Of a stretch of DNA of 64,000 nt, positions 1-64,000 are shown piece by piece; the first letter of the stretch is position 1; each line of letters begins with the position of its first letter. Below the pieces are notes generated by a model. The model did not search any database, was not told where the DNA came from, and saw only the letters and a list, made by a program, of their open reading frames with translations. The stretch spans positions 1 to 64,000 of the forward strand of contig JAOZHX010000004.1 of the NCBI GenBank assembly GCA_026014665.1, in the 5' to 3' direction. Both the position numbers and the translations under genes were made by a program. The DNA is from Candidatus Bathyarchaeota archaeon. Its GTDB lineage: Archaea > Thermoproteota > Bathyarchaeia > Bathyarchaeales > Bathycorpusculaceae.

Positions 1-195
1 TGAAGGGTTGAATGCGTTGCCATATTGCCTCTTTGGTGTGGGCGGATAGGTGTTTGCCTTTGTCGTCAACTATGAAGGAAAGAATTAGTGGAATTGGAGG
101 AAGCTGAGGAAAGAAAAGGTCAAATAATTAAACTTCACATAGGTGTTACTGTCGAAATCATGGCAGACAACCAAACACTATTTGGTGCACATGCT

Positions 196-966
196 TTATA
201 AATTTATTGGGAGCAGGAACATGACTATGAAGAGGAAGACGTTGGTTATTCCATGAGCAATCGTGGCGCCGACGATGCTTCCAGTTTTCAATGCAGCTAT
301 GGCGAAGAAAAGACCGATCAAGAAGACGAATACGACGTCCAGTATGTTGAGCCAGCCTATGTGGAGGGCTGCAAAGACCGCTGTTACGCCGACTATTCCT
401 GTTTTTTGGCCTAAGATGTTGACTGCGTTTTTTTGAAGGACTCCTCGGAAAACGAGTTCTTCGACAAAACCGGTTGATATGATGAGTGCTAATGATAATA
501 GAGTGTATCCTGCCATGGAGAGCCCAAGAGCTAGGGGTTTTGGCTTGAGGATAAAGTATTCAACTGCGCCGAACACTATGCCTGTGGAGGCTATGCATAC
601 TTGTGTCACGGGTTTTCTTAGGGTAAGCCCGACATCCTTCATGGTCAACCCTTGTATCCTCATCATTATTATTGCTGCTCCAAGGACAGGTATGCCTGCC
701 ACCACGTACCAGGTGTACTGTGGGAAATAGGATAGGGGGAGTGAGAGGCTAAGTATGCGGATTAGCGGTGCCAGGGAGAGGCTCTGCAGCATGCCTGAGG
801 CAGGTTTTTTTCCGTACCAGACAGCTGCCAAGGTTAGCAGTGAGACGAGGATTGTGGAGTGTAGGAAGAGGCCGTATGAGGGGTCAACGAAAGAGGTTAC
901 TACTTCAGCGGCGACTATGAAGGATAGGTAGAACAGGAAGAGTTGGAGTTCTCGCGTTGCCTTCAT
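196..966 (-). CDS. CPBP-family intramembrane metalloprotease (CAAX protease-like)
   Basis: A multi-pass membrane protein of about 256 residues with the CPBP/Rce1-type motifs: EELVFRG near residue 168, FAALHIG about 30 residues later, and HGITN close to the C-terminus. In this family the Glu-Glu pair and the His residues form the metal site inside the membrane. At least six hydrophobic segments are visible. I chose the ATG at 966 because it overlaps the stop of the upstream DUF1616 gene as ATGA; an in-frame ATG at 990 would add eight residues. Substrate unknown. Archaeal members often sit next to envelope or glycosylation genes, which fits the neighbours here, but the role is inference. Confidence 0.85.
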   Translation of the reverse strand: MKATRELQLFLFYLSFIVAAEVVTSFVDPSYGLFLHSTILVSLLTLAAVWYGKKPASGMLQSLSLAPLIRILSLSLPLSYFPQYTWYVVAGIPVLGAAIIMMRIQGLTMKDVGLTLRKPVTQVCIASTGIVFGAVEYFILKPKPLALGLSMAGYTLLSLALIISTGFVEELVFRGVLQKNAVNILGQKTGIVGVTAVFAALHIGWLNILDVVFVFLIGLFFAIAALKTGSIVGATIAHGITNVFLFIVMFLLPINL

Positions 967-1781
967 TGTGGCGGTTTCACGGTTACCCATAGTTGGAGGT
1001 TGCGGTAGGGCTCGATTGAGGCGTCTTTGTAGAGGTTGAATTCAAGTTTCATTCTCTCGCCAATTTTGTCTGGCGTGAAGGTGTAGTTTTGGGTCCAATT
1101 TGCTTGGTGGCTTAGTTGTATGCCGTTTATGGTTTCCAGGGTTTGGTTATCTAGGCTGATTATGACCTTGTAGGTGACGTTTTGGTACTCGTGGTTTGTG
1201 ATGCCTATTGTTACTGTACCGTTTTCTCCCAGCGTCATGTTCGTCGGGTAATCAGCGAGTTTGCCGTTTGAGCCGAGCAGGTAGAACTCGGTGAACTGCT
1301 CGCCTATTTTGGGTGAAGAAGCAAGGTAGCCTGTAAAGCTGGCAACTGCAACTATGCCGATTAAGAAGCCTACGAGGAATATTTTATCTGCTTTTGGCAT
1401 GGCAGTCCATTTTGGCAGTTTTACAGGTATGGTTGGCGTGAATTTTTGCTCTGGGGGTAGCTTGCTTCTTCTGTACAGTGACATAGCAGACATCAGGAGA
1501 ATGAACGTGAATAGTGATGCTATAACGGGGATAAGCCGTATTCCCCAGGGAGTGTAGTTGAGAGCCAAAGCGATTAATGGGACGATTGCTAGACTTAAAC
1601 CGATGCTTAAGGCGATTCTTTCTATTCCATCCAGATCTTTGGCTCCGGGGAAGAGGGCGCAGATGAGGGTGTAGCCTGGGAAGAAGAGGACGAAGGGAAC
1701 GCCCAGCATGGTTCTAAGCGGGGAGTCTGGAATAAAAGCCACTGCTAACAGGAGCAAAGCTGAGAGGATGTTTACGATCAA
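963..1781 (-). CDS. DUF1616 family membrane protein
   Basis: A protein of 272 residues. Four hydrophobic segments occupy roughly residues 1-105, including the typical start with LGVPFVLFFPGYTL, then a basic linker, another transmembrane helix near 135-155 and an extracellular-looking beta-rich C-terminal domain of about 110 residues (NMTLGENGTVTIGITNHEY region) with several possible N-glycosylation sites. This layout matches the archaeal DUF1616 family, whose function is not established; members are often found beside glycosyltransferases, as here. The stop overlaps the start of the CPBP gene by four bases, so the two are translationally coupled. Confidence 0.8.
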   Translation of the reverse strand: MIVNILSALLLLAVAFIPDSPLRTMLGVPFVLFFPGYTLICALFPGAKDLDGIERIALSIGLSLAIVPLIALALNYTPWGIRLIPVIASLFTFILLMSAMSLYRRSKLPPEQKFTPTIPVKLPKWTAMPKADKIFLVGFLIGIVAVASFTGYLASSPKIGEQFTEFYLLGSNGKLADYPTNMTLGENGTVTIGITNHEYQNVTYKVIISLDNQTLETINGIQLSHQANWTQNYTFTPDKIGERMKLEFNLYKDASIEPYRNLQLWVTVKPPQ

Positions 1782-1791
1782 GATGTCCTTT

Positions 1792-2732
1792 TCATAGGTG
1801 ATTTCCGTGCTTTAGTCTCCTTTTTGACGTTTCAAAGCGTTGGATTATGCGTTTTTCTGTCCTTTTTACGAGGAGAACCATGGTTGCTACTGCCGAAGCT
1901 TGGGAAGCGAAGAGTAACAGCATCACGCCCATTAGTGCCCATCCGCTGTGCCATATGCCGAATGCTAGTTGACGGTAGAGTACCCATGAGAGCAAGCGAC
2001 TGCGGGGATTATAGCGGACATGGATACTGCTGAGAAGAGCAGGACGGGGTTGTATTTTCTTGCTAGGGCAACAACCGCTGATAATATTTCGAAGCCGTTT
2101 TTCCATGAGAGTTTTGCTTTTCCCAGTCTGCGTCTGTAGCCGATTGGGACTTCGGTTACTTCGTAGTCGACTGATGTTTGGGCTGCGATTTCTACTTCGG
2201 TTGCAAAGTTACGTGACCCGAGTTCAAGGTTGCGTGCCACGTCGGTCCTGAGCAGGTACATTCCTGAGCAGAGGTCTGAGAGGTGTGTACTCATCAGCAG
2301 GTTGAATGATTTGGTGATTATCCAGTTGCCAAGCCTGTGGATTAGGCTGATGTTTTTTCGGTCTCTAACGCCGATGACTTGGGCGTAGTTGGCGCAGTGG
2401 TTTAACAGGCGCTGGATGTCTTTGGCTTGGTAAGTGTAATCGCCATCAAGGACTAGTAGGTAGGGTGTTGTGACGTTTTCGATTGCTGTTTTTACTGCAC
2501 CTGTTTTGCCTTTGCCGTGTTGCTGGATTAGGGTTACGCCTTTTTTTGTTTCGAGAATCTGGAGGGTTTTGTCTGCTGAGTAGCCGTCGACGACGAGGAT
2601 GTTGCTGTAGCCTTCTTGGATTAACTCATCTATGACCAAGCTGATTGCTGCTTCTTCGTTTTTGACTGGGATGACTATTGTTACTTGGTCTTTGGCTATG
2701 GTAGTGGGTTTCTGCATCTTTAGGTATCGCAT
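1792..2732 (-). pseudogene. Family 2 glycosyltransferase (dolichyl-phosphate sugar synthase-like), split by a frameshift
   Basis: The N-terminal 240 or so residues form a GT-A fold: a VIPVKNEEAAIS start, VVDGYSADKT, and LVLDGDYT as the metal-binding DXD-like site, as in polyprenyl-phosphate hexose synthases. The frame runs to SAIIPAVA and then meets a stop at 1965. The missing C-terminus (LLSWVLYRQLAFGIWHSGW and a second hydrophobic helix, then a basic tail) is intact in the next frame down to 1792. One extra T near 1994 would restore a protein of about 313 residues with two C-terminal membrane helices. This may be a sequencing deletion at a short T run or a recent mutation. The product would glycosylate a lipid carrier at the membrane. 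Confidence 0.75.
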
Positions 2733-2936
2733 CGGGTTTTAAGATGGTTTTAGGATGGGCTGATGGTTTTCTTTTAGTATGGTGGACATTGGTGTGCTTT
2801 AGCGCGTGGTTTTGTGGGGTTTCATCACGTAGGAGTTAAGGAGTACAAAGAGGAGTATCTGCCGTTCAACCCTGTCACACCTTTGCCGAGTGGCTGGAAT
2901 TAGCTGCATTGGGGGACGGCTTGCTTGATTTTATGT

Positions 2937-3413
2937 TCATGGTTTGTTGCTTTGTTTGAAGATTGGAAGGTTGTTGATATCGATAACCGTTAAGTATCGT
3001 ATGAAGCCAATGTCGTTGGCCCAGCTTGCTGCCGTTTTGTTTCCCCATTCTTTGGCGATTTTGCTTATTCTTTGCGCCAGTGGATGCCCAAAAGTCTGCA
3101 TGGTGTAGGCTAACTCGCCGATTAACCCTCGCATTCCACCTATTGCTTGAAGTAGTTTTTGGGTGAACCCGACGAGGATTTTGAGGAGCAGGTTGCTGCG
3201 TATTTTATCAACGGTTTGGATAACCGCATCGATAAATCGTCGTTTTTCAAGGGTAAGGATGCGGAACCAAGCGTTGTTTATCCGCATTGATTTTTGTTTT
3301 AGGGTTAGGAGGAAGTAGCGGCCGCCCATTCGTAGAGTGTCTGTTATCTCTTTGATGTTTGTTATTTGAGGGTGGATTTTGCAACACAGGAGCTGTTTGA
3401 GTTTGGTTTCCAT
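2937..3413 (-). CDS. Uncharacterised protein, 158 residues
   Basis: Not recognised. A basic, mostly helical protein (METKLKQLLCCKIHPQ start) with no membrane segment or clear motif. The ATG at 3413 was chosen because it follows the stop of the upstream zinc-ribbon gene by one base; an in-frame ATG at 3485 would overlap that gene by 71 bases. The pair probably forms a two-gene unit. The 200-base gap after it, down to the glycosyltransferase, holds no gene that I can support. Confidence 0.5.
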   Translation of the reverse strand: METKLKQLLCCKIHPQITNIKEITDTLRMGGRYFLLTLKQKSMRINNAWFRILTLEKRRFIDAVIQTVDKIRSNLLLKILVGFTQKLLQAIGGMRGLIGELAYTMQTFGHPLAQRISKIAKEWGNKTAASWANDIGFIRYLTVIDINNLPIFKQSNKP

Positions 3414-3414
3414 G

Positions 3415-3726
3415 TTATTGCCTCTTTTGGACTTGAGTTGCCTGAAGTGGCAGGTGTTCTTTTGGTTTTTCGCTTGCTGATTCATTATTCAACTGTTCGA
3501 CGATGTCTATGCAGATATTGATGCATTCTTCGCACAGGGTGAAGCCGTATCTGAAAAGGTATGTTTGTTTGGTAACTTTGCATATGTCACATTGAGTTGT
3601 TTTCGTTCCTAACAGAAGTGCAGGGGATGCTTTGTTGGCTTTGGGAGTGTATTGAAGTTTGTTTAATGATTGGGTTTGATGCTGTTTTTTGGTTTGGTTC
3701 AAACATGGACACCCTTTGGCAGACAA
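3415..3726 (-). CDS. Small zinc-ribbon protein
   Basis: A protein of 103 residues with a four-cysteine metal site in its middle: CDICKVTKQTYLFRYGFTLC followed by EEC, giving C-x2-C and C-x2-C pairs separated by about 13 residues. The zinc ribbon is followed by a hydrophilic tail rich in Glu, Lys and Gln. The start is uncertain; the first 35 residues are low complexity and a later start is possible. It resembles the zinc-finger part of ClpX-type or other small archaeal adaptor proteins in spacing only, so no function is assigned. Confidence 0.5.
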   Translation of the reverse strand: MSAKGCPCLNQTKKQHQTQSLNKLQYTPKANKASPALLLGTKTTQCDICKVTKQTYLFRYGFTLCEECINICIDIVEQLNNESASEKPKEHLPLQATQVQKRQ

Positions 3727-3814
3727 GCGGTGGCTATTTGTCTTACTTTAGACACTGTGGAACTATATATAATTTATCACGAAACAATGCTAAGAAAACA
3801 GAACCATTATCTCG

Positions 3815-4045
3815 TTAGACTACGGCTAATAAAGTAATAACCGACAGAAGAGCTGCAAATCGCAAATTAAACAGTAGCCTAGCTGAATCGTCACAGAATT
3901 CCCCAACTGAAAGAAGAAGCCAAGAGGCAAATAATAAAATTGGAATAAACAGGATGTTTGTAGCCATTAGAGCGCAAAAACACGCAGTCAAGCATGCAAA
4001 AGATACGTACATGGTTGCTTTCTCAAATTTTGATTTTGGCTTCAA
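3815..4045 (-). CDS. Small membrane protein, 76 residues
   Basis: Two to three hydrophobic helices (around residues 12-45 and 57-76) with a basic N-terminus (MKPKSKFEKAT), which predicts an N-in orientation. No family recognised. It stands alone between the zinc-ribbon gene and the divergent hypE, with an A/T-rich upstream region (4046-4186) shared with hypE. Being short and without recognised relatives, it may not be a real gene, though the hydrophobic pattern argues that it is. Confidence 0.4.
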   Translation of the reverse strand: MKPKSKFEKATMYVSFACLTACFCALMATNILFIPILLFASWLLLSVGEFCDDSARLLFNLRFAALLSVITLLAVV

Positions 4046-4186
4046 AGATCAACACCAATGGATATGTTTGAGGATAATTCAAATCGGCATTTAATCTTTA
4101 AGTAGATTTTAGAATAGAATAATGAATTTGCGTACGATTGGTTTATTTTTCACCTCTCAGTACCAAAGTAGCAAGGAAAAAGATCA

Positions 4187-5251
4187 ATGTCTAGAGAAAC
4201 AGAAAAAATTACGATGTTGCATGGGGCTGGCGGCACAGTCATGCATGACCTAGTCAAAAATTATGTCGTCAAATACTTCGGCGGCATAGGCAACGCAGAA
4301 GTCCCCTTGGAAGCCATGGATGACGCAGCGGTCGTCGGCGACGTGGTCTTGAAAAGCGATTCTCATGCGGTTAAACCCATATTTTTCCCAGGTGGCGACA
4401 TAGGTCGCATCGCCATCTCGGGCACCGTAAACGACATCTCTTGCTTAGGCGCCCAGCCTTATGCTTTGGCTTGTGGGTTGGTTCTTGAGGAAGGCTTGCC
4501 TATTTCTGATTTAGAGCGGATTCTTGTCAGTATGCGCCAAACCTGCATTGAAGCGGACGTGGGTATCGTTACAGGTGATACTAAAGTGGTGGAGAGGGGG
4601 AGTTTAGGTGGTTGCATCATGAACGTTTCAGGCATTGGCAGGCGAACTCCAGCTTTAGATAGTAACTTGCAAGTTGTAAGAAAATATCGAAGTCTCCCTA
4701 CCCGATGGCTTCTTGACTCAAACTTGGTGGCAGGCGATAAAATCATTCTTCTCGGCACCATCGCTGACCACGGTTTGGCAGTCCTTAGCGCCCAGCAGGG
4801 TTTAACGTTTGGAAGTCATATTCTATCAGATGTGAAACCGCTAAACCGCATGATTCAACGCTTCTTGGGCGAAGTAGGCGGAACCGTTGCCATCAAGGAC
4901 CCGACAAGAGGTGGCGTTGCTGATGCCTTAAACGAGTGGGCTGAAAAATCAAGAGTCGGCATCTTAATCCAAGAGGACAGGGTGCCAATCCGCCAGGATG
5001 TGCAGACCGCTTGCGAAATGCTCGGGTTAGACCCGCTGGAAGTGGGAAACGAAGGGAAAGTCCTAATCGGCGTGGTTCCCGAGATGGCTGAGCAAGCCTT
5101 AGCGTTCCTAAAACAAACCCCCGAGGGCAAGGATGCGCAAATAATCGGCGAAGCAACAGCCCAGTTCAAAGGCGTAGCCATGCAGACTTTGGTGGGCGGC
5201 AAAAGAATAATCGCGCGACCAGTAGGCGACCCAGTACCAAGAATCTGCTAA
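4187..5251 (+). CDS. hypE: Carbamoyl dehydratase HypE (hydrogenase maturation)
   Basis: HypE dehydrates the thiocarbamate on its own C-terminal cysteine to a thiocyanate, the source of the CN ligands of NiFe hydrogenases. The protein has the PurM-like ATP-binding fold (MLHGAGGTVMHDL start, AMDDAAVVGDVVLKSD, GDIGRIAISGTVND), the DPTRGGV motif, and ends with the diagnostic PRIC tail whose cysteine is the reaction site. Length (354 residues) is normal. The other hyp genes lie on the opposite strand and converge on it: hypE and hypD stop codons overlap by four bases. hypA and hypB are not in the window. Confidence 0.97.
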   Translation: MSRETEKITMLHGAGGTVMHDLVKNYVVKYFGGIGNAEVPLEAMDDAAVVGDVVLKSDSHAVKPIFFPGGDIGRIAISGTVNDISCLGAQPYALACGLVLEEGLPISDLERILVSMRQTCIEADVGIVTGDTKVVERGSLGGCIMNVSGIGRRTPALDSNLQVVRKYRSLPTRWLLDSNLVAGDKIILLGTIADHGLAVLSAQQGLTFGSHILSDVKPLNRMIQRFLGEVGGTVAIKDPTRGGVADALNEWAEKSRVGILIQEDRVPIRQDVQTACEMLGLDPLEVGNEGKVLIGVVPEMAEQALAFLKQTPEGKDAQIIGEATAQFKGVAMQTLVGGKRIIARPVGDPVPRIC

Positions 5252-6348
5252 CCCTGCACAGCTACGTTTTTTGCCCATACTCGGCAGGTGCCTTCGCTGC
5301 TGACCATGCAGGCACCAACTGGCTTTGCAGGCGTGCAGGCTTTCATAAACATCGGGCATTCTTTAGGCTTGATTTTCCCAATAATGACCAAGTGGCATTC
5401 GCAGCCCAGCAAGATATCTTTGCCCTGCTTAACCCTCATGCCAAATTTTTGGCGTGCATCATAATCGGAAAGAGATTCGCGCAGTTGCAGTGCTGAGTCT
5501 GGGATCCTGCCGATTCCCCGCCAGTTGCCAGCCGTCACGGTGAAGGCTTTGTTCATCATTTCGAGTGCTTTGGGGTTGCCTTCAGGCTTAACTACTCGTG
5601 GATACTCATTTTCCAGCAGAGCCGTGCCTTCGCTGACCTGTTTAACAATCATGTATACCGCCATCAAAACGTCAATGGGTTCAAACCCAGCCACGACCGT
5701 AGGCATTCGATAAATACGGGGGAACAATTCGTAAGGCTTAAGGCCGATTATTGCACTCACGTGTCCTGGCGCTATGAAGCCGTCAATCTCCAAGTCGCCA
5801 ACACCCAGCAGCAGCTCCATTGCCGGCGGAATCAGGCGGTGAGAAGTTAGGAAGCTGAAGTTTTTAGGTGGGTTACCGAGCGCTTCGACAGCGGTTGAGG
5901 GCGCGGTTGTTTCGAACCCGACTGCGGAGAAAACAAACTCTTTGTCAGGCTCCTGTTTAGCAATTTGGAGGGCGTCTGAGACTGCATAGACGATTCGCAC
6001 GTCAGCGCCAGCCGCTTTGGCATCCAAAAGCGACCCCTCACTGCCGGGCACACGTAAAACATCCCCAAAACACGTAACCACAACACCTTTCCTCGCAAGC
6101 TGCACTGCCTCATCTATTTCTGCTGCGGGCACGATGCACACCGGACAGCCTGGTCCAGCTATGACCTCAACGTTCTCGGGCAAGAGGCTTCGCAGTCCAA
6201 AATGGGTTATCGTCCACTCGTGGGTTCCGCAGACATGGCAGATTTTGACTTTGCCCTTCTTTGGCGCTAACGCCTTAATTTTTTGGGCAATGTTCTGTGC
6301 AAGTTGTGGGTTTCTAAACTTTAAGCTATCAGCCGCGAAACTGCTCAA
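5248..6348 (-). CDS. hypD: Hydrogenase maturation protein HypD (Fe-S scaffold)
   Basis: HypD, with HypC, is the scaffold on which the Fe(CN)2CO unit is built. Visible motifs are CGTHEWTI near the N-terminus, GPGCPVC, GFETTAPSTA, APGHVSAIIG, and the C-terminal cysteine-rich segment (CECHLV, CPMFMKACTP, MVSSEGTCRVW) that binds a 4Fe-4S cluster. I chose the TTG at 6348, five bases after the hypC stop, because it gives an N-terminus of normal length; an in-frame ATG at 6384 would overlap hypC by 31 bases. It is co-transcribed with hypF and hypC. Confidence 0.95.
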   Translation of the reverse strand: MSSFAADSLKFRNPQLAQNIAQKIKALAPKKGKVKICHVCGTHEWTITHFGLRSLLPENVEVIAGPGCPVCIVPAAEIDEAVQLARKGVVVTCFGDVLRVPGSEGSLLDAKAAGADVRIVYAVSDALQIAKQEPDKEFVFSAVGFETTAPSTAVEALGNPPKNFSFLTSHRLIPPAMELLLGVGDLEIDGFIAPGHVSAIIGLKPYELFPRIYRMPTVVAGFEPIDVLMAVYMIVKQVSEGTALLENEYPRVVKPEGNPKALEMMNKAFTVTAGNWRGIGRIPDSALQLRESLSDYDARQKFGMRVKQGKDILLGCECHLVIIGKIKPKECPMFMKACTPAKPVGACMVSSEGTCRVWAKNVAVQG

Positions 6349-6353
6349 CTGCG

Positions 6354-6575
6354 CTACTCTCCAGCGGCTAAAATGTCGTTCCATAAGCTCAAGGTTTCCA
6401 GCGCTTCCTTCTCTTCAAGGGTCTGAATCGCGTAGCCAGCGTGAACCAGCACGTAATCCCCCACTTTAGCATCGACAAGAGACACATTAACCTCTCGCAG
6501 GACGCCTTGTCCAAAGTCCACATTGGCTTTATCGCCGGAAAGGCTCATGATTTTCGCGGGAATTGCAAGACACAT
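6354..6575 (-). CDS. hypC: Hydrogenase maturation chaperone HypC
   Basis: A protein of 73 residues beginning MCLAIPAKI; the cysteine at position 2, exposed after Met removal, binds the Fe(CN)2CO precursor and contacts HypD and the hydrogenase large subunit. The family pattern of a beta-barrel with VGDYVLVHAGYAIQ in the middle and an acidic helical C-terminus is complete. It lies 49 bases after hypF and just before hypD. Its presence implies at least one NiFe hydrogenase in the genome, not encoded in this window. Confidence 0.96.
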   Translation of the reverse strand: MCLAIPAKIMSLSGDKANVDFGQGVLREVNVSLVDAKVGDYVLVHAGYAIQTLEEKEALETLSLWNDILAAGE

Positions 6576-6624
6576 CAGTATCAGTCTATTAAAGACGCAT
6601 TGGCAGCGATAAAAACAGATTGGT

Positions 6625-8907
6625 CTAAAAGTCGGAAAACCCAGCTACGACAGCCTGACCAAAAGAGACTCCTCCATCGCCAGCCGGGACCGCCTCATGA
6701 ACAAAAAACCGCAAGCCAGTAGCCTCAATATATTTGCGCATAAGGGCGGCGAGGATTTGGTTGCATGCGGCTCCGCCTGTGAAGCCAATGTTTTTGACGC
6801 CTTGCTCTTGGGCTTTCTGCATTGCCAATTCAGCTAAGCCTCTTGCCAAGTAAGCATGGGCGCTGTAAGCCAAGTCTTCAGTTGGAACCTTACCAATGCT
6901 CCCGAAGATGGTTCTTAGAAGGGCTGAAGTCTCCAACGTGTCACTATGCAAGACTGGTTTGAGGTTCAAGGCGTTCTTGCCAGACAGAGCGGTTGATTCA
7001 AGTTTCATGGCTGATTCCCCCTCGTAGGTGCGCTCAAAACAAACGCCTAAAACAGCCGCCACGGCATCTAAAACCCGCCCACAACTCGTAGTGTGCACGG
7101 TGCCCTTGCCATTTTCGAGTTGGTTAAGGATGAGGTTGGCTTCCAACTCTCCATGAGGCAAATGGCTGCTGTTCTGCATTAGCCAGCGCCCAACGTTTAC
7201 ACCTGCTTTCTGGAGCATGCCAGCTGCCAACCGAATAGGGTAACGGCTCGCCAAGTCTCCGCCCAGCAACGGCTGAGCCTCCAAATGAGCAAGACGCAAA
7301 AACTGGGCTGAATCGCTTGTGCAGAAGAGGATTTCGCCGCCCCAAGCTTCGCCATCTGACCCGTAACCATAGCCGTCGCAGGTTACCGCGACAATCTCGT
7401 CTAAGCCATGCTCCACCATCAAAGCTGCCGCGTGTGCATGGTGGTGCTGGACCTGAACAAGCGGCAAACCATCCGCTTCTGCCATTTCCTTCGCCAGCAG
7501 CGACGTAGTGAACTTAGGGTGCAAGTCACAAGCCACCATTTGCGCGTGGCAGTTGGTTAAGCGGTGCAGGTGGGCGGTGGCTTGCTGCATGAAGCTTCGG
7601 GTTTCTACGTTTTCGACATCGCCGATGTGCTGGCTGATAAACGCTTTGTCGTCGAGGAGCACGCAGGAGGTGTTGTTTAGTTCGCCGCCTAAGCCGACGG
7701 TACAGCGCTGGGATTTTTGTTTAAGCCTGATTGGCGCGGGAGCGTAACCTCGGCTTCTCCTCAAAAAAACCTGTCTGTCTCCATGTACTCGCATGACGGA
7801 ATCGTCGCATCGGTGGGCGATTTTGCGGTTGTGAAAAAGGAAGTAATCGACCGTTCCGCCCAAGATTTTCAGTGCTTCCTCATTGTCTTTGACGATGGGC
7901 TGGTTTGGCGGGTTCGCACTGGTCATCACAAACGCAACATCTGGCACGCGGTCAAAGAGCATGTAATGCAGTCCTGTATAGGGGAGCATGACGCCGATGT
8001 TGTGTAAGTTTGGCGCAACCAGCGGCGAGAGGTTGTAGCTGGAACTCTTTTTTAGCAATACGATTGGACGCTGGGGAGAAGTGAGAAGTTGCTGCTCCTT
8101 CAAACCTATTTCGGCAAAACTCTCTGCAGCATCCAAGCCTCGCACCATGATGGCAAACGGTTTCTCGCGCCGGTGCTTCGTTGTCCGAAGACGCAACAGG
8201 GGCTTCTCCTCCGTTGTGGACGAGGCAATGTGGAAGCCGCCGTAGCCTTTAACTGCCAAAATATTGCCCTCATACAACAACCTGCCAGCTTCACGGATTG
8301 GGTCTTTGGCTTGGACGGGTTCGCCGCCGTTTGTTGTCAGGTAGGCTTTGGGTCCGCATGTTGGGCATGCCACGGTTTGCGCGTGAAACCGCCTGTTCGC
8401 TGGGTCCTCATACTCTTTTTGGCAAAAACCACAAAGGGGAAACTCGCTCATGGTCGTGTTTTCACGGTCGTATGGAAGCCGTTCGATGATGGTGAACCGT
8501 GGTCCACAATCCGTGCAGGTGATGAAGAAATATTCAAACCGCGGATCCTTTGGGTCACGCAACTCGCGAAGGCACGGGTCGCAGATGGCGATATCAGGCG
8601 GAATGACTGAGCCTGAAATCTCTGTTTCCTCAGAACTCTTGTAAATAGTAAAGTTTGCATACTGGTTTTCGCCCGAAAGCTCGGCTCGCGTGATGTGGTC
8701 GATTTGGGCTAGCGGTGGCTTCTTCTGGATCAAATCAAGCATGAAACTTTCAACGCTTTTCACATCGCCCTCAAGGAGCACTTCAACTCCAGCATCCCCC
8801 CTGTTACGAACATACCCCGATAAGCCTTTTTGAACGGCGAGACGGTAGATGAAAGGACGGAAACCCACACCTTGAACAATCCCAGTTATACTTAATTTAA
8901 CCCGCAA
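6625..8907 (-). CDS. hypF: Carbamoyltransferase HypF
   Basis: HypF makes carbamoyl-adenylate from carbamoyl phosphate and transfers the carbamoyl group to HypE. Domains in order: acylphosphatase (GIVQGVGFRPFIYRLA), two zinc-finger blocks (CDPCLREL, CTDCGPRFT, CGFCQKEY, CPTCGP), a YrdC-like domain (KHRREKPFAIMV, TSANPPNQPI) and a Kae1-like domain (QHHHAHAAALMVEH, CDGYGYGSDGEAWGGE, GFTGGAACNQIL). I prefer the TTG at 8907, which gives about 760 residues and a standard MRVKLSITG start; a GTG at 8955 would add 16 untypical residues and overlap a possible small upstream ORF. First gene of the hypFCD unit. Confidence 0.95.
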   Translation of the reverse strand: MRVKLSITGIVQGVGFRPFIYRLAVQKGLSGYVRNRGDAGVEVLLEGDVKSVESFMLDLIQKKPPLAQIDHITRAELSGENQYANFTIYKSSEETEISGSVIPPDIAICDPCLRELRDPKDPRFEYFFITCTDCGPRFTIIERLPYDRENTTMSEFPLCGFCQKEYEDPANRRFHAQTVACPTCGPKAYLTTNGGEPVQAKDPIREAGRLLYEGNILAVKGYGGFHIASSTTEEKPLLRLRTTKHRREKPFAIMVRGLDAAESFAEIGLKEQQLLTSPQRPIVLLKKSSSYNLSPLVAPNLHNIGVMLPYTGLHYMLFDRVPDVAFVMTSANPPNQPIVKDNEEALKILGGTVDYFLFHNRKIAHRCDDSVMRVHGDRQVFLRRSRGYAPAPIRLKQKSQRCTVGLGGELNNTSCVLLDDKAFISQHIGDVENVETRSFMQQATAHLHRLTNCHAQMVACDLHPKFTTSLLAKEMAEADGLPLVQVQHHHAHAAALMVEHGLDEIVAVTCDGYGYGSDGEAWGGEILFCTSDSAQFLRLAHLEAQPLLGGDLASRYPIRLAAGMLQKAGVNVGRWLMQNSSHLPHGELEANLILNQLENGKGTVHTTSCGRVLDAVAAVLGVCFERTYEGESAMKLESTALSGKNALNLKPVLHSDTLETSALLRTIFGSIGKVPTEDLAYSAHAYLARGLAELAMQKAQEQGVKNIGFTGGAACNQILAALMRKYIEATGLRFFVHEAVPAGDGGVSFGQAVVAGFSDF

Positions 8908-9025
8908 TTGCAATTTCGCCCTCAAAGTTGTTTGCCCTGCTCTCAGCACCTTCACTGGTTAACTCTTCAGCTTTCCGCTTTAACACTCTTAATTCTTTGC
9001 CGTCGTCGATTTTAGCCGCAAACAC
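8897..9025 (-). CDS. Possible small ORF upstream of hypF (42 residues)
   Basis: Reading from GTG 9025 gives a hydrophilic, protein-like sequence (KIDDGKELRVLKRKAEELTS in the middle) that ends at 8897, overlapping the TTG I prefer for hypF by 11 bases. The open frame extends upstream to about 9060 without an ATG. It matches no family I know. The overlap looks like translational coupling, but it could also be a decayed gene end. Treat as tentative. Confidence 0.3.
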   Translation of the reverse strand: MFAAKIDDGKELRVLKRKAEELTSEGAESRANNFEGEIAIAG

Positions 9026-9567
9026 AATAAACCCTGCTAACGGATAATCTACATTACCTTAAATTTAAAAATCACCGTAGAACAACCACTTCTACATCAA
9101 ACGCATGACAACTCAAAGGTTTTCGTTATACTTCTTCAATAACTTGATGAATACTCTATGAGAACTCGATTACCCAATTGCTTGTATCCGAGTGAATCAA
9201 AATTTATATGCGCAGGGTTCTGTGTGGATTAACAGGTGCAGGGTTGGAAGACTCATGCCCAGCCTGCGTTAAACTATTGTACTCAGGGGGTCTTGTGTAA
9301 AAAAATCAAACGATGCATGCCGCCACACCCACACAAAAACCGTTTTAAACTTTAAATAAGGGGCTATAGAAAAAAATCGCTTCAGCACCGTCCTCTTCTT
9401 CGCTGGAACTTGTGTTTTAGCTTTGATACTACGACAATACGTATAGTCACGGTGATTATCATCCTTAGAATATCCATGGCAAAACAAGCTCTAGGCATTG
9501 CAGCATGGAAACTAAAGCCAAAATTAAAAAGTGGCAGACATCAATGTCCCATCGATAATATTTTTAA
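9026..9567. other. Intergenic region, about 540 bp
   Basis: I find no convincing gene on either strand between the hypF leader and hsp20. A 14-base exact match to the 36.4-kb repeat (CCGCCACACCCACA at about 9319) lies in the middle and might be a remnant of a third copy of that element, but it is short enough to be chance. Confidence 0.4.
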
Positions 9568-9583
9568 CAATAAATTTATTGGA
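9568..9583 (+). promoter_or_regulatory. Probable TATA box of the hsp20 gene
   Basis: The A/T-rich core AATAAATTTATT lies 33-48 bases before the preferred ATG at 9616, which would place the transcription start around 9600-9605 and leave a leader of roughly 15 nt holding the ribosome site GGTGAT at 9606-9611. Inferred from spacing only. Confidence 0.5.
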
Positions 9584-9615
9584 TTGAAAAACCCACATAA
9601 AGATGGTGATTGCCA

Positions 9616-10209
9616 ATGTCTGACAGCGAAGATTTCCCTGAATGGTTCAGAAAACGCCATTCGCATTCGAGAGACCCGTTCTTCGGCGACATCGATGCGA
9701 TGTTCCGAGAAATGGAGCGGATGATGGATGAAGAAATGAAAAACTTTACCGAAAGAATCCCAAAAGAATACGTAAAGGAGCGCAAACTCCCCGACGGCAG
9801 CACCGTTAAGGAGCTAGGTCCATTCGTGTATGGTTACAGCATGAAAATCGGTCCTGATGGGAAGCCTGAAATCCAAGAGTTCGGCAACCTCAAGAAAGGA
9901 CTCAGAGGCCCGCCACAAGTCAAGGAAGAACGTGAACCTCTCATTGATATAGTGGAGACTAACGGTGTAGTGCGAGTGGTGGCTGAGTTGCCTGGCGTGG
10001 AGAAGACTGACATAAAACTGCATGGGACTGAGGATTCCTTGGAAATTTCCGTTGATACCCCACAATACAAATACTACAAAGAAGTCCAACTACCCGTAAA
10101 AGTAAGCGTGAGAGAGGCAACTTCAACCTACAAGAACGGCGTGCTCGAAGTGGTGCTTCCCAAAGCGGAGCCATCCAACCCCAAAGGCGAACCAATCAAC
10201 ATAGGCTAA
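9616..10209 (+). CDS. Small heat-shock protein, Hsp20/alpha-crystallin family
   Basis: A protein of 197 residues. The C-terminal half is an alpha-crystallin domain (ELPGVEKTDIKLHGTEDSLE, then YKNGVLEVVLPKAEP), which forms oligomers that hold unfolded proteins. The N-terminal 60 residues are highly charged with repeated Met/Glu/Asp (AMFREMERMMDEEMKNF), as in the archaeal variant of the family. The ATG at 9616 follows GGTGATTG at good spacing; a TTG at 9610 is in frame but lies inside that site. Probably monocistronic or paired with the SWIM protein 55 bases downstream. Confidence 0.9.
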   Translation: MSDSEDFPEWFRKRHSHSRDPFFGDIDAMFREMERMMDEEMKNFTERIPKEYVKERKLPDGSTVKELGPFVYGYSMKIGPDGKPEIQEFGNLKKGLRGPPQVKEEREPLIDIVETNGVVRVVAELPGVEKTDIKLHGTEDSLEISVDTPQYKYYKEVQLPVKVSVREATSTYKNGVLEVVLPKAEPSNPKGEPINIG

Positions 10210-10264
10210 ACTGCTCCTCATCTTTCCCCGTCTCTATTCCATATTTCAAAGTGCTAGAGTAACA

Positions 10265-10675
10265 ATGAATGATAATTCCGAAATCGACACGTTAAACGCC
10301 ATTTGTCGGCAAGCCAAAACAGCAGGCAAACTTTCAGGTGACAACCTTACACGGCTCTATGAGCTTTTTGGATCTAGATTCACCAAGGCGCTCGATGCTT
10401 TAAAAGAGGGGCGTGTGAAAAAATATAGTTTTAAACCCAGCGGCAGGACGGTTTGGATTGTGGTAGGCAGAGAACGAGACTACCTCATCATGCCTGAAGC
10501 TGAGTTTTGCACCTGCGATGACTTCTACTTCCGGGTGCTAGACAAAAAAGTACACATGTGTTACCACTTGCTTACTCAAAAGATCGCCGCAAACTTGGGT
10601 TGGTTTGAACCCATCGAGGAAAACGATGCTTGTTTTGACATGTTGATGAAGGAGTGGAAAAAAGCTACTCCTTAA
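10265..10675 (+). CDS. SWIM zinc-finger protein
   Basis: A protein of 136 residues whose centre carries a SWIM-type metal site: FCTCDDFYFRVLDKKVHMCY followed by His, that is C-x-C-x13-C-x-H. SWIM domains bind DNA or protein partners. The preceding beta strands (YSFKPSGRTVWIVVGRERDY) and the short helical C-terminus are typical of free-standing archaeal SWIM proteins (COG5431-like), which have no established function. ATG at 10265 with no competing start. Confidence 0.75.
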   Translation: MNDNSEIDTLNAICRQAKTAGKLSGDNLTRLYELFGSRFTKALDALKEGRVKKYSFKPSGRTVWIVVGRERDYLIMPEAEFCTCDDFYFRVLDKKVHMCYHLLTQKIAANLGWFEPIEENDACFDMLMKEWKKATP

Positions 10676-10720
10676 ATATGAAGATGTTACAACAATATGG
10701 TAAATGCAAGAGGAACCTCG

Positions 10721-10843
10721 ATGGATTTAGGCGCATACTTCGTAACACTCCAATACATATTGATGGGCTCAACGTTCATTGCTCTAATCCTAATCTTCCT
10801 GTATGCTTACTACGGCAAGGAAGAAGAGCTAACAAACGAGTAA
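10721..10843 (+). CDS. Single-span membrane miniprotein, 40 residues
   Basis: The ATG at 10721, preceded by AAGAGGAAC, opens a 40-codon frame. It encodes a short polar start (MDLGAYFVTLQY), one hydrophobic helix (ILMGSTFIALILIFLYAYY) and a charged tail ending KEEELTNE. This is a standard layout for a small accessory subunit of a membrane complex, but no partner is evident. It ends nine bases before the convergent TIGR00304 gene. The composition and ribosome site make it more credible than the overlapping frame from 10654. Confidence 0.55.
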   Translation: MDLGAYFVTLQYILMGSTFIALILIFLYAYYGKEEELTNE

Positions 10844-10852
10844 ACCAACCCG

Positions 10853-11188
10853 TTATCTGCCCCTTCTGTTCATAACCAAAAACAAAAGAATGCTCAAAAC
10901 AGTAATGATTATACCAAGTAATATGAGCCATCCAGCGTTAGCTCCGGAACCGAACACGATGGGAATCGGACCGATGAGAATTATGCCTCCGATGTCTCCT
11001 GTCCCGCTCAGCAGCAAGATGGCAACCACTAAAATTGCCAAACCTATAAAGACTAAAGCGACACCCGCAAGGAGCAAACCGAACAATCGGCTTGAAACGC
11101 CTATGCCATCGCCCTCTCCCTCCTCGTTTTCTGTTTCTTGATTACGCGAATTATTTTTTATCTCAAAAACCAAAAGTAAACCACCCAT
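10853..11188 (-). CDS. TIGR00304/DUF131 family membrane protein (copy 2)
   Basis: About 111 residues: a charged N-terminus (NNSRNQETENEEGEGD), a long hydrophobic helix, then the family core GGIILIGPIPIVFGS followed by a second helix and a basic tail. This small two-span family is widespread in archaea and has no known function. The start is uncertain; the ATG at 11188 overlaps the upstream paralogue by 31 bases and a TTG start inside the helix is possible. Tandem with copy 1. Confidence 0.7.
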   Translation of the reverse strand: MGGLLLVFEIKNNSRNQETENEEGEGDGIGVSSRLFGLLLAGVALVFIGLAILVVAILLLSGTGDIGGIILIGPIPIVFGSGANAGWLILLGIIITVLSILLFLVMNRRGR

Positions 11189-11418
11189 AGAATAAATAAG
11201 GCAACAGTAAGCGCTAAAGCCATGGCTAACACCGTCTTCACTGACTTCTTGTCTGTTCCAAAGATGATTGGAATCGGACCGACCATGATTACGCCTGCGC
11301 CCTTCACCTTGCCCTTCCTTCCGCCGCCAGTGGAAGCTAAAATGATGGCTGCAACCATAATAGCAATCCCAATGATGATTAATGCTATGCCCAGCCCAAA
11401 GAGAACTGTGAAGTCCAC
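11158..11418 (-). CDS. TIGR00304/DUF131 family membrane protein (copy 1)
   Basis: A protein of 86 residues with two transmembrane helices flanking a loop with the family core GVIMVGPIPIIFGTDKKS. It is a clear paralogue of the next gene, which shares GPIPI(V/I)FG and the LFGL start, so a tandem duplication is likely. It lacks the acidic N-terminal extension of copy 2. Function unknown. Confidence 0.75.
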   Translation of the reverse strand: MDFTVLFGLGIALIIIGIAIMVAAIILASTGGGRKGKVKGAGVIMVGPIPIIFGTDKKSVKTVLAMALALTVALFILWVVYFWFLR

Positions 11419-11532
11419 TGTCTTTCTCAGCGCTCCACATAGAAATGCTTAAGCCTAAATAATAAACGTAACAGGAAACATAGGAAACGCAAGAATTAAA
11501 AGCGCCAGTTTCCCTCTATCGTGTCGGCGCAC

Positions 11533-12375
11533 ATGACCACCACCCAAGATCTCATCGAAGAAATCCTCTCAAAGAATTCCCAGCTAAGTCGAGAGCAACT
11601 TATAGAGAGGCTGGCGGCTGAAAGAGCTCGGTTAGGCGGTTTATTGGAGGATGAGACGCTTTTGCGGTTGATAGCAGCAAAATTCGGCGTCTGTGTGAAG
11701 CAGAACTCTTTTCACAACAGCGGAGTGCTCTCGACAAGCCGTTTATTCGCAGGTTTAAACGATGTCACGGTGGCAGGACATTTAGTCGCTGTTTTTCCAG
11801 TAAAAACCTTTGAGGGCGCTGAGAAGTCAGGTAAGTTTGCAACGTTAATTTTGGCTGATAGCGAGGGTCTTTTAAGGGTGGTGCTGTGGAATGAGAAAGC
11901 GGATTTGATTGCAGAAGGCAAGCTTATTGCTGGGCAATCAATCAAGTTATTGCATGGTTACACAAGGCTTGATCGCTTTGGCAAAACTGAGCTACATCTG
12001 AGTAGCAAAAGCCAAATAGAAGTTGAAGCAAAAGCAAAAACCAGCGATCATCCATCGCTTGAAAAGTTTGCGACAAAAATAAACGCCTTAAACAACCAAT
12101 CCAGCAACGTGCTGCTTTGCGGAGTCGTAACCGAAGTCTTTTCCAAGAAGACATTCACTCGAGGCGACCAAAGCGATGGAAGCGTTCTGCGGTTTGTTTT
12201 GGCAGACGACTCGGGTAAGGTTGGGGTGGTGGCTTGGGATGAGAAGGCGATGGAACTGGAGAAAAATCTCCGAGTCAATGCTCATTTACTGCTTGTTAAC
12301 GCAAGGGTGAAAGAAGCGCCCAATGGTGGGTTGGAGGTCCACATAGACTCCAACACAGCTTTCAATTTTACATAA
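11533..12375 (+). CDS. RPA-like single-stranded DNA-binding protein (two OB folds)
   Basis: About 280 residues: a helical N-terminus, then an OB fold at roughly 80-165 (VTVAGHLVAVFPVKTFEGAE, ATLILADSEGLLRVVLWNEK) and a second at roughly 190-280 (LLCGVVTEVFSKKTFTRGD, LRFVLADDSGKVGVVAWDEK). Each OB fold has the RPA pattern of a strand with Asp-Ser/Asp-Gly followed by V-x-x-W. No zinc finger is seen. It likely protects ssDNA in replication or repair. ATG at 11533 and GTG at 11521 are both possible; neither has a good ribosome site, which would fit a leaderless transcript. Confidence 0.85.
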   Translation: MTTTQDLIEEILSKNSQLSREQLIERLAAERARLGGLLEDETLLRLIAAKFGVCVKQNSFHNSGVLSTSRLFAGLNDVTVAGHLVAVFPVKTFEGAEKSGKFATLILADSEGLLRVVLWNEKADLIAEGKLIAGQSIKLLHGYTRLDRFGKTELHLSSKSQIEVEAKAKTSDHPSLEKFATKINALNNQSSNVLLCGVVTEVFSKKTFTRGDQSDGSVLRFVLADDSGKVGVVAWDEKAMELEKNLRVNAHLLLVNARVKEAPNGGLEVHIDSNTAFNFT

Positions 12376-12414
12376 GCGCTCTACCTTGTTGACCACGGAT
12401 ATCTCGGCTGCAAT

Positions 12415-12897
12415 TTAATAGCGCAAATCTATGTCTTTGTCCACGCATTTCTTGCAGTACTCTTCAACCGTAGGGAGAATGGACTTCACCCTAGCTACAC
12501 GTTTCTGGCTTCCAATTTTTTCTCCCAACATAACAACGTCTTTGGGTTTGCTAAACCGCTCCTTTTTGCCGTCTTCACGCGTGCGCTCAACTTTTATGCA
12601 GTCGTCCACCATACAGTTGAGTACGCAGGCGCCGCAGTAAACACAGAGATCCTGAGTAACTCCGATTCCGCTGTTGGTCCAGTATAGTGCGTTGGTTGGA
12701 CAGGCTTTGATACAGAGTTTACATTGGCCTCCCACGCATGTGAACTTGTTGATGTTAATGGTGCCTTCCTTGAAGATTTCTTTTACACCTGTAGGCTCTA
12801 AGAGTTCTTTTCGACGCTTCTTTTTTTCAGCCTCAGCACTGCTTTCTTGCGAGAGCAAGCCGAAAATGTCGATGGAAGAAGCGTCTTTTTGGGGCAT
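12415..12897 (-). CDS. 4Fe-4S dicluster ferredoxin-like protein
   Basis: A protein of 160 residues. The N-terminal 50 are charged and helical (AEKKKRRKELLE). The core has two cluster motifs: CVGGQCKLCIKACPTNAL and CVYCGACVLNCMVDDC, followed by a basic segment and a C-terminus with two further cysteines (CKKCVDKD). The first motif has C-x4-C-x2-C-x3-CP and the second C-x2-C-x2-C-x3-C. Probably an electron carrier or a subunit of a larger complex; the extensions are unlike free ferredoxins. Divergent from the next oxidoreductase gene, 160-170 bases away. Confidence 0.75.
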   Translation of the reverse strand: MPQKDASSIDIFGLLSQESSAEAEKKKRRKELLEPTGVKEIFKEGTININKFTCVGGQCKLCIKACPTNALYWTNSGIGVTQDLCVYCGACVLNCMVDDCIKVERTREDGKKERFSKPKDVVMLGEKIGSQKRVARVKSILPTVEEYCKKCVDKDIDLRY

Positions 12898-13069
12898 TTG
12901 GAACCACGGCTGAAGTTTCCTTTAACATACGTTTTGTCGATATAATTACTTATCTAGTCAAGTAAAGATTTTGAGACATTAAACTCTGAATTATTCGGGC
13001 GTTCTGATGCTAAAGCCTATTATTGCCTTGCGCCTAATATTGTCTGCAACTTAAGAGTTGGTCGGTAAC

Positions 13070-14020
13070 TTGCCTAAACCGAAATTCGGAGTGTTTCTTC
13101 CTTTCTATGCTTTCCAAGCCCTCACTCCAAACATGTACTACGACCATCTAAGGGAGGTTGTGTTGGAATGCGAAAAGCTTGGTTATGCCTCAGTTTGGCT
13201 TGATGACCATTTAATGTATGGCAACTGGCAAATTCTTGAGCCCTGGACCACACTTTCGGCGCTGTCATCTTTGACGAGCAAGATACGGTTGGGCACCATG
13301 GTTACCTGCAGCGCCCACAGAAACCCTGCATTGCTCGCCAAAACCGCTGCAACCCTAGATGTCATATCTCATGGTAGGTTAGAATTCGGCGTCGGCGCAG
13401 GCGTCCAAGAAAACGAGCACATCGCCTATGGTTTTGATTTCCCCAAACTAAACCAAAGAGTGGAGCGGTTGTTTGAAGCTTTGGAAGTAATAATCCGGTT
13501 GTGGACTCAACCTAAGGCAAATTATTCAGGAAAATACTTCTCTCTCAAAGAAGCCATCTGTGAGCCTAAACCCCTCCAAAGCCCCTACCCGCCTATAACG
13601 ATAGGGGGGATCAGCGACAAAACGGTCAAAGTCGCTGCTCAGTTTGCAGATAGATGTGATTGGGGCTTTTTGCCAACAATAGATGCTTACAAGCAAAAAA
13701 CGGCGTTGCTACAGCAGAACTGCAGAGCGGTCGGCAGAGACTTTGATGAAATTGAACGTTCCTGCTGGCCCGCAGGCCAAATCATAGTTGCACAAACCAA
13801 AGCAGAAGTAGCTGAGAAAATCTCAAGGTTTAAACCGGCAAACCATAGGTTGGAAGATTTCCTAAAAACTACTTTGGGGGGAACACCCGATGTGATCTAT
13901 GAGCAGCTGCAAACTTACGTTGAGTTGGGTGTTTCCTACTTTATGCTGTTTTTCGCTGATTTACCTCGTTTCGATAGCTTGCGGTTGTTCTCCGAAACTA
14001 TCATTAAACCTTATCTTTAG
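13070..14020 (+). CDS. Luciferase-like (LLM class) flavin- or F420-dependent oxidoreductase
   Basis: A TIM-barrel protein of about 316 residues with family signatures: FGVFLPFYAFQ at the start, YASVWLDDHLM, LGTMVTCSAHRNPALLAKTA, TLDVISHGRLEFGVGAG, and PITIGGIS. Archaeal members usually use F420 as hydride carrier. The substrate cannot be told. The TTG at 13070 gives a standard N-terminus and has GGTCGG just upstream; a TTG at 13058 would add four residues. The stop overlaps the convergent HExxH gene by four bases. Confidence 0.85.
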   Translation: MPKPKFGVFLPFYAFQALTPNMYYDHLREVVLECEKLGYASVWLDDHLMYGNWQILEPWTTLSALSSLTSKIRLGTMVTCSAHRNPALLAKTAATLDVISHGRLEFGVGAGVQENEHIAYGFDFPKLNQRVERLFEALEVIIRLWTQPKANYSGKYFSLKEAICEPKPLQSPYPPITIGGISDKTVKVAAQFADRCDWGFLPTIDAYKQKTALLQQNCRAVGRDFDEIERSCWPAGQIIVAQTKAEVAEKISRFKPANHRLEDFLKTTLGGTPDVIYEQLQTYVELGVSYFMLFFADLPRFDSLRLFSETIIKPYL

Positions 14021-14367
14021 AGGTCTCCTCGGGCAATATGTGATAGCTCATGTACGAGGATTTCTTTTAAGCTATGATAGGGGGTTTTTCTAACTAGGAT
14101 AAAGTAATCGGCACCCTCAGATTCATCAGCGTTAAACACACATGCATCTGTGCCTTTAGTTGGGAGGATTCTGCCCCATTCTTCGATCTCTCGCAGACTG
14201 TCCTCGCGGCAACGTCGATGCTCTAAAACATGATTAAAATCTTCATCGCTTAATTCCAATGCTTTCACGTTTGGAAACGGTCTACTGCTAAGCGTTTTCC
14301 ATACAGCTAAGAGTTGCCGCTTGGGGATAGGTTTTGCTTTCGTTTGGATCCCTTCAACTAAAACCAT
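14017..14367 (-). CDS. Small putative zinc metallopeptidase with C-terminal HExxH
   Basis: A protein of 116 residues ending in VHELSHIARGDL, so a HExxH zinc-binding motif lies within 12 residues of the C-terminus. The preceding strand (DYFILVRKTPYHSLKEIL) and helix match a minimal metzincin/gluzincin-like core. The third ligand usually found after the motif could be the terminal Asp of GDL. It may be a stand-alone minimal protease or an inactive relic. No partner is apparent; convergent with the luciferase-like gene. Confidence 0.55.
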   Translation of the reverse strand: MVLVEGIQTKAKPIPKRQLLAVWKTLSSRPFPNVKALELSDEDFNHVLEHRRCREDSLREIEEWGRILPTKGTDACVFNADESEGADYFILVRKTPYHSLKEILVHELSHIARGDL

Positions 14368-14633
14368 GACTATTCGCTTCTAAATTTTTTCGGCAGACGC
14401 AAAATGCTCTCTAACGGGGAAGCGTATTGCCTAAAAATCATTTTGTTTTAGAGAGTAAAAGTGTTTGCAGTTGTATCGAAACTACAACAAAACAAGTGAT
14501 TTTGTAATAGACCACAACAGCAAGCAGCTAGTCGAAATTAAAAACTTTATAGAGTTTTATGGGTGGTGCCTTGGGAAATTGGATTCGTTTGGTTTTTTGT
14601 TCTTTCCAATGAAAAAATTGTAATACTGTATTC
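14368..14633. other. Intergenic A/T-rich region, no gene seen
   Basis: No open frame with coding character on either strand. It holds A/T-rich tracts and short T runs but no clear promoter or hairpin. It leads into the repeat at 14634. Confidence 0.5.
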
Positions 14634-14880
14634 ATATTCACTTCAATGGACGCTTGCATCGTAAGCTTTTATGTGGGTGTGACGGTTTTGCGACTGCCAC
14701 AAGACAGCAGAAGAAATCAATTGCTTTTTGGGATGGCAACCCAATCCAACGCCTGTTATGGTGTGGCAAAAGCCAATCACACCACACGTTCTGCATAGCT
14801 CTATGTTGAAAGCACCGCGGTGTGAGTGTGGAGACATGCTGAATGTTCTTAAACTTGCACATAAAAAAAGGAAAAAACGT
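14634..14880. repeat. Dispersed repeat, copy A (partner at 36437-36680)
   Basis: About 240 bp clearly related to a second segment at 36.4-36.7 kb. Both share CTTCAATGGA, CTTGCATC.TAAGCTTTT, TGTGGGTGTG.CGGTTTT, GGTGTGGC, GTGTGGAG and a purine-rich end in the same order. Overall similarity is moderate, so the copies are old. On the minus strand copy A keeps an open frame with Cys/His motifs (next entry), while copy B carries a stop and an indel in it. Confidence 0.6.
14643..14837 (-). CDS. Possible small Cys/His-rich protein within repeat copy A
   Basis: A frame of 64 residues, with LCRTCGVIGFCHT, G-x-G-C-H-PKKQ, AVLWQSQNRHTH in order. In copy B the matching minus-strand frame reads ICTACGEKHGRHT, then KRCKPKKQ and ATMWQ before a stop. 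Conservation of C-x2-CG, HT, C-x-PKKQ and WQ between diverged copies suggests that this strand was once coding for a small zinc-binding protein. The + strand frames also stay open and are partly conserved, so the assignment is tentative. Confidence 0.3.
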   Translation of the reverse strand: MSPHSHRGAFNIELCRTCGVIGFCHTITGVGLGCHPKKQLISSAVLWQSQNRHTHIKAYDASVH

Positions 14881-15024
14881 CGTCAAAAGAAATGAACGTT
14901 AAAGAGGAGAGCCTACATAGTTTGAACTGCTTATCCGTCAATTTTTTTTGTCTGAAAGGAGCATTTTTTGCGTAAATAATATATCCATCTGCATACTTTT
15001 CGATTGGCATCAAGGTAGGCTACT

Positions 15025-16527
15025 TTGTCTAAACAGGGCAGGACTCGAACGGTAGAAGAGATTAACGAGAAAATCCGCAAGGGAGACGCCCAAGTTTTAA
15101 CCGCTGAGGAAATGAAGCGGCTAGTGGAAAGCAGCGGCGTCGAAGTTGCGTTCAAAGAAGTTGATGTGGTTACAACTGGCACGTTTGGGGCTATGTGCAG
15201 TTCAGGCGCAGTTATTAATTTGGGACATTCCGATCCACCCATCAAAATAGACCATGCATGGATTAACGATGTGGAAGTGTGTCATCCAGGAGCAGCCGTC
15301 GACCTCTTCATAGGTGCCACCAACATGTCTGAAAAAAAGCCTTTTGAATACGGCGGTGGACACGTTATCGCAGATTTGGTGGCTGGCAAAGAGGTTGAAC
15401 TGCGAGCTACCGCATATGGAACCGATTGCTATCCACGCACTTCAATAAAAACCACCTTGACCAAGGATGACTTAAACCAGTTTTACCTGCTCAATTTTCG
15501 CAACAGCTACCAACGCTACAACTGCGCCGTCAACGGCAGTGACGAAATCATCTACACCTACATGAGCAAACTGCTGCCTCGGATGCGAAACGCCACATTC
15601 TCGGGCGCAGGCGAACTCAATCCGCTCATGAATGACCCAGATTATGAAACCATGGGAATGGGAACCCGTATTTTCCTTGGTGGAGCACAAGGCTACATTA
15701 TCGGCGAAGGCACCCAGCACAGTCCCAAAAACCTCAACGGCACCTTAATGGTTAAAGGCGATGCAAAAAAAATGTCGCCAGAGTTCCTGCAGGGAGCCTC
15801 CTTCACCAAATACGGCACCTCGTTGTACGTCGGGTTAGGCGTTCCCATACCCATTCTTAACGAGGGGTTAGCCAAGAAAACCGCTATACGTGACAGCGAA
15901 ATCTTCACCGACATAATAGACTACAGTGTCCCGCGTCGTGACCGCCCCAAGTTAGGGCAAGTCAGCTATAAAGAGCTTAAGTCAGGCTCAATCATCGTGA
16001 ATGGCAAAAAAGTCCGTGTTAGCTCGCTCTCAAGTCTCAAGATGGCAAAAAAAGCCGCTTTGACACTCAAGACCTGGATTGAAGAAGGCACGTTCTTCTT
16101 AACCTCGCCCGTTGAGCGGTTGCCAACCAACACGGTTTTTAAGCCGATGAGGCAGACAGAGGAAATTCCCTTCGTTGTTAGCGTCATGCACCCAGCTGTC
16201 ACTTGCACGGAGGATGAGGACATCCGTGCCATCGCCGAGCGCATCGTCACCAAATCAGTCAACCACATAGTCGTGGTGGATGATTCCTGCAAACTTTTGG
16301 GTATTGTCACTTCATGGGACATCACGCGAGCTATGGCAGAGGGTAAGAAAGCCTTAGCCGACATAGAAACCCACAATGTAATCACCGCTAAACCTGATGA
16401 GCCGCTCGAGATTGCTTCAAAACGCATGGCACAACACAACATCTCCGCGTTGCCTGTGATTGATATTGAGAAACGGGTTTTGGGTATAGTCACCGCTGAA
16501 GACGTATCTAAGCTGTTAGGACGGTAA
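15025..16527 (+). CDS. L-aspartate-semialdehyde sulfurtransferase (DUF39 plus CBS pair)
   Basis: A protein of 500 residues. The first 360 are the DUF39 domain, with TGTFGAMCSSGA holding the predicted catalytic cysteine and TDCYPR a second conserved one. Residues 385-500 form two CBS domains (VTCTEDEDIRAIAERI, VITAKPDEPLEIASKRM), which usually bind adenosyl ligands and could make it responsive to SAM or ATP. Work in Methanosarcina (MA1821) shows that this family, with the NIL-ferredoxin partner, converts aspartate semialdehyde and sulfide to homocysteine. First gene of a three-gene unit. TTG start. Confidence 0.92.
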   Translation: MSKQGRTRTVEEINEKIRKGDAQVLTAEEMKRLVESSGVEVAFKEVDVVTTGTFGAMCSSGAVINLGHSDPPIKIDHAWINDVEVCHPGAAVDLFIGATNMSEKKPFEYGGGHVIADLVAGKEVELRATAYGTDCYPRTSIKTTLTKDDLNQFYLLNFRNSYQRYNCAVNGSDEIIYTYMSKLLPRMRNATFSGAGELNPLMNDPDYETMGMGTRIFLGGAQGYIIGEGTQHSPKNLNGTLMVKGDAKKMSPEFLQGASFTKYGTSLYVGLGVPIPILNEGLAKKTAIRDSEIFTDIIDYSVPRRDRPKLGQVSYKELKSGSIIVNGKKVRVSSLSSLKMAKKAALTLKTWIEEGTFFLTSPVERLPTNTVFKPMRQTEEIPFVVSVMHPAVTCTEDEDIRAIAERIVTKSVNHIVVVDDSCKLLGIVTSWDITRAMAEGKKALADIETHNVITAKPDEPLEIASKRMAQHNISALPVIDIEKRVLGIVTAEDVSKLLGR

Positions 16528-16531
16528 AAAA

Positions 16532-16966
16532 ATGGGAAGAATCCTAATTCGATTCAACGAAGAACAAGTTTCCGAACCGATTACAGCACAGATCATCATC
16601 GAATACAAAGTTCCCATGGCTATCTTAGCTGCACACGTAAACTCAAAAGGCGGAGAAATCCTAGTCGAAATCCCCGACGAGTCGCAAGAAGAAATAGTCA
16701 ACGCTTTTCGCAAACGAGGCGTAATCGTAACCGTTCCCAAACTCATCGAAGTAGATGCAGAAAAATGCTTCAGCTGCGGCAGCTGCGTTGCACTTTGCCC
16801 AGTCGAAGCCATAAGCCTAGACAAAGACTGCACCGTACGGTTTGATAAAGAGAAATGTGTCGGCAGCACCTGCAGCATATGCGTGGACGCTTGCCCTGCT
16901 CGAGCTATAAAATCTATTAAGCACAACGGTGACCGCTCAGCCAACAGCAGGGTCAAGAGAAATTGA
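16532..16966 (+). CDS. NIL-domain/4Fe-4S protein of homocysteine synthesis (MA1822-like)
   Basis: A protein of 144 residues. The N-terminal 75 form a NIL/ACT-like ligand-binding domain (ILIRFNEEQVSEPITAQI), the rest a dicluster ferredoxin with CFSCGSCVALCPVEAI and CVGSTCSICVDACPARAI. In Methanosarcina the homologue is the redox partner of the DUF39 sulfurtransferase and is needed for sulfide-dependent homocysteine formation. It follows that gene by four bases and overlaps the next by four, so all three are translated together. Confidence 0.92.
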   Translation: MGRILIRFNEEQVSEPITAQIIIEYKVPMAILAAHVNSKGGEILVEIPDESQEEIVNAFRKRGVIVTVPKLIEVDAEKCFSCGSCVALCPVEAISLDKDCTVRFDKEKCVGSTCSICVDACPARAIKSIKHNGDRSANSRVKRN

Positions 16967-17694
16967 ACAAAAACCTCCACAAAGAAACCTTTATCCTCAA
17001 AGAAACTCAATGCACGATTATTTCTGATAAGCAAGAAGCCATCAAAATCGCCAAGGAAACCATAAAGCACAACAGGCAAGAACTCGAACTCTACGTTCGA
17101 GCCAACCCCAAGTTTCTGCACACCCTAACCCCTATTCCAGCGCCGCCAAAACCCCTCATAGCAAAATTGATGGCAGAAGCCGCACAGAAAGCAGGTGTCG
17201 GGCCAATGGCGGCAGTGGCAGGAGCCATAGCAGATTTAGCCGTTGAAGACATGGTGAAAACAGGCTGCGAAGTGGCTGTGGTGGAGGACGGCGGCGAAAT
17301 CTCAGCCATCTCAAACCAACCCGTCGACGTGGCAGTTGCCGCTGGCGAGGAACCGCTTTCAAAACGCTTCGGCTTCCGACTCACCGAGTTTCCAATCGGC
17401 GTCGCCACCAGTTCAGGACGATATAGCCACGCACTAAGTTTTGGAGACGCCGAAGCCGCAGTCGTTTTTTGCAAAGGAGCCACTTTAGCTGATGCCGTAG
17501 CCACAGCCGTCGGCAATGTGGTTAAAGGTGAGAATGTTGAAGAGGCAATTCAAGCTGGCATGAAAACTGGTTTATCGGTTGAAGGGGTTGACGGCATCCT
17601 TGTAATTTATAGGGGACAAGTTGGCACGGCAGGAAAAACCCCACAGATGATAAAGATAAACCATAATCAAGAATATCTTATCGAAACACAATGA
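16963..17694 (+). CDS. UPF0280 family protein (ApbE-like, MA1715-like)
   Basis: A protein of 243 residues with Ala/Gly-rich core motifs GPMAAVAGAIADLAVE, VEDGGEIS and FPIGVATSSGRYSHAL. The fold is related to ApbE flavin transferases. In methanogens the homologue is genetically linked to sulfur assimilation into homocysteine, although its reaction is not settled. The TTG at 16963 overlaps the previous stop as TTGA. Last gene of the homocysteine unit; 120 bases separate it from the aromatic leader peptide. Confidence 0.88.
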   Translation: MNKNLHKETFILKETQCTIISDKQEAIKIAKETIKHNRQELELYVRANPKFLHTLTPIPAPPKPLIAKLMAEAAQKAGVGPMAAVAGAIADLAVEDMVKTGCEVAVVEDGGEISAISNQPVDVAVAAGEEPLSKRFGFRLTEFPIGVATSSGRYSHALSFGDAEAAVVFCKGATLADAVATAVGNVVKGENVEEAIQAGMKTGLSVEGVDGILVIYRGQVGTAGKTPQMIKINHNQEYLIETQ

Positions 17695-17770
17695 TCTTAC
17701 ATTTGATTAAAACCTAAAAACGCAAGGTAAAACCCACCGATTAGCCCTTAAACTGTAGCTCAAATCCGAA

Positions 17771-17782
17771 ACGCTTATATTT
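17771..17782 (+). promoter_or_regulatory. TATA box before the aromatic leader peptide
   Basis: GCTTATATTTTTT lies about 35-45 bases before the leader ATG at 17816. It would put transcription start near 17800, so the leader peptide, hairpin and aspartokinase would be on one transcript with a short 5' end. Placement is typical for archaea; no other TATA-like box lies between here and 17961. Confidence 0.6.
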
Positions 17783-17815
17783 TTTGGGTGATGACTGATT
17801 GACAGGTTCGAAGCA

Positions 17816-17902
17816 ATGCACGACGCTGAAAACAAAACCGCAGGCAACAAGTCACAGTTCCTTAGCTTCGACTACTACTTTTATTATTACTATTTTACTT
17901 AA
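17816..17902 (+). CDS. Aromatic leader peptide (28 residues, Tyr/Phe-rich)
   Basis: ATG 17816 to TAA 17900-17902. The first half is polar (MHDAENKTAGNKSQ), then the sequence reads FLSFDYYFYYYYFT before the stop: six Tyr and four Phe, with eight aromatic codons among the last nine sense codons. Both Tyr codons (TAC and TAT) and both Phe codons (TTC and TTT) are used, so this is not a simple nucleotide repeat. It lies after a TATA box and ends at a hairpin before the aspartokinase/shikimate operon. The form is that of bacterial pheL-type attenuator peptides. Function is inferred; the peptide itself is probably not needed. Confidence 0.75.
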   Translation: MHDAENKTAGNKSQFLSFDYYFYYYYFT

Positions 17903-17939
17903 GCCCAGAACTAAAAAATTTTTAAGGAAAGTTCTGGGC
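17903..17939 (+). promoter_or_regulatory. Hairpin directly after the leader peptide stop codon (candidate attenuator)
   Basis: A perfect 10-bp inverted repeat: GCCCAGAACT at 17903-17912 and AGTTCTGGGC at 17930-17939, with a 17-base loop holding A6T5. The stem begins on the base after the leader stop codon, so a ribosome that reaches the stop would cover the left arm, while one held at the Tyr codons would leave it free. A possible competing pairing is TTCCTT (17858-17863) with AAGGAA (17924-17929). The stem ends eight bases before GGGTG, the likely ribosome site of aspartokinase, and is not followed by a T run, so control of translation is as likely as termination. Confidence 0.65.
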
Positions 17940-17960
17940 AAAGCATGGGTGTAAAAAGAA

Positions 17961-19205
17961 ATGGAAAAAAATATCTCTCCCAAAAAAATTGTGGTTAAAT
18001 TCGGCGGTTCCAGCCTTGCCGATCACGAGAGACTCCTCAAAGCTGTCAGGGCAGTAGTTAACGAAGCTAAAAAGGGCACAAAAATCGCCGTGGTAGTCTC
18101 CGCTATGGGTAAAACAACCGACGTTCTTATGACCACAGCTAAAAACACTTCGAATGGAAAACTAGAGAAAAAAGACCTCGACGACATCCTCTCGATGGGC
18201 GAACGAACCAGCATCCGCATCTTTGCCGCCGCTCTAAAAACCAACGGTGCAGACGCCACCTACTTCGACCCCATCGACTGTAACTGGCCCATAACTACAG
18301 ACGAAGCCTTCCAAAACGCCAACCCTATCCTGCAAGAATGCGAACTAAACATCAAAGAACGGATTCTTCCAGTCTTGGAGAAAGGCATCATACCCGTCGT
18401 CGCCGGTTTCATCGGAAAAACCAAGGATGGCAAAATCACCACACTTGGCAGGGGCGGAAGCGATACAACAGCGTTCATCTTAGCTCAAGCCCTAAACGCC
18501 GACCAAGTTGTCCTAGTAACAGATGCAGACGGCATCATGTCCGCTGACCCCAAAATCGTTCCCTCACCCAAACGTCTTCCAGAAATCAACGTCAACACCC
18601 TTGTCGGCTTAGCGGATTCAGGAGCCAAATTTATCCACAGCAAGGCTTTAAAGTACAAACCTAAGAACATCGACGTTAAAGTCATAAGCAACGCATATGG
18701 TGATCTCAGCAAAGAAGGCACCCTAATCACTGGAGCATTAGCCACGGAACTCGACGCAGAAATAGCGCATCCAACCCCAGTCGCAGAAATAACTGTAATT
18801 GGAAATGGACTTTCAGCCAACCCCCAAGTCATCACCGAAATCGTCCAGAAAGTCAAAGAAAACTCTATGCTGCTAGGTATGTCCATGAACACCAACTCCA
18901 TCATCCTCTACGTTCCACAAGAAAACAACGTTGACATCCTCATCAACCAAATCCATGACATAACCATCAGCAACAAAGAAACCATTGCCATGGCAGTCAA
19001 AAAAGACTTAGTTTTCATAAAAACAAGCGGAGTCGGCTTGGAAGAAACTCAAGGTATCATCGGCAGAATCAGCGAGAACCTCAGAGTCAACGGCATAAAC
19101 ATCAGCGGCATACTTACCATAACCTCAAGTATCCTGCTCTTTGTCGATTGGAACGAAAAAGAGAAAGCGCTAACATTAATTAAAAACTCAATTAAAAAGC
19201 AATAA
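17961..19205 (+). CDS. Aspartate kinase
   Basis: Phosphorylates aspartate, the first step to aspartate semialdehyde. The kinase domain starts VVKFGGSSLAD and has GFIGKTKDGKITTLGRGGSD and the DADGIMSADPK loop; tandem ACT domains occupy about residues 265-414 (ITVIGNGLSANPQVIT and VFIKTSGVGLEETQGIIGRI). In the archaeal DKFP route aspartate semialdehyde is a carbon source for dehydroquinate, so having this gene first in the shikimate operon makes sense. The aspartate-semialdehyde dehydrogenase is not in the window. A Tyr/Phe leader peptide and hairpin lie just upstream. Confidence 0.95.
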   Translation: MEKNISPKKIVVKFGGSSLADHERLLKAVRAVVNEAKKGTKIAVVVSAMGKTTDVLMTTAKNTSNGKLEKKDLDDILSMGERTSIRIFAAALKTNGADATYFDPIDCNWPITTDEAFQNANPILQECELNIKERILPVLEKGIIPVVAGFIGKTKDGKITTLGRGGSDTTAFILAQALNADQVVLVTDADGIMSADPKIVPSPKRLPEINVNTLVGLADSGAKFIHSKALKYKPKNIDVKVISNAYGDLSKEGTLITGALATELDAEIAHPTPVAEITVIGNGLSANPQVITEIVQKVKENSMLLGMSMNTNSIILYVPQENNVDILINQIHDITISNKETIAMAVKKDLVFIKTSGVGLEETQGIIGRISENLRVNGINISGILTITSSILLFVDWNEKEKALTLIKNSIKKQ

Positions 19206-19221
19206 GGAGAAAAAAGAAAAA

Positions 19222-20013
19222 ATGAACGAAGGCAAAACCCGCAGACTAAAACGAATAATGCAATCAGATAACCGAACAGTAATTGTGCCCATGGACCACG
19301 GGGTAACCGTCGGGCCCATCCAAGGCTTAACCAACATGCAAGAGATCACTGACAAACTTGTCAAAGGAAAAGCTGACGCCATACTTGTCCACAAAGGCAT
19401 AGCCAAACGCATCGACACCGCCAACGCAGGTTTAATAGTCATGCTCTCAGGCATGTCCAACCTCAGTCCCAACGTCAACGCCAAAGTCCAAGTTTGCAGC
19501 GTCCAAGAAGCCATACGCATAGGCGCAGACGCAGTCTCACTCCACATAAACGTAGGCGCACAAGACGAAGACAAGATGCTTCAAAACCTCGGCAAAGTCT
19601 CTGAAGAATGCGAACTCTTTGGCATGCCACTGCTTGCCATGATGTACCCACGCGGACCCAAAATCCAAAGCGAACACGACCCAACGGTGGTTGCACATGC
19701 AGCTCGCATCGGTGCAGAACTAGGCGCCGACATCATCAAAACCAACTATACCGGCAACATCGACACCTTCAAAACCGTCACCGAAAGCTGCCCCGCACCA
19801 GTCGTCATCGCAGGAGGACCAAAATGTAAATCAGTTCAGGAAGTACTGCAAACAACCAGCGACGCACTCAAAGCAGGCGCAGCAGGATTATCCATTGGAC
19901 GCAATATATTTCAATGTGAAGACCCAACGAAGATAACAGAAGCACTCGCTGCTATCGTCCACCAAAACGTAACTGTGGAGCAGGCGCAAAAAATTCTAGG
20001 TGAAAATTGTTGA
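19222..20013 (+). CDS. 2-amino-3,7-dideoxy-D-threo-hept-6-ulosonate (ADH) synthase
   Basis: A class I aldolase-fold enzyme of 263 residues, like MJ0400, that joins 6-deoxy-5-ketofructose 1-phosphate to aspartate semialdehyde: the first committed step of the archaeal shikimate route. Motifs: [15 protein letters not shown] at the N-terminus, [12 protein letters not shown], and IIKTNYTGN with the Schiff-base lysine. The related fructose-bisphosphate aldolase is excluded by context and by the short N-terminus. It follows aspartokinase by 16 bases with an AAGGAG ribosome site at 19204-19209. Confidence 0.93.
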
Positions 20014-21050
20014 AAGAACTCTGGCTAGAAATCCCTCAAACCGCTTCGGCGCAAGAAAAAGAAGCCTTACTCAGCGTTGCCCAGGATAGCGTTGATGTGG
20101 TCTTGTCGGATTCACAAGCCAGCAACCGAGAAGGCAAACTTGACATCGTCTTCCTTGGGGAATTAGACGAGAAAAAAATTGTTCAGCTAAAGAAAGAGGG
20201 CAAAAAAACTGCTTACCGCGTCACCATACAAGGCAAAGAGGATGAGAACAGGGCAGCCAAAGCCGCTGAAATCGGCGTTGACTATGTAATCATAAACACC
20301 CTCGACTGGCGGGTTATTCCGCTCGAGAATCTAATTGCCAAAGGTAGAGGAAAAAGCAAACTCATCGCCGAAGTCACGACGGCCGAGGACGCTAAATTGG
20401 TTTTGGAAGCCTTGGAACTCGGCACTGATGGTGTGTTACTCAAAACTGCCAACCATTTGGAACTGCAAAAAACCATAAAAGCCGTCAAACAGCAAACACC
20501 CAAAATATCCTTAACTCCCGCCAAAATCGTTTCCCTCAAACCCATCGGTTCAGGCGCAAGAGTCTGCGTTGACACCGTAGATTTGATGGTTCCAGGAGAA
20601 GGTATGTTGGTGGGTTGTCAATCTGCAGGGTTCTTTCTTGTTGAGGCAGAGGTCAACGAAAACCCCTATGTGCAGTCGCGTCCTTTCCGCGTGAACGCTG
20701 GGGCAGCCTCGCATTACACTTTGACTTCCCTTCAGAGCACAAGATACCTCTCCGAACTGAAAGCAGGAGACGAAGTCTTAATCGTCAGCCGAGAAGGCAA
20801 CGTCCGAGTTACAAACGTGGGAAGGTCCAAAATCGAGTTCCGACCACTCATACTAATCGAAGCCCAAGCAGACGGAACCAGAATAAAAACTATTCTTCAA
20901 AACGCTGAAACCATTCGCATAGTCACACCTAAAGCCTCAAAGCCCGTTACCGAACTCAAACCAAACGATGAAGTTATTGTGCACTTGGCAGCCAAAGGAG
21001 GCAGACACTTCGGCATATCGGTACCTGAAGAAACGGTGATTGAAAAGTGA
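20010..21050 (+). CDS. 3-dehydroquinate synthase II
   Basis: The archaeal, NAD-dependent enzyme that deaminates and cyclises the ADH product to 3-dehydroquinate (MJ1249 type). About 346 residues. Family blocks seen: LTPAKIVSLKPIGSGARVCV, VGCQSAGFFLVEAEVNENPY, RPFRVNAGAASHYTL and the ending KGGRHFGISVPEETVIEK. Two adjacent TTG codons can start it; I prefer 20010 because AGGTGA ends six bases before it. It overlaps the stop of ADH synthase as TTGA. Confidence 0.94.
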   Translation: MKELWLEIPQTASAQEKEALLSVAQDSVDVVLSDSQASNREGKLDIVFLGELDEKKIVQLKKEGKKTAYRVTIQGKEDENRAAKAAEIGVDYVIINTLDWRVIPLENLIAKGRGKSKLIAEVTTAEDAKLVLEALELGTDGVLLKTANHLELQKTIKAVKQQTPKISLTPAKIVSLKPIGSGARVCVDTVDLMVPGEGMLVGCQSAGFFLVEAEVNENPYVQSRPFRVNAGAASHYTLTSLQSTRYLSELKAGDEVLIVSREGNVRVTNVGRSKIEFRPLILIEAQADGTRIKTILQNAETIRIVTPKASKPVTELKPNDEVIVHLAAKGGRHFGISVPEETVIEK

Positions 21051-21733
21051 GTCCAAACATCTGCGTCTCGATTCTTCCCAGTAATATGGATCAAGCCCTG
21101 AGCTTAATCGAGAAGGCAGAACAAGCCCAAGCAAACCTTATAGAGGTTCGACTTGACTATTTGGAGGAGACAAGAAACCTTAAAACACTCACCTCAAGCA
21201 CAAACCTGCCCTTGATTGCAACAAACAAACTCCAAAGCGAAAAGGGCCACTTCTCCGGCAGCGAAAATGAGCGCCAACAAACTCTTCTTGAAGCTGCCAA
21301 AGATGGCTTTCAATACGTTGACATAGATTTTTCAAGCCCAAAACACGATGAAACGATCAGCAAAATAAAGGCTCTAGGAGCTAAACCAATCAGTTCCTAC
21401 CATAAATTTGATGGAATCTTGACCACTTCAGCTATGAAGAAAATTCTGGATGAGCAGATCGCCAGCGGAGCCAGCGTCTGCAAAATAGTGGTTACCGCTA
21501 AGCAAATAGAAGACAATCTGCCTATTCTGAGTTTTGTTTCGTTCGCTTCAACCAAAGCCAAGTTAGTATGTTTCTGCATGGGCGAAGAAGGCAAAATTTC
21601 AAGGCTCCTGTCCCCTCTGTTTGGCGCTTTCTTCACCTTTGCTTCACTTGAGCAGGGTAGTCAAACAGCGACTGGACAAATGAGCATTAATGAAATGCAC
21701 GCTGCATACCGTCTCTTGGGGATTAAGCTATGA
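21047..21733 (+). CDS. aroD: 3-dehydroquinate dehydratase, type I
   Basis: Converts 3-dehydroquinate to 3-dehydroshikimate through a Schiff-base lysine. A protein of 228 residues with ANLIEVRLDYLEE, ISSYHKFDG (the catalytic His), CKIVVTAKQIEDN (the lysine in KIV) and ATGQMSINEMHAAYR near the C-terminus. GTG at 21047 overlaps the preceding stop as GTGA, and the gene overlaps aroE by four bases. Normal length for the family. Confidence 0.94.
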   Translation: MSPNICVSILPSNMDQALSLIEKAEQAQANLIEVRLDYLEETRNLKTLTSSTNLPLIATNKLQSEKGHFSGSENERQQTLLEAAKDGFQYVDIDFSSPKHDETISKIKALGAKPISSYHKFDGILTTSAMKKILDEQIASGASVCKIVVTAKQIEDNLPILSFVSFASTKAKLVCFCMGEEGKISRLLSPLFGAFFTFASLEQGSQTATGQMSINEMHAAYRLLGIKL

Positions 21734-22587
21734 TTGTAACGGGGAAAACACGGGTTTGCGGTGTCATCGGCGACCCCATCGAGCATACGTTAAGTCCGAT
21801 AATACATAATGCAGCTTTTGAAGCCCTCAACCTTGACTACGTATTCTTAGCCTTCAAAGTCAAGTCTGCTTGGGTGGAAGCTGCAGTTAATGGTATGCGA
21901 GCCCTCAACCTTCGTGGGTTAAACGTAACCATGCCCCACAAGAGCGCAGTGATGAATTATTTAGACAGAATAGATTTGTCCGCTCAAATCGTAAACTCAG
22001 TCAACACCATCCTCAACAAGGAAAACCTTCTCTTCGGCTTCAACACAGACGGAATCGGAGCGCTCAAAGCCTTAAAAGAAAACGGCGTAGAGCTAAAAGG
22101 AAGAAAAATCCTCCTCTTAGGTGCAGGTGGAGCAGCAAGAGCTATAGCATACACGCTAGCCAAAGAAGCTGACGAATTGGCTGTTCTTAATAGAACCGTT
22201 AAACAAGCCGAAGGACTCGCAAAACTGCTGGAAAAATCGCTTAGCAAAAAGGTCGTTGCAGGCTCACTCAAACCAAGCGATATTCAACGTAACCTCCAAG
22301 ACTCCGACATATTGGTTAATGCCACTTCAGTAGGCATGAGTCCTAATGCCGAAGAGAGCCCCGTGCCGCCAAAATTGTTGCGGTCTAACCTGGCAGTTAT
22401 GGACATAGTCTATAATCCGGTTGAGACCAAACTGGCACAAGATGCCAAAGCGGCAGGAGCCAAAGTGGTAAGCGGCGTTGACATGTTAATTCACCAAGGC
22501 GCAGCTTCCTTTGAAATCTGGACTGGAAAATCTGCTCCCATCGAAGTTATGAGGAAGGTAGCGCTAAAACACTTACAGAAGGTGTAA
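21730..22587 (+). CDS. aroE: Shikimate dehydrogenase
   Basis: NADP-dependent reduction of 3-dehydroshikimate. A protein of 285 residues: the N-terminal substrate domain has GDPIEHTLSPIIHNAAFE and NVTMPHKSAVM with the catalytic lysine; the Rossmann domain has LLLGAGGAARAIAYTLA and NRTVKQAEG; DMLIHQGAASFEIWTG lies near the C-terminus. ATG overlaps the aroD stop. All active-site residues that I can check are present. Confidence 0.96.
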   Translation: MIVTGKTRVCGVIGDPIEHTLSPIIHNAAFEALNLDYVFLAFKVKSAWVEAAVNGMRALNLRGLNVTMPHKSAVMNYLDRIDLSAQIVNSVNTILNKENLLFGFNTDGIGALKALKENGVELKGRKILLLGAGGAARAIAYTLAKEADELAVLNRTVKQAEGLAKLLEKSLSKKVVAGSLKPSDIQRNLQDSDILVNATSVGMSPNAEESPVPPKLLRSNLAVMDIVYNPVETKLAQDAKAAGAKVVSGVDMLIHQGAASFEIWTGKSAPIEVMRKVALKHLQKV

Positions 22588-22590
22588 CCA

Positions 22591-23466
22591 TTGACGGGAC
22601 AAGCGTCGGCTATAGCGCATGGTGCAGCAACAATCGTTAACGCAATTGCGCTGGGTAAAGGTGCAGCTTTCGGTGTCGATTTGTGGACTAAGGCATATGT
22701 CCAGTTGACTGATAAACCAGGCGTCATAGAGGCGCAGATTATTTGTGACGCAAAAGAAAGCACATTACTTATTGAAAAAACGGTGTTGAGGGTTCTTCAA
22801 AGGTTCGGTTTAGAGAAACGGTTTGGTGCCAAAGTTAAAACCGATTCAAACATTCCCATAGCACGTGGACTCAAAAGCAGCAGTGCAGCCGCAAACGCAA
22901 TTGCCCTTGCCACCACGACCGCGCTTAACAAAACTTTGGAAGACTTAGAACTGATTAAAATCGGTGTGGAAGCAGCTTTTGATGCTAAAGTGACGGTTAC
23001 GGGCGCTTTTGATGATGCGTGCGCTTCTTTTTTTGGCGGTGCAGTTATTACAGACAATACCAAACGGCAAATACTCGATCAGTTGCCTCTGCCCCAAGAT
23101 TTAGTGGTCCTGCTTCATGTGCCACCTCAGAAAGCCTACACTATCCACACAAACTTAAACAGGCTTAAACCCATGGCTCCGCTTGTCGAAATCGCTTTTG
23201 AACAAGCGTTGAAAGGCAAAATTTGGCAAGCCCTAACTCTAAACGGTTTAATCTATTCCTCCGCTTCCACCCTAAATTCTGCAATAGCTATCGACGCGTT
23301 AGCCGCAGGCGCCCTCGCTGCAGGGTTATGTGGCAAAGGTCCAGCCGTCACAGTGGTTGTTCCAAACGACAAAGTTGACGAGGTAAAAACTGCTCTAGAA
23401 GCTTATGACGGCGAAATCTTGACGACACACTTTAACAGCGAAAAAGCTAAGGTGCTCAACCCATGA
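22591..23466 (+). CDS. Archaeal shikimate kinase (GHMP kinase family)
   Basis: Phosphorylates shikimate. It is not related to bacterial AroK but to homoserine and mevalonate kinases. A protein of 291 residues with the GHMP ATP loop (PIARGLKSSSAAANAIALAT), DDACASFFGGAVITDN and a C-terminal GLCGKGPAVTVVV. TTG at 22591, three bases after the aroE stop. It overlaps aroA by four bases. The Ala/Gly-rich start (TGQASAIAHGAATIVNAIAL) matches archaeal members. Confidence 0.94.
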   Translation: MTGQASAIAHGAATIVNAIALGKGAAFGVDLWTKAYVQLTDKPGVIEAQIICDAKESTLLIEKTVLRVLQRFGLEKRFGAKVKTDSNIPIARGLKSSSAAANAIALATTTALNKTLEDLELIKIGVEAAFDAKVTVTGAFDDACASFFGGAVITDNTKRQILDQLPLPQDLVVLLHVPPQKAYTIHTNLNRLKPMAPLVEIAFEQALKGKIWQALTLNGLIYSSASTLNSAIAIDALAAGALAAGLCGKGPAVTVVVPNDKVDEVKTALEAYDGEILTTHFNSEKAKVLNP

Positions 23467-24761
23467 CGGATGTAATCGTTCACAAAAGTGCACATTTAAG
23501 CGGAGTCGTCTGTGCACCGCCATCGAAATCTTATACCCAAAGGATGGTCATAGCCGCGTCTCTAGCCGAGGGCACCTCAAAAATTTCAAACCCCCTCCAA
23601 GCAGAGGACACCAAAGCAACCATCCGAGCAGTCACCGCGTTGGGCGCCAAAGTAAAAAAAGCCTCAGGATGCTGGATTATCCAGGGAACCACCTCGTTAA
23701 AAGGCGCAAAGAAACCAATCGATTGTGGCGAGTCGGGGGCAACTTTGCGGTTCATGGTACCGGTTGCCGCCCTTGCTGAGGGGTCGTCAATTTTGACTTT
23801 TCGTGGTTCGATTGAGAGGCGACCCATAGAGCCTTTGCTGGGAAGCCTCAAAGACTTGGGTGCAGAGGCACACGTAGGAAAGTTCGGCAATAGGGATGGT
23901 GTATTTGTTTCAGGAAACGGCATCGTTGGAGGTGCAACCTCGATTGCTGGCGATGTCAGTTCGCAGTTCATTTCAGGTTTAATGTTTGCATCCCCCTTGG
24001 CAAAAAAAGACACGGAGATAACGCTTACTTCACCGCTAGAATCCGCGGATTATGTAAAGATGACTGAAGCAGTTTTGTCTAGGCACGCTATCGTAGTCGG
24101 AGTTAAAGATAACTGTATAGCAGTTCCTGCAAATCAAACCTATAAAGCCGCAGACGACAGAGTGCCTGGCGATTTCTCTTCAGCTGCATTTCTTTTGGCT
24201 GCTGCAGCCATAACCCAATCGAAAATTCAAGTAACTAACCTTGATTATCAAACGGTTCAGGGAGATAAAGAGATTCTGCGCATCCTAAAAGAAATGGGTG
24301 TAAACGGCAAAGTCTGTGCCGACAACGTAGAAATCGAAGACTTAGGCAACCTTTTAAAGCCCATAGAGGTTGATGCAAAACATATCCCAGACCTTGTTCC
24401 AGCCATAGCGGCTCTCGCATGCTACGCGAAGGGGACATCGAGGGTTTTTGGCGCTCGCAGATTAAGGTTAAAGGAATCTGACCGTCTGGAATCGCTTTAC
24501 TCAGAGTTGACGAAGATGGGCGCTAAAATCCGCATCAACGATGACGGCTTAACCGTGCAGGGTGGAAACCGCTTGCATGGCGCAGTCATTGATTCCCATA
24601 ACGACCACCGCATTGCCATGGCTTGTACTGTTGCGGCTTTGGGTGCTGAGGGTGAAACCGTCATTCAGAATGCGGAATGCACCAGAAAGTCTTATCCACA
24701 GTTCTTCACTCATCTAAAACAGATAGGAGCCGATGTAGTTGGCGGGAAATTCGATAGGTAA
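23463..24761 (+). CDS. aroA: 3-phosphoshikimate 1-carboxyvinyltransferase (EPSP synthase)
   Basis: Adds enolpyruvyl from PEP to shikimate 3-phosphate. A protein of 432 residues with PPSKSYTQRMVIAASLAEG, DCGESGATLRFMVPVA, SSQFISGLMFA, RVPGDFSSAAF, RLRLKESDRLES and SHNDHRIAMA. The active-site loop contains GAT rather than the GNA common in glyphosate-sensitive bacterial enzymes; archaeal proteins often vary here. It overlaps shikimate kinase by four and aroC by about 23 bases. Confidence 0.96.
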   Translation: MTDVIVHKSAHLSGVVCAPPSKSYTQRMVIAASLAEGTSKISNPLQAEDTKATIRAVTALGAKVKKASGCWIIQGTTSLKGAKKPIDCGESGATLRFMVPVAALAEGSSILTFRGSIERRPIEPLLGSLKDLGAEAHVGKFGNRDGVFVSGNGIVGGATSIAGDVSSQFISGLMFASPLAKKDTEITLTSPLESADYVKMTEAVLSRHAIVVGVKDNCIAVPANQTYKAADDRVPGDFSSAAFLLAAAAITQSKIQVTNLDYQTVQGDKEILRILKEMGVNGKVCADNVEIEDLGNLLKPIEVDAKHIPDLVPAIAALACYAKGTSRVFGARRLRLKESDRLESLYSELTKMGAKIRINDDGLTVQGGNRLHGAVIDSHNDHRIAMACTVAALGAEGETVIQNAECTRKSYPQFFTHLKQIGADVVGGKFDR

Positions 24762-25842
24762 AGAATTCATCGTTACCAGCTTCGGCGAAAGCCATGGCAA
24801 AGTCGTCGGCGTCGTAGTAGACGGATGCCCAGCAGGTTTGCCGCTTTCTGAAGCAGACTTTCAAGAGGAACTTGACCGTAGAATCCCAGCCGAGCGAAAG
24901 ATTGTTTCAGCCAGAATAGAAAAGGACAACGTGAAAATTCTCTCTGGCGTCTTCAACGGCTTCGCTACGGGTGCCCCCATAGCTGTCATGGTTGAGAATA
25001 AAGAAACAAATTCAAACGATTACGAAGCCATCAAAGACCTGCCCAGACCTGGCCATTCAGATTATCCAGCACGCATAAAATACGGTGGATTTAACGATTA
25101 CCGAGGCGGTGGTCGATTCAGCGGAAGAATCACCGTAGCCCTAATTCTGGCAGGAGTCATAGCTAAGAAACTGCTAAATCGTTATAACGTCGACGTATTA
25201 GCCTACACCATAGCAATCGGCAACATTAAAAGCACCAAAAAGTTCACCGCAGAAGAAATCCGCAAAAACCGTAGCCAAGCATCTACGAGATGCCCCGATT
25301 TGTCATGCGCAGAGCGGATGGAGGAAGCCATAATCGCGGCTAAGGCAGCAGGCGACAGCGTCGGCGGCGTCGTGGAATGCATTGCACTAAACATGCCCGT
25401 CGGCGTAGGCGAACCGTTGTTTGATGCGTTGGATGCTGATTTGGCGAAAGCGGTGTTTGCGATTCCTGCTGTGAAGGGTGTGGAGTTTGGCGCTGGCTTT
25501 AGAGCTGCTGAGTTGATGGGTTCCCAAAACAACGATGCTTTTCTTGTGGAAGGCGGCAAAGTCGTCACTGCAACTGAGAACGCAGGCGGCGTATTAGGAG
25601 GGCTATCCAACGGTATGCCCATTGAACTTCGAGTGGCAATCAAACCGACACCTTCTATAGCAAAGGAACAGCGAACCGTTAACCTCTCAGCGATGGAAAA
25701 TGCCAGCATAACTGTGAAGGGCAGACATGACCCCTGTGTGGTTCCCAAAGCCGTGCCTGCCATCGAAGCGGTGGTTGCCATAACTTTAGCTGACCACATG
25801 ATACGTTCAGGTGTTATCCCTAAAGTTCTCAAGGCGCATTAA
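24739..25842 (+). CDS. aroC: Chorismate synthase
   Basis: Removes phosphate from EPSP to form chorismate, using reduced flavin. A protein of 367 residues with FIVTSFGESHGKVVGVVVDG, RPGHSDYPARIKYGGFNDYRGGG-type block at about 100-125, EFGAGFRAAELMGSQNND, and ENAGGVLGGLSNG. TTG at 24739 is the annotated start; the protein proper begins about GKEFIVTSFGE. It completes the chorismate pathway begun at 19222. Confidence 0.96.
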   Translation: MAGNSIGKEFIVTSFGESHGKVVGVVVDGCPAGLPLSEADFQEELDRRIPAERKIVSARIEKDNVKILSGVFNGFATGAPIAVMVENKETNSNDYEAIKDLPRPGHSDYPARIKYGGFNDYRGGGRFSGRITVALILAGVIAKKLLNRYNVDVLAYTIAIGNIKSTKKFTAEEIRKNRSQASTRCPDLSCAERMEEAIIAAKAAGDSVGGVVECIALNMPVGVGEPLFDALDADLAKAVFAIPAVKGVEFGAGFRAAELMGSQNNDAFLVEGGKVVTATENAGGVLGGLSNGMPIELRVAIKPTPSIAKEQRTVNLSAMENASITVKGRHDPCVVPKAVPAIEAVVAITLADHMIRSGVIPKVLKAH

Positions 25843-25844
25843 AA

Positions 25845-26105
25845 ATGGATGACCTAACAGAGCTGAGACGGAAAATCGATCAACTCGACGACCAAGTCCT
25901 GTTGGCTCTATCTGAACGAGTGAAAGTATGCAGAGCCATTGGCGAAGTGAAGAAAAAACAAGGCATGCCAATTCGCGACGCCTTAAGAGAAAAAGAGGTT
26001 TATAACCGCATCAAACAGAGGGCGGTGGAATTTGGTCTAGATGCTGGTCAGGTTGAAGCGCTTTACCACGAAATAGTTAATATGTGCAGTGCTGTTCAAG
26101 AGTAA
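25845..26105 (+). CDS. Chorismate mutase (AroQ type)
   Basis: A protein of 86 residues, all helical, that turns chorismate into prephenate. Seen: LTELRRKIDQLDDQVLLALS, RVKVCRAIGEVKKKQGMPI and the final helix AGQVEALYHEIVNMCSAV. Length and catalytic Arg/Lys pattern match the free-standing AroQ domain. It sits two bases after aroC, directing chorismate to Tyr and Phe. Confidence 0.94.
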   Translation: MDDLTELRRKIDQLDDQVLLALSERVKVCRAIGEVKKKQGMPIRDALREKEVYNRIKQRAVEFGLDAGQVEALYHEIVNMCSAVQE

Positions 26106-26132
26106 GGAACTCTCAACTGAGAGGCAATAAGT

Positions 26133-27212
26133 ATGCTCTACGAAATAAACGAGAAAGCCCTTAAATTGGAAAGTGAAGGAAAAAAGATTATTCGCCTAAA
26201 CCTAGGTGACCCAGACATGGCTACGCCACCTGAAATAGTGGAGGCTGCATACGCTTCGATGAAAGCAGGCAAAACCAAGTACGCCTCTTCCTACGGTGAA
26301 ACCAGGTTGCGCCAAAAACTCGCCGAAGCCCACGGGGTTAAAGTAGAGAACGTCGTTATTACTCCTGGTTCAAAATGGGGCATATTCGCCACGATGTTTT
26401 TAATGATGAAAGGCGGAGGCAACGTCATCATCCCCACACCTTACTGGACAGCCTACGATTTAACAGCCAAAGCCATAGGCGCAAAGACCAAGCTCCTGCG
26501 CACGGAACTGGAGAACGATTGGAAAGTGGACCTTGAAGCTCTTGAAAGTATGATTGATAAAGATACACGGATGATTATCCTGAACAATCCAAACAACCCA
26601 ACCAGCAAAGTCATAGACCCAGAAACTCTTGATGGCATCGTTGAAATCGCCAACAAAAAAGGCATAACCATCCTCTCCGACGAGGTTTATGGCACAATCG
26701 CTTTCACTAAAACCAAAAGCATCCTCGAATACGATGGCGCCTGCAGACACATCTTAAGCAACGGCTTCTCTAAAACCTTCACCATGACAGGGTGGCGCAT
26801 CGGCTATATAATTGCCAATAAAATGTTAGTGGATAACATCACCAAACTCAACCAAATAACCATAAACAACGTTCCCGTCTTTATTCAGGATGCAGCCCTT
26901 AAAGGACTTGAACTTCACCGAGAAATTGCCTCCAAAATCAAAGAAAAATACAGACATCGAGCTGACTTGGCGACTACCAAGCTTGCTGCAGCAGGGTTCA
27001 AATTCAGCAAACCCGATGCACCCTTCTATGTGTTCCCCAAACTAGACGGCTTAGACAGCGAAAAATTCACGCTAAACCTGCTAGATAAAGGCGTCGCTGT
27101 CGCTCCAGGCACAGCTTTTGGCGATTATCGAGAACACTTCCGCATCTCTCTAACAGCACCTGACGAAGAAATCGAGGTTGCACTAGACAAAATCTGCGAG
27201 GCAGCTCAATGA
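26133..27212 (+). CDS. Class I PLP aminotransferase (aromatic/aspartate type)
   Basis: A protein of 359 residues of fold type I: LNLGDPDMATPPEIVEAAY, TPGSKWGIFATMF, NNPNNPTSKVIDPE, SDEVYGTIAF, and SNGFSKTFTMTGWRIGY with the PLP lysine. Place between chorismate mutase and prephenate dehydrogenase suggests that it aminates phenylpyruvate and hydroxyphenylpyruvate, or prephenate; sequence alone does not exclude an aspartate role. Overlaps tyrA by four bases. Confidence 0.9.
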   Translation: MLYEINEKALKLESEGKKIIRLNLGDPDMATPPEIVEAAYASMKAGKTKYASSYGETRLRQKLAEAHGVKVENVVITPGSKWGIFATMFLMMKGGGNVIIPTPYWTAYDLTAKAIGAKTKLLRTELENDWKVDLEALESMIDKDTRMIILNNPNNPTSKVIDPETLDGIVEIANKKGITILSDEVYGTIAFTKTKSILEYDGACRHILSNGFSKTFTMTGWRIGYIIANKMLVDNITKLNQITINNVPVFIQDAALKGLELHREIASKIKEKYRHRADLATTKLAAAGFKFSKPDAPFYVFPKLDGLDSEKFTLNLLDKGVAVAPGTAFGDYREHFRISLTAPDEEIEVALDKICEAAQ

Positions 27213-28084
27213 AGATAGCTGTGATCGGCGCTGGAAAGATGGGTGTTTGGTTCGCTAAGTTTTTCCAGTCAAAAGGCCACACGGTAATACTTGCCGATCG
27301 AAAAGCTGAAAAATTAGCGGAGCTAAAAAAAGAATTAAACGTTGAAGTTACAAATGATTTTAAGGTGGCAGTTCAAGGCGTTGACCAAGTCCTACTTTGC
27401 GTATCCATAAACGCCATCGAAGAAGTCGCCAAAACCATAAGTCCTGCCCTGCGTGAAGGCCAAGTAGTCATGGATATTGCTTCCATTAAAGAAGCTCCAG
27501 TCAAAGCCATGCACCAATACATAAAGGGCGCCACTGTTCTTGGCACGCATCCCGTTTTTGGTCCAGGAAGCAACGGCGTCAAACATAAAGCCTACATACT
27601 CACGCCTATCAACCCAAAGGAGCAGGAAGTTGCAGAGCAGTTTAAACAGTGGCTTGAGCAAGAGGAAGCGCACGTTTTCATCATGACGCCCCAAAAACAC
27701 GATCAGCTAATGTCGGTCGTATTGGGGCTTCCGCATTTTGTTGGCTTGGTCGCTTGTGAGACGCTTCTAGAGCAGAAAAATTTGGCTGAAACAAAAGAGG
27801 TCACGGGAACCACGTATCGGATGCTTTTTACGCTGGCAGAAGCCACTGCGTTGGAAACCCCTGACTTGTACGCAAGCCTGCAGACCAACCTTCCCGAGTT
27901 GGGAAAAGTCGAGGACTTGTTTATGGCTAAAGCTCAGGAATGGCTCAGCTTGATTAAGAATAAGGATGCGGAAGCAATCGTGGCGCGGATGGAGCAGCTC
28001 AAGAAGAGGCTTATGGAATCAGACAGAGACTTTGACAAGAGCTATGACGTCATGTACAAAATGCTTGAGTCAATTGAAAAATAA
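27209..28084 (+). CDS. tyrA: Prephenate dehydrogenase
   Basis: NAD(P)-dependent oxidation of prephenate to hydroxyphenylpyruvate. A protein of 291 residues with the Rossmann start MKIAVIGAGKMGVWFAKFF, VMDIASIKEAPVKAM, LGTHPVFGPGSNG (the catalytic His is in this loop) and VVLGLPHFVGLVACETL. No chorismate mutase or ACT domain is fused. ATG overlaps the aminotransferase stop. Confidence 0.93.
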   Translation: MKIAVIGAGKMGVWFAKFFQSKGHTVILADRKAEKLAELKKELNVEVTNDFKVAVQGVDQVLLCVSINAIEEVAKTISPALREGQVVMDIASIKEAPVKAMHQYIKGATVLGTHPVFGPGSNGVKHKAYILTPINPKEQEVAEQFKQWLEQEEAHVFIMTPQKHDQLMSVVLGLPHFVGLVACETLLEQKNLAETKEVTGTTYRMLFTLAEATALETPDLYASLQTNLPELGKVEDLFMAKAQEWLSLIKNKDAEAIVARMEQLKKRLMESDRDFDKSYDVMYKMLESIEK

Positions 28085-28092
28085 GTGGTTGT

Positions 28093-28716
28093 ATGCCAAA
28101 AGCGCTGCTTGTGAACTGTTATCTCAACAGCACGAAGACCGATGGCTTGTTGGAAGCTTTAGAGCAATTTAGCCAGTGCACCCTGCTTCCATATAGAGAA
28201 ATCAGCCAAGACTATCGAATCGCTAATGACATCGATGCGGTTGTCATCAGTGGTTCTGAAGCAAGAATTGTTGACCCCCTGCAAAGAGCACAATTCGGGG
28301 AAGTTTTAGGTTTAATTAAGAACTGTAATTTGCCACTCTTTGGTATTTGCTTTGGGCACCAACTGCTTGGTTTAGCGTTTGGCGCCAAAACAGGCAGTCT
28401 TAAGAACTTGGTCATTAATCGTTTTGAGAATGTTCGAATACTTCAAACTGACGAAATTTTTGATGGGTTTAAAGAAGGGCAAGTTGTGCCGTTATCTGAA
28501 TACCATAACGATTACGTCTTAAAAGACGAGTTGGACAGCGTAGGATTCGCGTTGCTGGCTGATTCCGCTTCGTGCGAAGTGGAGGCAATCAAACACAAAA
28601 CCAAACCATTTTACGGCGTTCAATTCCACCCAGAGAGGGTTGCCATCAGGGGTGAAGTGCATCCTGAGGGTCATAAAATTATCGAGAACTTCTTTAAAGG
28701 AGTAGTTAGGCGTTAG
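28093..28716 (+). CDS. Class I glutamine amidotransferase (GuaA/TrpG-like subunit)
   Basis: A protein of 207 residues with the nucleophile loop FGICFGHQLLGLAFG and the FYGVQFHPER His-Glu pair, so the triad Cys-His-Glu is complete. It follows tyrA by eight bases as last gene of the aromatic operon. It could pair with GMP synthetase, or supply ammonia to a chorismate-using enzyme as TrpG/PabA do; the place in a chorismate operon makes the second worth testing, but no synthase partner lies here. Convergent with pheA, overlapping by 11 bases. Confidence 0.85.
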   Translation: MPKALLVNCYLNSTKTDGLLEALEQFSQCTLLPYREISQDYRIANDIDAVVISGSEARIVDPLQRAQFGEVLGLIKNCNLPLFGICFGHQLLGLAFGAKTGSLKNLVINRFENVRILQTDEIFDGFKEGQVVPLSEYHNDYVLKDELDSVGFALLADSASCEVEAIKHKTKPFYGVQFHPERVAIRGEVHPEGHKIIENFFKGVVRR

Positions 28717-29533
28717 TGTTCTTGGCTTTTTGGTATGAGCCCAAGATCTTTATGAAGATTGCATGTTTTTCCAAGGCTTTTAGGGCTTTGACGCAGTTAG
28801 CTTCTGTTCGGTGTCCCTCAAAATCTAGGTAAAAGTTGTATTCCCATGCAGTTTTCTTGGTTGGCCTGGACTCGATTTTTGTTAAGTTTATGTTCCTTGA
28901 TGCGAATACTCCGAGGGCTTTGTAGAGTGAGCCTGGCTCATGTTTAGCGGAGAAGATTATAGATGTCTTATCCCTTCCAGTGGGGGGCGAATCTTCAGTG
29001 GATAGAACAAAGAAGCGGGTGTAGTTCTCGGGGTTGTCTGCGATGTCTCTGGCGAGGATGTGCATACCGTAAATGTTGGCTGCTCTTTCACTGGCAATAG
29101 CAGCTGCATTCAATAAACCCTTTTCCTTTAACATTTTTACGCTACCCGCCGTGTCATAAGTTGGTATAAGCTCGCGTCCAAATTCTTCCAAAAACGTTCG
29201 GCATTGCGCCAGAGCCTGAGGATGCGAGTAAACAACTTCGATATCTGCCAAGACTGTTCCTGGGTTGACGATGAGGCAGTGCTCAACTTTCACGATAACC
29301 TCTCCGCATACTTTAAGGTCGTAATTAAGGAAAAGGTCGTAATTTTGAGTAACGCTACCTTCTAGACTATTCTCGACGGGGACCACGCCGAAATCTGCTT
29401 CTCCCGTGCAAACGCTTTCAAAGACGTCTCTGAAGTCCCTAAGTGGCTTGGCTTTCGTGTTGTTTCCAAAGAACTGGTAGATTGCGGATTCGCTGTAGGC
29501 GCCTGGTTCTCCCTGGAAGGCTATGACTTTCAC
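28706..29533 (-). CDS. pheA: Prephenate dehydratase with ACT domain
   Basis: Converts prephenate to phenylpyruvate. A protein of 275 residues: the catalytic part has FQGEPGAYSESAIYQFFG, GVVPVENSLEGSVTQNYDLF and YTRFFVLSTED; the C-terminal ACT domain has HEPGSLYKALGVFASRNINL and the ESRP motif that binds Phe in feedback control. It is the last gene of the ilv-leu unit on the minus strand, so Phe synthesis is split between two operons that face each other. Confidence 0.95.
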   Translation of the reverse strand: MKVIAFQGEPGAYSESAIYQFFGNNTKAKPLRDFRDVFESVCTGEADFGVVPVENSLEGSVTQNYDLFLNYDLKVCGEVIVKVEHCLIVNPGTVLADIEVVYSHPQALAQCRTFLEEFGRELIPTYDTAGSVKMLKEKGLLNAAAIASERAANIYGMHILARDIADNPENYTRFFVLSTEDSPPTGRDKTSIIFSAKHEPGSLYKALGVFASRNINLTKIESRPTKKTAWEYNFYLDFEGHRTEANCVKALKALEKHAIFIKILGSYQKAKNTNA

Positions 29534-31065
29534 TTTTTGTTTCCCTGCTTACGATTCTTAAGGAGACACTTGTTTATACCGTTTATCATGGCTTCAACGC
29601 TTGCCATCACTATGTCTTCTCTTGCAGCTCGTGCTGAGACTATGTTGCCTCTTTCATCTTCGACTTTTATGACGACTTCGGCGACTGCATTGGAACCGCC
29701 TGTGATGGCTTCAAGCCGGTACTCGCTTAAGCGAATTTTCTCCAAGTTGCTGGTCAATTTTTGGATTGCTTTTAATGCTGCATCGACTGGACCTACGCCA
29801 GTTTCTGCTGCAACGTATTCTTTGCCGTCAAGCATCAGACGAACAGAAGCTGTTGGGATGACTTTGATGCCTGTGACGACTGCCATGTCGCAGAGGTCAA
29901 CAATTTTTTCCTCACCGAGGACTTCACCCATAACTGCAGAAGTTAACGCTATCAAATCAGCGTCGGTGACCATTTTGCCTTTGTCACCTAAATCTTTGAC
30001 ACGCTGCACGATTTCTTTTAGTTGCTCATCACTTGGGTGAATGCCGATTTCTTCAAGCTCCGCTTTTATACCGCGAGTTCCAGCCAGTTTGCCAGCCACT
30101 AGTTTACGAGTTCGACCGACTAATTCAGGCTTAATGGGCTCGAAAGTAAGGGGTTTTTCGGTTATACCGCGCGTGTGAATGCCTGATTCATGCGAAAAGG
30201 CATTTTCACCGACGATTGCCTTGTTCGCTTGCACCGTAATGCCTGTTAAGGCTGCAACCATACGCGAAGTGCTGTAGATTAAGCGTGTGTTGACGCCTGT
30301 CTTGTACTTATAAATCTCATGCAACGCCATCACCACTTCTTCTAACGAAGCGTTGCCTGCACGTTCGCCCAGTCCGTTGACTGCTACATGCACTTGGACG
30401 GCACCGGCTTCCACAGCGGCTAAACTGTTTGCAGTCGCCATTCCAAAATCGTCATGACAATGAATGCTTATAGGAACACTAACGACCGTTTTTAGTTCCT
30501 CGATTAATCTGGCTGTTGATTTCGGAATCATTATACCTACGGTATCCGGGACGTTCAGGCGATCCATCCCTGCTTCCTGAGCTGCTTTGCAGACTTTTTT
30601 TAGGAAGGGCAACTCCGAGCGGGTAGCATCCATGGGTGAAAACTCGCATTTCACGCCATGCTTCTTCACGTATTCGATGGATTCTATAGCTGAAGCCAGC
30701 ACCTGTTCAGGAGTTAAACTCACGGCATATTTCATCTGTATAGGTGAGGTTGGAATGAATACATGTACCAAACCGACATCGCAATCCAACGCGGCGTCGA
30801 TATCGCCTTTGGTGCATCTGGACAGAGCACAGATTTCTGAAGTTAAGCCTGCATGAGCAATTTCTTTGACAACTTTTCGCTCGCCTTCAGAAGAACTCGG
30901 GAAGCCTGCTTCTATGGTATCAACACCTAATTTACTAAGTTGGCGCGCAATCTCAATCTTGTCCTCAGCAGTTAAAGATACACCTGGAGTTTGCTCCCCG
31001 TCACGCAGAGTTGTATCAAAGATTCTTATGCGGGTTTGGTTTTTTCCATTGCTCATGTATTTCAA
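29530..31065 (-). CDS. leuA: 2-isopropylmalate synthase or citramalate synthase
   Basis: A protein of 511 residues. The TIM barrel has FDTTLRDGEQTPGVSLTAED, VPDTVGIMIPKS, HCHDDFGMATANSL, VNGLGERAGNASLEEVV and GENAFSHESGIHT; the C-terminal regulatory domain spans about 380-500. With leuB, leuC and leuD beside it, isopropylmalate synthase is the simple reading. Archaeal LeuA and CimA differ by few residues, and citramalate synthase would use the same three partners for isoleucine. Overlaps neighbours by four bases each. Confidence 0.9.
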   Translation of the reverse strand: MKYMSNGKNQTRIRIFDTTLRDGEQTPGVSLTAEDKIEIARQLSKLGVDTIEAGFPSSSEGERKVVKEIAHAGLTSEICALSRCTKGDIDAALDCDVGLVHVFIPTSPIQMKYAVSLTPEQVLASAIESIEYVKKHGVKCEFSPMDATRSELPFLKKVCKAAQEAGMDRLNVPDTVGIMIPKSTARLIEELKTVVSVPISIHCHDDFGMATANSLAAVEAGAVQVHVAVNGLGERAGNASLEEVVMALHEIYKYKTGVNTRLIYSTSRMVAALTGITVQANKAIVGENAFSHESGIHTRGITEKPLTFEPIKPELVGRTRKLVAGKLAGTRGIKAELEEIGIHPSDEQLKEIVQRVKDLGDKGKMVTDADLIALTSAVMGEVLGEEKIVDLCDMAVVTGIKVIPTASVRLMLDGKEYVAAETGVGPVDAALKAIQKLTSNLEKIRLSEYRLEAITGGSNAVAEVVIKVEDERGNIVSARAAREDIVMASVEAMINGINKCLLKNRKQGNKK

Positions 31066-32099
31066 CCAGTTTTCACTGTTAAAGCTGCGGCGATGGCTTC
31101 TGCCATCCCTACAGTCGTGGCGTTCCCGCCGCAGTCTGGAACAGTTTGACCGTTACGTAATGCATAGATTACTCCTTTTTCTATGGCTTGTCCTGCATGT
31201 AAGCATTTAGGATCTTTGTATTTCTCGCCTAACCAATCCAGCATCATTTTTGCTGCAAGAATCATGGAGATGGGGTTTGCGGTGTGTTTTCCAGCCCTGT
31301 TGGGCGCTGAACCGTGAATGGGCTCGAAGAGTGCGAAGTTGTCGCCTACGTTTGCACCTGGTGCCATGCCTAAACCGCCAATTAGCTGAGCTGCCTCATC
31401 AGAGAGGATGTCACCAAACATGTTGCATGTGCATAATACATCAAATTCTTGGGGTTCTTTGATTAGACGCATAGAAGCAGCGTCAACGTAGAGTTCGTTA
31501 AAGGTGATGTCAGGGTACTGTTTTGAGACTTCACGGCATACATCGCGGAATAAGCCGTCGGTTACACGCATCACGTTAGCTTTGTGGATGGCGGTAACTT
31601 TCTTTTTGCCGTTGCGTAGGCGTGCTATATCAAAGGCTTTTTTGGCTATGCGTTCGCTTGCTTTTCTGGTGATTAATCGTATGCATATAGTTGTGTTTGG
31701 GTCTAAGATGTGTTCTAAGCCTTTGTAAACATCCTCAGTGTTTTCCCTCACAAAGAATATATCAATGTCTGGTCGCGCAACTGGAACGGCTGGGTAAGCC
31801 TTTATTGGTCGCAGGTTAGCGTACAAATCAAACATTAAACGCAGTTTCACTATAACATCTGCTGCGCTTTCACCCACTGGACCTTTGAGGCAAGCGTGGG
31901 AAATCTTGATTTTTTCCACGGTATCTGGTGGCAATGCCGCACCTCGCTTGGCTAATGTTACATCTCCTGCTTCCGCTTCGATGATTTGCAATTTTATTCC
32001 AAAGTTTTCTTGTACTGATTCTAGAACTTTCAGGGTGGCTTCGGTTAACTCTGGTCCGATGCCGTCGCCTGGAATCAACGATATTTTGTATTCGGTCAT
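31062..32099 (-). CDS. leuB: 3-isopropylmalate dehydrogenase family enzyme
   Basis: NAD-dependent decarboxylating dehydrogenase of 345 residues: ISLIPGDGIGPELTEATLKV, RPDIDIFFVRENTEDVYKG, ITRKASERIAKKAFD, VTAIHKANVMRVTDGLF, ILSDEAAQLIGGLGMAPGAN and EPIHGSAPNRAGK. Place next to leuC/leuD supports isopropylmalate (and methylmalate) as substrate; isocitrate or homoisocitrate cannot be excluded by motif alone. Overlaps leuD and leuA by four bases. Confidence 0.92.
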   Translation of the reverse strand: MTEYKISLIPGDGIGPELTEATLKVLESVQENFGIKLQIIEAEAGDVTLAKRGAALPPDTVEKIKISHACLKGPVGESAADVIVKLRLMFDLYANLRPIKAYPAVPVARPDIDIFFVRENTEDVYKGLEHILDPNTTICIRLITRKASERIAKKAFDIARLRNGKKKVTAIHKANVMRVTDGLFRDVCREVSKQYPDITFNELYVDAASMRLIKEPQEFDVLCTCNMFGDILSDEAAQLIGGLGMAPGANVGDNFALFEPIHGSAPNRAGKHTANPISMILAAKMMLDWLGEKYKDPKCLHAGQAIEKGVIYALRNGQTVPDCGGNATTVGMAEAIAAALTVKTG

Positions 32100-32593
32100 T
32101 TCATTTTTCTCCGTAAATGTTCAATCAAGCCACCATCTGCCAAGATTTCCATTATAAACGGCGGCAACTTTTCTACATGGAACTTCTTCCCGTTTGATAG
32201 ATTTTCTATGTTGCCTGCTTCGAAGTCCACGACTAACTCGTCGCCTGACTTAACCGCGGTTGAGATACCTCTACACTCGATAACGGGTAAGCCTATGTTT
32301 ATGGCGTTGCGGAAGAATATGCGGGCGAAGGATTCGGCGATGACACATTTGACACCTGAGTACTTCAACGCCAATGGGGCTTGTTCACGGCTTGAGCCAC
32401 AGCCAAAGTTTTTGCCACCTACCAAGATGACACCGTCTTTGGCTTTCTGCACGAACTCGGTATCTAGGCTTTCCAAAGCATGCTTGCCCAACTCGTTTGG
32501 GTCAACCAGCACAAGGTATTTTCCTGGCAGTATGACGTCGGTATCGATGTTGTTGCCAAACACTATGGTCTTTGCTTGAATCTTGCTGTTCAT
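32096..32593 (-). CDS. leuD: 3-isopropylmalate dehydratase, small subunit
   Basis: The swivelling domain of the aconitase-family isomerase, 165 residues: GNNIDTDVILPGKYLV, GGKNFGCGSSREQAPLALK and SFARIFFRNAINIGLPV. It pairs with LeuC to interconvert 2- and 3-isopropylmalate. In archaea this small-subunit type also serves citraconate and homoaconitate. Overlaps leuC by four bases. Confidence 0.94.
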   Translation of the reverse strand: MNSKIQAKTIVFGNNIDTDVILPGKYLVLVDPNELGKHALESLDTEFVQKAKDGVILVGGKNFGCGSSREQAPLALKYSGVKCVIAESFARIFFRNAINIGLPVIECRGISTAVKSGDELVVDFEAGNIENLSNGKKFHVEKLPPFIMEILADGGLIEHLRRKMK

Positions 32594-33864
32594 GCCGTTT
32601 CCTCCAACGTTGTAGGGTCAGTTATTTTTCCCATGACTGCTGACGCTGCGACCGTGGCCGGCGAGGCTAAGTACACGTTAGCTTGAGTGCTACCCATCCT
32701 GCCGATAAAGTTGCGGTTAGAACTGCTCACGCACGTTTCGCCAGCCGCCAACAAGCCAATATGACCGCCCAAGCATGGACCGCACGCAGAACCGCACACG
32801 ATTGCACCTGCATCCGTAAAGATTTCCATTAAGCCTTCCTGCATGGCTTGGCGCCAAACTTCCTGCGAGGCTGGAATCACCAGTGCCCTAACGCCGTCTT
32901 TGACGCGTTTGCCTTTTAGGATTTGAGCTGCCACTCGTAAGTCTTCGATTCTGCCGTTAGTGCAGGAACCGATGAACGCCTGCTCAACTGGGACGTCACC
33001 AACTTCTGAGACTGGCTTAACGTTGTCTACCGAGGAGGGACAGGCAACTTGAGGTCCCATGCTTGAAACGTCAAACTCTACTGTGCGCTCGTACTCTGCA
33101 TCTGAATCGCTTTGCAGGGCTTTAAAATCTGGCAAGCCGCCTGCTCTGCCCTCTAAGAACCTACGCGTTGTTTCGTCTGGGGCTATTATGCCGTTTTTGG
33201 CGCCCATTTCCACCGCCATATTGCATAGTGTCATCCTGCCCGCAATGCTCATGTTTTCGATTGTTGAACCTGTAAACTCGACTGCCTTGTATATAGCGCC
33301 GTCAACACCCAAGTTGCCGATTATGTACAGAATCAGGTCCTTAGGCGTTACAAACTTTTGGAAACTACCTGTAACGTTTATTTTAATTGCCGAGGGCACT
33401 TTAAACCATATTTTGCCTGTGGCGAAAACTGCGGCTGCTTCAGTTGAGCCAATGCCAGTGGCAAAAGCACCAAAAGCCCCGTAGGTGCAGGTGTGGGAGT
33501 CAGCGCCCACGATTACGTTTCCTGGGCTGACGTGTCCTTTTTCAGGCATGACTTGGTGGCATATACCGCCTCTGCCTACGTCGTAGAAGGTTAAGTTTTG
33601 TTCTTTGGCGAACTGGCGCATGGTCTTGTGCAGTTCCGCGGCTTTAACGGATTCTGCGGGTACCTGATGGTCCAGAATCACGACTACTTTTCTGTTATCC
33701 CAAACTTTTTGTACACCTATTTTTTTGAAGGCTTCCACGGCTAAAGGTCCAGTCAGGTCATGAACCATGACCATGTCAACGTTGGCGTCGACTATCTCTC
33801 CTGGATGTACGGCTTTCTTACCTGCGGCTTTAGCCAAGATTTTTTCTGTTATATTCATTTTCAT
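32590..33864 (-). CDS. leuC: 3-isopropylmalate dehydratase, large subunit
   Basis: Iron-sulfur subunit, 424 residues. VIVGADSHTCTYGAFGAFATG, IGSCTNGRIEDLRVAAQIL and CGSACGPCLGGHIGLL hold the three cysteines that bind the 4Fe-4S cluster. Length fits the archaeal/short LeuC type. It starts 85 bases after ilvN, the only sizeable gap within the ilv-leu unit, so an internal promoter is possible. Confidence 0.95.
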   Translation of the reverse strand: MKMNITEKILAKAAGKKAVHPGEIVDANVDMVMVHDLTGPLAVEAFKKIGVQKVWDNRKVVVILDHQVPAESVKAAELHKTMRQFAKEQNLTFYDVGRGGICHQVMPEKGHVSPGNVIVGADSHTCTYGAFGAFATGIGSTEAAAVFATGKIWFKVPSAIKINVTGSFQKFVTPKDLILYIIGNLGVDGAIYKAVEFTGSTIENMSIAGRMTLCNMAVEMGAKNGIIAPDETTRRFLEGRAGGLPDFKALQSDSDAEYERTVEFDVSSMGPQVACPSSVDNVKPVSEVGDVPVEQAFIGSCTNGRIEDLRVAAQILKGKRVKDGVRALVIPASQEVWRQAMQEGLMEIFTDAGAIVCGSACGPCLGGHIGLLAAGETCVSSSNRNFIGRMGSTQANVYLASPATVAASAVMGKITDPTTLEETA

Positions 33865-33949
33865 TTATTCCTAAATTACTTTGAAGATGCTTGATCGTGC
33901 CAAGTTTTCAAGAAACATGCAATTAAGTATTTCCATGCGACAACAGTGT

Positions 33950-34462
33950 TTATTCGTCGATTTTAATGGATTTTGAACCCCGTGCCAGCGCCGTTATGCC
34001 AGTTCTTGCTAGTTCGATGATGCCATAAGTTTTCATGAGGTTTAGGAACGCGTCGATTTTGTCAGGGGTCCCCGTGATTTCAACAGTCAAACTATCGGTT
34101 GCGACATCGATGATGCGGCTGCGGAAGACTTCGACGCAGTTGATGATGTCAGAGCGTTCTTTAGAGCTTGGCACGTTAACTTTAACTAGAGCTAACTCTC
34201 GCATGACAAAGTTGCCTTGCTCTAATTCCTCGACTTTTAAGACGTCTATGAGTTTTGCCAATTGCTTAACGACTTGTTCGATTGTTTTTTCGTCGCCGTT
34301 AACTGTGATGGTCATGCGTGAAGTGTTGGCTTGTTCGCTGACTCCAACGGTTATGCTGTCGATGTTGAAGTTTCTGCGGCGGAACAGGTTTGATACTCCA
34401 TGTAGAACTCCTGGTTTGTTTTCAACTAAGACTGAGATTATTTTTGTTTTCCCAATTTCCAT
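33950..34462 (-). CDS. ilvN: Acetolactate synthase, small regulatory subunit
   Basis: A protein of 170 residues with two ACT-type halves: ISVLVENKPGVLHGVSNLF, RRRNFNIDSITVGVSE and MRELALVKVNVPSSKERSDI. It binds valine and activates IlvB. ATG at 34462 follows the ilvB stop by one base and has a GAGGAG site; a longer frame to 34537 exists but its extra 25 residues lie within ilvB and look like a shadow. Confidence 0.94.
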   Translation of the reverse strand: MEIGKTKIISVLVENKPGVLHGVSNLFRRRNFNIDSITVGVSEQANTSRMTITVNGDEKTIEQVVKQLAKLIDVLKVEELEQGNFVMRELALVKVNVPSSKERSDIINCVEVFRSRIIDVATDSLTVEITGTPDKIDAFLNLMKTYGIIELARTGITALARGSKSIKIDE

Positions 34463-34463
34463 T

Positions 34464-36170
34464 TTAGTAGTCTCCTCGTTGTTGGGGTAAACCGCAGCCT
34501 GGTGGCACGAAGGGCACCACATCTTCCTCTGAGCCAATGGGCACGTCGATTACCGTTGTAACTGTACTGGTTAGTGCTGTCTTAACTGCTTTTTGGAACT
34601 CTTCGATCGAAGTCACGCGGAAGCCTTGTGCACCATAAGCTTCAGCTAGCTTGACGAAATCCGGTGTTTTTCCTAGGTTAACCGCCATGTAGCGGCGTTT
34701 GTAGAGTGTTCGTTGCCACTGCGCCACCATGCCCAGAACGGAATTGTTTAGCACTATCACAGTGACTGGGATGTTCTCGGTGACGCTACAAGCTAACTCC
34801 TGCTCAGACATAATGAAACTGCCGTCACCTGCAATGTCAACGACTGGTCTGTCTGGACAAGCGACTTTTGCTCCTATGGCTGCAGGGAAGCCAAAGCCCA
34901 TGGTTCCTAATCCGCCTGAGCTTATGAAGGTTCGAGGTTTTAATGCTTTGAAGTATAGGGCTGACCACATTTGGTTTTGGCCGACCTCTGTTGTAACTAT
35001 GGCGTCTTCAGGCAGCATTTTTCTCAGCTCCATCAGGAGTGCTTTTGGCACTAGTTCTCTTGGACGATCTATCAGTAGTGGACTTAGCTGTTCTTTGGCT
35101 TCTTTGACGCGTTTGGTCCAAGCGGTACCTTCAGTTTTGTGTAGTTTATCGTTTAAGGCTTTAAGCAGTAGTTTTAAAGCGGTCTTGGCGTCGCCGATTA
35201 TTGGCACATCAACCTCAACGTTCTTTCCTATCTCTGCTTCGTCTATGTCTATGTGTATCTTTTTAGCGTTCGGAGCGAAGGTGTCCAGGTTTGCTGTTGC
35301 GCGATCAGAGAACCTTGTTCCAATGGCCAGTAACACGTCTGCCTCGCTCATCAACTTGTTGGCAGCGGGGTTTCCGTGCATTCCGATGCTTCCAAGTGAC
35401 AGCGGGTGACCCTCGGGGAAAGAGCCTTTACCCATGAAAGTTGTGGCAACGGGCGCCATCAACAAGTCTGACATCTGCATAAGTTCGTCTGAAGCATTAG
35501 ACGTTATGACTCCCCCGCCCGACAGCAATATGGGTCTTTCAGCTGTAACCAGTAAATTGGCGGCATCGCTGATTTTAGTCAAATCCATCTCTATCATAGA
35601 TTTGTAGCCTCGGGCTTCGATTCTATCGGTGACCTCCACCTCGCCCGTTGCTGCCTGCACGTTTTTCGGCAAGTCAATTAGGACGGGTCCTGGTCTGCCT
35701 GTGGAGGCTATGTAGAAGGCTGTGTTGACGACTGTTGGGATTTCAGCGACTGTTCGAGGCTGAAAATTATATTTTGTAATCGGGGTGGTTATGCCGATGA
35801 TGTCTGCTTCTTGGAAGGCGTCTCTGCCTATCATGTAGCTCGTGTTAACGCCTGAAGTGGGCACTTGACCCGTCAAAGCGATTATTGGAGAGGAATCCAT
35901 GTATGCGTTGGCTATGCCTGTAACTAGGTTTGTGGCTCCTGGACCACTGGTTGCCATGCAGACGCCGACTCTGCCGCTGGCTCGTGCATAGCCTTCGGCT
36001 TCGTGGGCTGCGCATTGTTCGTGTCTTGCGAGTATGTGGCGTATCTTCTTGTTGCCGCAGAGTGCATCGTAAACTGGCAGGATGGCGCCGCCTAGGATGC
36101 CAAAGATTGTGTTTACGTTCTGTCGTTCTAGGGATTCTAAGAGTGCTTGTGCACCAGACATTTTTGTCAT
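34464..36170 (-). CDS. ilvB: Acetolactate synthase, large catalytic subunit
   Basis: ThDP-dependent enzyme of 568 residues: GAQALLESLERQNVNTIFGI, HEQCAAHEAEGYARASGRVG with the conserved catalytic Glu, TGQVPTSGV, and the ThDP-binding block GDGSFIMSEQELACSVTENI. It forms acetolactate or acetohydroxybutyrate for Val, Leu and Ile. First gene of the minus-strand unit ilvB-ilvN-leuC-leuD-leuB-leuA-pheA. ilvC and ilvD are not in the window. Confidence 0.96.
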   Translation of the reverse strand: MTKMSGAQALLESLERQNVNTIFGILGGAILPVYDALCGNKKIRHILARHEQCAAHEAEGYARASGRVGVCMATSGPGATNLVTGIANAYMDSSPIIALTGQVPTSGVNTSYMIGRDAFQEADIIGITTPITKYNFQPRTVAEIPTVVNTAFYIASTGRPGPVLIDLPKNVQAATGEVEVTDRIEARGYKSMIEMDLTKISDAANLLVTAERPILLSGGGVITSNASDELMQMSDLLMAPVATTFMGKGSFPEGHPLSLGSIGMHGNPAANKLMSEADVLLAIGTRFSDRATANLDTFAPNAKKIHIDIDEAEIGKNVEVDVPIIGDAKTALKLLLKALNDKLHKTEGTAWTKRVKEAKEQLSPLLIDRPRELVPKALLMELRKMLPEDAIVTTEVGQNQMWSALYFKALKPRTFISSGGLGTMGFGFPAAIGAKVACPDRPVVDIAGDGSFIMSEQELACSVTENIPVTVIVLNNSVLGMVAQWQRTLYKRRYMAVNLGKTPDFVKLAEAYGAQGFRVTSIEEFQKAVKTALTSTVTTVIDVPIGSEEDVVPFVPPGCGLPQQRGDY

Positions 36171-36436
36171 TGCATTCTACTCCTCATTAAAGTGTTAAGC
36201 GTAGTATGATCTAGAAGAGTTGGTTGCGAGAATTTTTCCGTGGCTGTTTTAGAGGTAAACCTACAAGGGTTAGAGAATTTGTACCCGACGATCCCAGCTA
36301 TTGAGGTGACGATCCCTCATTTTCTTGCCTCTTGAAACTCCACGTACCTTAAACGTACAGCTTCTTGCAAATAAAAACCTTGTGGTGTCTGCTGCTCTGT
36401 TTCTTTTCAGCTCTCTGAAATTCATTACTAATTTTC
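36171..36436. other. Leader region of the ilv-leu operon
   Basis: A stretch without a long gene. On the minus strand ATG 36320 opens a 16-codon frame ending in V-Q-I-L (stop at 36270), a weak candidate for a branched-chain leader peptide. GGGATCGTC occurs twice, 22 bases apart, around 36285-36315. No terminator-like hairpin comparable to that before aspartokinase is clear. Confidence 0.35.
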
Positions 36437-36680
36437 ATACTACTTCAATGGAGTACTTGCATCATAAGCTTTTTGTGGGTGTGGCGGTTTTAGGGTTGCC
36501 ACATGGTTGCTTGAGGAACGCTTTGCTTTTTTGGTTTGCAACGCTTTCCAATGTCTGCTTTGGTGTGGCGACCGTGTTTCTCTCCGCATGCCGTACATAT
36601 TTGCATGTAGAGTTTGGCTGGGTGTGGAGCATGTTGGAAAAGGCTAAAAATTATCAACCAAAAAGAAGGGGAAAACAGGA
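36437..36680. repeat. Dispersed repeat, copy B (partner at 14634-14880)
   Basis: The second copy of the repeat described at 14.6 kb, in the same orientation. The minus-strand Cys/His frame is interrupted here: MQICTACGEKHGRHT leads to ATMWQP and a stop, and a one-base deletion lies further on. This suggests that copy B is decayed, or that the conserved property is not protein. No terminal inverted repeats or target duplications were recognised. Confidence 0.6.
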
Positions 36681-36847
36681 AAGATTAAGTGAGCGATAAA
36701 GAGGTAGAAACCGCCACAATAGAGGCAAGCGCTATCGGCTTTAAGCTGCAGGTCAAGAATGGTTGAATGGGGAAGAGAATAAATTTATGATGGGTTTAAA
36801 AAACAAAAAAGAATATTGATTGTTTGAAAGATGCTCAAGCTTTAGGC

Positions 36848-36991
36848 TTAGTATCTTCGTGGTGGTCTGCGTTTAGAGTAGCATTCTCGGCAGTAAACTG
36901 GCCTGGTGCCGTCTGGCTTGAAAGGAACTTCGCATTCTTTTCCACAGTCAGCACAGGTTGCCTTGTGCATCTCTCTGTTACCGTATGACAT
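36848..36991 (-). CDS. Zinc-ribbon miniprotein, 47 residues
   Basis: ATG 36991 to TAA 36848. Two cysteine pairs, ATCADCGKECEVPF and PVYCRECYSKR, form a compact zinc ribbon with a basic tail (RRPPRRY). The block CEVPFKPDGTRPVYC is the widespread CxxCx(3)C type ribbon seen in archaeal and CPR proteins, often attached to other domains. The same ribbon ends the protein at 52.2-52.9 kb in this window. Likely nucleic-acid binding; unproven. Confidence 0.75.
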   Translation of the reverse strand: MSYGNREMHKATCADCGKECEVPFKPDGTRPVYCRECYSKRRPPRRY

Positions 36992-37296
36992 TTTCTCTAT
37001 TTCAACTCCTACTATATTAGCTGTGCAAAAATTTCTTCTTACACATACCCCTCATACATAGTATCGACACTTATAAATTAGGTGCTGACAGCTTCGAAAA
37101 GTTGGAATCAATCAAGCGTTTGCTTTAAAACTCAGGACTCAGGCAAGGCGACTTATCTACGTGCAAAAGTCCAAGTTGATTCATAGGCAACCTAATATAG
37201 CCCCATAAACCTATACAATTCACTAATCGAGAAAAAGTGCATCAAGCAACCACACACTTGCTTTTTCTCCAAACTTGCCGCAAAGAGAGAGGGAAT

Positions 37297-37941
37297 TTGA
37301 GACAGAAAAAATCAACCTTAGGCGAGCACCTTGCTCTCCTATCGGTAAAACATAACATCTACCCGCATGAAGTTTTCCAAGCCCTACTTCGAGCGGAAAA
37401 AAACGAAAAAGCATCTTGCGGAAACTTATCTGTGGAGTATCGAGGGAAAATAAAAAGCGAATTCGTCTTCCTGATAACTAAGGAAGAAAACGTTGTAGCG
37501 CAATTCCGAGTGGACCAGCAATTTCTACTTCGGAAAGATAACTCGTTTGAAGGCTGGATGAATACGGATAAAATTCGCAAAAAAATCGCTAAACAGAACA
37601 CACAATCTCTCTACATCCAAATTAACAATCTTAGAGCGGGCATGAAGCACATAAACATAAAAGCCACAATCATAGAGCTTCCTAAACCCACTCAAGTCCA
37701 CACCCAATTCGGAAACAACGTTATGGTCGTAAACGCCATAATCGCCGACGAATCAGGAAAAATCAAACTCTGCCTCTGGGAAGGACAAATCGACGCAATC
37801 AGCATAGGTGATAGCATAGAACTCAAAAACGGGCAAGTCTGCGTTTTCCGCGGCGAAAAACAGCTGCGAATAGGAAAAAACGGTTCGCTTTCCGTGCTAA
37901 AAAACGCGCAGGCTAAACCGCAAATCGCAACGATCCGTTAA
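37297..37941 (+). CDS. OB-fold nucleic-acid-binding protein
   Basis: About 214 residues. The C-terminal 90 form an RPA-type OB fold (INIKATIIELPKPTQVHTQF, NAIIADESGKIKLCLWEGQI, GDSIELKNGQVCVFRGEKQL). The N-terminal half is unassigned and basic. I chose the TTG at 37297 because AGAGAGAGGG lies just before it; an in-frame start at 37237 would add 20 residues without a ribosome site. It is only distantly like the two-OB protein at 11.5 kb. It may belong to the viral region or to the host. Confidence 0.7.
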   Translation: MRQKKSTLGEHLALLSVKHNIYPHEVFQALLRAEKNEKASCGNLSVEYRGKIKSEFVFLITKEENVVAQFRVDQQFLLRKDNSFEGWMNTDKIRKKIAKQNTQSLYIQINNLRAGMKHINIKATIIELPKPTQVHTQFGNNVMVVNAIIADESGKIKLCLWEGQIDAISIGDSIELKNGQVCVFRGEKQLRIGKNGSLSVLKNAQAKPQIATIR

Positions 37942-38017
37942 ACCCCAACCTATTGAACGCCAAGTTTTTGACATCATAAAAATCGGATATCCCTAAGCCC
38001 TAAGAGGGATAACCACT

Positions 38018-38149
38018 ATTGACGCCAAAAAACTCCAAAAAATTACAGTTGAAAAATTAAAAAATAGAAAGCATTTAGACGAACCATATTACCTGCGTAC
38101 AATTTCCTCCATTCTTGACCCAATCAAACTTCTTCTCTATAGGGCTTAG
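38018..38149 (+). pseudogene. Possible gene remnant near the left edge of the viral region
   Basis: The frame from 38018 reads as protein-like (KITVEKLKNRKHLDEPYYLR, then TISSILDPIKLLLYRA) to a TAG at 38147-38149, but has no ATG, GTG or TTG before it; the only in-frame candidates are ATT or ATA. It overlaps the end of the opposite RHH gene by 26 bases. Either a gene with a rare start or the C-terminal remnant of one cut by the viral insertion. Confidence 0.25.
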
Positions 38150-38324
38150 CCTGATTTTTTGGGCGATGTATGGTCTCGCTTATCAAGCTTAATTCTTTGG
38201 CGTAATCCATCAATGCCATGCGTAACGTTTCACTTTCACTCATGCCTAAACGCCCCGATAACTCAGTCAGTATCGAACGCTGCTCCTTGCTCATGACAAC
38301 TTTAACTACGCATTTTCTTGCCAT
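38124..38324 (-). CDS. Ribbon-helix-helix transcription regulator (left)
   Basis: A protein of 66 residues: MARKCVVKVVMSKEQRSILT gives the DNA-contacting strand and first helix, LGMSESETLRMALMDYAKEL the second helix with the typical S-E-S-E-T-L-R turn. The tail is basic. The ATG at 38324 was preferred over one at 38330 on family form. It is divergent from the structural operon, and three 11-bp direct repeats lie between them (38351-38383), so it is probably the repressor of that operon and of itself. Confidence 0.85.
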   Translation of the reverse strand: MARKCVVKVVMSKEQRSILTELSGRLGMSESETLRMALMDYAKELSLISETIHRPKNQAKPYREEV

Positions 38325-38350
38325 ACACATGCACTTTTCTGTCTTGACCC

Positions 38351-38383
38351 CTCAGGCTGGTCTCAGGTTGGTCCTCACGTGGT
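38351..38383. promoter_or_regulatory. Three tandem 11-bp repeats, probable RHH operator
   Basis: CTCAGGCTGGT (38351-38361), CTCAGGTTGGT (38362-38372) and CCTCACGTGGT (38373-38383) follow each other directly, one helical turn apart. Ribbon-helix-helix dimers bind cooperatively to such spaced direct repeats. The array is 27 bases before the RHH start codon and about 35 bases before the TATA box of the structural operon, so both promoters could be governed. Confidence 0.6.
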
Positions 38384-38417
38384 CCAACGGGTAGTACAAT
38401 TCGTCTTTTCAGTTTGG

Positions 38418-38426
38418 CAGTATATT
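38418..38426 (+). promoter_or_regulatory. TATA box of the viral structural operon
   Basis: AGTATATTA lies 33-41 bases before the preferred ATG at 38459, placing transcription start near 38445-38450, with GAGGAAC as ribosome site at 38446-38452. Spacing-based inference. Confidence 0.55.
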
Positions 38427-38458
38427 AGCTTGTTATCAGTTGTGTGAGGAACAACAAA

Positions 38459-39628
38459 ATGACATGGGAAGAAAACCAAGAAACCATCCGAAGCGAACAT
38501 CGCCCCCTCGAAGAATTCCAAAAAGACACTATAAAAACAGCTTCAATAAACGATAAGGAGGGCATACAAGCAATTGTTGGCAAACCAATCGGCAAACAAA
38601 CCTTGGAAATCCAAAGCTACCTCTTTGCCAAAGAATGCGGCTGGACCGTTGAGAAGGCCAAAGAATGGTTCAGCAAAAACTGCACTGCTGCAAAAGAACA
38701 TGTCTGTGCAGTCCTGCCCTTCATGATTACAGAGAAAATCTCAAACAAACCCCTCAAAATAAGCGGTTTAGCCATGACTGTCGGCATGAGCCGCAACTTC
38801 AACATCTACACTCCCAAAGAACTGGAAGCTTTTGCCTCAAAACTTGTCAACGCACCCGTTTACATCGAACATGTAACTTCACAAAACGCCGTAGGCAAAG
38901 TCACAAAAACCGATTGGAACGGACAAAACCTGCTCTATGAAGCCGAAATCTTCGATGAAGAGACAGCGGCAAAAATCCGCAAGGGCCTCATACGCCACGT
39001 CAGCGTCGGTGCAGACTACCAAACCATAGACTTAGTTAACGGAAAAATCCCCCATGGACTATACAACGCTGAAATTAGCCTAGTTGCGGTTCCCGGCATC
39101 CCTGAAACCAACATCCAAATTCTCGAAAAGCTGCATCTTTGCGAACAAGAATTCGAACCTATGCTGTCTGGCGAGTACACGCTTGGCTTCTACCAGGACG
39201 CATCAGCATTTTTGCCCGAGCACTTCAGCCTTTTTTGGCTTGACCGAGCAAACGGCGTTTTAGCTATAATGGGCAAAATCAAAAGCAACCCTGATCAACA
39301 ACGCACCCAAGCAATCCTCTTCTCGAAAGAGAAAATGTGGGATACAAACCGCATCCGCGACTGGCTCTCTCTGCACCCAACCTACCTGACTTCAGTGGTA
39401 ACTCAGCCACAACAAGACCTGAGTGAAATTTCAGAAAGCCTAATCAAAAAACCACTCGAACCCACCATACCGCTAAATCAAGCTATAAAACTCATCGAAA
39501 GTGTCTTGCCCAGCCACTTAGTTCAGCGTAGCTGGAGCCTTGGACCGCAACGCATGTGCCAAGAACTCAATCGGGTGCTTCTAAAACTCCGCAGCATGCA
39601 GGATAGTCACACAATTGACCGCAAGTAA
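38459..39628 (+). CDS. Viral head maturation protease (U35-like) with XkdF-type repeats
   Basis: About 389 residues. The middle (roughly 100-225) looks like a prohead protease: ISGLAMTVGMSRNFNIYTPK, PVYIEHVTSQNAVGKV with a candidate catalytic His, LIRHVSVGADYQ with a candidate Ser, and EISLVAVPGIPETN. Flanking it are two copies of an XkdF-like block: YLFAKECGWTVEKAKEWFS near residue 60 and ILFSKEKMWDTNRIRDWLS near 285. The C-terminal helical part may act as scaffold. It precedes the decoration and capsid genes, as in many head-tail viruses. ATG 38459 has a good ribosome site; GTG 38444 is at the predicted transcription start. Confidence 0.7.
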   Translation: MTWEENQETIRSEHRPLEEFQKDTIKTASINDKEGIQAIVGKPIGKQTLEIQSYLFAKECGWTVEKAKEWFSKNCTAAKEHVCAVLPFMITEKISNKPLKISGLAMTVGMSRNFNIYTPKELEAFASKLVNAPVYIEHVTSQNAVGKVTKTDWNGQNLLYEAEIFDEETAAKIRKGLIRHVSVGADYQTIDLVNGKIPHGLYNAEISLVAVPGIPETNIQILEKLHLCEQEFEPMLSGEYTLGFYQDASAFLPEHFSLFWLDRANGVLAIMGKIKSNPDQQRTQAILFSKEKMWDTNRIRDWLSLHPTYLTSVVTQPQQDLSEISESLIKKPLEPTIPLNQAIKLIESVLPSHLVQRSWSLGPQRMCQELNRVLLKLRSMQDSHTIDRK

Positions 39629-39675
39629 CTGAGGATGAACTCAGCGAAAACACAAGGAAGATGGAGAAACAAACA

Positions 39676-40101
39676 ATGACTGATTTAACCAACAAAAACT
39701 GGATGGCCATAGGCGAAACCGATGACCCCAACGCCATCATCGAATCCTTCGAAGCAGAAGCCGCAGTTACCAAGGGCGACCCCGTCTACTTGAGCTCAGA
39801 CCACAAAGTCTCCCCAGCCGCAACGGCACAAGACTGCATCGGAATTGCCCTCAAAACCACTTCTGCAACCGCACAATGCCCAGTCCTGATCCGTGGCAGA
39901 GTCAAGGTCAAAGCAGGCGGCGCAATCACCCGCGGCAAAGCCGTTTACGGAGCAGATGCTTCCAAACGTGTCCTAGAATTAACAGACCAAGCCGTAAATG
40001 AAGCCGGTTCAGGCACATACACCGTATACTATAACCGCAAACTCGGCACGGCGCTACAAACAGCAACCTCTGCAGGCGATTTGCTCTTCATACAAATTTA
40101 A
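39676..40101 (+). CDS. Viral capsid decoration/stabilisation protein (DUF2190-like)
   Basis: About 141 residues of beta structure: AAVTKGDPVYLSSDHKVSPA, AQDCIGIALKTTSATAQCPV, IRGRVKVKAGGAITRGKAVY and GTALQTATSAGDLLFIQI. This matches small beta-tulip head-decoration proteins such as those of DUF2190, found just before the major capsid gene. Start either ATG 39661 or ATG 39676; the second has the better spacing to GATGGAG. Confidence 0.7.
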   Translation: MTDLTNKNWMAIGETDDPNAIIESFEAEAAVTKGDPVYLSSDHKVSPAATAQDCIGIALKTTSATAQCPVLIRGRVKVKAGGAITRGKAVYGADASKRVLELTDQAVNEAGSGTYTVYYNRKLGTALQTATSAGDLLFIQI

Positions 40102-40112
40102 GGTGAAGCCGT

Positions 40113-41069
40113 ATGAAACCACGATTATTTGAATCGCTCATGGCGCAGAACAACGAATTCAAAGAACATATCGAAACCCAAAAGCACAAAGCAAACGTCC
40201 ACCCCTTCCTCAAACGCTACTGTGAAGTCGGCATCCGCGAAGGCTTGTTTAGCGATTCAGCGTCAGCCCTAGGACGCTTGCATGATACTTTAGTGCAAGC
40301 CGCCTATCCCGAAATGATAGGCAGAGACATCATAACCGTTATGCCAACCACCGAGCCCATGGAACGTTTCCCCCTCGACGAAAAAGCAGTCGCTTACAAA
40401 TACGCAGAAGGCTCAGCCACGCGCTTAAGCGGACAAAAAAACAGCATTGTCGACGTCTACACAAACATCTTAGCAGAATCGTCAGAAGAATGGACCCGCG
40501 AATTCCTCGAAGACGCAACCTGGAACGTCATGAACAGTATGGTAGAGAAAGTTGGCCGTGCATTAGGCGAGGAAGAAACCAACCGAATCATCGCACTCTA
40601 CGGGTCAGTTGCAGACGCAGACCTAGCGGGAGGCGCACCTATCAGCCAAGGCAACGCAGCCATGAACTGGGCAGGGCTCGTTAAACTACACAATGCATTG
40701 CGAGCCTCAAACTGGAAACCAACCGTTCTCGCAGTCAACGAAGTTCAACTGCATCAGCTCTTAAGCGACGACAAATTCATCCACGCACAATACTTGCCTT
40801 CGGGACAAACCAACCTCGACGACGCCACAGTCACCAGCGTTCTAGGCATGCGAGTCCAAGCCAGCACCCTTGTTCCAAACGGCACAGCATACGCCATAGA
40901 CACAAGAGTCGCTTCAGTGATGCTTCTACGACGAGACGTAACAGTCGAAGACTGGGAAGACATCAAAAACGGCAAATACGGCGTCCGCGCCACCACACGC
41001 TTCGGCTTAGGAGTCCTCCGCAGCAACGCCATCGCAAAACTAACCAATATAGCCACAACACTAACTTAA
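40113..41069 (+). CDS. Major capsid protein, HK97 fold
   Basis: A protein of 318 residues. N-terminal helical arm (to about 60), then VQAAYPEMIGRDIITVMPTT, a P-domain helix region (EEETNRIIALYG) and an A-domain with LVKLHNALRASNWKPTVLAV, TSVLGMRVQASTLVPNGTAY, VASVMLLRRDVTVEDWED and a C-terminal TTRFGLGVLRSNAIAKLTNI. This order is the one seen in HK97-type capsids of archaeal and bacterial head-tail viruses. Its place after protease and decoration genes supports it. Confidence 0.85.
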   Translation: MKPRLFESLMAQNNEFKEHIETQKHKANVHPFLKRYCEVGIREGLFSDSASALGRLHDTLVQAAYPEMIGRDIITVMPTTEPMERFPLDEKAVAYKYAEGSATRLSGQKNSIVDVYTNILAESSEEWTREFLEDATWNVMNSMVEKVGRALGEEETNRIIALYGSVADADLAGGAPISQGNAAMNWAGLVKLHNALRASNWKPTVLAVNEVQLHQLLSDDKFIHAQYLPSGQTNLDDATVTSVLGMRVQASTLVPNGTAYAIDTRVASVMLLRRDVTVEDWEDIKNGKYGVRATTRFGLGVLRSNAIAKLTNIATTLT

Positions 41070-41137
41070 GCACGTGAAAATTATGAAAGCACTCCATTTT
41101 CCCTTTTTTTCCAAATAAACAACCCGAGGATCAAAAC

Positions 41138-41380
41138 ATGAGACGTTTAACTGAAAGAATGAATTTAGCCCAAACAGTCCTAAAAGAACTCCGTCAGCAA
41201 CCGTTAAGCCGAACTGAACTGGAGCAGCGAACCATCCGTAAAAGAGGTACTCACGGCACCTTTGAAGGCATATTCCGCTATTTGGTTCAGGGCGGTTTCG
41301 TTCAAAAAAGCCAGCAAAAACACCGCGCTGCCTACATCATCACGGAAAAAGGAGTTAAACTCTTGGAGGCAGTGCAATGA
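41138..41380 (+). CDS. Winged-helix DNA-binding protein
   Basis: A protein of 80 residues: NLAQTVLKELRQQPLSRTEL, then RGTHGTFEGIFRYLVQGGFV as recognition helix and YIITEKGVKLLEAV as wing and last helix. It looks like a small wHTH regulator, unusual between capsid and portal genes. ATG preceded by CCGAGGATC. It overlaps the portal gene by four bases, so it is expressed with it. Confidence 0.7.
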   Translation: MRRLTERMNLAQTVLKELRQQPLSRTELEQRTIRKRGTHGTFEGIFRYLVQGGFVQKSQQKHRAAYIITEKGVKLLEAVQ

Positions 41381-42597
41381 ACACCACATTCCAACGCCTT
41401 GTCGAGGCCTTTTCAATTAAGGCAAAAAGCGGAGTTGCTTTGCCTCAAGCAGCTTTGGTTTATGAAACCCCATCTATACCACTAGCGGATATAGTTAAGC
41501 TCTATGAGCGCGACCCTAGCTGCAAAGCAAGCGTGGATTTGCTGGCGGCTTCGGCGGTTGGCTCAGGCTTCTACACCACCATAAACGATGATTATGAGAG
41601 GGCAACTCAAGCCAAACAGGTAGTCGATTCATTTAGCGAAAACGTCAACTTGGACGCCCTGCTTTGCGACATGGCGAAAATGCTGATTGCATGCGGAAAC
41701 GATTTCTGGCTCAAACTCACCCCTGAAAACACCAAAGCCCTACACCGGCTTCCAGTTGATGCAGTCGAGCGCATACAACAAAGCTACCTGGAAGAAAAAA
41801 ACCTCAAAATTCCCTACAAAATCGAAAGTTATAAGCTACGCCAAATTTATGGAGGTCAAAGCCTTGCCGCCCAAGCCATCGTGCATTGGCGCATCAACTG
41901 CTTAGATTATTCTGGTTATGGCACGGGTGTGCTCCAGGTTCTTTTGCATTCCCTTGCTTTTCAAGGTGATAAACGTCCAGCGTACGCTTCCATGAAAGCA
42001 AAAATTGAACGAATAATGCCCCGAATTTTTGAGAAGTACGCTGGACCCGACGTTTTAGCCCTGCTGGAACGAGCCGACGACGAAACAATTGCCAAGTTTC
42101 AGCAAGCCATCAAAAACCGCAGCGAAGAAGGCGCCTGGCTATTCTACAACGGCAAAGGCGACATCCGACCGGTCACCATCGACCCCCGCGCACGCTTCGA
42201 ATATTACGTCGACCACCTCATTAACCAATTTTACCTCGGCTGCGAAACCCCCTTACCGCGGCTCTTCAGCACACCTGGATTCACCGAAGCCTCAGCAAAC
42301 GCTGCACTGGAGCTGCAAAACATGTTAATCCAGCCTATTCAACGGTACATAAAACGTCAAGTTGAACGCGAACTTTTCGACGTTGTCTTGCTGCAGGCTG
42401 GATTCAATCCCGCTCAAGCCCAAGCGCGCTTACACTGGAGCCCCTATAAAGCAAAAGAGCTCAGCACAGCCGACCTGCTCAAAGCAGCGGAACAAAAACT
42501 CATTCGTCCAGAAGAATTCAGAAAGAATGCATCCAAATTCGGTTGGCAACTCTGGGAAGAACCCCAGCAAACAGCTAAGGTGACCTCTGATGACTGA
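41377..42597 (+). CDS. Viral portal protein
   Basis: A protein of 406 residues. Family features: LADIVKLYERDPSCKASVDL, LAASAVGSGFYTTIND, MLIACGNDFWLKLTPEN, IVHWRINCLDYSGYGTGVLQ, then KPRITPRA-like core VTIDPRARFEYYVDHLINQF and LGCETPLPRLFSTPGFTEAS followed by long helices. Portal proteins form the DNA gate at one vertex. The gene is after the capsid gene, not before as in most head-tail viruses. Confidence 0.85.
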   Translation: MNTTFQRLVEAFSIKAKSGVALPQAALVYETPSIPLADIVKLYERDPSCKASVDLLAASAVGSGFYTTINDDYERATQAKQVVDSFSENVNLDALLCDMAKMLIACGNDFWLKLTPENTKALHRLPVDAVERIQQSYLEEKNLKIPYKIESYKLRQIYGGQSLAAQAIVHWRINCLDYSGYGTGVLQVLLHSLAFQGDKRPAYASMKAKIERIMPRIFEKYAGPDVLALLERADDETIAKFQQAIKNRSEEGAWLFYNGKGDIRPVTIDPRARFEYYVDHLINQFYLGCETPLPRLFSTPGFTEASANAALELQNMLIQPIQRYIKRQVERELFDVVLLQAGFNPAQAQARLHWSPYKAKELSTADLLKAAEQKLIRPEEFRKNASKFGWQLWEEPQQTAKVTSDD

Positions 42598-42820
42598 AGT
42601 TCCATACGGCAGGTACGAAGAAGCTTACAAGGCAATCCATAGCGCCTTAATGGGTCTTACGTGTCCACCGCCTGGGCGAAAGCTCACCAAACTGGGTTTC
42701 ACCTGGAATCCTGATGGCACCGTAGCCACATTGAAGGCTTATGATGGCGCCGATTTGCTGTTCATTTTAACGTTCACGTGGAACAACGAAGGCACCCTGC
42801 GTGAGGTGGCTCGAACATAG
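42590..42820 (+). CDS. Small viral protein, 76 residues
   Basis: ATG overlaps the portal stop by eight bases. Beta-rich (LTKLGFTWNPDGTVATLKAY, LLFILTFTWNNEGTLREVAR). No family recognised with certainty; similar short proteins with paired strands and FTWN motifs occur in structural clusters of head-tail viruses. Probably a virion or assembly component. Confidence 0.55.
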   Translation: MTEVPYGRYEEAYKAIHSALMGLTCPPPGRKLTKLGFTWNPDGTVATLKAYDGADLLFILTFTWNNEGTLREVART

Positions 42821-42877
42821 TTGACTTGCTCAGCTAGCGAGAAACCAGCAACAAACCAAAAAATCGGAGACAAAAAC

Positions 42878-43423
42878 ATGCAAAAAACCACAGAAAAAAT
42901 CGGTTGGAAGGCAAACTGGCAAATCTACAAGTTCCAAGACCCCAAAGGTCAAATTGCCAAAGAAATGCAAAATGGATTACCCACAGAAGAGGCGCTACAT
43001 CGTCATGGTGAAGCGTTCATCGGTTTAGAGAACTTTAGCTCGAACCTTGCTTTAAACGAGGGGCTACAAGAACTCATAGACTTAATCTGTGGCCTAGGAA
43101 CACCGACGAAATGGGACAACAACAACGCACGAATAGGCGTTGGAGACAGCAACATAGCCGTAGAAGCCACCCAGACGGGACTGCAGGCAGTAACTAACAA
43201 GGCATTCAAGGCGATGGATTCCAATTATCCACAGCGCAGTAACCAAACGGTGGAGTGGCGGGCAACTTTTGGCGGCTCGGATGCAAACTTTGCGTGGGAA
43301 GAATACACAGTTGTGAATGCAGCCGATGACTCTGGTAAGAACTTAAACCGCAAAGTTGCAAGCAAGGGCACCAAAGCAGCTGGCGAAACCTGGACGCTTA
43401 GTCTGCAGATAACCTTCAGTTAG
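42878..43423 (+). CDS. Viral structural protein (tail/fibre-like)
   Basis: About 181 residues: IGWKANWQIYKFQDPKGQIA, ENFSSNLALNEGLQELIDLI, RIGVGDSNIAVEATQTGLQA, VEWRATFGGSDANFAWEEYT and LNRKVASKGTKAAGETWTL. Proteins with this series of motifs are common in phage structural operons, where their exact role is not defined. The ATG at 42878 follows GGAGAC; an earlier TTG at 42821 would add 19 residues of unlike composition. Confidence 0.6.
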   Translation: MQKTTEKIGWKANWQIYKFQDPKGQIAKEMQNGLPTEEALHRHGEAFIGLENFSSNLALNEGLQELIDLICGLGTPTKWDNNNARIGVGDSNIAVEATQTGLQAVTNKAFKAMDSNYPQRSNQTVEWRATFGGSDANFAWEEYTVVNAADDSGKNLNRKVASKGTKAAGETWTLSLQITFS

Positions 43424-43436
43424 GAGGAAAAAATGC

Positions 43437-43730
43437 ATGGCAGTTGGAGATGTGACGAAAAACTTGCAGAGTATCGCTGCTGGCGCTTATCTTGACATTC
43501 AACCGTCTGGAACGGCGGAGTGGGTGATCCACAACATTTACCATGAATACGACGTGCAACTGGAAGTTTACGACGGCACCAACAGCCTAATATTTGACAT
43601 TGACTCGGGCACCGGAGTTTACGCTAAATACGCGTTCCATTGCACAAACGCTCAGCGAATACGGGTAAAAAACACCCACACCTCAGTTGCCAAACTGATT
43701 GGCTACGATGGCATAGTTACCCACACATAG
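43437..43730 (+). CDS. Small viral structural protein, 97 residues
   Basis: Beta-sandwich-like: LQSIAAGAYLDIQPSGTAEW, VIHNIYHEYDVQLEVYDGTN, AKYAFHCTNAQRIRVKNTHT. Similar short proteins are seen in phage and archaeal virus structural operons as head or fibre ornaments. Strong ribosome site TAGGAGG at 43421-43427, ten bases before ATG, suggests high expression as expected for a virion protein. Confidence 0.55.
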   Translation: MAVGDVTKNLQSIAAGAYLDIQPSGTAEWVIHNIYHEYDVQLEVYDGTNSLIFDIDSGTGVYAKYAFHCTNAQRIRVKNTHTSVAKLIGYDGIVTHT

Positions 43731-43742
43731 GGGCCCTAAAAC

Positions 43743-44012
43743 TTGAAAATAACATTAGATAGCAAAAGGCATAATGACTTTTCAGCAGAAGACATGGAAG
43801 CATTCGACGAGAAACTGCAACAGGTTGAAGGCTTAGTCGGTTGGAGTTATTCACCGCGAAACGGTGAATTAATCCTTGACTTTGGTACAACCGACGAAGA
43901 AGCTCTTGAACAGAGAATTAACGCTGCTATAAACGAAATCGCGCAGAATTGCCCCCGCGCTGAGCTCAAATCAGTTACAGTATGGGAGATACAGAAAGAA
44001 TGGTCAAGCTAA
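43743..44012 (+). CDS. Small viral protein, 89 residues, unknown
   Basis: TTG start at 43743. Alpha/beta pattern (MKITLDSKRHNDFSAEDMEA, LVGWSYSPRNGELILDFGTT, EALEQRINAAINEIAQN). Not recognised. It overlaps the next gene by 13 bases, so it is part of the same transcript. Confidence 0.5.
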   Translation: MKITLDSKRHNDFSAEDMEAFDEKLQQVEGLVGWSYSPRNGELILDFGTTDEEALEQRINAAINEIAQNCPRAELKSVTVWEIQKEWSS

Positions 44013-44773
44013 CACCCGCCTCGAGCGCATTCAAAACTTTAACCATAAGCCTGCAAACTCCCCAGGAAACCTTGCAAAGCACACCTGTTGCTTTGCCTAC
44101 CTCAGAGCCTTCTGCAGGCAACGAACAAATAACCTACACCGTGCAGAATGCTGATTTGCCTACATTTAACGTTTCACCGGCGATGAAAGTCTGGGTCGCT
44201 AACGTTATAGCCGCAGGCAAATTTGTCACAGCTGGAACACTTTCTTATAGGATGAAGAGGAATGGGGTAAGCGTTGCTACGGGGACAGGTTCAGTTAACG
44301 CAAACCTATTCTACACTCGATTGTTTTGCTTCTTTAACGTGCAGGTCGGTGATGTCTTAAAAATCGCGCTTTGGAGCAACCGCTCAGACAGCAATTGGGA
44401 CTACAACGCTTTCTTCGTTTATCCAACACGCCTTACTTTAAATCTGAAAAACAGGCTTCTGATGAATGTAACCTACTCTAACATTCAAGCCGTCTCTCTG
44501 TCACTTGGCAACCCCCACATCAGCAATAACGCCGTTTCCTACCTTGTCCATGACGACACCTTAAGTACCAGCATCGCTGAAGGACAAACAATCACTTTTC
44601 TCTACAATGGCAAAACCAACAATTATGGCCTCTTCCGCATATCACACGGCGATTATGTAAACGCTGACGGTTCACCCACACATTTCACCGACGCAACCTA
44701 CAGACCAGCTTATTGGCGTGAAGACCTGCCTACCCAAATCACCTTTAGAGCGCTAGATCTGCCAACACCATGA
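44000..44773 (+). CDS. Viral beta-rich structural protein
   Basis: About 257 residues, mostly beta strands rich in Thr, Ser and Asn (TLSYRMKRNGVSVATGTGSV, FCFFNVQVGDVLKIALWSNR, PTRLTLNLKNRLLMNVTYSN), with a likely second domain from about 165. This composition fits a fibre or surface protein. No family assigned. ATG 44000 preferred over 43982, which is within the preceding gene's last codons. Confidence 0.5.
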   Translation: MVKLTPASSAFKTLTISLQTPQETLQSTPVALPTSEPSAGNEQITYTVQNADLPTFNVSPAMKVWVANVIAAGKFVTAGTLSYRMKRNGVSVATGTGSVNANLFYTRLFCFFNVQVGDVLKIALWSNRSDSNWDYNAFFVYPTRLTLNLKNRLLMNVTYSNIQAVSLSLGNPHISNNAVSYLVHDDTLSTSIAEGQTITFLYNGKTNNYGLFRISHGDYVNADGSPTHFTDATYRPAYWREDLPTQITFRALDLPTP

Positions 44774-44782
44774 GAGAACCAA

Positions 44783-45142
44783 ATGCCAAACAGCATAACT
44801 GAATACGGCGAAATAGCCACAGAAAACCTCACCGAAACCGGGCGCTGTGCCTGCGGAGCAGTTACAGAGATAGGCGAGCTAATCTTCAACGCTGAGGCGC
44901 CAGCTACTTTTAAGCAAGTAACCGACCAACTGAATCTATCTGACAGCATTTTCCTCAACAAACCAGACCTATGGATACTCGACGATGTAGCTGCCACGGA
45001 CGAACTAATTGTCTCTAAAATGTTGATGCTTAGTGAAGAAGTTGGTGCGATTGAAACGGTTGAACAGCGCATAGGTGCAAAGCCTAAAACTCGGCTTTTT
45101 TTGATTTTGGGAGACTTAGCCATCGAGCTGAGGGGTAGCTGA
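44783..45142 (+). CDS. Viral protein of 119 residues, unknown
   Basis: Acidic and partly helical (ITEYGEIATENLTETGRCAC, FKQVTDQLNLSDSIFLNKPD, LMLSEEVGAIETVEQRIGAK). It has a CAC pair near residue 22 and no clear relatives. Repeated forms like TDQLNLSDS and ATDELIVSKMLMLSEE recall repeat segments in some fibre proteins. It is last before an A/T-rich gap. Confidence 0.45.
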   Translation: MPNSITEYGEIATENLTETGRCACGAVTEIGELIFNAEAPATFKQVTDQLNLSDSIFLNKPDLWILDDVAATDELIVSKMLMLSEEVGAIETVEQRIGAKPKTRLFLILGDLAIELRGS

Positions 45143-45303
45143 GCAAAATGCCCTTTTTCTTTAATTATATTATCAAAGTCTAATTTAAAATGTATCTTTA
45201 AAAATAGGCTATTTTGATAAAATGGTTATTTTTAGAGCTTTACAACGCCAAAATACTTTAAATTATCCTTATTTATCTTTTTATTGCTTGAGGTTGACTC
45301 AGA
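45143..45303. promoter_or_regulatory. A/T-rich gap splitting the viral operon (terminator and promoter candidates)
   Basis: No gene. Starts with a T-rich run (CCCTTTTTCTTTAATT at 45150-45166) that could end transcription. An 8-bp inverted repeat TTATCAAA (45170-45177) / TTTGATAA (45213-45220) follows, then TTTAAATTATCC and TTATTTATC as possible TATA boxes before the TTG at 45304. It likely divides the cluster into head/fibre and neck/tail transcripts. Confidence 0.4.
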
Positions 45304-45657
45304 TTGGCGAATGTTTCATTGAGCGACGTACGAGACACAATCAATTTAGGCACTCAAGACATCCCGGACGATAAGCTGCAAAAAATGATTAAGCGTGCAG
45401 CAACCACGCTTGGGCTTGAAATAAACAAACAAATCGACATCAACGATTGCTCAGATGCTGAAAAAGAATTCATAACGCTTCTCGCAGCAGTCTATGCAAT
45501 TTGTTATATGACAGGTGGATCTGCAGTAGGACTAAGCTTTAACGTGGGCGACCAAAACATAACTGTCTCCGACAAGACGCCGCCGTTAACTGTGCTTCAG
45601 CAAGAAATTGAACGTTTGCTAAACGCCCTAAAACACCCCACTGTAAGGAGCGCGTAA
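45304..45657 (+). CDS. Viral head-tail adaptor/connector protein
   Basis: A protein of 117 residues, all helical: VSLSDVRDTINLGTQDIPDD, KLQKMIKRAATTLGLEINKQ, EKEFITLLAAVYAICYMTGG, then a short hydrophilic loop and a last helix. Size and pattern fit gp6-like connectors that dock on the portal. TTG start. Three bases separate it from the next gene. Confidence 0.6.
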   Translation: MANVSLSDVRDTINLGTQDIPDDKLQKMIKRAATTLGLEINKQIDINDCSDAEKEFITLLAAVYAICYMTGGSAVGLSFNVGDQNITVSDKTPPLTVLQQEIERLLNALKHPTVRSA

Positions 45658-45659
45658 CG

Positions 45660-47078
45660 ATGCCCGTTCCAGAAGCATATTATCGGTTTGTCATGGATTA
45701 TGCACCTTACCTCTATGTAAAGCCAGGGGAAGGACCTGATGCGCAATGGGGAAAAGCTGCCTTTTCAGCTGGTTTCGCGGTGGATTTTCTCTACGAAGCC
45801 TACTTCGATCCTCAATTCGATGATCGAAGCACTGAAATTGAAGCTAAAATCGTTGAGTTAGCAGATTGGATGCTGACGCAACAAGTCACAGATAACCAAA
45901 ATGTGGCGTATGGTGGGTTTATCAGCACTGAGAACAGCACAACCTGCTACAGCGTGGACGTAGGCCGCACAGTGCCCGCTCTCCTGAAAGCTTACGAATT
46001 AACGTCCAACATGCGTTACCTCAATAGCGCCAAACTTGCCACCGGCACATTTCTATTCAACATGCAGCAAAAACCAGCTGCTTTGGGAATTCACGACCGC
46101 TTCTATGGCGGTTTTGCCCGAGCTGGAGACACATCAGGCGTGTGGCAGCCTCAAATGGATGTTGAATCCCTGTACAATTTAATTGCACTGGGTATGCTGC
46201 GCGAATCTGACCCTGCTGGCGAGCGCACCTACCAAACGATGATTGAGGATGCAGTGAATTTTTACCGAGTAGGCATAGAAGGCTTAAACCTTTACTTTGA
46301 TCCTGCTCCCAGTGGCGATGGCTCTTGGCACCGAGTCGGTTTAGGTGATGATGTCATCTATGATGATTCGGTTGCTTATGCTTTGCTGGGACTCTATGAA
46401 TACGAAGGCTATAGCGGCACCGTCCAGAAAACCTATCAAGCCATAAACGCCATTGAAGCTTCGCCGCATTACCCTGCGTACAATCCAGGGATATGCTGGG
46501 CAGGGTACATAAACGTTAAAGCTAAAACGGTGGCATGCGATTACTACGATGCAGTCGCCGCAGGGATTTTAGCTAAAATTCGCCGTAGCCATGATAAGCC
46601 AGCCTGCGATTTCAGTGCAAAAACCATCAAAGCACATGCTGAGGAGTTCATGTTTTGGGGCACCAAACATGCAACTTTTGCTCCTGTAGAAAATAAGCAA
46701 GCCATGGCAACGGTGTGTTGGCTGGGGCAGTTGCTGTTGGATTACGAACCGCCGCTGACCCGTTTCACTCAAGTATTAAACAGCAAAGGTGAGAAACTAA
46801 CTCTCTATCCAGTCACGCAGATGGGCGATGTTCCTGCTTACGGAGAAGCCGTTGAATTAAAAGCGATTGTGCTTCAAAGCAAAATGGAAGAAGTTTTCAT
46901 AGAACCAGGCTATCTAATCAACGATTACTTGGTTCTTCATGTCTTTGCCCCCATTCGGCGCCAGGATAAGGTTGTGTGCAATGGTGTCGCTTACGAAGTA
47001 ACCTCCATTCGGGATTTCATGTTTAGAAACGACGTAGCCTTCCGCAAAGCCGTTCTCAGGAGGTTGCATGGTCAATGA
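45660..47078 (+). CDS. (alpha/alpha)-toroid domain fused to a viral head-closure protein
   Basis: A protein of 472 residues. Residues to about 340 show repeated helical pairs typical of six-hairpin glycosidases and polysaccharide lyases: DFLYEAYFDPQFDDR, ADWMLTQQVTDNQNVAYGGF, VGRTVPALLKAYELTSNMRY, GIHDRFYGGFARAGD, IYDDSVAYALLGLYEYEGYS. Residues from about 370 (FTQVLNSKGEKLTLYPVTQM, FIEPGYLINDYLVLHVFAPI, GVAYEVTSIRDFMFRND) look like a head-closure/neck protein. The fusion places a possible glycan-active domain on the virion neck. No catalytic acid pair could be fixed. It overlaps the next gene by four bases. Confidence 0.65.
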   Translation: MPVPEAYYRFVMDYAPYLYVKPGEGPDAQWGKAAFSAGFAVDFLYEAYFDPQFDDRSTEIEAKIVELADWMLTQQVTDNQNVAYGGFISTENSTTCYSVDVGRTVPALLKAYELTSNMRYLNSAKLATGTFLFNMQQKPAALGIHDRFYGGFARAGDTSGVWQPQMDVESLYNLIALGMLRESDPAGERTYQTMIEDAVNFYRVGIEGLNLYFDPAPSGDGSWHRVGLGDDVIYDDSVAYALLGLYEYEGYSGTVQKTYQAINAIEASPHYPAYNPGICWAGYINVKAKTVACDYYDAVAAGILAKIRRSHDKPACDFSAKTIKAHAEEFMFWGTKHATFAPVENKQAMATVCWLGQLLLDYEPPLTRFTQVLNSKGEKLTLYPVTQMGDVPAYGEAVELKAIVLQSKMEEVFIEPGYLINDYLVLHVFAPIRRQDKVVCNGVAYEVTSIRDFMFRNDVAFRKAVLRRLHGQ

Positions 47079-48046
47079 ACGAAGCAGAAGATGCTGCAAC
47101 CACCATTGCTCGCCTGCTGAAAAACAACTTACGAGTCGTAAAAGACAACGGCGCGTTAGCCTCAATAAACATATCAAGCGAGTGGCAAAACGCAGCTGCT
47201 TTCAAGATGGATGATGGACAAATAACTGTGGGCTTAGCTGAATGCAGCGACCAAAAAATGGAACTGACGGGGAAAATCCGAAGACGCCTATCTGTCATAA
47301 GAGTTAACGTTTGGACAACCGAGACACCGAATGCAGATGAAAGTGCAAAGACACTGCGCAATAAGATTGTTGAGGAAGTGAACCAGATTCTTCGGCGGAA
47401 TAGCACTAAACCTAATGAAACAACCTACACTTTCGTCGGTTTAGGCGCCGGCGGACAAGGCAGTGGAGCATTTAGCGGTGCTGAAGAGGCGTCGCCAAAT
47501 ACAGATGCGTGGGTGGAACTATCCGATGCTGAGTACCAAAAACTTTGGTACAGCGATGATGACCGATACCAACTCAGTTCCTCGGAGAGCGGCAAGCACG
47601 CGGTTTTACTGTTGAGGTTCAAAGTTGAAAGCCGAGAGCGCACAGTGAAGCGACTGGTTTTGAGCTTCGAAGGCTATGGAACATCGCCCCTCGGGGATGG
47701 TATTACCGTTAAGGTTTGGAATCACTCGGCTGGGGTGTGGGAAAACACTCAAACAAACGATGCCGCCGAAGAAGAAACCATCCTCTTAAACGTGAGTGCT
47801 GCCTTGCCCGATTACGTAGATGCTGAAGGTTACGTTTGGTTTCTTGCAGAAACTGCAAAACCCACAGACGGTCAAACACCTGCCACGTTGGAATGTGACA
47901 CTGCTTCATGTATGGTCGTAGTAAACGGAATAACCTACTGCGACGTTGTAGGCTACCGCAACCTCGACCGCGTTGACATCAAGCCCCCAGTGTACCGCAC
48001 CGAGTTTACGGTAAAATCATGGTTCATCGAGAACATTGGAGCGTAA
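47075..48046 (+). CDS. Viral tail terminator-like protein with inserted beta-sandwich
   Basis: A protein of 323 residues. The first 110 (EDAATTIARLLKNNLRVVKD, GKIRRRLSVIRVNVWTTETP, ESAKTLRNKIVEEVNQILRR) and the last 30 (YRNLDRVDIKPPVYRTEFTV) make a tail-completion/terminator fold. Between them, from about 115 to 290, is a beta-sandwich (SGKHAVLLLRFKVESRERTV, KRLVLSFEGYGTSPLGDGIT, VDAEGYVWFLAETAKP) resembling carbohydrate-binding modules. The insertion parallels the one in the tail hub. ATGA overlap with the previous gene. Confidence 0.6.
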   Translation: MNEAEDAATTIARLLKNNLRVVKDNGALASINISSEWQNAAAFKMDDGQITVGLAECSDQKMELTGKIRRRLSVIRVNVWTTETPNADESAKTLRNKIVEEVNQILRRNSTKPNETTYTFVGLGAGGQGSGAFSGAEEASPNTDAWVELSDAEYQKLWYSDDDRYQLSSSESGKHAVLLLRFKVESRERTVKRLVLSFEGYGTSPLGDGITVKVWNHSAGVWENTQTNDAAEEETILLNVSAALPDYVDAEGYVWFLAETAKPTDGQTPATLECDTASCMVVVNGITYCDVVGYRNLDRVDIKPPVYRTEFTVKSWFIENIGA

Positions 48047-48053
48047 AAAACAA

Positions 48054-48911
48054 ATGACTGAAACCTATGGTTCCCATGAAAGCAAAATATGCTATGTAGA
48101 AGAAGCAAGCTTTGGGCAAACCCCCCAAACGCCCTCAATGCTGAGCATCCCAGCAGAAAGCATTGAACCCCAAATCAACCCAAACAACATAAAACTCCGT
48201 GGAGTAGGCTCTGTGGATTTGCAAGCCATAAAAAAAGGTTTGCGGACACCGAGCCTAAAAATAGACTTCCCCTTGCCAAGCGACGCACCCATCAACTTTT
48301 TGCAGTACGCCAAAGTGGAACTAGCCAAATCGCTAAGCATCCAAGTGCTCTACTATAAAGGTGCCTTTGCCACTGCGACAGATGTACTCTCGCTCCTCTA
48401 CACGGGCTGCAAATTCCAACAGACAACCGTGGAATGCCACGTTGAAGATGTCGTTAAAGCAAGCGTGAGTGTTCTAAGTCAAGACTTAACGGCTGCCGCC
48501 GAAAAGATTCCTGGTGCAACCTACGCTGACTATGCTGGCGCTGTACCGTTTTACGAGAGTTACATCAAAAAAGGCAGCACCCGCTTGGACCGAGTAACAG
48601 ACTGGAAATTCTCAATAGATAATAACCTAAAGCAAATTCCTGTGATACGCAGCCCCAACGGCAACGTACTCAAATACCTGCCCAACCGCCACCGAGACCT
48701 AACTGGAGAAGTGGTTTTTGAGTTTGAAAGCAAAGAAGAATTCGAAGACATCATAAACGATACAGAATTCGACTTAGAATTCGGCTTAGGCAGCTCGAAC
48801 AAAGCAGTCTTTAGCGGTTGTAAGTGGGAAAATGCTTCTGTGCCGACGCGCATAGAAGACCTTGTCAGTCTCAAAGCCGCTTTCGTCGCAAAAACCATAG
48901 CAATAAGCTAA
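48054..48911 (+). CDS. Viral major tail tube protein
   Basis: About 285 residues: SHESKICYVEEASFGQTPQT, IEPQINPNNIKLRGVGSVDL, KIDFPLPSDAPINFLQYAKV, VECHVEDVVKASVSVLSQDL, VTDWKFSIDNNLKQIPVIRS, RDLTGEVVFEFESKEEFEDI. The beta-barrel pattern with strands around TTVECHVEDVVKASVSV and its place between tail terminator and tail chaperones make it the tail tube. ATG 48054 chosen; an upstream ATG at 48036 lies in the preceding gene. Confidence 0.75.
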   Translation: MTETYGSHESKICYVEEASFGQTPQTPSMLSIPAESIEPQINPNNIKLRGVGSVDLQAIKKGLRTPSLKIDFPLPSDAPINFLQYAKVELAKSLSIQVLYYKGAFATATDVLSLLYTGCKFQQTTVECHVEDVVKASVSVLSQDLTAAAEKIPGATYADYAGAVPFYESYIKKGSTRLDRVTDWKFSIDNNLKQIPVIRSPNGNVLKYLPNRHRDLTGEVVFEFESKEEFEDIINDTEFDLEFGLGSSNKAVFSGCKWENASVPTRIEDLVSLKAAFVAKTIAIS

Positions 48912-48923
48912 AAGGTGAAATCC

Positions 48924-49397
48924 ATGAGAACACAAACCCTAAACATCGGCAATGAATATGGCGCCGAGTACGCCGGCAAATACGTTTTCCAAGAAATCAC
49001 CTGGGCAAAACGAAACCGCATAATACAGAAACACACAAAATACCACCCCCTCTCGGGACAGGTGCAAGCCAGCGACTTCATCGCCATCCAAGCAGAAACC
49101 ATCCGGGCAGCTCTCAAAGAACAACCTCCAAACTCTCCCATAACGCTTGAGAAGCTTCTCAGCGAAGAAAACGGCATACCCATTCCTCTCGGTGAGCTTT
49201 TCTCACAGGTAGTAAACGGTCTATGTGCTTTGACGCGGGAAGAGCAATCTTTTTTATCCGAGCCATCCGACGCCAAAAACCCCACCCTGCCGTCACCGAC
49301 TTTCGGCTCTGCAAAGAATTCGGCTGGACTCCTGCAGAACTCGCCAAACAACCTGCAAGATCAATCCACCAATACATCATCATCCTCAACGAGATAG
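48924..49397 (+). CDS. Tail assembly chaperone G
   Basis: About 157 residues: YVFQEITWAKRNRIIQKHTK, FIAIQAETIRAALKEQPPNS, EKLLSEENGIPIPLGELFSQ then VVNGLCALTREEQSFLSE. After that the frame turns low complexity (Ser/Asn/Pro) and ends, which is typical of the unshifted product of a G/GT chaperone pair. The gene lies just after the tail tube, where this pair is expected. ATG 48924 has AGGTGA seven bases upstream. Confidence 0.75.
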   Translation: MRTQTLNIGNEYGAEYAGKYVFQEITWAKRNRIIQKHTKYHPLSGQVQASDFIAIQAETIRAALKEQPPNSPITLEKLLSEENGIPIPLGELFSQVVNGLCALTREEQSFLSEPSDAKNPTLPSPTFGSAKNSAGLLQNSPNNLQDQSTNTSSSSTR

Positions 49398-49471
49398 ACC
49401 GCCAAACAGAAGAAGAAAAAACAAGGATGGAAAAAGAGGCAAAAAGACATGAGCGTATCCATCAACCTTGA
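48924..49471 (+). CDS. Tail assembly chaperone GT, predicted -1 frameshift product
   Basis: A shift at 49250-49256 joins residues 1-111 of G to the -1 frame (IRAIRRQKPHPAVTDFRLCK, then EFGWTPAELAKQPARSIHQY and a charged helical end), giving about 182 residues. The T part has the LCKEFGW-TPAEL signature of phage T domains. Known phages make GT at a low ratio to G by such a shift, and GT bridges tail tube subunits and tape measure. The T frame overlaps the next gene by 23 bases. Confidence 0.7.
49250..49256 (+). promoter_or_regulatory. Slippery heptamer T TTT TTA for -1 frameshifting
   Basis: In the G frame the codons read TCT TTT TTA, so the bases 49250-49256 form X-XXY-YYZ with X=Y=T and Z=A, one of the classic slippery sites. 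A -1 slip here enters exactly the T frame. A weak stem GAGCC (49260-49264) / GGCTC (49305-49309) follows, but its spacing and length do not make a strong stimulator; a pseudoknot was not identified. Confidence 0.7.
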
Positions 49472-49817
49472 GGTATCTGGTTTAGACGAGTTTTCTCGAA
49501 CTCTAACCAAATTCGACGATGCGATGGAGAAAAACGTAAAAAATCAGCTCTATGAATGGGCCAAAGACATCAAAGCAGATGCTCAAAATCTTGTTCCAGT
49601 GCAAACAGGTTATCTACAAAGCACTATCTACGCAAAAAGCCAGGACTGGCAAATTCAAGTAGGAGCTGAAGCCACCTACGCAACCTACGTCGAATTCGGC
49701 ACACGGTACATGAGAGCAAAACCATACCTAACCCCAGCAATCGAAGCTCAGTTACCCCGCCTTGAAAACGCACTTCTGGAAGCGCTCGATTTTGCTAAAA
49801 CGGAGGCTCAGCTTTGA
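49449..49817 (+). CDS. HK97 gp10-like tail completion protein
   Basis: A protein of 122 residues: NLEVSGLDEFSRTLTKFDDA, EWAKDIKADAQNLVPVQTGY, LQSTIYAKSQDWQIQVGAEA, TYATYVEFGTRYMRAKPYLT. The block VPVQTGYLQSTI and YVEFGTRYMRAKPYLTPA is the signature of the HK97-gp10 family. Its place after the chaperones is unusual, as it is normally a neck gene. Overlaps the next gene by four bases. Confidence 0.85.
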   Translation: MSVSINLEVSGLDEFSRTLTKFDDAMEKNVKNQLYEWAKDIKADAQNLVPVQTGYLQSTIYAKSQDWQIQVGAEATYATYVEFGTRYMRAKPYLTPAIEAQLPRLENALLEALDFAKTEAQL

Positions 49818-50356
49818 GTTTTCGTGAAATAGCTGTAACCGTGCGAGCGATTAACCATGCTAGCGCAGAGTTTAACCGCATACAAACTGATGCTGAAGTA
49901 TTAGCAGCCAAAGTGAAAAGTTTGGGTGCAGCAATCGCGGGCATCGGCGCTGCTGGAACAGCCGTTGGATACGTGGCAAACCAATTCGGTGTGCTCAATG
50001 ATTCACAGATGAGGGTTTTTAACAGTGGCATGATGGTGGTTTCGGTGATGGGCATGTTCATGCGTACCAGTGCTGGACTTGCTGTTGCTCAGAAAGTTTA
50101 CGCTGCCGCAACCGCCTTTGCTACGGTGGTTCAAAATAGCCTAAACATTAGCTTTGCTACGTTTTTGGCGCTGACCGGGGTAGGCATAGCTATGATTGTC
50201 GCTGCGGCTGCTGCCATGTACAGCTTCGCCAACAGCATGAATTCAGCCACTGCTAGCGTCCAAAACTTCAATGCCCAAACCGCTGAAACCTCATCGCGAA
50301 GCCGAAGCATTATCCGCTCTGGAGAAGATGAACTCTATCGTAGAGGCGCTGAATAG
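49814..50356 (+). CDS. Very short tape-measure-like protein, possibly frameshifted
   Basis: A protein of 180 residues with the layout of a tape-measure N-terminus: AINHASAEFNRIQTDAEVLA, AAIAGIGAAGTAVGYVANQF, then hydrophobic helices (GMMVVSVMGMFMRTSAGLAV, LALTGVGIAMIVAAAAAMYS). TTG start. The last 25 residues (SSRSRSIIRSGEDELYRR) are unlike the rest, while the +1 frame over the same DNA reads PHREAEALSALEKMNSIVEA and runs into the next gene. Either the protein is complete and the virion tail is tiny, or a frameshift has separated it from the hub. Confidence 0.6.
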   Translation: MSFREIAVTVRAINHASAEFNRIQTDAEVLAAKVKSLGAAIAGIGAAGTAVGYVANQFGVLNDSQMRVFNSGMMVVSVMGMFMRTSAGLAVAQKVYAAATAFATVVQNSLNISFATFLALTGVGIAMIVAAAAAMYSFANSMNSATASVQNFNAQTAETSSRSRSIIRSGEDELYRRGAE

Positions 50357-50357
50357 T

Positions 50358-51944
50358 ATGAGTGTTGATGTGCCTACGGTCGCAGTTGTTTTTGGAGCGG
50401 TCACTCCTCCGCAGGGCGATGTCGTTGGTTTGCAGGTGCATTTGGGCTGTACCAAGGAAGTCAGCAGTTTTGAGGTTGTATTGCAGAATTGGAACGGCAA
50501 ATACAGCCCCAACGGCCCATATCCCATTGTAGTGGGGTTGGACGGCAGCTTAAGCGTGGGCAGAGGCGCCAATTGTCCCCTACTTCTAACTTGTCGGGTG
50601 GAGAACGTCAAATACCAGTCCTCGCCCACGGAAAGCTATTTGACAGTGAAGGGGCGCTGCTGGGGTGAGCGCCTGTTTCGTCGAGTTGTCTCTAAGACAT
50701 GCGAGAACCTGAAAGGTGAAGACATCGTAAAAGAACTCCTCGACTACTATATCGGATTAAGCCACATCCGTAACGGCGTCGAACTTGTTGAATCAACCGA
50801 CACAACCTACACACGCTTACAGTACAGCGACACGCCTGTGATGGATATTTTGCAGGAAATCGCTGATACCGCCGACAATTCAGGTGTCATTGGATACGAC
50901 TTCCGAATTGCACCAGACGGCAAATTCGAATTTTTCCCCAAAAACAGCAAAAATACCGCCATAAGCCTTAGCGAACGCTTAGAAAGCAGCGAATACTCCA
51001 AAGACATATCGCGGGTGCGAAACAAAGTCACGGTTTACGGAGCCGCAGATAAAAGCATTCCACTCGATAAAGATGAATGGACTGAAAGCCTCACACCCAC
51101 GGGCGGCACTTGGATTGCCACGTCAGGAACCATAAGCTTAGATAGTGCAAATAAAATCAAAGGCTTAAACAGCATTAAAACCTCAGCGCAAAACCTCAAC
51201 TATGCTGCTTGCCAACTTATCCTAAACAGCGGTAACGAAGTGGATGCTGATCTCTACCCCACCTTTAACCTTTGGCTTTGCCGAGACGCTAGTTTCAACG
51301 GCAACGTAACCATAACCCTCTACGACATAAACGACGGCTCAGCTGCATACGAGATTAGCCTAGGCGCAGAAAAGTGGTTCCAAACCGCACTTCCAGTGGG
51401 CAATACAAAGAGGGATTGCTGGCAGGTCCTGACGCAGTTTAATTGGCACATGATAAAACAGCTTCGGGTTACCTGCTGGTTTGATGGCGTTGGCACAGGC
51501 AGCTTCTGGGTTGACGGCGTCTTCTTTGGGGGGCGCCAATACAGTAGCATGCAAGAAGACATGCTCAGCCAAAACAGCATTGGGCTTCGAGAACTCGTCG
51601 AAGTCAACGAGGAACTTTGCAGTGACTTGGAATGTGAATCCCATGCCAAGGCGCTCCTGTCAAACCTAAAAGACCCTGCAGAGAGGCTTACCCTAAAAAG
51701 TACAGTCATAGACTACGGTACCACACCCATCTTGGCAGGAGACACAGTTCACGTTAATTTACCGAATGAAGGTGTAAACGGCGACTTTAGGGTTCAAAGC
51801 ATCGAATACAACGTCGACGCTAAGATGCAGACGCTTGAGATTACGTTGGAACTAGGGCGGGAGAAGCCTATGCTTGCCGATTACCTGTATGCTCTCCGCA
51901 GTAGAACCAGTCATCTCAGCAGATACAAAAGTGCTAAACACTGA
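50358..51944 (+). CDS. Viral tail hub/baseplate protein with inserted beta-sandwich
   Basis: About 528 residues. First part (VGLQVHLGCTKEVSSFEVVL, NGKYSPNGPYPIVVGLDGSL, VKGRCWGERLFRRVVSKTCE, DTPVMDILQEIADTADNSGV) and last part (RLTLKSTVIDYGTTPILAGD, RVQSIEYNVDAKMQTLEITL) match gp27/Gp37-like hub proteins. Between them, at about 245-405, a beta-sandwich (GGTWIATSGTISLDSANKIK, YPTFNLWLCRDASFNGNVTI, LRVTCWFDGVGTGSFWVDGV) resembles carbohydrate-binding modules. ATG 50358 follows the tape-measure stop by one base; the frame is open upstream to 50271. Confidence 0.7.
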   Translation: MSVDVPTVAVVFGAVTPPQGDVVGLQVHLGCTKEVSSFEVVLQNWNGKYSPNGPYPIVVGLDGSLSVGRGANCPLLLTCRVENVKYQSSPTESYLTVKGRCWGERLFRRVVSKTCENLKGEDIVKELLDYYIGLSHIRNGVELVESTDTTYTRLQYSDTPVMDILQEIADTADNSGVIGYDFRIAPDGKFEFFPKNSKNTAISLSERLESSEYSKDISRVRNKVTVYGAADKSIPLDKDEWTESLTPTGGTWIATSGTISLDSANKIKGLNSIKTSAQNLNYAACQLILNSGNEVDADLYPTFNLWLCRDASFNGNVTITLYDINDGSAAYEISLGAEKWFQTALPVGNTKRDCWQVLTQFNWHMIKQLRVTCWFDGVGTGSFWVDGVFFGGRQYSSMQEDMLSQNSIGLRELVEVNEELCSDLECESHAKALLSNLKDPAERLTLKSTVIDYGTTPILAGDTVHVNLPNEGVNGDFRVQSIEYNVDAKMQTLEITLELGREKPMLADYLYALRSRTSHLSRYKSAKH

Positions 51945-51953
51945 GGTAAGACA

Positions 51954-52121
51954 ATGAGCAAGCGAGTTGTCGTTGAAATTCGGGCGGACCTGCATCGGGA
52001 ACTGCGCAAACTCGCAGTCCTAAACGACCTAAAACTACATGTACTTACAAACGCCATGCTGGAAGACTTCTTGGCTGATGAAGGATACCGCAAAGACCTG
52101 ATTAAACGTTTAAAAACATAG
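51954..52121 (+). CDS. Ribbon-helix-helix protein (right)
   Basis: A protein of 55 residues: MSKRVVVEIRADLHRELRKL as strand and first helix, then AVLNDLKLHVLTNAMLEDFL as second helix and a basic end. GAGGT at 51943-51947 is a good ribosome site. It follows the hub by nine bases and closes the structural cluster. It is not a copy of the left RHH protein (little identity), so the two likely have distinct targets. Confidence 0.75.
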   Translation: MSKRVVVEIRADLHRELRKLAVLNDLKLHVLTNAMLEDFLADEGYRKDLIKRLKT

Positions 52122-52209
52122 TTTTCCCTGTTTTTTGCCTCTTTTAGAGAAGACTGTTTTTATAGAGGTCTGGCTATGGGTTTGGGAAGAGAGAGGGAAA
52201 TTAGAAAAG

Positions 52210-52863
52210 TTGACCCTTATTGTTGACGACGCAGGTAGCGGCGACTTGCTTTTCGGCGTGGTTATCGGCGCTTATCATGAAGAGACAGGCGAATTCAAAT
52301 ATGACCTCATAGACGTAAGGTTCTATCAAGAAATCTTCCGTGAAAAAGAATACCTCCAAGAATCCTCACGCATCGTATCAAAACTAGTCTCTCGCTTTAA
52401 CTTGCAACCCGATGAAGAAATCCACATATGTCAAGGATGCATCTTTGACGTTGCAGCCGAAGAACTCCAAAAGGTTTACGGCGAAGACCGAGTAAAGCGC
52501 ATACGTGTTGTCGGCGAAGCGCAGAGGCTAGTGGAAATCGCTTATCTGGATGAAATCCGCAATTTAGGCTATGAACCGATGGCTGAACGTGAGGAAAAAC
52601 GGGGAAAAAGCTTCTTCCACATGATGCGTTGGCTCAAAGACAACCCTGAAATGCTGCGATACGCCAAAACAGGTTGGCCGAGACTAAAGAACTACCATTT
52701 ATTCAAACCTTTCCACGCAAAAACTGGCTATACCGCTGTTTGCAGCGAATGCGGTGTAGAATGCGAAGTGCCGTTTCAACCGAAGGCTGACAAACCTGTC
52801 TACTGCCAAAGATGCTGGTCAACTCATAAACCTGCTAAACACCGAAAGAAAATAACGCACTAA
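52210..52863 (+). CDS. RNase H-like domain protein with C-terminal zinc ribbon
   Basis: About 217 residues. The start LTLIVDDAGSGDLLFGVVIG followed by an acidic helix and EEIHICQGCIFDVAAEELQK suggests an RNase H-like fold with Asp residues in the first strand. The C-terminus is a zinc ribbon (VCSECGVECEVPFQPKADKP, then VYCQRC) like the miniprotein at 36.85 kb. Homologues are frequent in archaea, function unproven. The TTG at 52210 is preferred; an in-frame TTG at 52135 would add 25 residues. Overlaps the next gene by one base. Confidence 0.65.
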   Translation: MTLIVDDAGSGDLLFGVVIGAYHEETGEFKYDLIDVRFYQEIFREKEYLQESSRIVSKLVSRFNLQPDEEIHICQGCIFDVAAEELQKVYGEDRVKRIRVVGEAQRLVEIAYLDEIRNLGYEPMAEREEKRGKSFFHMMRWLKDNPEMLRYAKTGWPRLKNYHLFKPFHAKTGYTAVCSECGVECEVPFQPKADKPVYCQRCWSTHKPAKHRKKITH

Positions 52864-53192
52864 TGGATGACTTAAAGAAAATGAACCTGATTTTTGATTT
52901 TAGCTCAAACTGGTATGTTTTGCTGTCTGCATTTTTGATAGCTTGGGCTGTTTTGCTGGTTGCACGTAGGGGTCGGGTTAAACGTGAAGTCAAAGAGCAG
53001 GTGTTTTTGGCTTTGGGCGGCATGGCTTCTTTGGCGCTTATGGAATTTTTTGCTGTGTCCACGGGGTTATGGAACTATACGCCGGGCAACTGGCCAATCA
53101 TATTGTGGCCCACTTATTTTGTGGCTATTTTGTTTGGTTATCAACTATTGCGTTCAATCGAGGGCTTGCTTTGGCATAGGCCCGTTGTATAA
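52863..53192 (+). CDS. Small membrane protein, 109 residues
   Basis: Three hydrophobic helices: WYVLLSAFLIAWAVLLVARR, VFLALGGMASLALMEFFAVS and WPTYFVAILFGYQLLRSIEG, with a GLWNYTPGNWP loop. No family with a function is recognised; similar three-span proteins occur in several archaea. It starts where the preceding gene ends. Confidence 0.6.
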   Translation: MDDLKKMNLIFDFSSNWYVLLSAFLIAWAVLLVARRGRVKREVKEQVFLALGGMASLALMEFFAVSTGLWNYTPGNWPIILWPTYFVAILFGYQLLRSIEGLLWHRPVV

Positions 53193-53306
53193 ATTAACAT
53201 CGAAGCAGCTCTCAAATTTTCGAGCGTTAACACGGCAGCAATAAAGGAACAGGCTAAAAAGGATGGCATGCTAAAGGTGCTTGATGCTTTAGGCTTCAAA
53301 GCTTAA
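53193..53306 (+). pseudogene. Possible C-terminal gene remnant (about 37 codons)
   Basis: In the same frame as the membrane protein and directly after its stop, the DNA reads IEAALKFSSVNTAAIKEQAK and KDGMLKVLDALGFKA to the next stop. This looks like the last helices of a soluble protein (degron- or CBS-like in form), without a start codon of its own except an internal ATG that would give 12 residues. A decayed gene is the simplest reading. Confidence 0.25.
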
Positions 53307-53329
53307 ATACCATTCTCACTATTTTCATA

Positions 53330-53857
53330 TTGGTCGTGTTTTCATTGTCTTATAGTAGGAGTACTTCTCACGGAGTTGCTATTTGGGTTGGAAAGCCTTG
53401 GGTTACCCCCATAGCCATCTTTCGCACCCTTGGCATCGTCATAGTCGCTATACTCTTTCTTTTGGTGGAAAACTATTTTGGCATAGCTATAGCCTACGTA
53501 GTCGGCATGCCTCTTTACCTTTGGACACTTCTTGCTTTTGCCATCATTTGGCTGGTGGCGATGATTGGGCTGCTGATCTTTTGGGCTTCAAACTCCTATG
53601 TCTTGCGGCAAGATGGCTTAGAAATCAGGCGCGGCATAGTGCGATTGCATTCATTTGTAGTTACGCCAGCTGGGTTTGGCGATTTGATGGTCGACCAATC
53701 GTTGGGCGGGAGGATTTTCGGTTATGGAGATTTAACTGTTAATTCGCAGGGTGAACGAGAAACCAGGTTGCGCCTAGTTCGATCGCCTTTTAACAGGGCG
53801 GATATCATCAGGGATATAATGGGCAAGCCTATTGTTCGTTTTGAAGAGCGTGCTTAA
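53330..53857 (+). CDS. PH-domain (bPH2) membrane protein
   Basis: A protein of 175 residues. Two hydrophobic helices (TLGIVIVAILFLLVENYFGI and LWTLLAFAIIWLVAMIGLLI) are followed by a bacterial-type PH domain: ASNSYVLRQDGLEIRRGIVR, VTPAGFGDLMVDQSLGGRIF, GYGDLTVNSQGERETRLRLV. This is the YdbT/YdbS-like fold found in prokaryotic membrane proteins of unknown role. TTG 53330 or GTG 53336 may be the start. Confidence 0.75.
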   Translation: MVVFSLSYSRSTSHGVAIWVGKPWVTPIAIFRTLGIVIVAILFLLVENYFGIAIAYVVGMPLYLWTLLAFAIIWLVAMIGLLIFWASNSYVLRQDGLEIRRGIVRLHSFVVTPAGFGDLMVDQSLGGRIFGYGDLTVNSQGERETRLRLVRSPFNRADIIRDIMGKPIVRFEERA

Positions 53858-54042
53858 AGGTTTGTGCGGTGACCCCTGGAGTTAGCCGTCTGGCAAATCT
53901 TTGTAAAAATGTTCATTGTTTATCTATAAAACAGTTTATTTGCATGATTTTTCTTAATTTATATGAATAATTCTCAATTCCATTTATATCTATATTCATT
54001 CATTTTAGAGTCAGAGCAAAACCAAAGGATGTGGAAAATGGC

Positions 54043-54156
54043 ATGTTTGATTTGGCAACTCTGGTAGCGGTTGCGGGCCTGTTTGCCTTGCCCTTCATAT
54101 TTATGTTATACGTCCGATTGCGCATTTGGCACGCGCTAAGAGCGTTGGCGGGGTGA
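54043..54156 (+). CDS. Single-span membrane miniprotein, 37 residues
   Basis: ATG 54043 opens MFDLATLVAVAGLFALPFIF followed by a basic tail (YVRLRIWHALRALAG): one transmembrane helix with positive C-terminal flank. A/T-rich DNA with TTTATATCTATATT at about 53981-53994 lies 50-60 bases before it. Its stop overlaps the next small frame as GTGA, which supports both. Function unknown. Confidence 0.45.
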   Translation: MFDLATLVAVAGLFALPFIFMLYVRLRIWHALRALAG

Positions 54157-54263
54157 GTGGTGTGTATAGCACGATTATACTGGATTGCCAAACCAAAACA
54201 TCCATCCCCTGCTCGCAGGATTGCATAGCCTACAAAACCTGTACTGCTCGGAAAAAACGTTAG
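54153..54263 (+). CDS. Cys-rich miniprotein, 36 residues
   Basis: GTG 54153 overlaps the previous stop by four bases. Four cysteines (LDC, IPC, QDC, YKTC) in 19 residues, then a basic end TARKKR, suggest a metal-binding or disulfide-held miniprotein. No relatives recalled. A longer frame on the opposite strand covers this DNA but has no coding character that I can see. Confidence 0.4.
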   Translation: MSGVYSTIILDCQTKTSIPCSQDCIAYKTCTARKKR

Positions 54264-54346
54264 CATGTGAGTATATACATGCATGTTACATAGCCTTATA
54301 AGCGGATCTAAGCATTCTGGAAAGCCCCAACAGGAGGCGAAAAAAA

Positions 54347-54472
54347 GTGCTCAGTCGAGATTGCGATGGCTGCGAAATGCTGCATATGTGCAGTGAACGT
54401 TACAGACGCGTCAGCAAAGACGAGAAAGTTTACTGCCCAGACGGCACAGCCCACCTAGTAGATCAAAACTAA
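54347..54472 (+). CDS. Cys-rich miniprotein, 41 residues
   Basis: GTG 54347 follows the strong ribosome site CAGGAGGCG at 54331-54339. The protein has CDGCEMLHMC, then a basic helix and VYCPDGTAHLVDQ: four cysteines in C-x2-C-x5-C and a distant C, so probably a zinc-binding miniprotein. The ribosome site makes this a credible gene despite its size. TATATACATGCATG at 54270-54283 may hold its promoter. Confidence 0.6.
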   Translation: MLSRDCDGCEMLHMCSERYRRVSKDEKVYCPDGTAHLVDQN

Positions 54473-54555
54473 TCCCCTTATCATATCTTTATTTTTGTAA
54501 CAGTAAGGTAAGGCAAAAATGCAAGCCAACCATAATAAAGCTAAAGGCGATTGGC

Positions 54556-55086
54556 ATGGATAAAGCTGATTTCTTGGCTTGGAGCCGCAAATATGACAAA
54601 GCGTTCGGTTGGCAGGTGCAGAGAGAGCGAGAACTCGGAAGCAGGTTTAGGAAAAACAAGGTGTTGACAATGGCGGATTTGGCTTCGATTGTGGATTGGA
54701 AGTTTAATTTAGAAAGCTCAAAAAAAGCCCGTGCTCAAGAACTAGTTACTCGGAATAATGAAGAAAAAATAGCCGCTCTAACCAGCCAAGCTCTTTGTTT
54801 ACCCCAAATAGATGATGTTTACCGAATGAACTGTTTAACCATGCTTGAAGGCATCAGCCCTGTGCTTGCAAGCGTAATCTTGGCTTTTTTTGCCCCTCAC
54901 CAATACGGCATTTTTGACGTACATGTCTGGAAACCTCTGCTCGGTAACCCACCGTCTAACCTCTACCAAACACAAAACTACGTCAGACTTTTAGCCGCTA
55001 TGCGAAAAACCGCTGCCAAGCACAACCTTGATGTTCGAGTCGTCGATAAAGCACTATACAAAAAGAGCTTGGATGAGGAAAAATAG
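54556..55086 (+). CDS. Helix-hairpin-helix protein, DNA glycosylase-like
   Basis: A protein of 176 residues, all helical. The segment CLTMLEGISPVLASVILAFF followed by APHQYGIFDVHVWKPLLG resembles the HhH-GPD motif, in which a hairpin (LEGISPVLAS) binds DNA and an Asp (FDVH) follows about 20 residues on. The glycosylase lysine is not evident. It may be a DNA-repair relative without base excision activity. ATG 54556 with GGCGAT just upstream. Confidence 0.5.
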   Translation: MDKADFLAWSRKYDKAFGWQVQRERELGSRFRKNKVLTMADLASIVDWKFNLESSKKARAQELVTRNNEEKIAALTSQALCLPQIDDVYRMNCLTMLEGISPVLASVILAFFAPHQYGIFDVHVWKPLLGNPPSNLYQTQNYVRLLAAMRKTAAKHNLDVRVVDKALYKKSLDEEK

Positions 55087-55166
55087 CAAGCTGTTGCTTG
55101 TAAGCTTTATTTTAAATTTAACGTTTAGTTATTGTTCCGGGGCTTTTTTGGGCATGCATTTAGAAC

Positions 55167-55646
55167 TTAGGTAAGCTTCTTTGTCATGACGTATGCGTCT
55201 TCGCCGTCAGAGTAGTAGCCACTTATTGTTCGAGTGACTTCAAAGCCCAATCGCTTATACAATGAAATTGCGGCTTCATTGGTTACACGCACTTCAAGGA
55301 AGCCTTGTTTTGCCTTATAATACTCCATGCCTTCTAGCGCACGTTTGATGAGCGCTTGCGCTACGCCTTTGCGTCTTTCTTTGGGCATAACTGCTATGGA
55401 AACTATGTGTCCTTTGCGTATTAAGCCGCCGAACCCATAGTTTGACAATCCAACTTCGATGCGACACATGATGTAGCCAATTATTTTTCCTTCGTTCTCG
55501 GCCACTATGAAAGTTTCGGGGAAACGTTGGTGCAAATCCACGAAGAAGAAGTCGGTGTAGTTTTCGGGAAGGCAGACGCGGTTTATTTGCATAACACTCT
55601 GCAAGTCATCAGGAGTAAATTTGCGTAGCGTGAAGGTTTGTTGCAT
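55167..55646 (-). CDS. rimI: GNAT N-terminal acetyltransferase (RimI/Ard1-like)
   Basis: A protein of 159 residues: FTLRKFTPDDLQSVMQINRV, CLPENYTDFFFVDLHQRFPE, GKIIGYIMCRIEV, HIVSIAVMPKERRKGVAQAL as acetyl-CoA site and GFLEVRVTNEAAISLYKRLG at the C-terminus. This is the archaeal protein N-terminal acetyltransferase type. ATG 55646 chosen; an in-frame start at 55670 would add eight residues. Confidence 0.9.
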   Translation of the reverse strand: MQQTFTLRKFTPDDLQSVMQINRVCLPENYTDFFFVDLHQRFPETFIVAENEGKIIGYIMCRIEVGLSNYGFGGLIRKGHIVSIAVMPKERRKGVAQALIKRALEGMEYYKAKQGFLEVRVTNEAAISLYKRLGFEVTRTISGYYSDGEDAYVMTKKLT

Positions 55647-55738
55647 CTTTTCGCCTTGCCTAAACCACATTCAGCCGACTGAACTTAAAGTTTACGCTTT
55701 AGAAACAAACCATCCACAGAATGTCGGGGCGAGGTATG

Positions 55739-57022
55739 TTAAGTTTTGTTTTCTTCTGGAGCCTTAAACACTGGTAAAGTGTGATTTCCATATGGCATGG
55801 CCAAGATTCGCGATGCGGAGCCTGCAAGCTTAAGCGCTTCGGTGAGTGCATCGTTTACGGCTCGGGCAGTTTTCAGTTTGAATACGCTTGTGGCGTAGTA
55901 GTCAGGCATGGATGAAACAAGAATTATTTGGTGGTTTTGGAGGGCTTTTAGGAGGTAGTAGGCTTTGTGTCCTCCCATGACAAAGTTGCGTTTGATTTCG
56001 CGTTCGACGTTTTTTAGGTCGCCTAGCCGTGTCATCCAGTCGTAGAAGACTTGGTTGCCGTGTCCTTCTGGGCATTCGGCGACTAAGATGATCACGCCCC
56101 CACGTTTTACTGCGTCGAGTGCGTTGTCCAGTCCCTTGTATGCTTGGTAGAGGTTTATGTCTGCCGGGTGGCCGCCTGCACTGACGATGATTACGTCGGC
56201 TCTGCGGTCTATCGTCACTTTATACATTTCATCAACTAGTTTAGTAGCTTCTATGAATGCCTGCTCAAGGTCTCCAGCGAAAGCTTTGACGATTTCACCC
56301 TTCTTGTTTTCAACAACATTGAGTATGAAATCTATTTTGGCAAGCCGTGCCGCTTCAGTCATGTCGATGTGCACAGGGTTTCCTTCAAGGTTTCCTGTTC
56401 TTGCGTTTGCGTTCAAAAGCAGGGCGTGGTTTGTCTTGATTGTTTCTTCGCCGCATACAGCTGGCAGAACGCTTTTTCTTCCGCCACCAAACCCTGCATA
56501 ATAATGATAGCCGACATCTCCAAGCAGGACTTTCACGTCTGCCTCAGCAAAGGCACGGTTTACATAAATTTTGTTACCATATGTTTTAGTGGTGCCGATG
56601 TAAACTAAGTCCTGTGCGGTGCAACAGTGACTTATTGTTTTTACTCGTTTGAGGGCTTCTTCTCCCAGCAGTTCAGCGGCTTCCTCTGGCTTAACGGCTC
56701 GATGCGTGCCGCAACCAAAAAATACCGTGATGTTTTCGTCTTTGACTCCTGCGCTGTTAAGCTCGGCGAGGACTGGCAACAGCATTTTTTCGCTGGGTGC
56801 CTTGCGGGTAGCGTCGTCCACGACGATGGCGACTTTGCTCTCAGGCTTGACAATTTCACATAATCGTTTGGTGCCGATGGGTTCCTTCAGCGCCCGTTCA
56901 ACCTCTGCTTTTGCATCCGGCGCCCCAGGTTGCTCCTTAGGCTCTATGGTGCCCAGCAGATTTCGGGCTGGAATACGGACGCATACGTCGGTTTTTCCGT
57001 AGGGTAACCAAACATCAACCAT
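55739..57022 (-). CDS. larA: LarA family protein (nickel-dependent racemase type)
   Basis: A protein of 427 residues: FGCGTHRAVKPEEAAELLGE, GDVGYHYYAGFGGGRKSVLP, TIKTNHALLLNANART, GGHPADINLYQAYKGLDNAL. The His, Lys and His residues that hold the pyridinium dithiocarboxylate nickel cofactor in lactate racemase are present (YHYYAGFGGGRKS and KTNH). Substrate could be lactate or another 2-hydroxyacid, as the family is broad. The larB, larC and larE cofactor genes are not in the window. Confidence 0.88.
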   Translation of the reverse strand: MVDVWLPYGKTDVCVRIPARNLLGTIEPKEQPGAPDAKAEVERALKEPIGTKRLCEIVKPESKVAIVVDDATRKAPSEKMLLPVLAELNSAGVKDENITVFFGCGTHRAVKPEEAAELLGEEALKRVKTISHCCTAQDLVYIGTTKTYGNKIYVNRAFAEADVKVLLGDVGYHYYAGFGGGRKSVLPAVCGEETIKTNHALLLNANARTGNLEGNPVHIDMTEAARLAKIDFILNVVENKKGEIVKAFAGDLEQAFIEATKLVDEMYKVTIDRRADVIIVSAGGHPADINLYQAYKGLDNALDAVKRGGVIILVAECPEGHGNQVFYDWMTRLGDLKNVEREIKRNFVMGGHKAYYLLKALQNHQIILVSSMPDYYATSVFKLKTARAVNDALTEALKLAGSASRILAMPYGNHTLPVFKAPEENKT

Positions 57023-57488
57023 GCCAAGTCACGTTCAATTTAAATGTAGTCGGCGTAAGAACCTATTAAGCGTTGTCAAAATGACCCTTGAAACTCCACG
57101 CGATTAGTCATCTTCGACTTTAAGAAAAGCTCGGGGTTGCATCTCTGAAGTACATTGCCGATTTTGTCTAAATTTATCTATTTTCTCTCCTGTATACATC
57201 ACAGTTTTGATTCATCAAATCAGGGTAAGCCAGAAGCTCATAGGTTCCCCAACACCGCTCCCTTCCTTAACTTTCAGGTTTCTCCAAACTCGAACAAGCG
57301 TTTTGCGGAATTCTACAATCGGCTCTACCTCAAAAAGAAAGTAATCAAGCTTTTTTTAAGACCAAACGTTTGCAGGAACAACCGCGAGCTTTATATTTAT
57401 AGGGGGAGGGGGGGGGGTTCTCGCAAGAGCAACTCAAAACCAAATTTTATTTATTCCCGAGAAGAATTAACTCGAGCCACTTTGAAAC
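57023..57488. other. Intergenic region with a long G tract
   Basis: No gene supported before aIF1. At 57388-57400 GCTTTATATTTAT looks like a TATA box, and directly after comes GGGGGAGGGGGGGGGG (57402-57417). An A/T-rich stretch with CCCGAGAAGAATTAACTCGAG follows. The TATA box could drive a longer aIF1 transcript or a small RNA; the G tract is unusual for this genome. Confidence 0.4.
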
Positions 57489-57497
57489 TCTTATATA
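57489..57497 (+). promoter_or_regulatory. TATA box of aIF1, probable leaderless transcript
   Basis: CTTATATAC lies 30-38 bases before ATG 57527. With the usual archaeal spacing of 25-30 bases, transcription would begin at or a few bases before the ATG, and no ribosome site is seen, which fits leaderless translation. Confidence 0.6.
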
Positions 57498-57526
57498 CAC
57501 CGTTGATAATGTCTTTGTTGAGTGTC

Positions 57527-57835
57527 ATGGCTGAAGTTTGTTCAACATGCGGACTACCTAAGGACCTTTGCGTTTGTGGAGAAATCGAGAAAGAGCAACA
57601 ACGGATTCGCATACGCCTTGAAACCAGAAAATTCGGACGAGCAACCACCATAATCGACGGCATGGACGATAAAAACAGCAACCTTCAAAACGTCGCCCAA
57701 AAGCTTAAAACCTACTGCGCATGCGGAGGAACACACAAAAACGGTCAAATTATGCTCCAAGGCGACCACCGAGACCGTGTTAAAGAATTTCTCATAAAAA
57801 TTGGTTACCCACAAGAAAACATCGAACTTCAATAA
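57527..57835 (+). CDS. Translation initiation factor aIF1 (SUI1)
   Basis: A protein of 102 residues. The N-terminal cysteine pairs (CSTCGLPKDLCVCGE) form a small zinc-like site common in archaeal aIF1; the SUI1 domain follows with RIRLETRKFGRATTIIDGMD, YCACGGTHKNGQIMLQGDHR and FLIKIGYPQENIELQ. It controls start-codon choice on the small ribosomal subunit. ATG 57527 fits the family start MAEVCSTCG; in-frame codons further upstream would bring non-homologous sequence. Confidence 0.95.
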   Translation: MAEVCSTCGLPKDLCVCGEIEKEQQRIRIRLETRKFGRATTIIDGMDDKNSNLQNVAQKLKTYCACGGTHKNGQIMLQGDHRDRVKEFLIKIGYPQENIELQ

Positions 57836-57871
57836 CGCAATACTCCCAAACCAAACAACCGGTGTGCCAAA

Positions 57872-58099
57872 ATGAAAAAAATAGATAACTTACGCGAAAT
57901 CTTCCAAAACACAAAACACCGCAGACCCTGCCACATCTACTGTCCAAGATGCGCCAGCCCAAAAATCCAACTGAACAGTAGCCTAGCCGTTTGGTTAACG
58001 CCAAAACAATACTACTGCCCCGAGTGCGGATACATCGGCACCATAGTTATGGAACTCGAAGAAGATCCTCAAACAAACCAAGAAAAAACAGAAACTTAA
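57872..58099 (+). CDS. Small zinc-ribbon protein, 75 residues
   Basis: Two cysteine pairs, IYCPRCASPKIQ and YYCPECGYIGTIV, about 24 residues apart, make a zinc ribbon; a charged acidic tail follows (MELEEDPQTNQEKTET). Such proteins are conserved next to information-processing genes in archaea, but a role is not known. It follows aIF1 by 36 bases and may be co-transcribed. Convergent with tfb. Confidence 0.75.
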   Translation: MKKIDNLREIFQNTKHRRPCHIYCPRCASPKIQLNSSLAVWLTPKQYYCPECGYIGTIVMELEEDPQTNQEKTET

Positions 58100-58122
58100 A
58101 TCAAAGAAAAATGTGGGAATGC

Positions 58123-59070
58123 CTAATCAGGCAACTCAAGATTCAACTGTTTTTTAAGCGTCTTGTAGCGATTACGTACAGTAACCTCAGTTACGCCCGC
58201 AGCTTCAGCAATGTCTTTTTGCGTCTTCTTCTCGTTGTTCTGCAAACACGCAATGTAGAGTGCAGCAGCAGCCAACCCCATCGGATCCTTTCCTGCAGCA
58301 GCACGTTTTCGCCTAGCTTCACGCAAGATGTTTATAGCAGCACCCTGTGTCTTTCCTGAAATCCCTGTTTTCTCCGCTATCTTCGAAACATACGTCAAAG
58401 GATCGGCAATCGGCATGTGAACCTCCAATTCGCGCAACAACAACCGATAGCACCTAGCAACATCTTTCTTATCGACTAAACTAGCTTCAGCAATTTCACG
58501 CAACGTACGCGGCGTACCGCTTCCACGACAAGCAGCATACAACGCAGCAGCAGCGATAGCAGCAATGGAGCGTCCACGAACCAAACCCTTATCAAGGGCT
58601 TTCCTGTAAACGACAGCAGCTTTTTCTTTAATCGGTGGTGGAATGTAGACTTTATCGGATAACCGGTCAAGTTCAGCCATGGCTTGAGCCAAGTTGCGGT
58701 CAATCGAGGAGTGCACTCGGCTTCTAATCTGCCATTTCCTCAAGCGCCACATCTGCAACCTAGTTGAAAGCGGCAACTTCCTGCCAAACGCATCGCGATC
58801 CACCTGGCTAATCGCAGTGGACAAGCCTTTATCATGGACAGAATAAGATGTGGGGACACCGACGCGGCTTCTGGAAGCTTTCTCTTCTTGGGTAAACGCA
58901 CGCCACTCTGGTCCTTTATCCATCATCTGCTCATAGAGAACCAAACCACAGTCGCCACAAACAGTCTCACCTGTATCGTAATCATGAACTAGGTTCTCGC
59001 CACCGCACTCTGGACACTTATCAGCAGAGCGCTGGGTTGCTCGTTGGGGGGCTTCTTTTTTTAGACTCAT
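58123..59070 (-). CDS. tfb: Transcription initiation factor TFB
   Basis: A protein of 315 residues that recruits RNA polymerase to TBP-bound promoters. N-terminal zinc ribbon CPECGGENLVHDYDTGETVC and GDCGLVL, B-finger/linker region with GPEWRAFTQEEKASRSRVGV, then two cyclin folds (AAIAAAALYAACRGSGTPRT and MGLAAAALYIACLQNNEKKT). The last helix-turn-helix (EVTVRNRYKTLKKQLNLE) contacts the BRE element. Length and motifs complete. Confidence 0.97.
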   Translation of the reverse strand: MSLKKEAPQRATQRSADKCPECGGENLVHDYDTGETVCGDCGLVLYEQMMDKGPEWRAFTQEEKASRSRVGVPTSYSVHDKGLSTAISQVDRDAFGRKLPLSTRLQMWRLRKWQIRSRVHSSIDRNLAQAMAELDRLSDKVYIPPPIKEKAAVVYRKALDKGLVRGRSIAAIAAAALYAACRGSGTPRTLREIAEASLVDKKDVARCYRLLLRELEVHMPIADPLTYVSKIAEKTGISGKTQGAAINILREARRKRAAAGKDPMGLAAAALYIACLQNNEKKTQKDIAEAAGVTEVTVRNRYKTLKKQLNLELPD

Positions 59071-59446
59071 ATCTTCCTACCTCACTTGGAAATGCGTAGA
59101 ACCGTCACCATAGGCCAATCTGGCTAGAAATAGTACATTCGGCCCGCGCAAACTAAGCTGAGTAACAGATTTAATATTTAAGCTTTATGGTTTATTAAAC
59201 CTATTGCACACAATACAATCGATTTCCGCACCATAGATAAACCCTGTGGATGGAAATTAACGTAAGAATGTGTAAAAGTGCCGGCGCCGCAGCGTTAAAA
59301 AATCAAGCAGTACTCTCTACCTTTCAAGCTTTCGAGGTCATGCGAGTATTCCATCTCAACAAAATAGGGGAACTCTTATTAAGAAAAAATATGCCCTTTA
59401 ACCTCTAATTATAAATAAAAGAACGCTTAAGTTGAAGCGGTGCTGC
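59071..59446. other. Intergenic region between tfb and tRNA-Gln
   Basis: No gene seen. It holds A/T-rich segments that fit divergent promoters: TTTAATATTTAAGC at 59169-59182 for tfb (minus strand) and TTATAAATAAAAG at 59409-59421, about 26-38 bases before the tRNA, as its TATA box. Confidence 0.45.
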
Positions 59447-59519
59447 AGCCCGTTGGTGTAGTGGTCAAGCATATCGGGCTTTGGACCCGACGACGAGAGT
59501 TCGAATCTCTCACGGGCTA
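59447..59519 (+). tRNA. tRNA-Gln (anticodon TTG)
   Basis: A 73-base cloverleaf: acceptor AGCCCGT / ACGGGCT (7 bp), D arm with GTAGTGGTCAA loop, anticodon stem TCGGG / CCCGA around CTTTGGA (anticodon TTG), T arm GAGAG TTCGAAT CTCTC, discriminator A. The 3' CCA is not encoded. The A1-T72 pair is as expected for archaeal tRNA-Gln. No intron. Not used as an insertion site, as far as I can see. Confidence 0.93.
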
Positions 59520-59776
59520 CTTAACTCTCTACATAATTTCAGAAGAAATGACAAAAGCCTTTGGGCATTAAGAAACAGCGAAAAATACAACTTAGAGCGT
59601 GTTATGAAGCGGTCGACCCTTGGATGGGCAAGTTCCACGTGGCCAAGTTAAGCCCATGGCGGTGTTAGATGCTCCCTAGCTTACTTAAGATTTTGGAAAA
59701 GCTCGCAGATTCTAAACTCATGGAATATCGTCGAGCAATGGCGTTTAAGAGATTACTTAATTTTCTTATAATAAAA
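59520..59776. other. Intergenic region with a structured segment
   Basis: No gene seen. At about 59620-59657 the DNA holds nested inverted repeats: ATGGGC / GCCCAT as outer arms and CCACGTGG inside, with AAGTT near each arm. The AAGTTAAGCCC string recalls 5S rRNA, but no 5S acceptor helix or overall match could be made. It may be a small RNA or an operator. Confidence 0.35.
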
Positions 59777-59794
59777 TTTAAATATTGTTATAAT
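59777..59794 (+). promoter_or_regulatory. Shared motif TTTAAATATTGTTATAAT (copy 1)
   Basis: An 18-base string that differs in one base from 60633-60650. It ends 52 bases before ATG 59847 and about 14 bases before a TATA-like TGTAATATC. The presence of the same motif before two neighbouring genes with a functional link suggests one regulator. Confidence 0.5.
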
Positions 59795-59846
59795 CTGTAG
59801 GATAGACTGTAATATCTTCACTCTGCTTAGGAATTCGTGATAAGTA

Positions 59847-60170
59847 ATGTCCGAGGGGCATGTGAGAATCAGAAGTTGGGAAGAATTCAAACGCTTAGTT
59901 GATGAAAAGAAGCCTGGATCAATCGTTTTTATTCTTGAACAAAACGGCTTCTCACCAAACAAAGAACTCACAACTCTAAAGCTAATAATGCTCCACGATA
60001 AGCGCTATTACATGTTCTACGACTTTCCGAAGGGCGATGCTCTTAGAGAGACAGGCATCGCATTTCATAAGGACAAGAACGGCATTCCTAACTTGGATGA
60101 GGATGAAGTCAAGGCTTTTCTGGAAAAACAGTTCCCGAACTTAAAAATTTATTCATTCTGGACAGCATGA
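59847..60170 (+). CDS. Uncharacterised protein, 107 residues
   Basis: Soluble alpha/beta protein: VRIRSWEEFKRLVDEKKPGS, IVFILEQNGFSPNKELTTLK, LIMLHDKRYYMFYDFPKGDA, DEDEVKAFLEKQFPNLKIYS. No cysteines, no recognised family. It precedes the first small ferredoxin gene by 15 bases and so is probably in one operon with it; the two may be partners. Confidence 0.6.
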   Translation: MSEGHVRIRSWEEFKRLVDEKKPGSIVFILEQNGFSPNKELTTLKLIMLHDKRYYMFYDFPKGDALRETGIAFHKDKNGIPNLDEDEVKAFLEKQFPNLKIYSFWTA

Positions 60171-60185
60171 GAAGAGGTAATCTGA

Positions 60186-60488
60186 ATGGCTGAAAGAGTA
60201 TTTCATGGGGTTTCCAGAAGTAAGATACCTTGGTATCCAACCATAGACTATAAAAAATGCCTCTCATGCGGAAAATGCCTAGAGTTTTGCAAGCACGGCG
60301 TCTTCGATTTTGAGGAGAAGCAAGGAAAAAGGGTGCCTTTTGTGAAGAATGCTGATAACTGTATTGTTTACTGTAACAGTTGCGACGCCATATGCCCATC
60401 AGCCGCTATTAGTCATCCTTCAAAACTGGAGATTGGAAAAATTATCAGCGAACTAAGGAAAAGGATTGAACTACGAACGAATCGCTAA
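60186..60488 (+). CDS. Small dicluster ferredoxin (copy 1)
   Basis: A protein of 100 residues: VSRSKIPWYPTIDYKKCLSC, then GKCLEFCKHGVFDFEEKQGK and CIVYCNSCDAICPSAAISHP. The first cluster motif is C-x2-C-x2-C-x3-C without the usual proline, the second C-x3-C-x2-C-x3-CP. Likely binds two 4Fe-4S clusters. It is a paralogue of the gene at 60683 (shared IPW-P-IDY-KC and C-V-C-CP-AI-HPS). Partner enzymes unknown. Confidence 0.85.
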   Translation: MAERVFHGVSRSKIPWYPTIDYKKCLSCGKCLEFCKHGVFDFEEKQGKRVPFVKNADNCIVYCNSCDAICPSAAISHPSKLEIGKIISELRKRIELRTNR

Positions 60489-60632
60489 ATCGCTTATCTT
60501 CCTGCCTATTTAAAAGAAGAGGATGATGTGAGACAAGAGCAAACAAGCGACGATGTCTTTTCTCGTATGCACAATTGATTTTCTGGTTATCCGCATCATC
60601 GCCTGATAATTTTTAACGAGTTAATAACAATA

Positions 60633-60650
60633 TTTAAATATTGTGATAAT
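60633..60650 (+). promoter_or_regulatory. Shared motif TTTAAATATTGTGATAAT (copy 2) within a perfect palindrome
   Basis: It overlaps a perfect 18-bp palindrome ACAATATTTAAATATTGT at 60627-60644, just upstream of TCTATATG, the likely TATA box of the ferredoxin at 60683. Copy 1 at 59777 keeps the right half well and the left half poorly (ATAAAATTT). TGATAATTTC also occurs before the ATPase at about 61015. This looks like a dimeric regulator site. Confidence 0.55.
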
Positions 60651-60682
60651 TTCTATATGTCCTAAAAAAAGAGTGACAAAAC

Positions 60683-60964
60683 ATGTCTGAAGAAACATAT
60701 GAGGGGATCCCTCGTGAAAAAATCCCTTGGAACCCAAAGATCGACTACGATAAATGCATAACCTGCGGAAAATGCGTTGATTACTGTCATGTGGGTGCTT
60801 TCAGTTTTGAAGAAAAAGACGGCCAAAAAAGAACGGTGGTAAACCCAAACAAATGCATAGTATTCTGCAGAGGTTGCGAAGATGTCTGCCCTGCAGGCGC
60901 TATAACGCATCCATCGGAAGAGGAAACCCAAAAGATAATCGATGACTTAAAATCAAAAGAATAA
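60683..60964 (+). CDS. Small dicluster ferredoxin (copy 2)
   Basis: A protein of 93 residues with GIPREKIPWNPKIDYDKCIT, CGKCVDYCHVGAFSFEEKDG and CIVFCRGCEDVCPAGAITHP. Same cluster spacing as copy 1. Own TATA box (TCTATATG at about 60651-60658) places transcription start at or near the ATG. An AATAATATTTAAAT palindrome lies directly upstream. It is 87 bases before the P-type ATPase, which may be under separate control. Confidence 0.87.
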   Translation: MSEETYEGIPREKIPWNPKIDYDKCITCGKCVDYCHVGAFSFEEKDGQKRTVVNPNKCIVFCRGCEDVCPAGAITHPSEEETQKIIDDLKSKE

Positions 60965-61051
60965 ATAAGGGGTGTACCACGTTTATCTCTGCCAAATAGC
61001 TCTATTTTTTAGCATGATAATTTCAACTTCCAACTTTTCAGAAGTGAGAAA

Positions 61052-63481
61052 ATGGAGAAAGAACTAAAAGGGCTTCAAGCAACGAATTTAGAGACAGGAT
61101 TGAGTAACCAAGAGGTTAAGGAAAGATTAGCAATCTACGGGTACAACGAAGTACCAGAGAAGAAAGTAAGCTTTCTTGCAAGGCTAGGAAAACGTTTCTG
61201 GGGTATCATACCTTGGATGCTTGAAGCCACAGCTATTGTCACCTTCATTCTGGGCAAGTATCCGCAGGCGCTCGTAATAGTTTTCCTCCTTCTATTCAAC
61301 GCTGGGATGTCTCTATGGCGGGAAGGCAGAGCTAAAGCAGCCATGGCCAGACTCAAGCAGAGATTAAGAATCCAAAGTCGCGTCAAAAGAGATGGTCAAT
61401 GGTCAACCATCCCTGCGCGAGAACTTGTTCCTGGCGACGTTGTCCGAGTTCGAATCGGCGACTTGCTGCCCGCTGACGTTAGAGTGGTTGATGGTTCTCT
61501 AAGTTTAGACCAGTCAGTGCTCACGGGTGAGTCTGGAACTGTGGATAAGTCTACAGGCGAGATAGCGTATTCAGGGTCAGCTGTCAAGCGTGGGGAAGCC
61601 ACTGGCATAGTTGATGCGACAGGCGTAAAGACATATTTTGGAAGAACTATTTCTCTGCTTGAGATGGCAAAACCAAAGCTTCACATGGAAGAAGTCACCG
61701 TCAAAGTTGCGCGGCAACTTGCCATACTGGTCTTAGCATCTCTCCTCATAGTTTTCGTTTACGCTGTATTGACTGGGTTCGAACTTGCAGTGTTACTGCC
61801 GCTTGCTGGTGTGTTGCTTGTTGCTTCAGTGCCAGTCGCTATGCCTACGATGTTTACCGTTAACATGGCGCTTGGTTCATCGGTTCTTGCCAAACAAGGC
61901 GTATTAGTTACAAGGCTTAGCGCAACAGAGGATGCTGCCACAATGGATGTCTTGTGCGTGGACAAAACTGGCACAATTACCATCAATAAGCTCTTTGTGG
62001 AAGAGGAAGTGCCACTCAACGGATTTAGCCAAAACGATGTACTATTCTACGGTGCACTTGCCTCAAATGAAGCTAATCAAGACCCAATCGATATAGCATT
62101 TTTAACTGCTGCCGCAGAGGCTCACATACCCTTAGACGGTTATACGCAAGCGGAATTTGTTCCATTCGACCCTAAAACCAGAATGACTGAAGCCACAATC
62201 AGCAAAGCTGATGAAAAATTCTTTGTTGGAAAAGGCTCCTTTGATACAATATGTGCTGTTTGTAACGTTCCTGAAGAAGAGGCAAAAGCGATGGTCAAAT
62301 TCGCCGAGGAACTTTCTGCAAAAGGGTTGAGGGTAATCGCTGTGGCTAAAGGATCCGACCGAAGTAAACTGGAGTTTGTTGGACTTGCAGGAATCGCCGA
62401 CAGGGTACGAGAGGATTCACGCCAGATCCTTGATCAAATCCGAGGATTAGGCGTGGAGGTGAAGATGCTTACTGGGGATTCGCTTCCGGTTGCCAAAAAC
62501 ATCGCCATGCAAGTGGGGTTAGGCAAAAATGTGACAACTATGTCGAAGATACAGGAAGCTGAAACCAAAGCAACACCAGTGGATTCAGTAATCGAAGACA
62601 GCCACGGCATCGCCCAAATCTATCCTGAAGACAAATTCAGTATAGTGAAGACTCTTCAACGCATTGGGCATGTAGTGGGTATGACCGGTGATGGCGTAAA
62701 TGATGCGCCGGCTTTAGGACAGGCTGAAGTTGGTATCGCAGTGAAGAACGCAACAGACATTGCTAAAGACTCTGCGAGCGCAGTTCTAACGGTTGAAGGC
62801 CTTGGCGGCATAACATCTATGATTAAAACGTCAAGGATCATCTACCAGAGAATCTATAGCTGGGCTTTGATGATGGTTGCTCGAAAACTTCATATTGCTG
62901 GCTTCATCGTTGTGATGCTTTTTCTTACACATTCATTGATGCTGTCGATAACGGGTACGGTGCTGCTATTGTTCTTAGGCGACTTCGTGTCTATGTCTAT
63001 ATCAACCGATAATGTCAGCTCCTCGAAGAAGCCTGATACGTTTGATATGCGTAGGCTATTTGGAGTCAGTGGCTCACTTGGTGTACTGATGACTATTGAA
63101 AGTGCAATCTTTACGGTATTTGCCCTGTCATACTTTGGGTTAATCGGCAACGTGGAGAAAATCTATACATTCGGGTTTGCTTACTTGAATCTGGCAGGAG
63201 TATCCGCGCTGATGATTGTTCGTGAACGCGACCACTTTTGGAAATCAAAACCTAGCAGGTTCTTAAGCATTACAGTCTTAGCCGAGGTCCTGTTTGTAAT
63301 TGCCATTTCCATCTTTGGCGTCTTAGAGCTTGCACCGCTTGGCTTCATACCTGTGCTGGCAATCCTTGGCTATGCTTTGCTAACAACCTTCCTAATCAAC
63401 GACCCCATAAAAGTGTACCTTATGCGCAAATTCAAGACAACACCAAAGGTTAAGCAATCAGAGGCTGTTGCCCATGGCTAG
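61052..63481 (+). CDS. P3A-type H+-transporting ATPase
   Basis: A protein of 809 residues with the P-type ATPase motifs: LTGES, CVDKTGTIT with the phosphorylated Asp (Ile replaces the usual Leu of TLT), KGSFDTIC in the nucleotide domain, MLTGDSLPVAKNIA and MTGDGVNDAPAL. VASVPVAMPTMFTVNMALGS in the fourth helix and the short cytoplasmic domains match plasma-membrane proton pumps of plants, fungi and archaea. It would extrude protons at the cost of ATP. Overlaps the following ferredoxin-like gene by 8 bases. Confidence 0.93.
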   Translation: MEKELKGLQATNLETGLSNQEVKERLAIYGYNEVPEKKVSFLARLGKRFWGIIPWMLEATAIVTFILGKYPQALVIVFLLLFNAGMSLWREGRAKAAMARLKQRLRIQSRVKRDGQWSTIPARELVPGDVVRVRIGDLLPADVRVVDGSLSLDQSVLTGESGTVDKSTGEIAYSGSAVKRGEATGIVDATGVKTYFGRTISLLEMAKPKLHMEEVTVKVARQLAILVLASLLIVFVYAVLTGFELAVLLPLAGVLLVASVPVAMPTMFTVNMALGSSVLAKQGVLVTRLSATEDAATMDVLCVDKTGTITINKLFVEEEVPLNGFSQNDVLFYGALASNEANQDPIDIAFLTAAAEAHIPLDGYTQAEFVPFDPKTRMTEATISKADEKFFVGKGSFDTICAVCNVPEEEAKAMVKFAEELSAKGLRVIAVAKGSDRSKLEFVGLAGIADRVREDSRQILDQIRGLGVEVKMLTGDSLPVAKNIAMQVGLGKNVTTMSKIQEAETKATPVDSVIEDSHGIAQIYPEDKFSIVKTLQRIGHVVGMTGDGVNDAPALGQAEVGIAVKNATDIAKDSASAVLTVEGLGGITSMIKTSRIIYQRIYSWALMMVARKLHIAGFIVVMLFLTHSLMLSITGTVLLLFLGDFVSMSISTDNVSSSKKPDTFDMRRLFGVSGSLGVLMTIESAIFTVFALSYFGLIGNVEKIYTFGFAYLNLAGVSALMIVRERDHFWKSKPSRFLSITVLAEVLFVIAISIFGVLELAPLGFIPVLAILGYALLTTFLINDPIKVYLMRKFKTTPKVKQSEAVAHG

Positions 63482-63845
63482 CTCTGATGGTCCATGGTTC
63501 CCCACAATCTTCGCTGACAAATGTGACGGTTGCGCCAAAACTGGCAAGCCACGCTGCATTGAATTTTGTCCAAACGGCGTCTTTGAAATGAAAGAAGGAA
63601 AGGCATTTGTTGCTTTTCCAGCTAAATGCGGTGGCGGCTGTTCTACGCTTCATTGTTCAGCGTGCGCACCTCTTTGCCATAAGAAGGCAATAGTTTTTCC
63701 ATCAAGCTTTACCTCAAGCTGTTGCTTGCCAAAAGGAGAAGGGGGTAAAGATATGCTGCGAAAAACAACTTGCGAGATATGCGGTAAACAATACTGGACA
63801 AACAGAGAAAGCGATTTGTGTTTTGATTGTGAATCAAAGAGGTGA
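63474..63845 (+). CDS. Cys-rich ferredoxin-like protein with C-terminal zinc ribbon
   Basis: About 123 residues. The first part is like the two small ferredoxins but with insertions: CDGCAKTGKPRCIEFCPNGV and CGGGCSTLHCSACAPLCHKK. Then SSCCLPKGEGG and a C-terminal zinc ribbon CEICGKQYWTNRESDLC and FDC. The start overlaps the ATPase, so the two are made together; a redox or metal sensing role for the pump is conceivable. ATG 63474 chosen. Confidence 0.75.
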   Translation: MASSDGPWFPTIFADKCDGCAKTGKPRCIEFCPNGVFEMKEGKAFVAFPAKCGGGCSTLHCSACAPLCHKKAIVFPSSFTSSCCLPKGEGGKDMLRKTTCEICGKQYWTNRESDLCFDCESKR

Positions 63846-63861
63846 AGCTCCTTAATCACCA

Positions 63862-64000
63862 TTAGGTCTGCTTATCTTGGAATGTTCCATGACGTAAGAA
63901 CGCTCGTGCTATAAACGGCACTATCACGCCAGCTAGCACGCGCGGTAAGAAGGCAAGTAGCAATCCCGAGATGCTTATCCCACCAAGAATGGGCGAAAAT
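63862..64000 (-). CDS. Membrane protein, C-terminal part (cut by window end)
   Basis: The minus-strand frame enters from the window edge and reads SPILGGISISGLLLAFLPRV, LAGVIVPFIARAFLRHGTFQ, then DKQT and a stop. One or two hydrophobic helices are visible. No family can be given from 45 residues. Convergent with the Cys-rich gene, 17 bases apart. Confidence 0.5.
   Translation of the reverse strand, partial: FSPILGGISISGLLLAFLPRVLAGVIVPFIARAFLRHGTFQDKQT

Follow-up and report, generated by a model that had tools for sequence, protein, structure and literature searches.

A Tyr/Phe-rich leader ORF that looks like a leader-peptide attenuator in front of an archaeal aspartokinase–shikimate–tyrA operon

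The aspartokinase–shikimate–tyrA operon of the window (the whole 64,000-nucleotide stretch analysed here, from a Bathyarchaeota archaeon) is very probably controlled by a ribosome-mediated leader-peptide attenuator sensing charged Tyr- and Phe-tRNA. Comparison with related loci supports the leader-peptide attenuation proposed in the earlier note: selection acts on the aromatic codons, a stem begins at the stop codon, and three pairings among four segments of the leader RNA, 1:2, 1:3 and 3:4, are supported across groups of relatives. The element looks like a leader-peptide attenuator in an archaeon, a mechanism so far known only from bacteria.

The leader ORF (17816–17902; like all further features on the forward strand unless stated otherwise) has 28 codons and a stop, encodes MHDAENKTAGNKSQFLSFDYYFYYYYFT, and is defined by its reading frame, by comparison across relatives and by shuffles. 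The control codons near its end, read from the sequence, are Tyr Tyr Phe Tyr Tyr Tyr Tyr Phe (17873–17896), spelled TAC TAC TTT TAT TAT TAC TAT TTT, i.e. with synonymous codons mixed, as described earlier. An ORF scan of the 64 kb gave no other short ORF whose last 12 residues include 8 or more Tyr/Phe.

The TATA box placed near 17771 in the earlier note was found as the TATA-like CTTATAT (17774–17780), which together with a BRE-like TCCGAAACG forms an archaeal promoter (17765–17783); TCCGAAA-CGCTTATAT blocks resembling it occupy the same place in most loci of the window's family, f1, among those listed. From the usual TATA-to-start spacing we infer that transcription of the leader starts near 17800–17806. 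Segment 1, GGTTCGAAGC (17805–17814), would then be at the mRNA's 5′ end, immediately ahead of the leader start codon, and pairs with segment 2, GCTTCGA (17865–17871), situated in codons S17-F18-D19 directly 5′ of the Tyr/Phe run; the former is based on f1 helix counts and swap tests, the latter on the f1 alignment and helix counts. Segment 3 (17903–17912) is the 5′ arm of the stem, GCCCAGAACT, starting at the first base past the stop codon TAA, and segment 4 (17930–17939) is its 3′ arm, AGTTCTGGGC, both resting on the sequence, helix counts and the swap test. The two arms form the perfect 10-bp stem reported before, closed by a loop (17913–17929) with a T5 run that is not conserved in all relatives. 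Downstream lies GGTG (17948–17951), which we take to be the Shine-Dalgarno (SD) sequence of aspartokinase by its match to the archaeal anti-SD. As had been stated, no T run follows the stem, and a terminator pattern scan of 17600–18100 found no terminator-like site. The folding energy of the whole leader (z −1.3) is not unusually stable and was dropped as evidence; the support for the element is therefore comparative and not thermodynamic.

The genes downstream proved by profile matches to be those named earlier. Aspartate kinase (17961–19205; NF005159, 388 bits against a cut-off of 379) is the first gene of the operon and is followed by genes for ADH synthase, DHQ synthase II, aroD, aroE, an archaeal shikimate kinase, aroA, aroC, an aminotransferase and tyrA (19222–28084); several of the matches score well yet stay under the curated cut-offs, e.g. 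those of DHQ synthase II, the aminotransferase and tyrA. ADH synthase and DHQ synthase II, encoded by the two genes directly after aspartokinase, are the entry to the archaeal aromatic pathway and consume aspartate semialdehyde, which is presumably supplied by the aspartokinase encoded here. Aspartokinase, first in the operon with these two genes next to it, therefore heads aromatic synthesis, and a Tyr/Phe sensor at this position makes sense.

A search of 150 genomes gave an aspartokinase match in 117, orthologs and paralogs pooled. Within the order, 70 ortholog loci (48–100% identity, the window's counted) were read with their upstream DNA, matches at contig ends in G100 and G124 being left out. 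A short ORF ending in Tyr/Phe precedes aspartokinase in all 70, nearly always with a stem at the stop codon, and the leader stop lies 38–77 nt from the aligned aspK start. Examples of the aromatic ends are SFDYGFYYFGYFP (L006), SFEYCFYYRFHN (L023), YSFSYFFYN (L046), FFTYFSGYYTTF (L062) and FSGYWYIFSY (L070). The ORF of L068 was assigned by eye, the script having chosen a wrong frame. No operon without the frame or the hairpin, the finding that would have spoken against the attenuator, turned up among the orthologs read in the order, one of which (L072) has an aspartokinase 80% identical to the window's; in L057 and L060 the stem is weak yet the frame is present. Among named relatives carrying this gene, the closest three are Candidatus Bathyarchaeota. 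L191, of the same order, has a distant aspartokinase (39%) and no leader, and is taken as a paralog. By a fixed rule of at least 5 Tyr/Phe among the last 12 residues of an upstream ORF (L154, at a contig end, left out of the scan), 72 of the order's 73 aspK loci score, whereas dinucleotide shuffles do so in 2.9% of cases; the control genes gave 1/20 for separate aroA′-like genes, 1/30 for ilvB and 0/30 for hisG. From 40 of the leaders a covariance model was made for the leader's 3′ portion; it recovers these 40 by construction and misses more distant forms. At E ≤ 1e-3 it matches once in each of 58 genomes out of 256 searched in the class. By the coordinates of the aspartokinase matches, 57 of these are at aspK; the remaining one (G188) is not next to a known aspK, N letters mask the gene that follows, and its leader start codon reads ATT.

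The stem was examined in 77 leaders. Its score in base pairs is at least 20 in 64 of them, versus 5.4 of 77 in shuffles, and in a free stem search the stem starts −3 to +4 nt from the end of the stop codon in 70. Stem length was dropped as evidence, at least 7 bp being found in 75 of 77 leaders and also in 40 of 77 shuffles. TTTT occurs near the stem end in 11 leaders only; a stem with a T-run just before the SD is present in L062, L068 and L160, and T4–T5 follow the 3:4 stem in families f9 and f12. Within f1, 96.4% of cells in the helices are paired overall, 1:2 reaching 99.7% (46 sequences) and 3:4 94.1%. Changes on both sides are seen in 5 pairs and 14 cells, neither number being reached in any of 500 shuffles. 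When the partners are shifted by −2 columns, changes on both sides appear in 6 pairs and 9 cells, and only 32% of cells are paired. A change on both sides is found in L032, where C to T in segment 1 is matched by G to A in segment 2, turning Ser into Asn in the peptide.

In the swap test the duplex energy of a leader's own two segments was compared with that of segments from other groups (36 groups, 10,000 swaps, at most four sequences per group, with all sequences used for own pairs in the first test). Own partners were better for 3:4 (z −12.1), 1:2 (z −4.9) and 1:3 (z −4.8), each with 0/10,000 swaps as good. The combinations 1:4 (z +1.8), 2:3 (z 0.0) and 2:4 (z −0.7) were no better than swapped and serve as a control for base composition. 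The effect per group is modest, the own mate ranking best in 11/36 groups for 3:4, in 4/36 for 1:2 and in 1/36 for 1:3. It is also unevenly distributed. The 1:3 pairing gives z −4.0 in the 16 groups that belong to the class but not to the f1 core, and z +1.9 within f1, so that it is unsupported in the window's own family; 1:2 gives z −3.1 among the 46 f1 sequences (7/5000), z +0.4 between the eight f1 groups and z −1.4, not significant, in the 16 groups outside, where 2:4 has z −2.0. Twelve groups of other classes show 3:4 at z −3.5, 1:2 at z −2.9 and 1:3 at z −2.1. Leaders in which 1:3 is strong include L316 and L050. From these comparisons the element resembles a switch in which segment 1 is shared between segments 2 and 3, more clearly so outside f1.

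The leader would work as follows. When Tyr and Phe are plentiful, the ribosome would pass the run and depart, segment 1 would pair with segment 2, also shutting the leader start region to new ribosomes, and segment 3 would pair with segment 4, the resulting 3:4 stem reducing expression of the operon. When either amino acid is short, the ribosome would stall in the run and mask segment 2; the freed segment 1 could then pair with segment 3, no 3:4 stem would form and the operon would be on. In the window's family, with its unsupported 1:3, a free segment 1 might instead keep admitting ribosomes, so that the stop-codon region would stay occupied and 3:4 would again not form. In f9 and f12 the 3:4 stem with T4–T5 just before the SD resembles a terminator, and for the window's family translational control and factor-dependent termination are equally possible.

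The effect of a ribosome on the pairings was modelled by masking the textbook footprint, 18 nt upstream of the A site and 12 nt counted from it, in at most five sequences per group. With the A site 36, 27, 18 and 9 nt before the stop codon, 1:2 falls from 6.5 bp to 2.1, 0.6, 1.6 and 3.4 bp, respectively. The 3:4 stem falls from 11.8 to 9.3 bp with the A site 6 nt before the stop and to 3.1 bp at the stop, and only positions at or next to the stop do so. Even when a ribosome is stalled, 3:4 beats 1:3 at equilibrium in almost every group. Because of this, the switch would need kinetic folding during transcription, and this requirement is the weakest link of the model.

The same masking results speak for control of the opposite sign. 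In this case a ribosome that has completed the peptide and waits at the stop codon would open the stem, or reinitiate on its far side; plentiful Tyr/Phe would then raise aspartokinase and starvation would lower it. A ribosome at the stop codon is indeed what removes 3:4 in the calculation, and the stop codon lies at the foot of the stem in the great majority of leaders (the 70 of 77 above). Such control would nevertheless give the wrong feedback for a biosynthetic operon and would leave the pairings 1:2 and 1:3 unexplained. Moreover, the distance of 38–77 nt from leader stop to aspK exceeds the 30 nt beyond which, according to PMC12548453, little coupling was seen in the tested gene pairs of E. 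coli and H. volcanii. We regard control of this sign as unlikely.

The leader ORF could also encode a small protein with a function of its own, e.g. a membrane-active aromatic peptide, and its conservation over a very long time would fit such a role. The composition of the peptide was analysed in the 77 leaders sorted into 24 groups (L054 and L056, whose leader is the same as that of L053, being out of the group counts); the N part has 1.0 Tyr/Phe in 13 residues. Against a small protein, the length of the ORF ranges from 16 to 44 residues in the sets used, its N part is free, and little beyond the aromatic content is common between families. The covariance model detected no convincing second copy, nor a leader before other genes, in the genomes where the leader was found. 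A small protein is thus a very improbable explanation.

The same leaders bear on another alternative, an RNA element that binds a metabolite or a protein and whose aromatic codons arise incidentally from U/A-rich sequence. The high conservation of segments 1 and 2 at the DNA level in f1 would agree with it, while the frame-specificity of the bias is against it: the last 12 codons hold 7.08 Tyr+Phe in frame versus 1.05 and 1.18 in the other frames, and shuffles of these codons give 3.16 (sd 0.19). Codon usage in the leaders (TAT 217, TAC 83, TTT 152, TTC 109, TGG 13) includes all four Tyr/Phe codons; the Tyr/Phe content is conserved, the codon spelling and the front half are not, and Trp is hardly involved. 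Between families the segment sequences differ and the aromatic codons and pairings persist. Neither does 17600–18200 contain any Rfam match up to E 1, and hence any known Rfam leader family. A binding element is accordingly about as improbable as the small protein. The control codons, being frame-specific and of mixed synonymous spelling, are retained by selection on the peptide. Chance, with Tyr/Phe codons arising by accident in AT-rich intergenic DNA beside an inverted repeat, has nothing but base composition in its favour. It is refuted by the order-wide comparison; for the window alone, 5 of 5000 dinucleotide shuffles of the last 36 bases reach its 9 Tyr/Phe. The probability of chance is negligible.

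The leader-peptide attenuators of Proteobacteria include pheL, trpL and hisL. The predicted attenuator shares with them a short ORF rich in codons for the products of the operon, predicted competing RNA pairings, a biosynthetic operon downstream and a logic in which a ribosome would read tRNA charging. It differs from them in its archaeal host and in that the shared segment is the 5′UTR one (segment 1 with 2 or 3), not segment 2; the control codons are placed at the ORF's end, between segments 2 and 3, the stem begins at the stop codon, and in the window's family no U-run follows the stem. A general statement on such attenuators is found in PMC1183508. The translational attenuator of ermC, as presented in PMC10219788, is similar in that a stalled ribosome alters the fold before the SD of the next gene; here, unlike there, the signal would be an amino acid and not a drug, and the SD lies 8 nt past the stem, not within it. 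In its introduction the same paper attributes a role to uORFs in archaea as well, citing reviews. According to PMC6737238, TrpY of Methanothermobacter and Tar (TK0271) of Thermococcus are archaeal regulators of aromatic amino-acid operons; unlike the leader of the window, they are proteins binding promoter DNA. That study also states that almost no Crenarchaeota genomes have TrpY or Tar and that a third regulator or mechanism may exist. A 2021 paper states that no such attenuator was known in archaea, and no archaeal leader-peptide attenuator is named in the titles or abstract openings among the matches listed from the open-access literature, preprints not included.

The leader, found across an archaeal order and in further classes, provides a specific case whose coordinates are exactly defined and of which numerous natural variants exist. 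If it acts as proposed, transcription or the start of translation in archaea must be tied to leader translation closely enough for control. The leader is a candidate for the unexplained control of aromatic operons in archaea devoid of TrpY and Tar, and it raises the question of whether attenuation predates the divergence of bacteria and archaea or has two separate origins. Ribosome reading of amino-acid supply may even be old and general in the phylum, with the Tyr/Phe attenuator predating the class split and sister genes using a +1 frameshift at starved codons (Trp before TrpE, possibly Val before IlvB), a tentative proposal to which we give slightly less than an even chance.

The expectation that in relatives the aromatic codons and the stem would persist and other parts diverge holds largely within the order and is only partly borne out beyond it: the orthologs read in the order all retain the ORF, and the distant ones are split. 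In other orders of the class 7 of 35 aspK loci score by the fixed rule. Six of these (L158, L160, L165, L166, L169 and L179, of the five families f12, f13, f19, f14 and f23) were accepted, and the seventh, L184, was not, its match having another layout. The layout is absent before aspK in families f10, f15, f18 and f21, as well as in the one locus that was read for each of f26 and f27. Of 20 loci from other classes of the phylum, 10 score (1% in shuffles), and 15 have such an ORF when judged by eye with Trp counted. A single example read by eye, L079 (recorded as Jordarchaeia), shows before aspK a tiny ORF, VMWMDYFFMHN, with complementary sequence close by. In L281 (G082, same family) aroA′ is present and this aspartokinase was not found in the searches; the leader and aspK are absent and a promoter-like TTCCGAAATGCTTTT remains.

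The aspK genes of the sister families carry another conserved upstream element (L156, L157, L159, L161, L163 and L164 of f15; L162, L167, L168, L170–L178 and L180 of f10; L181–L188 of f18 and f21). It is open in two frames, one reading FGDGVY or HLYW and the next FSVMAFT, VIFTG or FSGGLVFT. In the 13 f10 loci and in 4 of the 6 f15 loci the second frame is fused to aspK; in the 8 f18/f21 loci its end lies between −2 and +29 nt relative to the aspK start. A frameshift reading for aspK of f10 and f15 was not adopted, the aspK frame having its own GTG in the loci parsed as fused.

Leaders of the classical type were also sought before other genes. Before ilvB the fixed rule, which counts Tyr/Phe only, gave a single locus of 30 over the threshold; no hisG locus of 30 has at least 5 His among the last 12 residues of an upstream ORF, and hisG may not be first in its operon. 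Separate aroA′-like genes, considered as carriers of a moved leader, gave one locus of 20 over the threshold (L290, with the ORF well upstream).

Upstream of trpE (L192–L219, from the same genus and others) a tiny ORF of the form M/V-[GR]-[ND]-x-x-W is found in 23 of 26 loci, and its Trp codon follows NTT. TrpE itself is read in the +1 frame, which lacks any ATG, GTG or TTG ahead of a conserved TrpE motif in 16 of the 24 loci parsed; in the copy of the window's genome (L214, near 1410) a TTG is present there. The RF2 frameshift site is CUU-UGA. The arrangement at trpE suggests an RF2-like +1 frameshift at NUU-UGG when Trp-tRNA is short. Upstream of ilvB (36171–36320 of the window, reverse strand, and L251–L280) a mini-ORF beginning [AG]TGAGGG[AG] is present in 29 of 30 loci and contains an Arg-Val or Trp-Val step in 28 of 29; the element has no Rfam match. 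The +1 frame of the mini-ORF (GIVTSIAGIVGY...) is open to the ilvB start in 29 of 29 loci, with 11 stops, all at most 2 nt from the ilvB start, versus totals of 117 and 98 for the other frames, even though the +1 frame has no start codon and its first codon comes after a stop. The ilvB element is a candidate for a frameshift combined with translational coupling.
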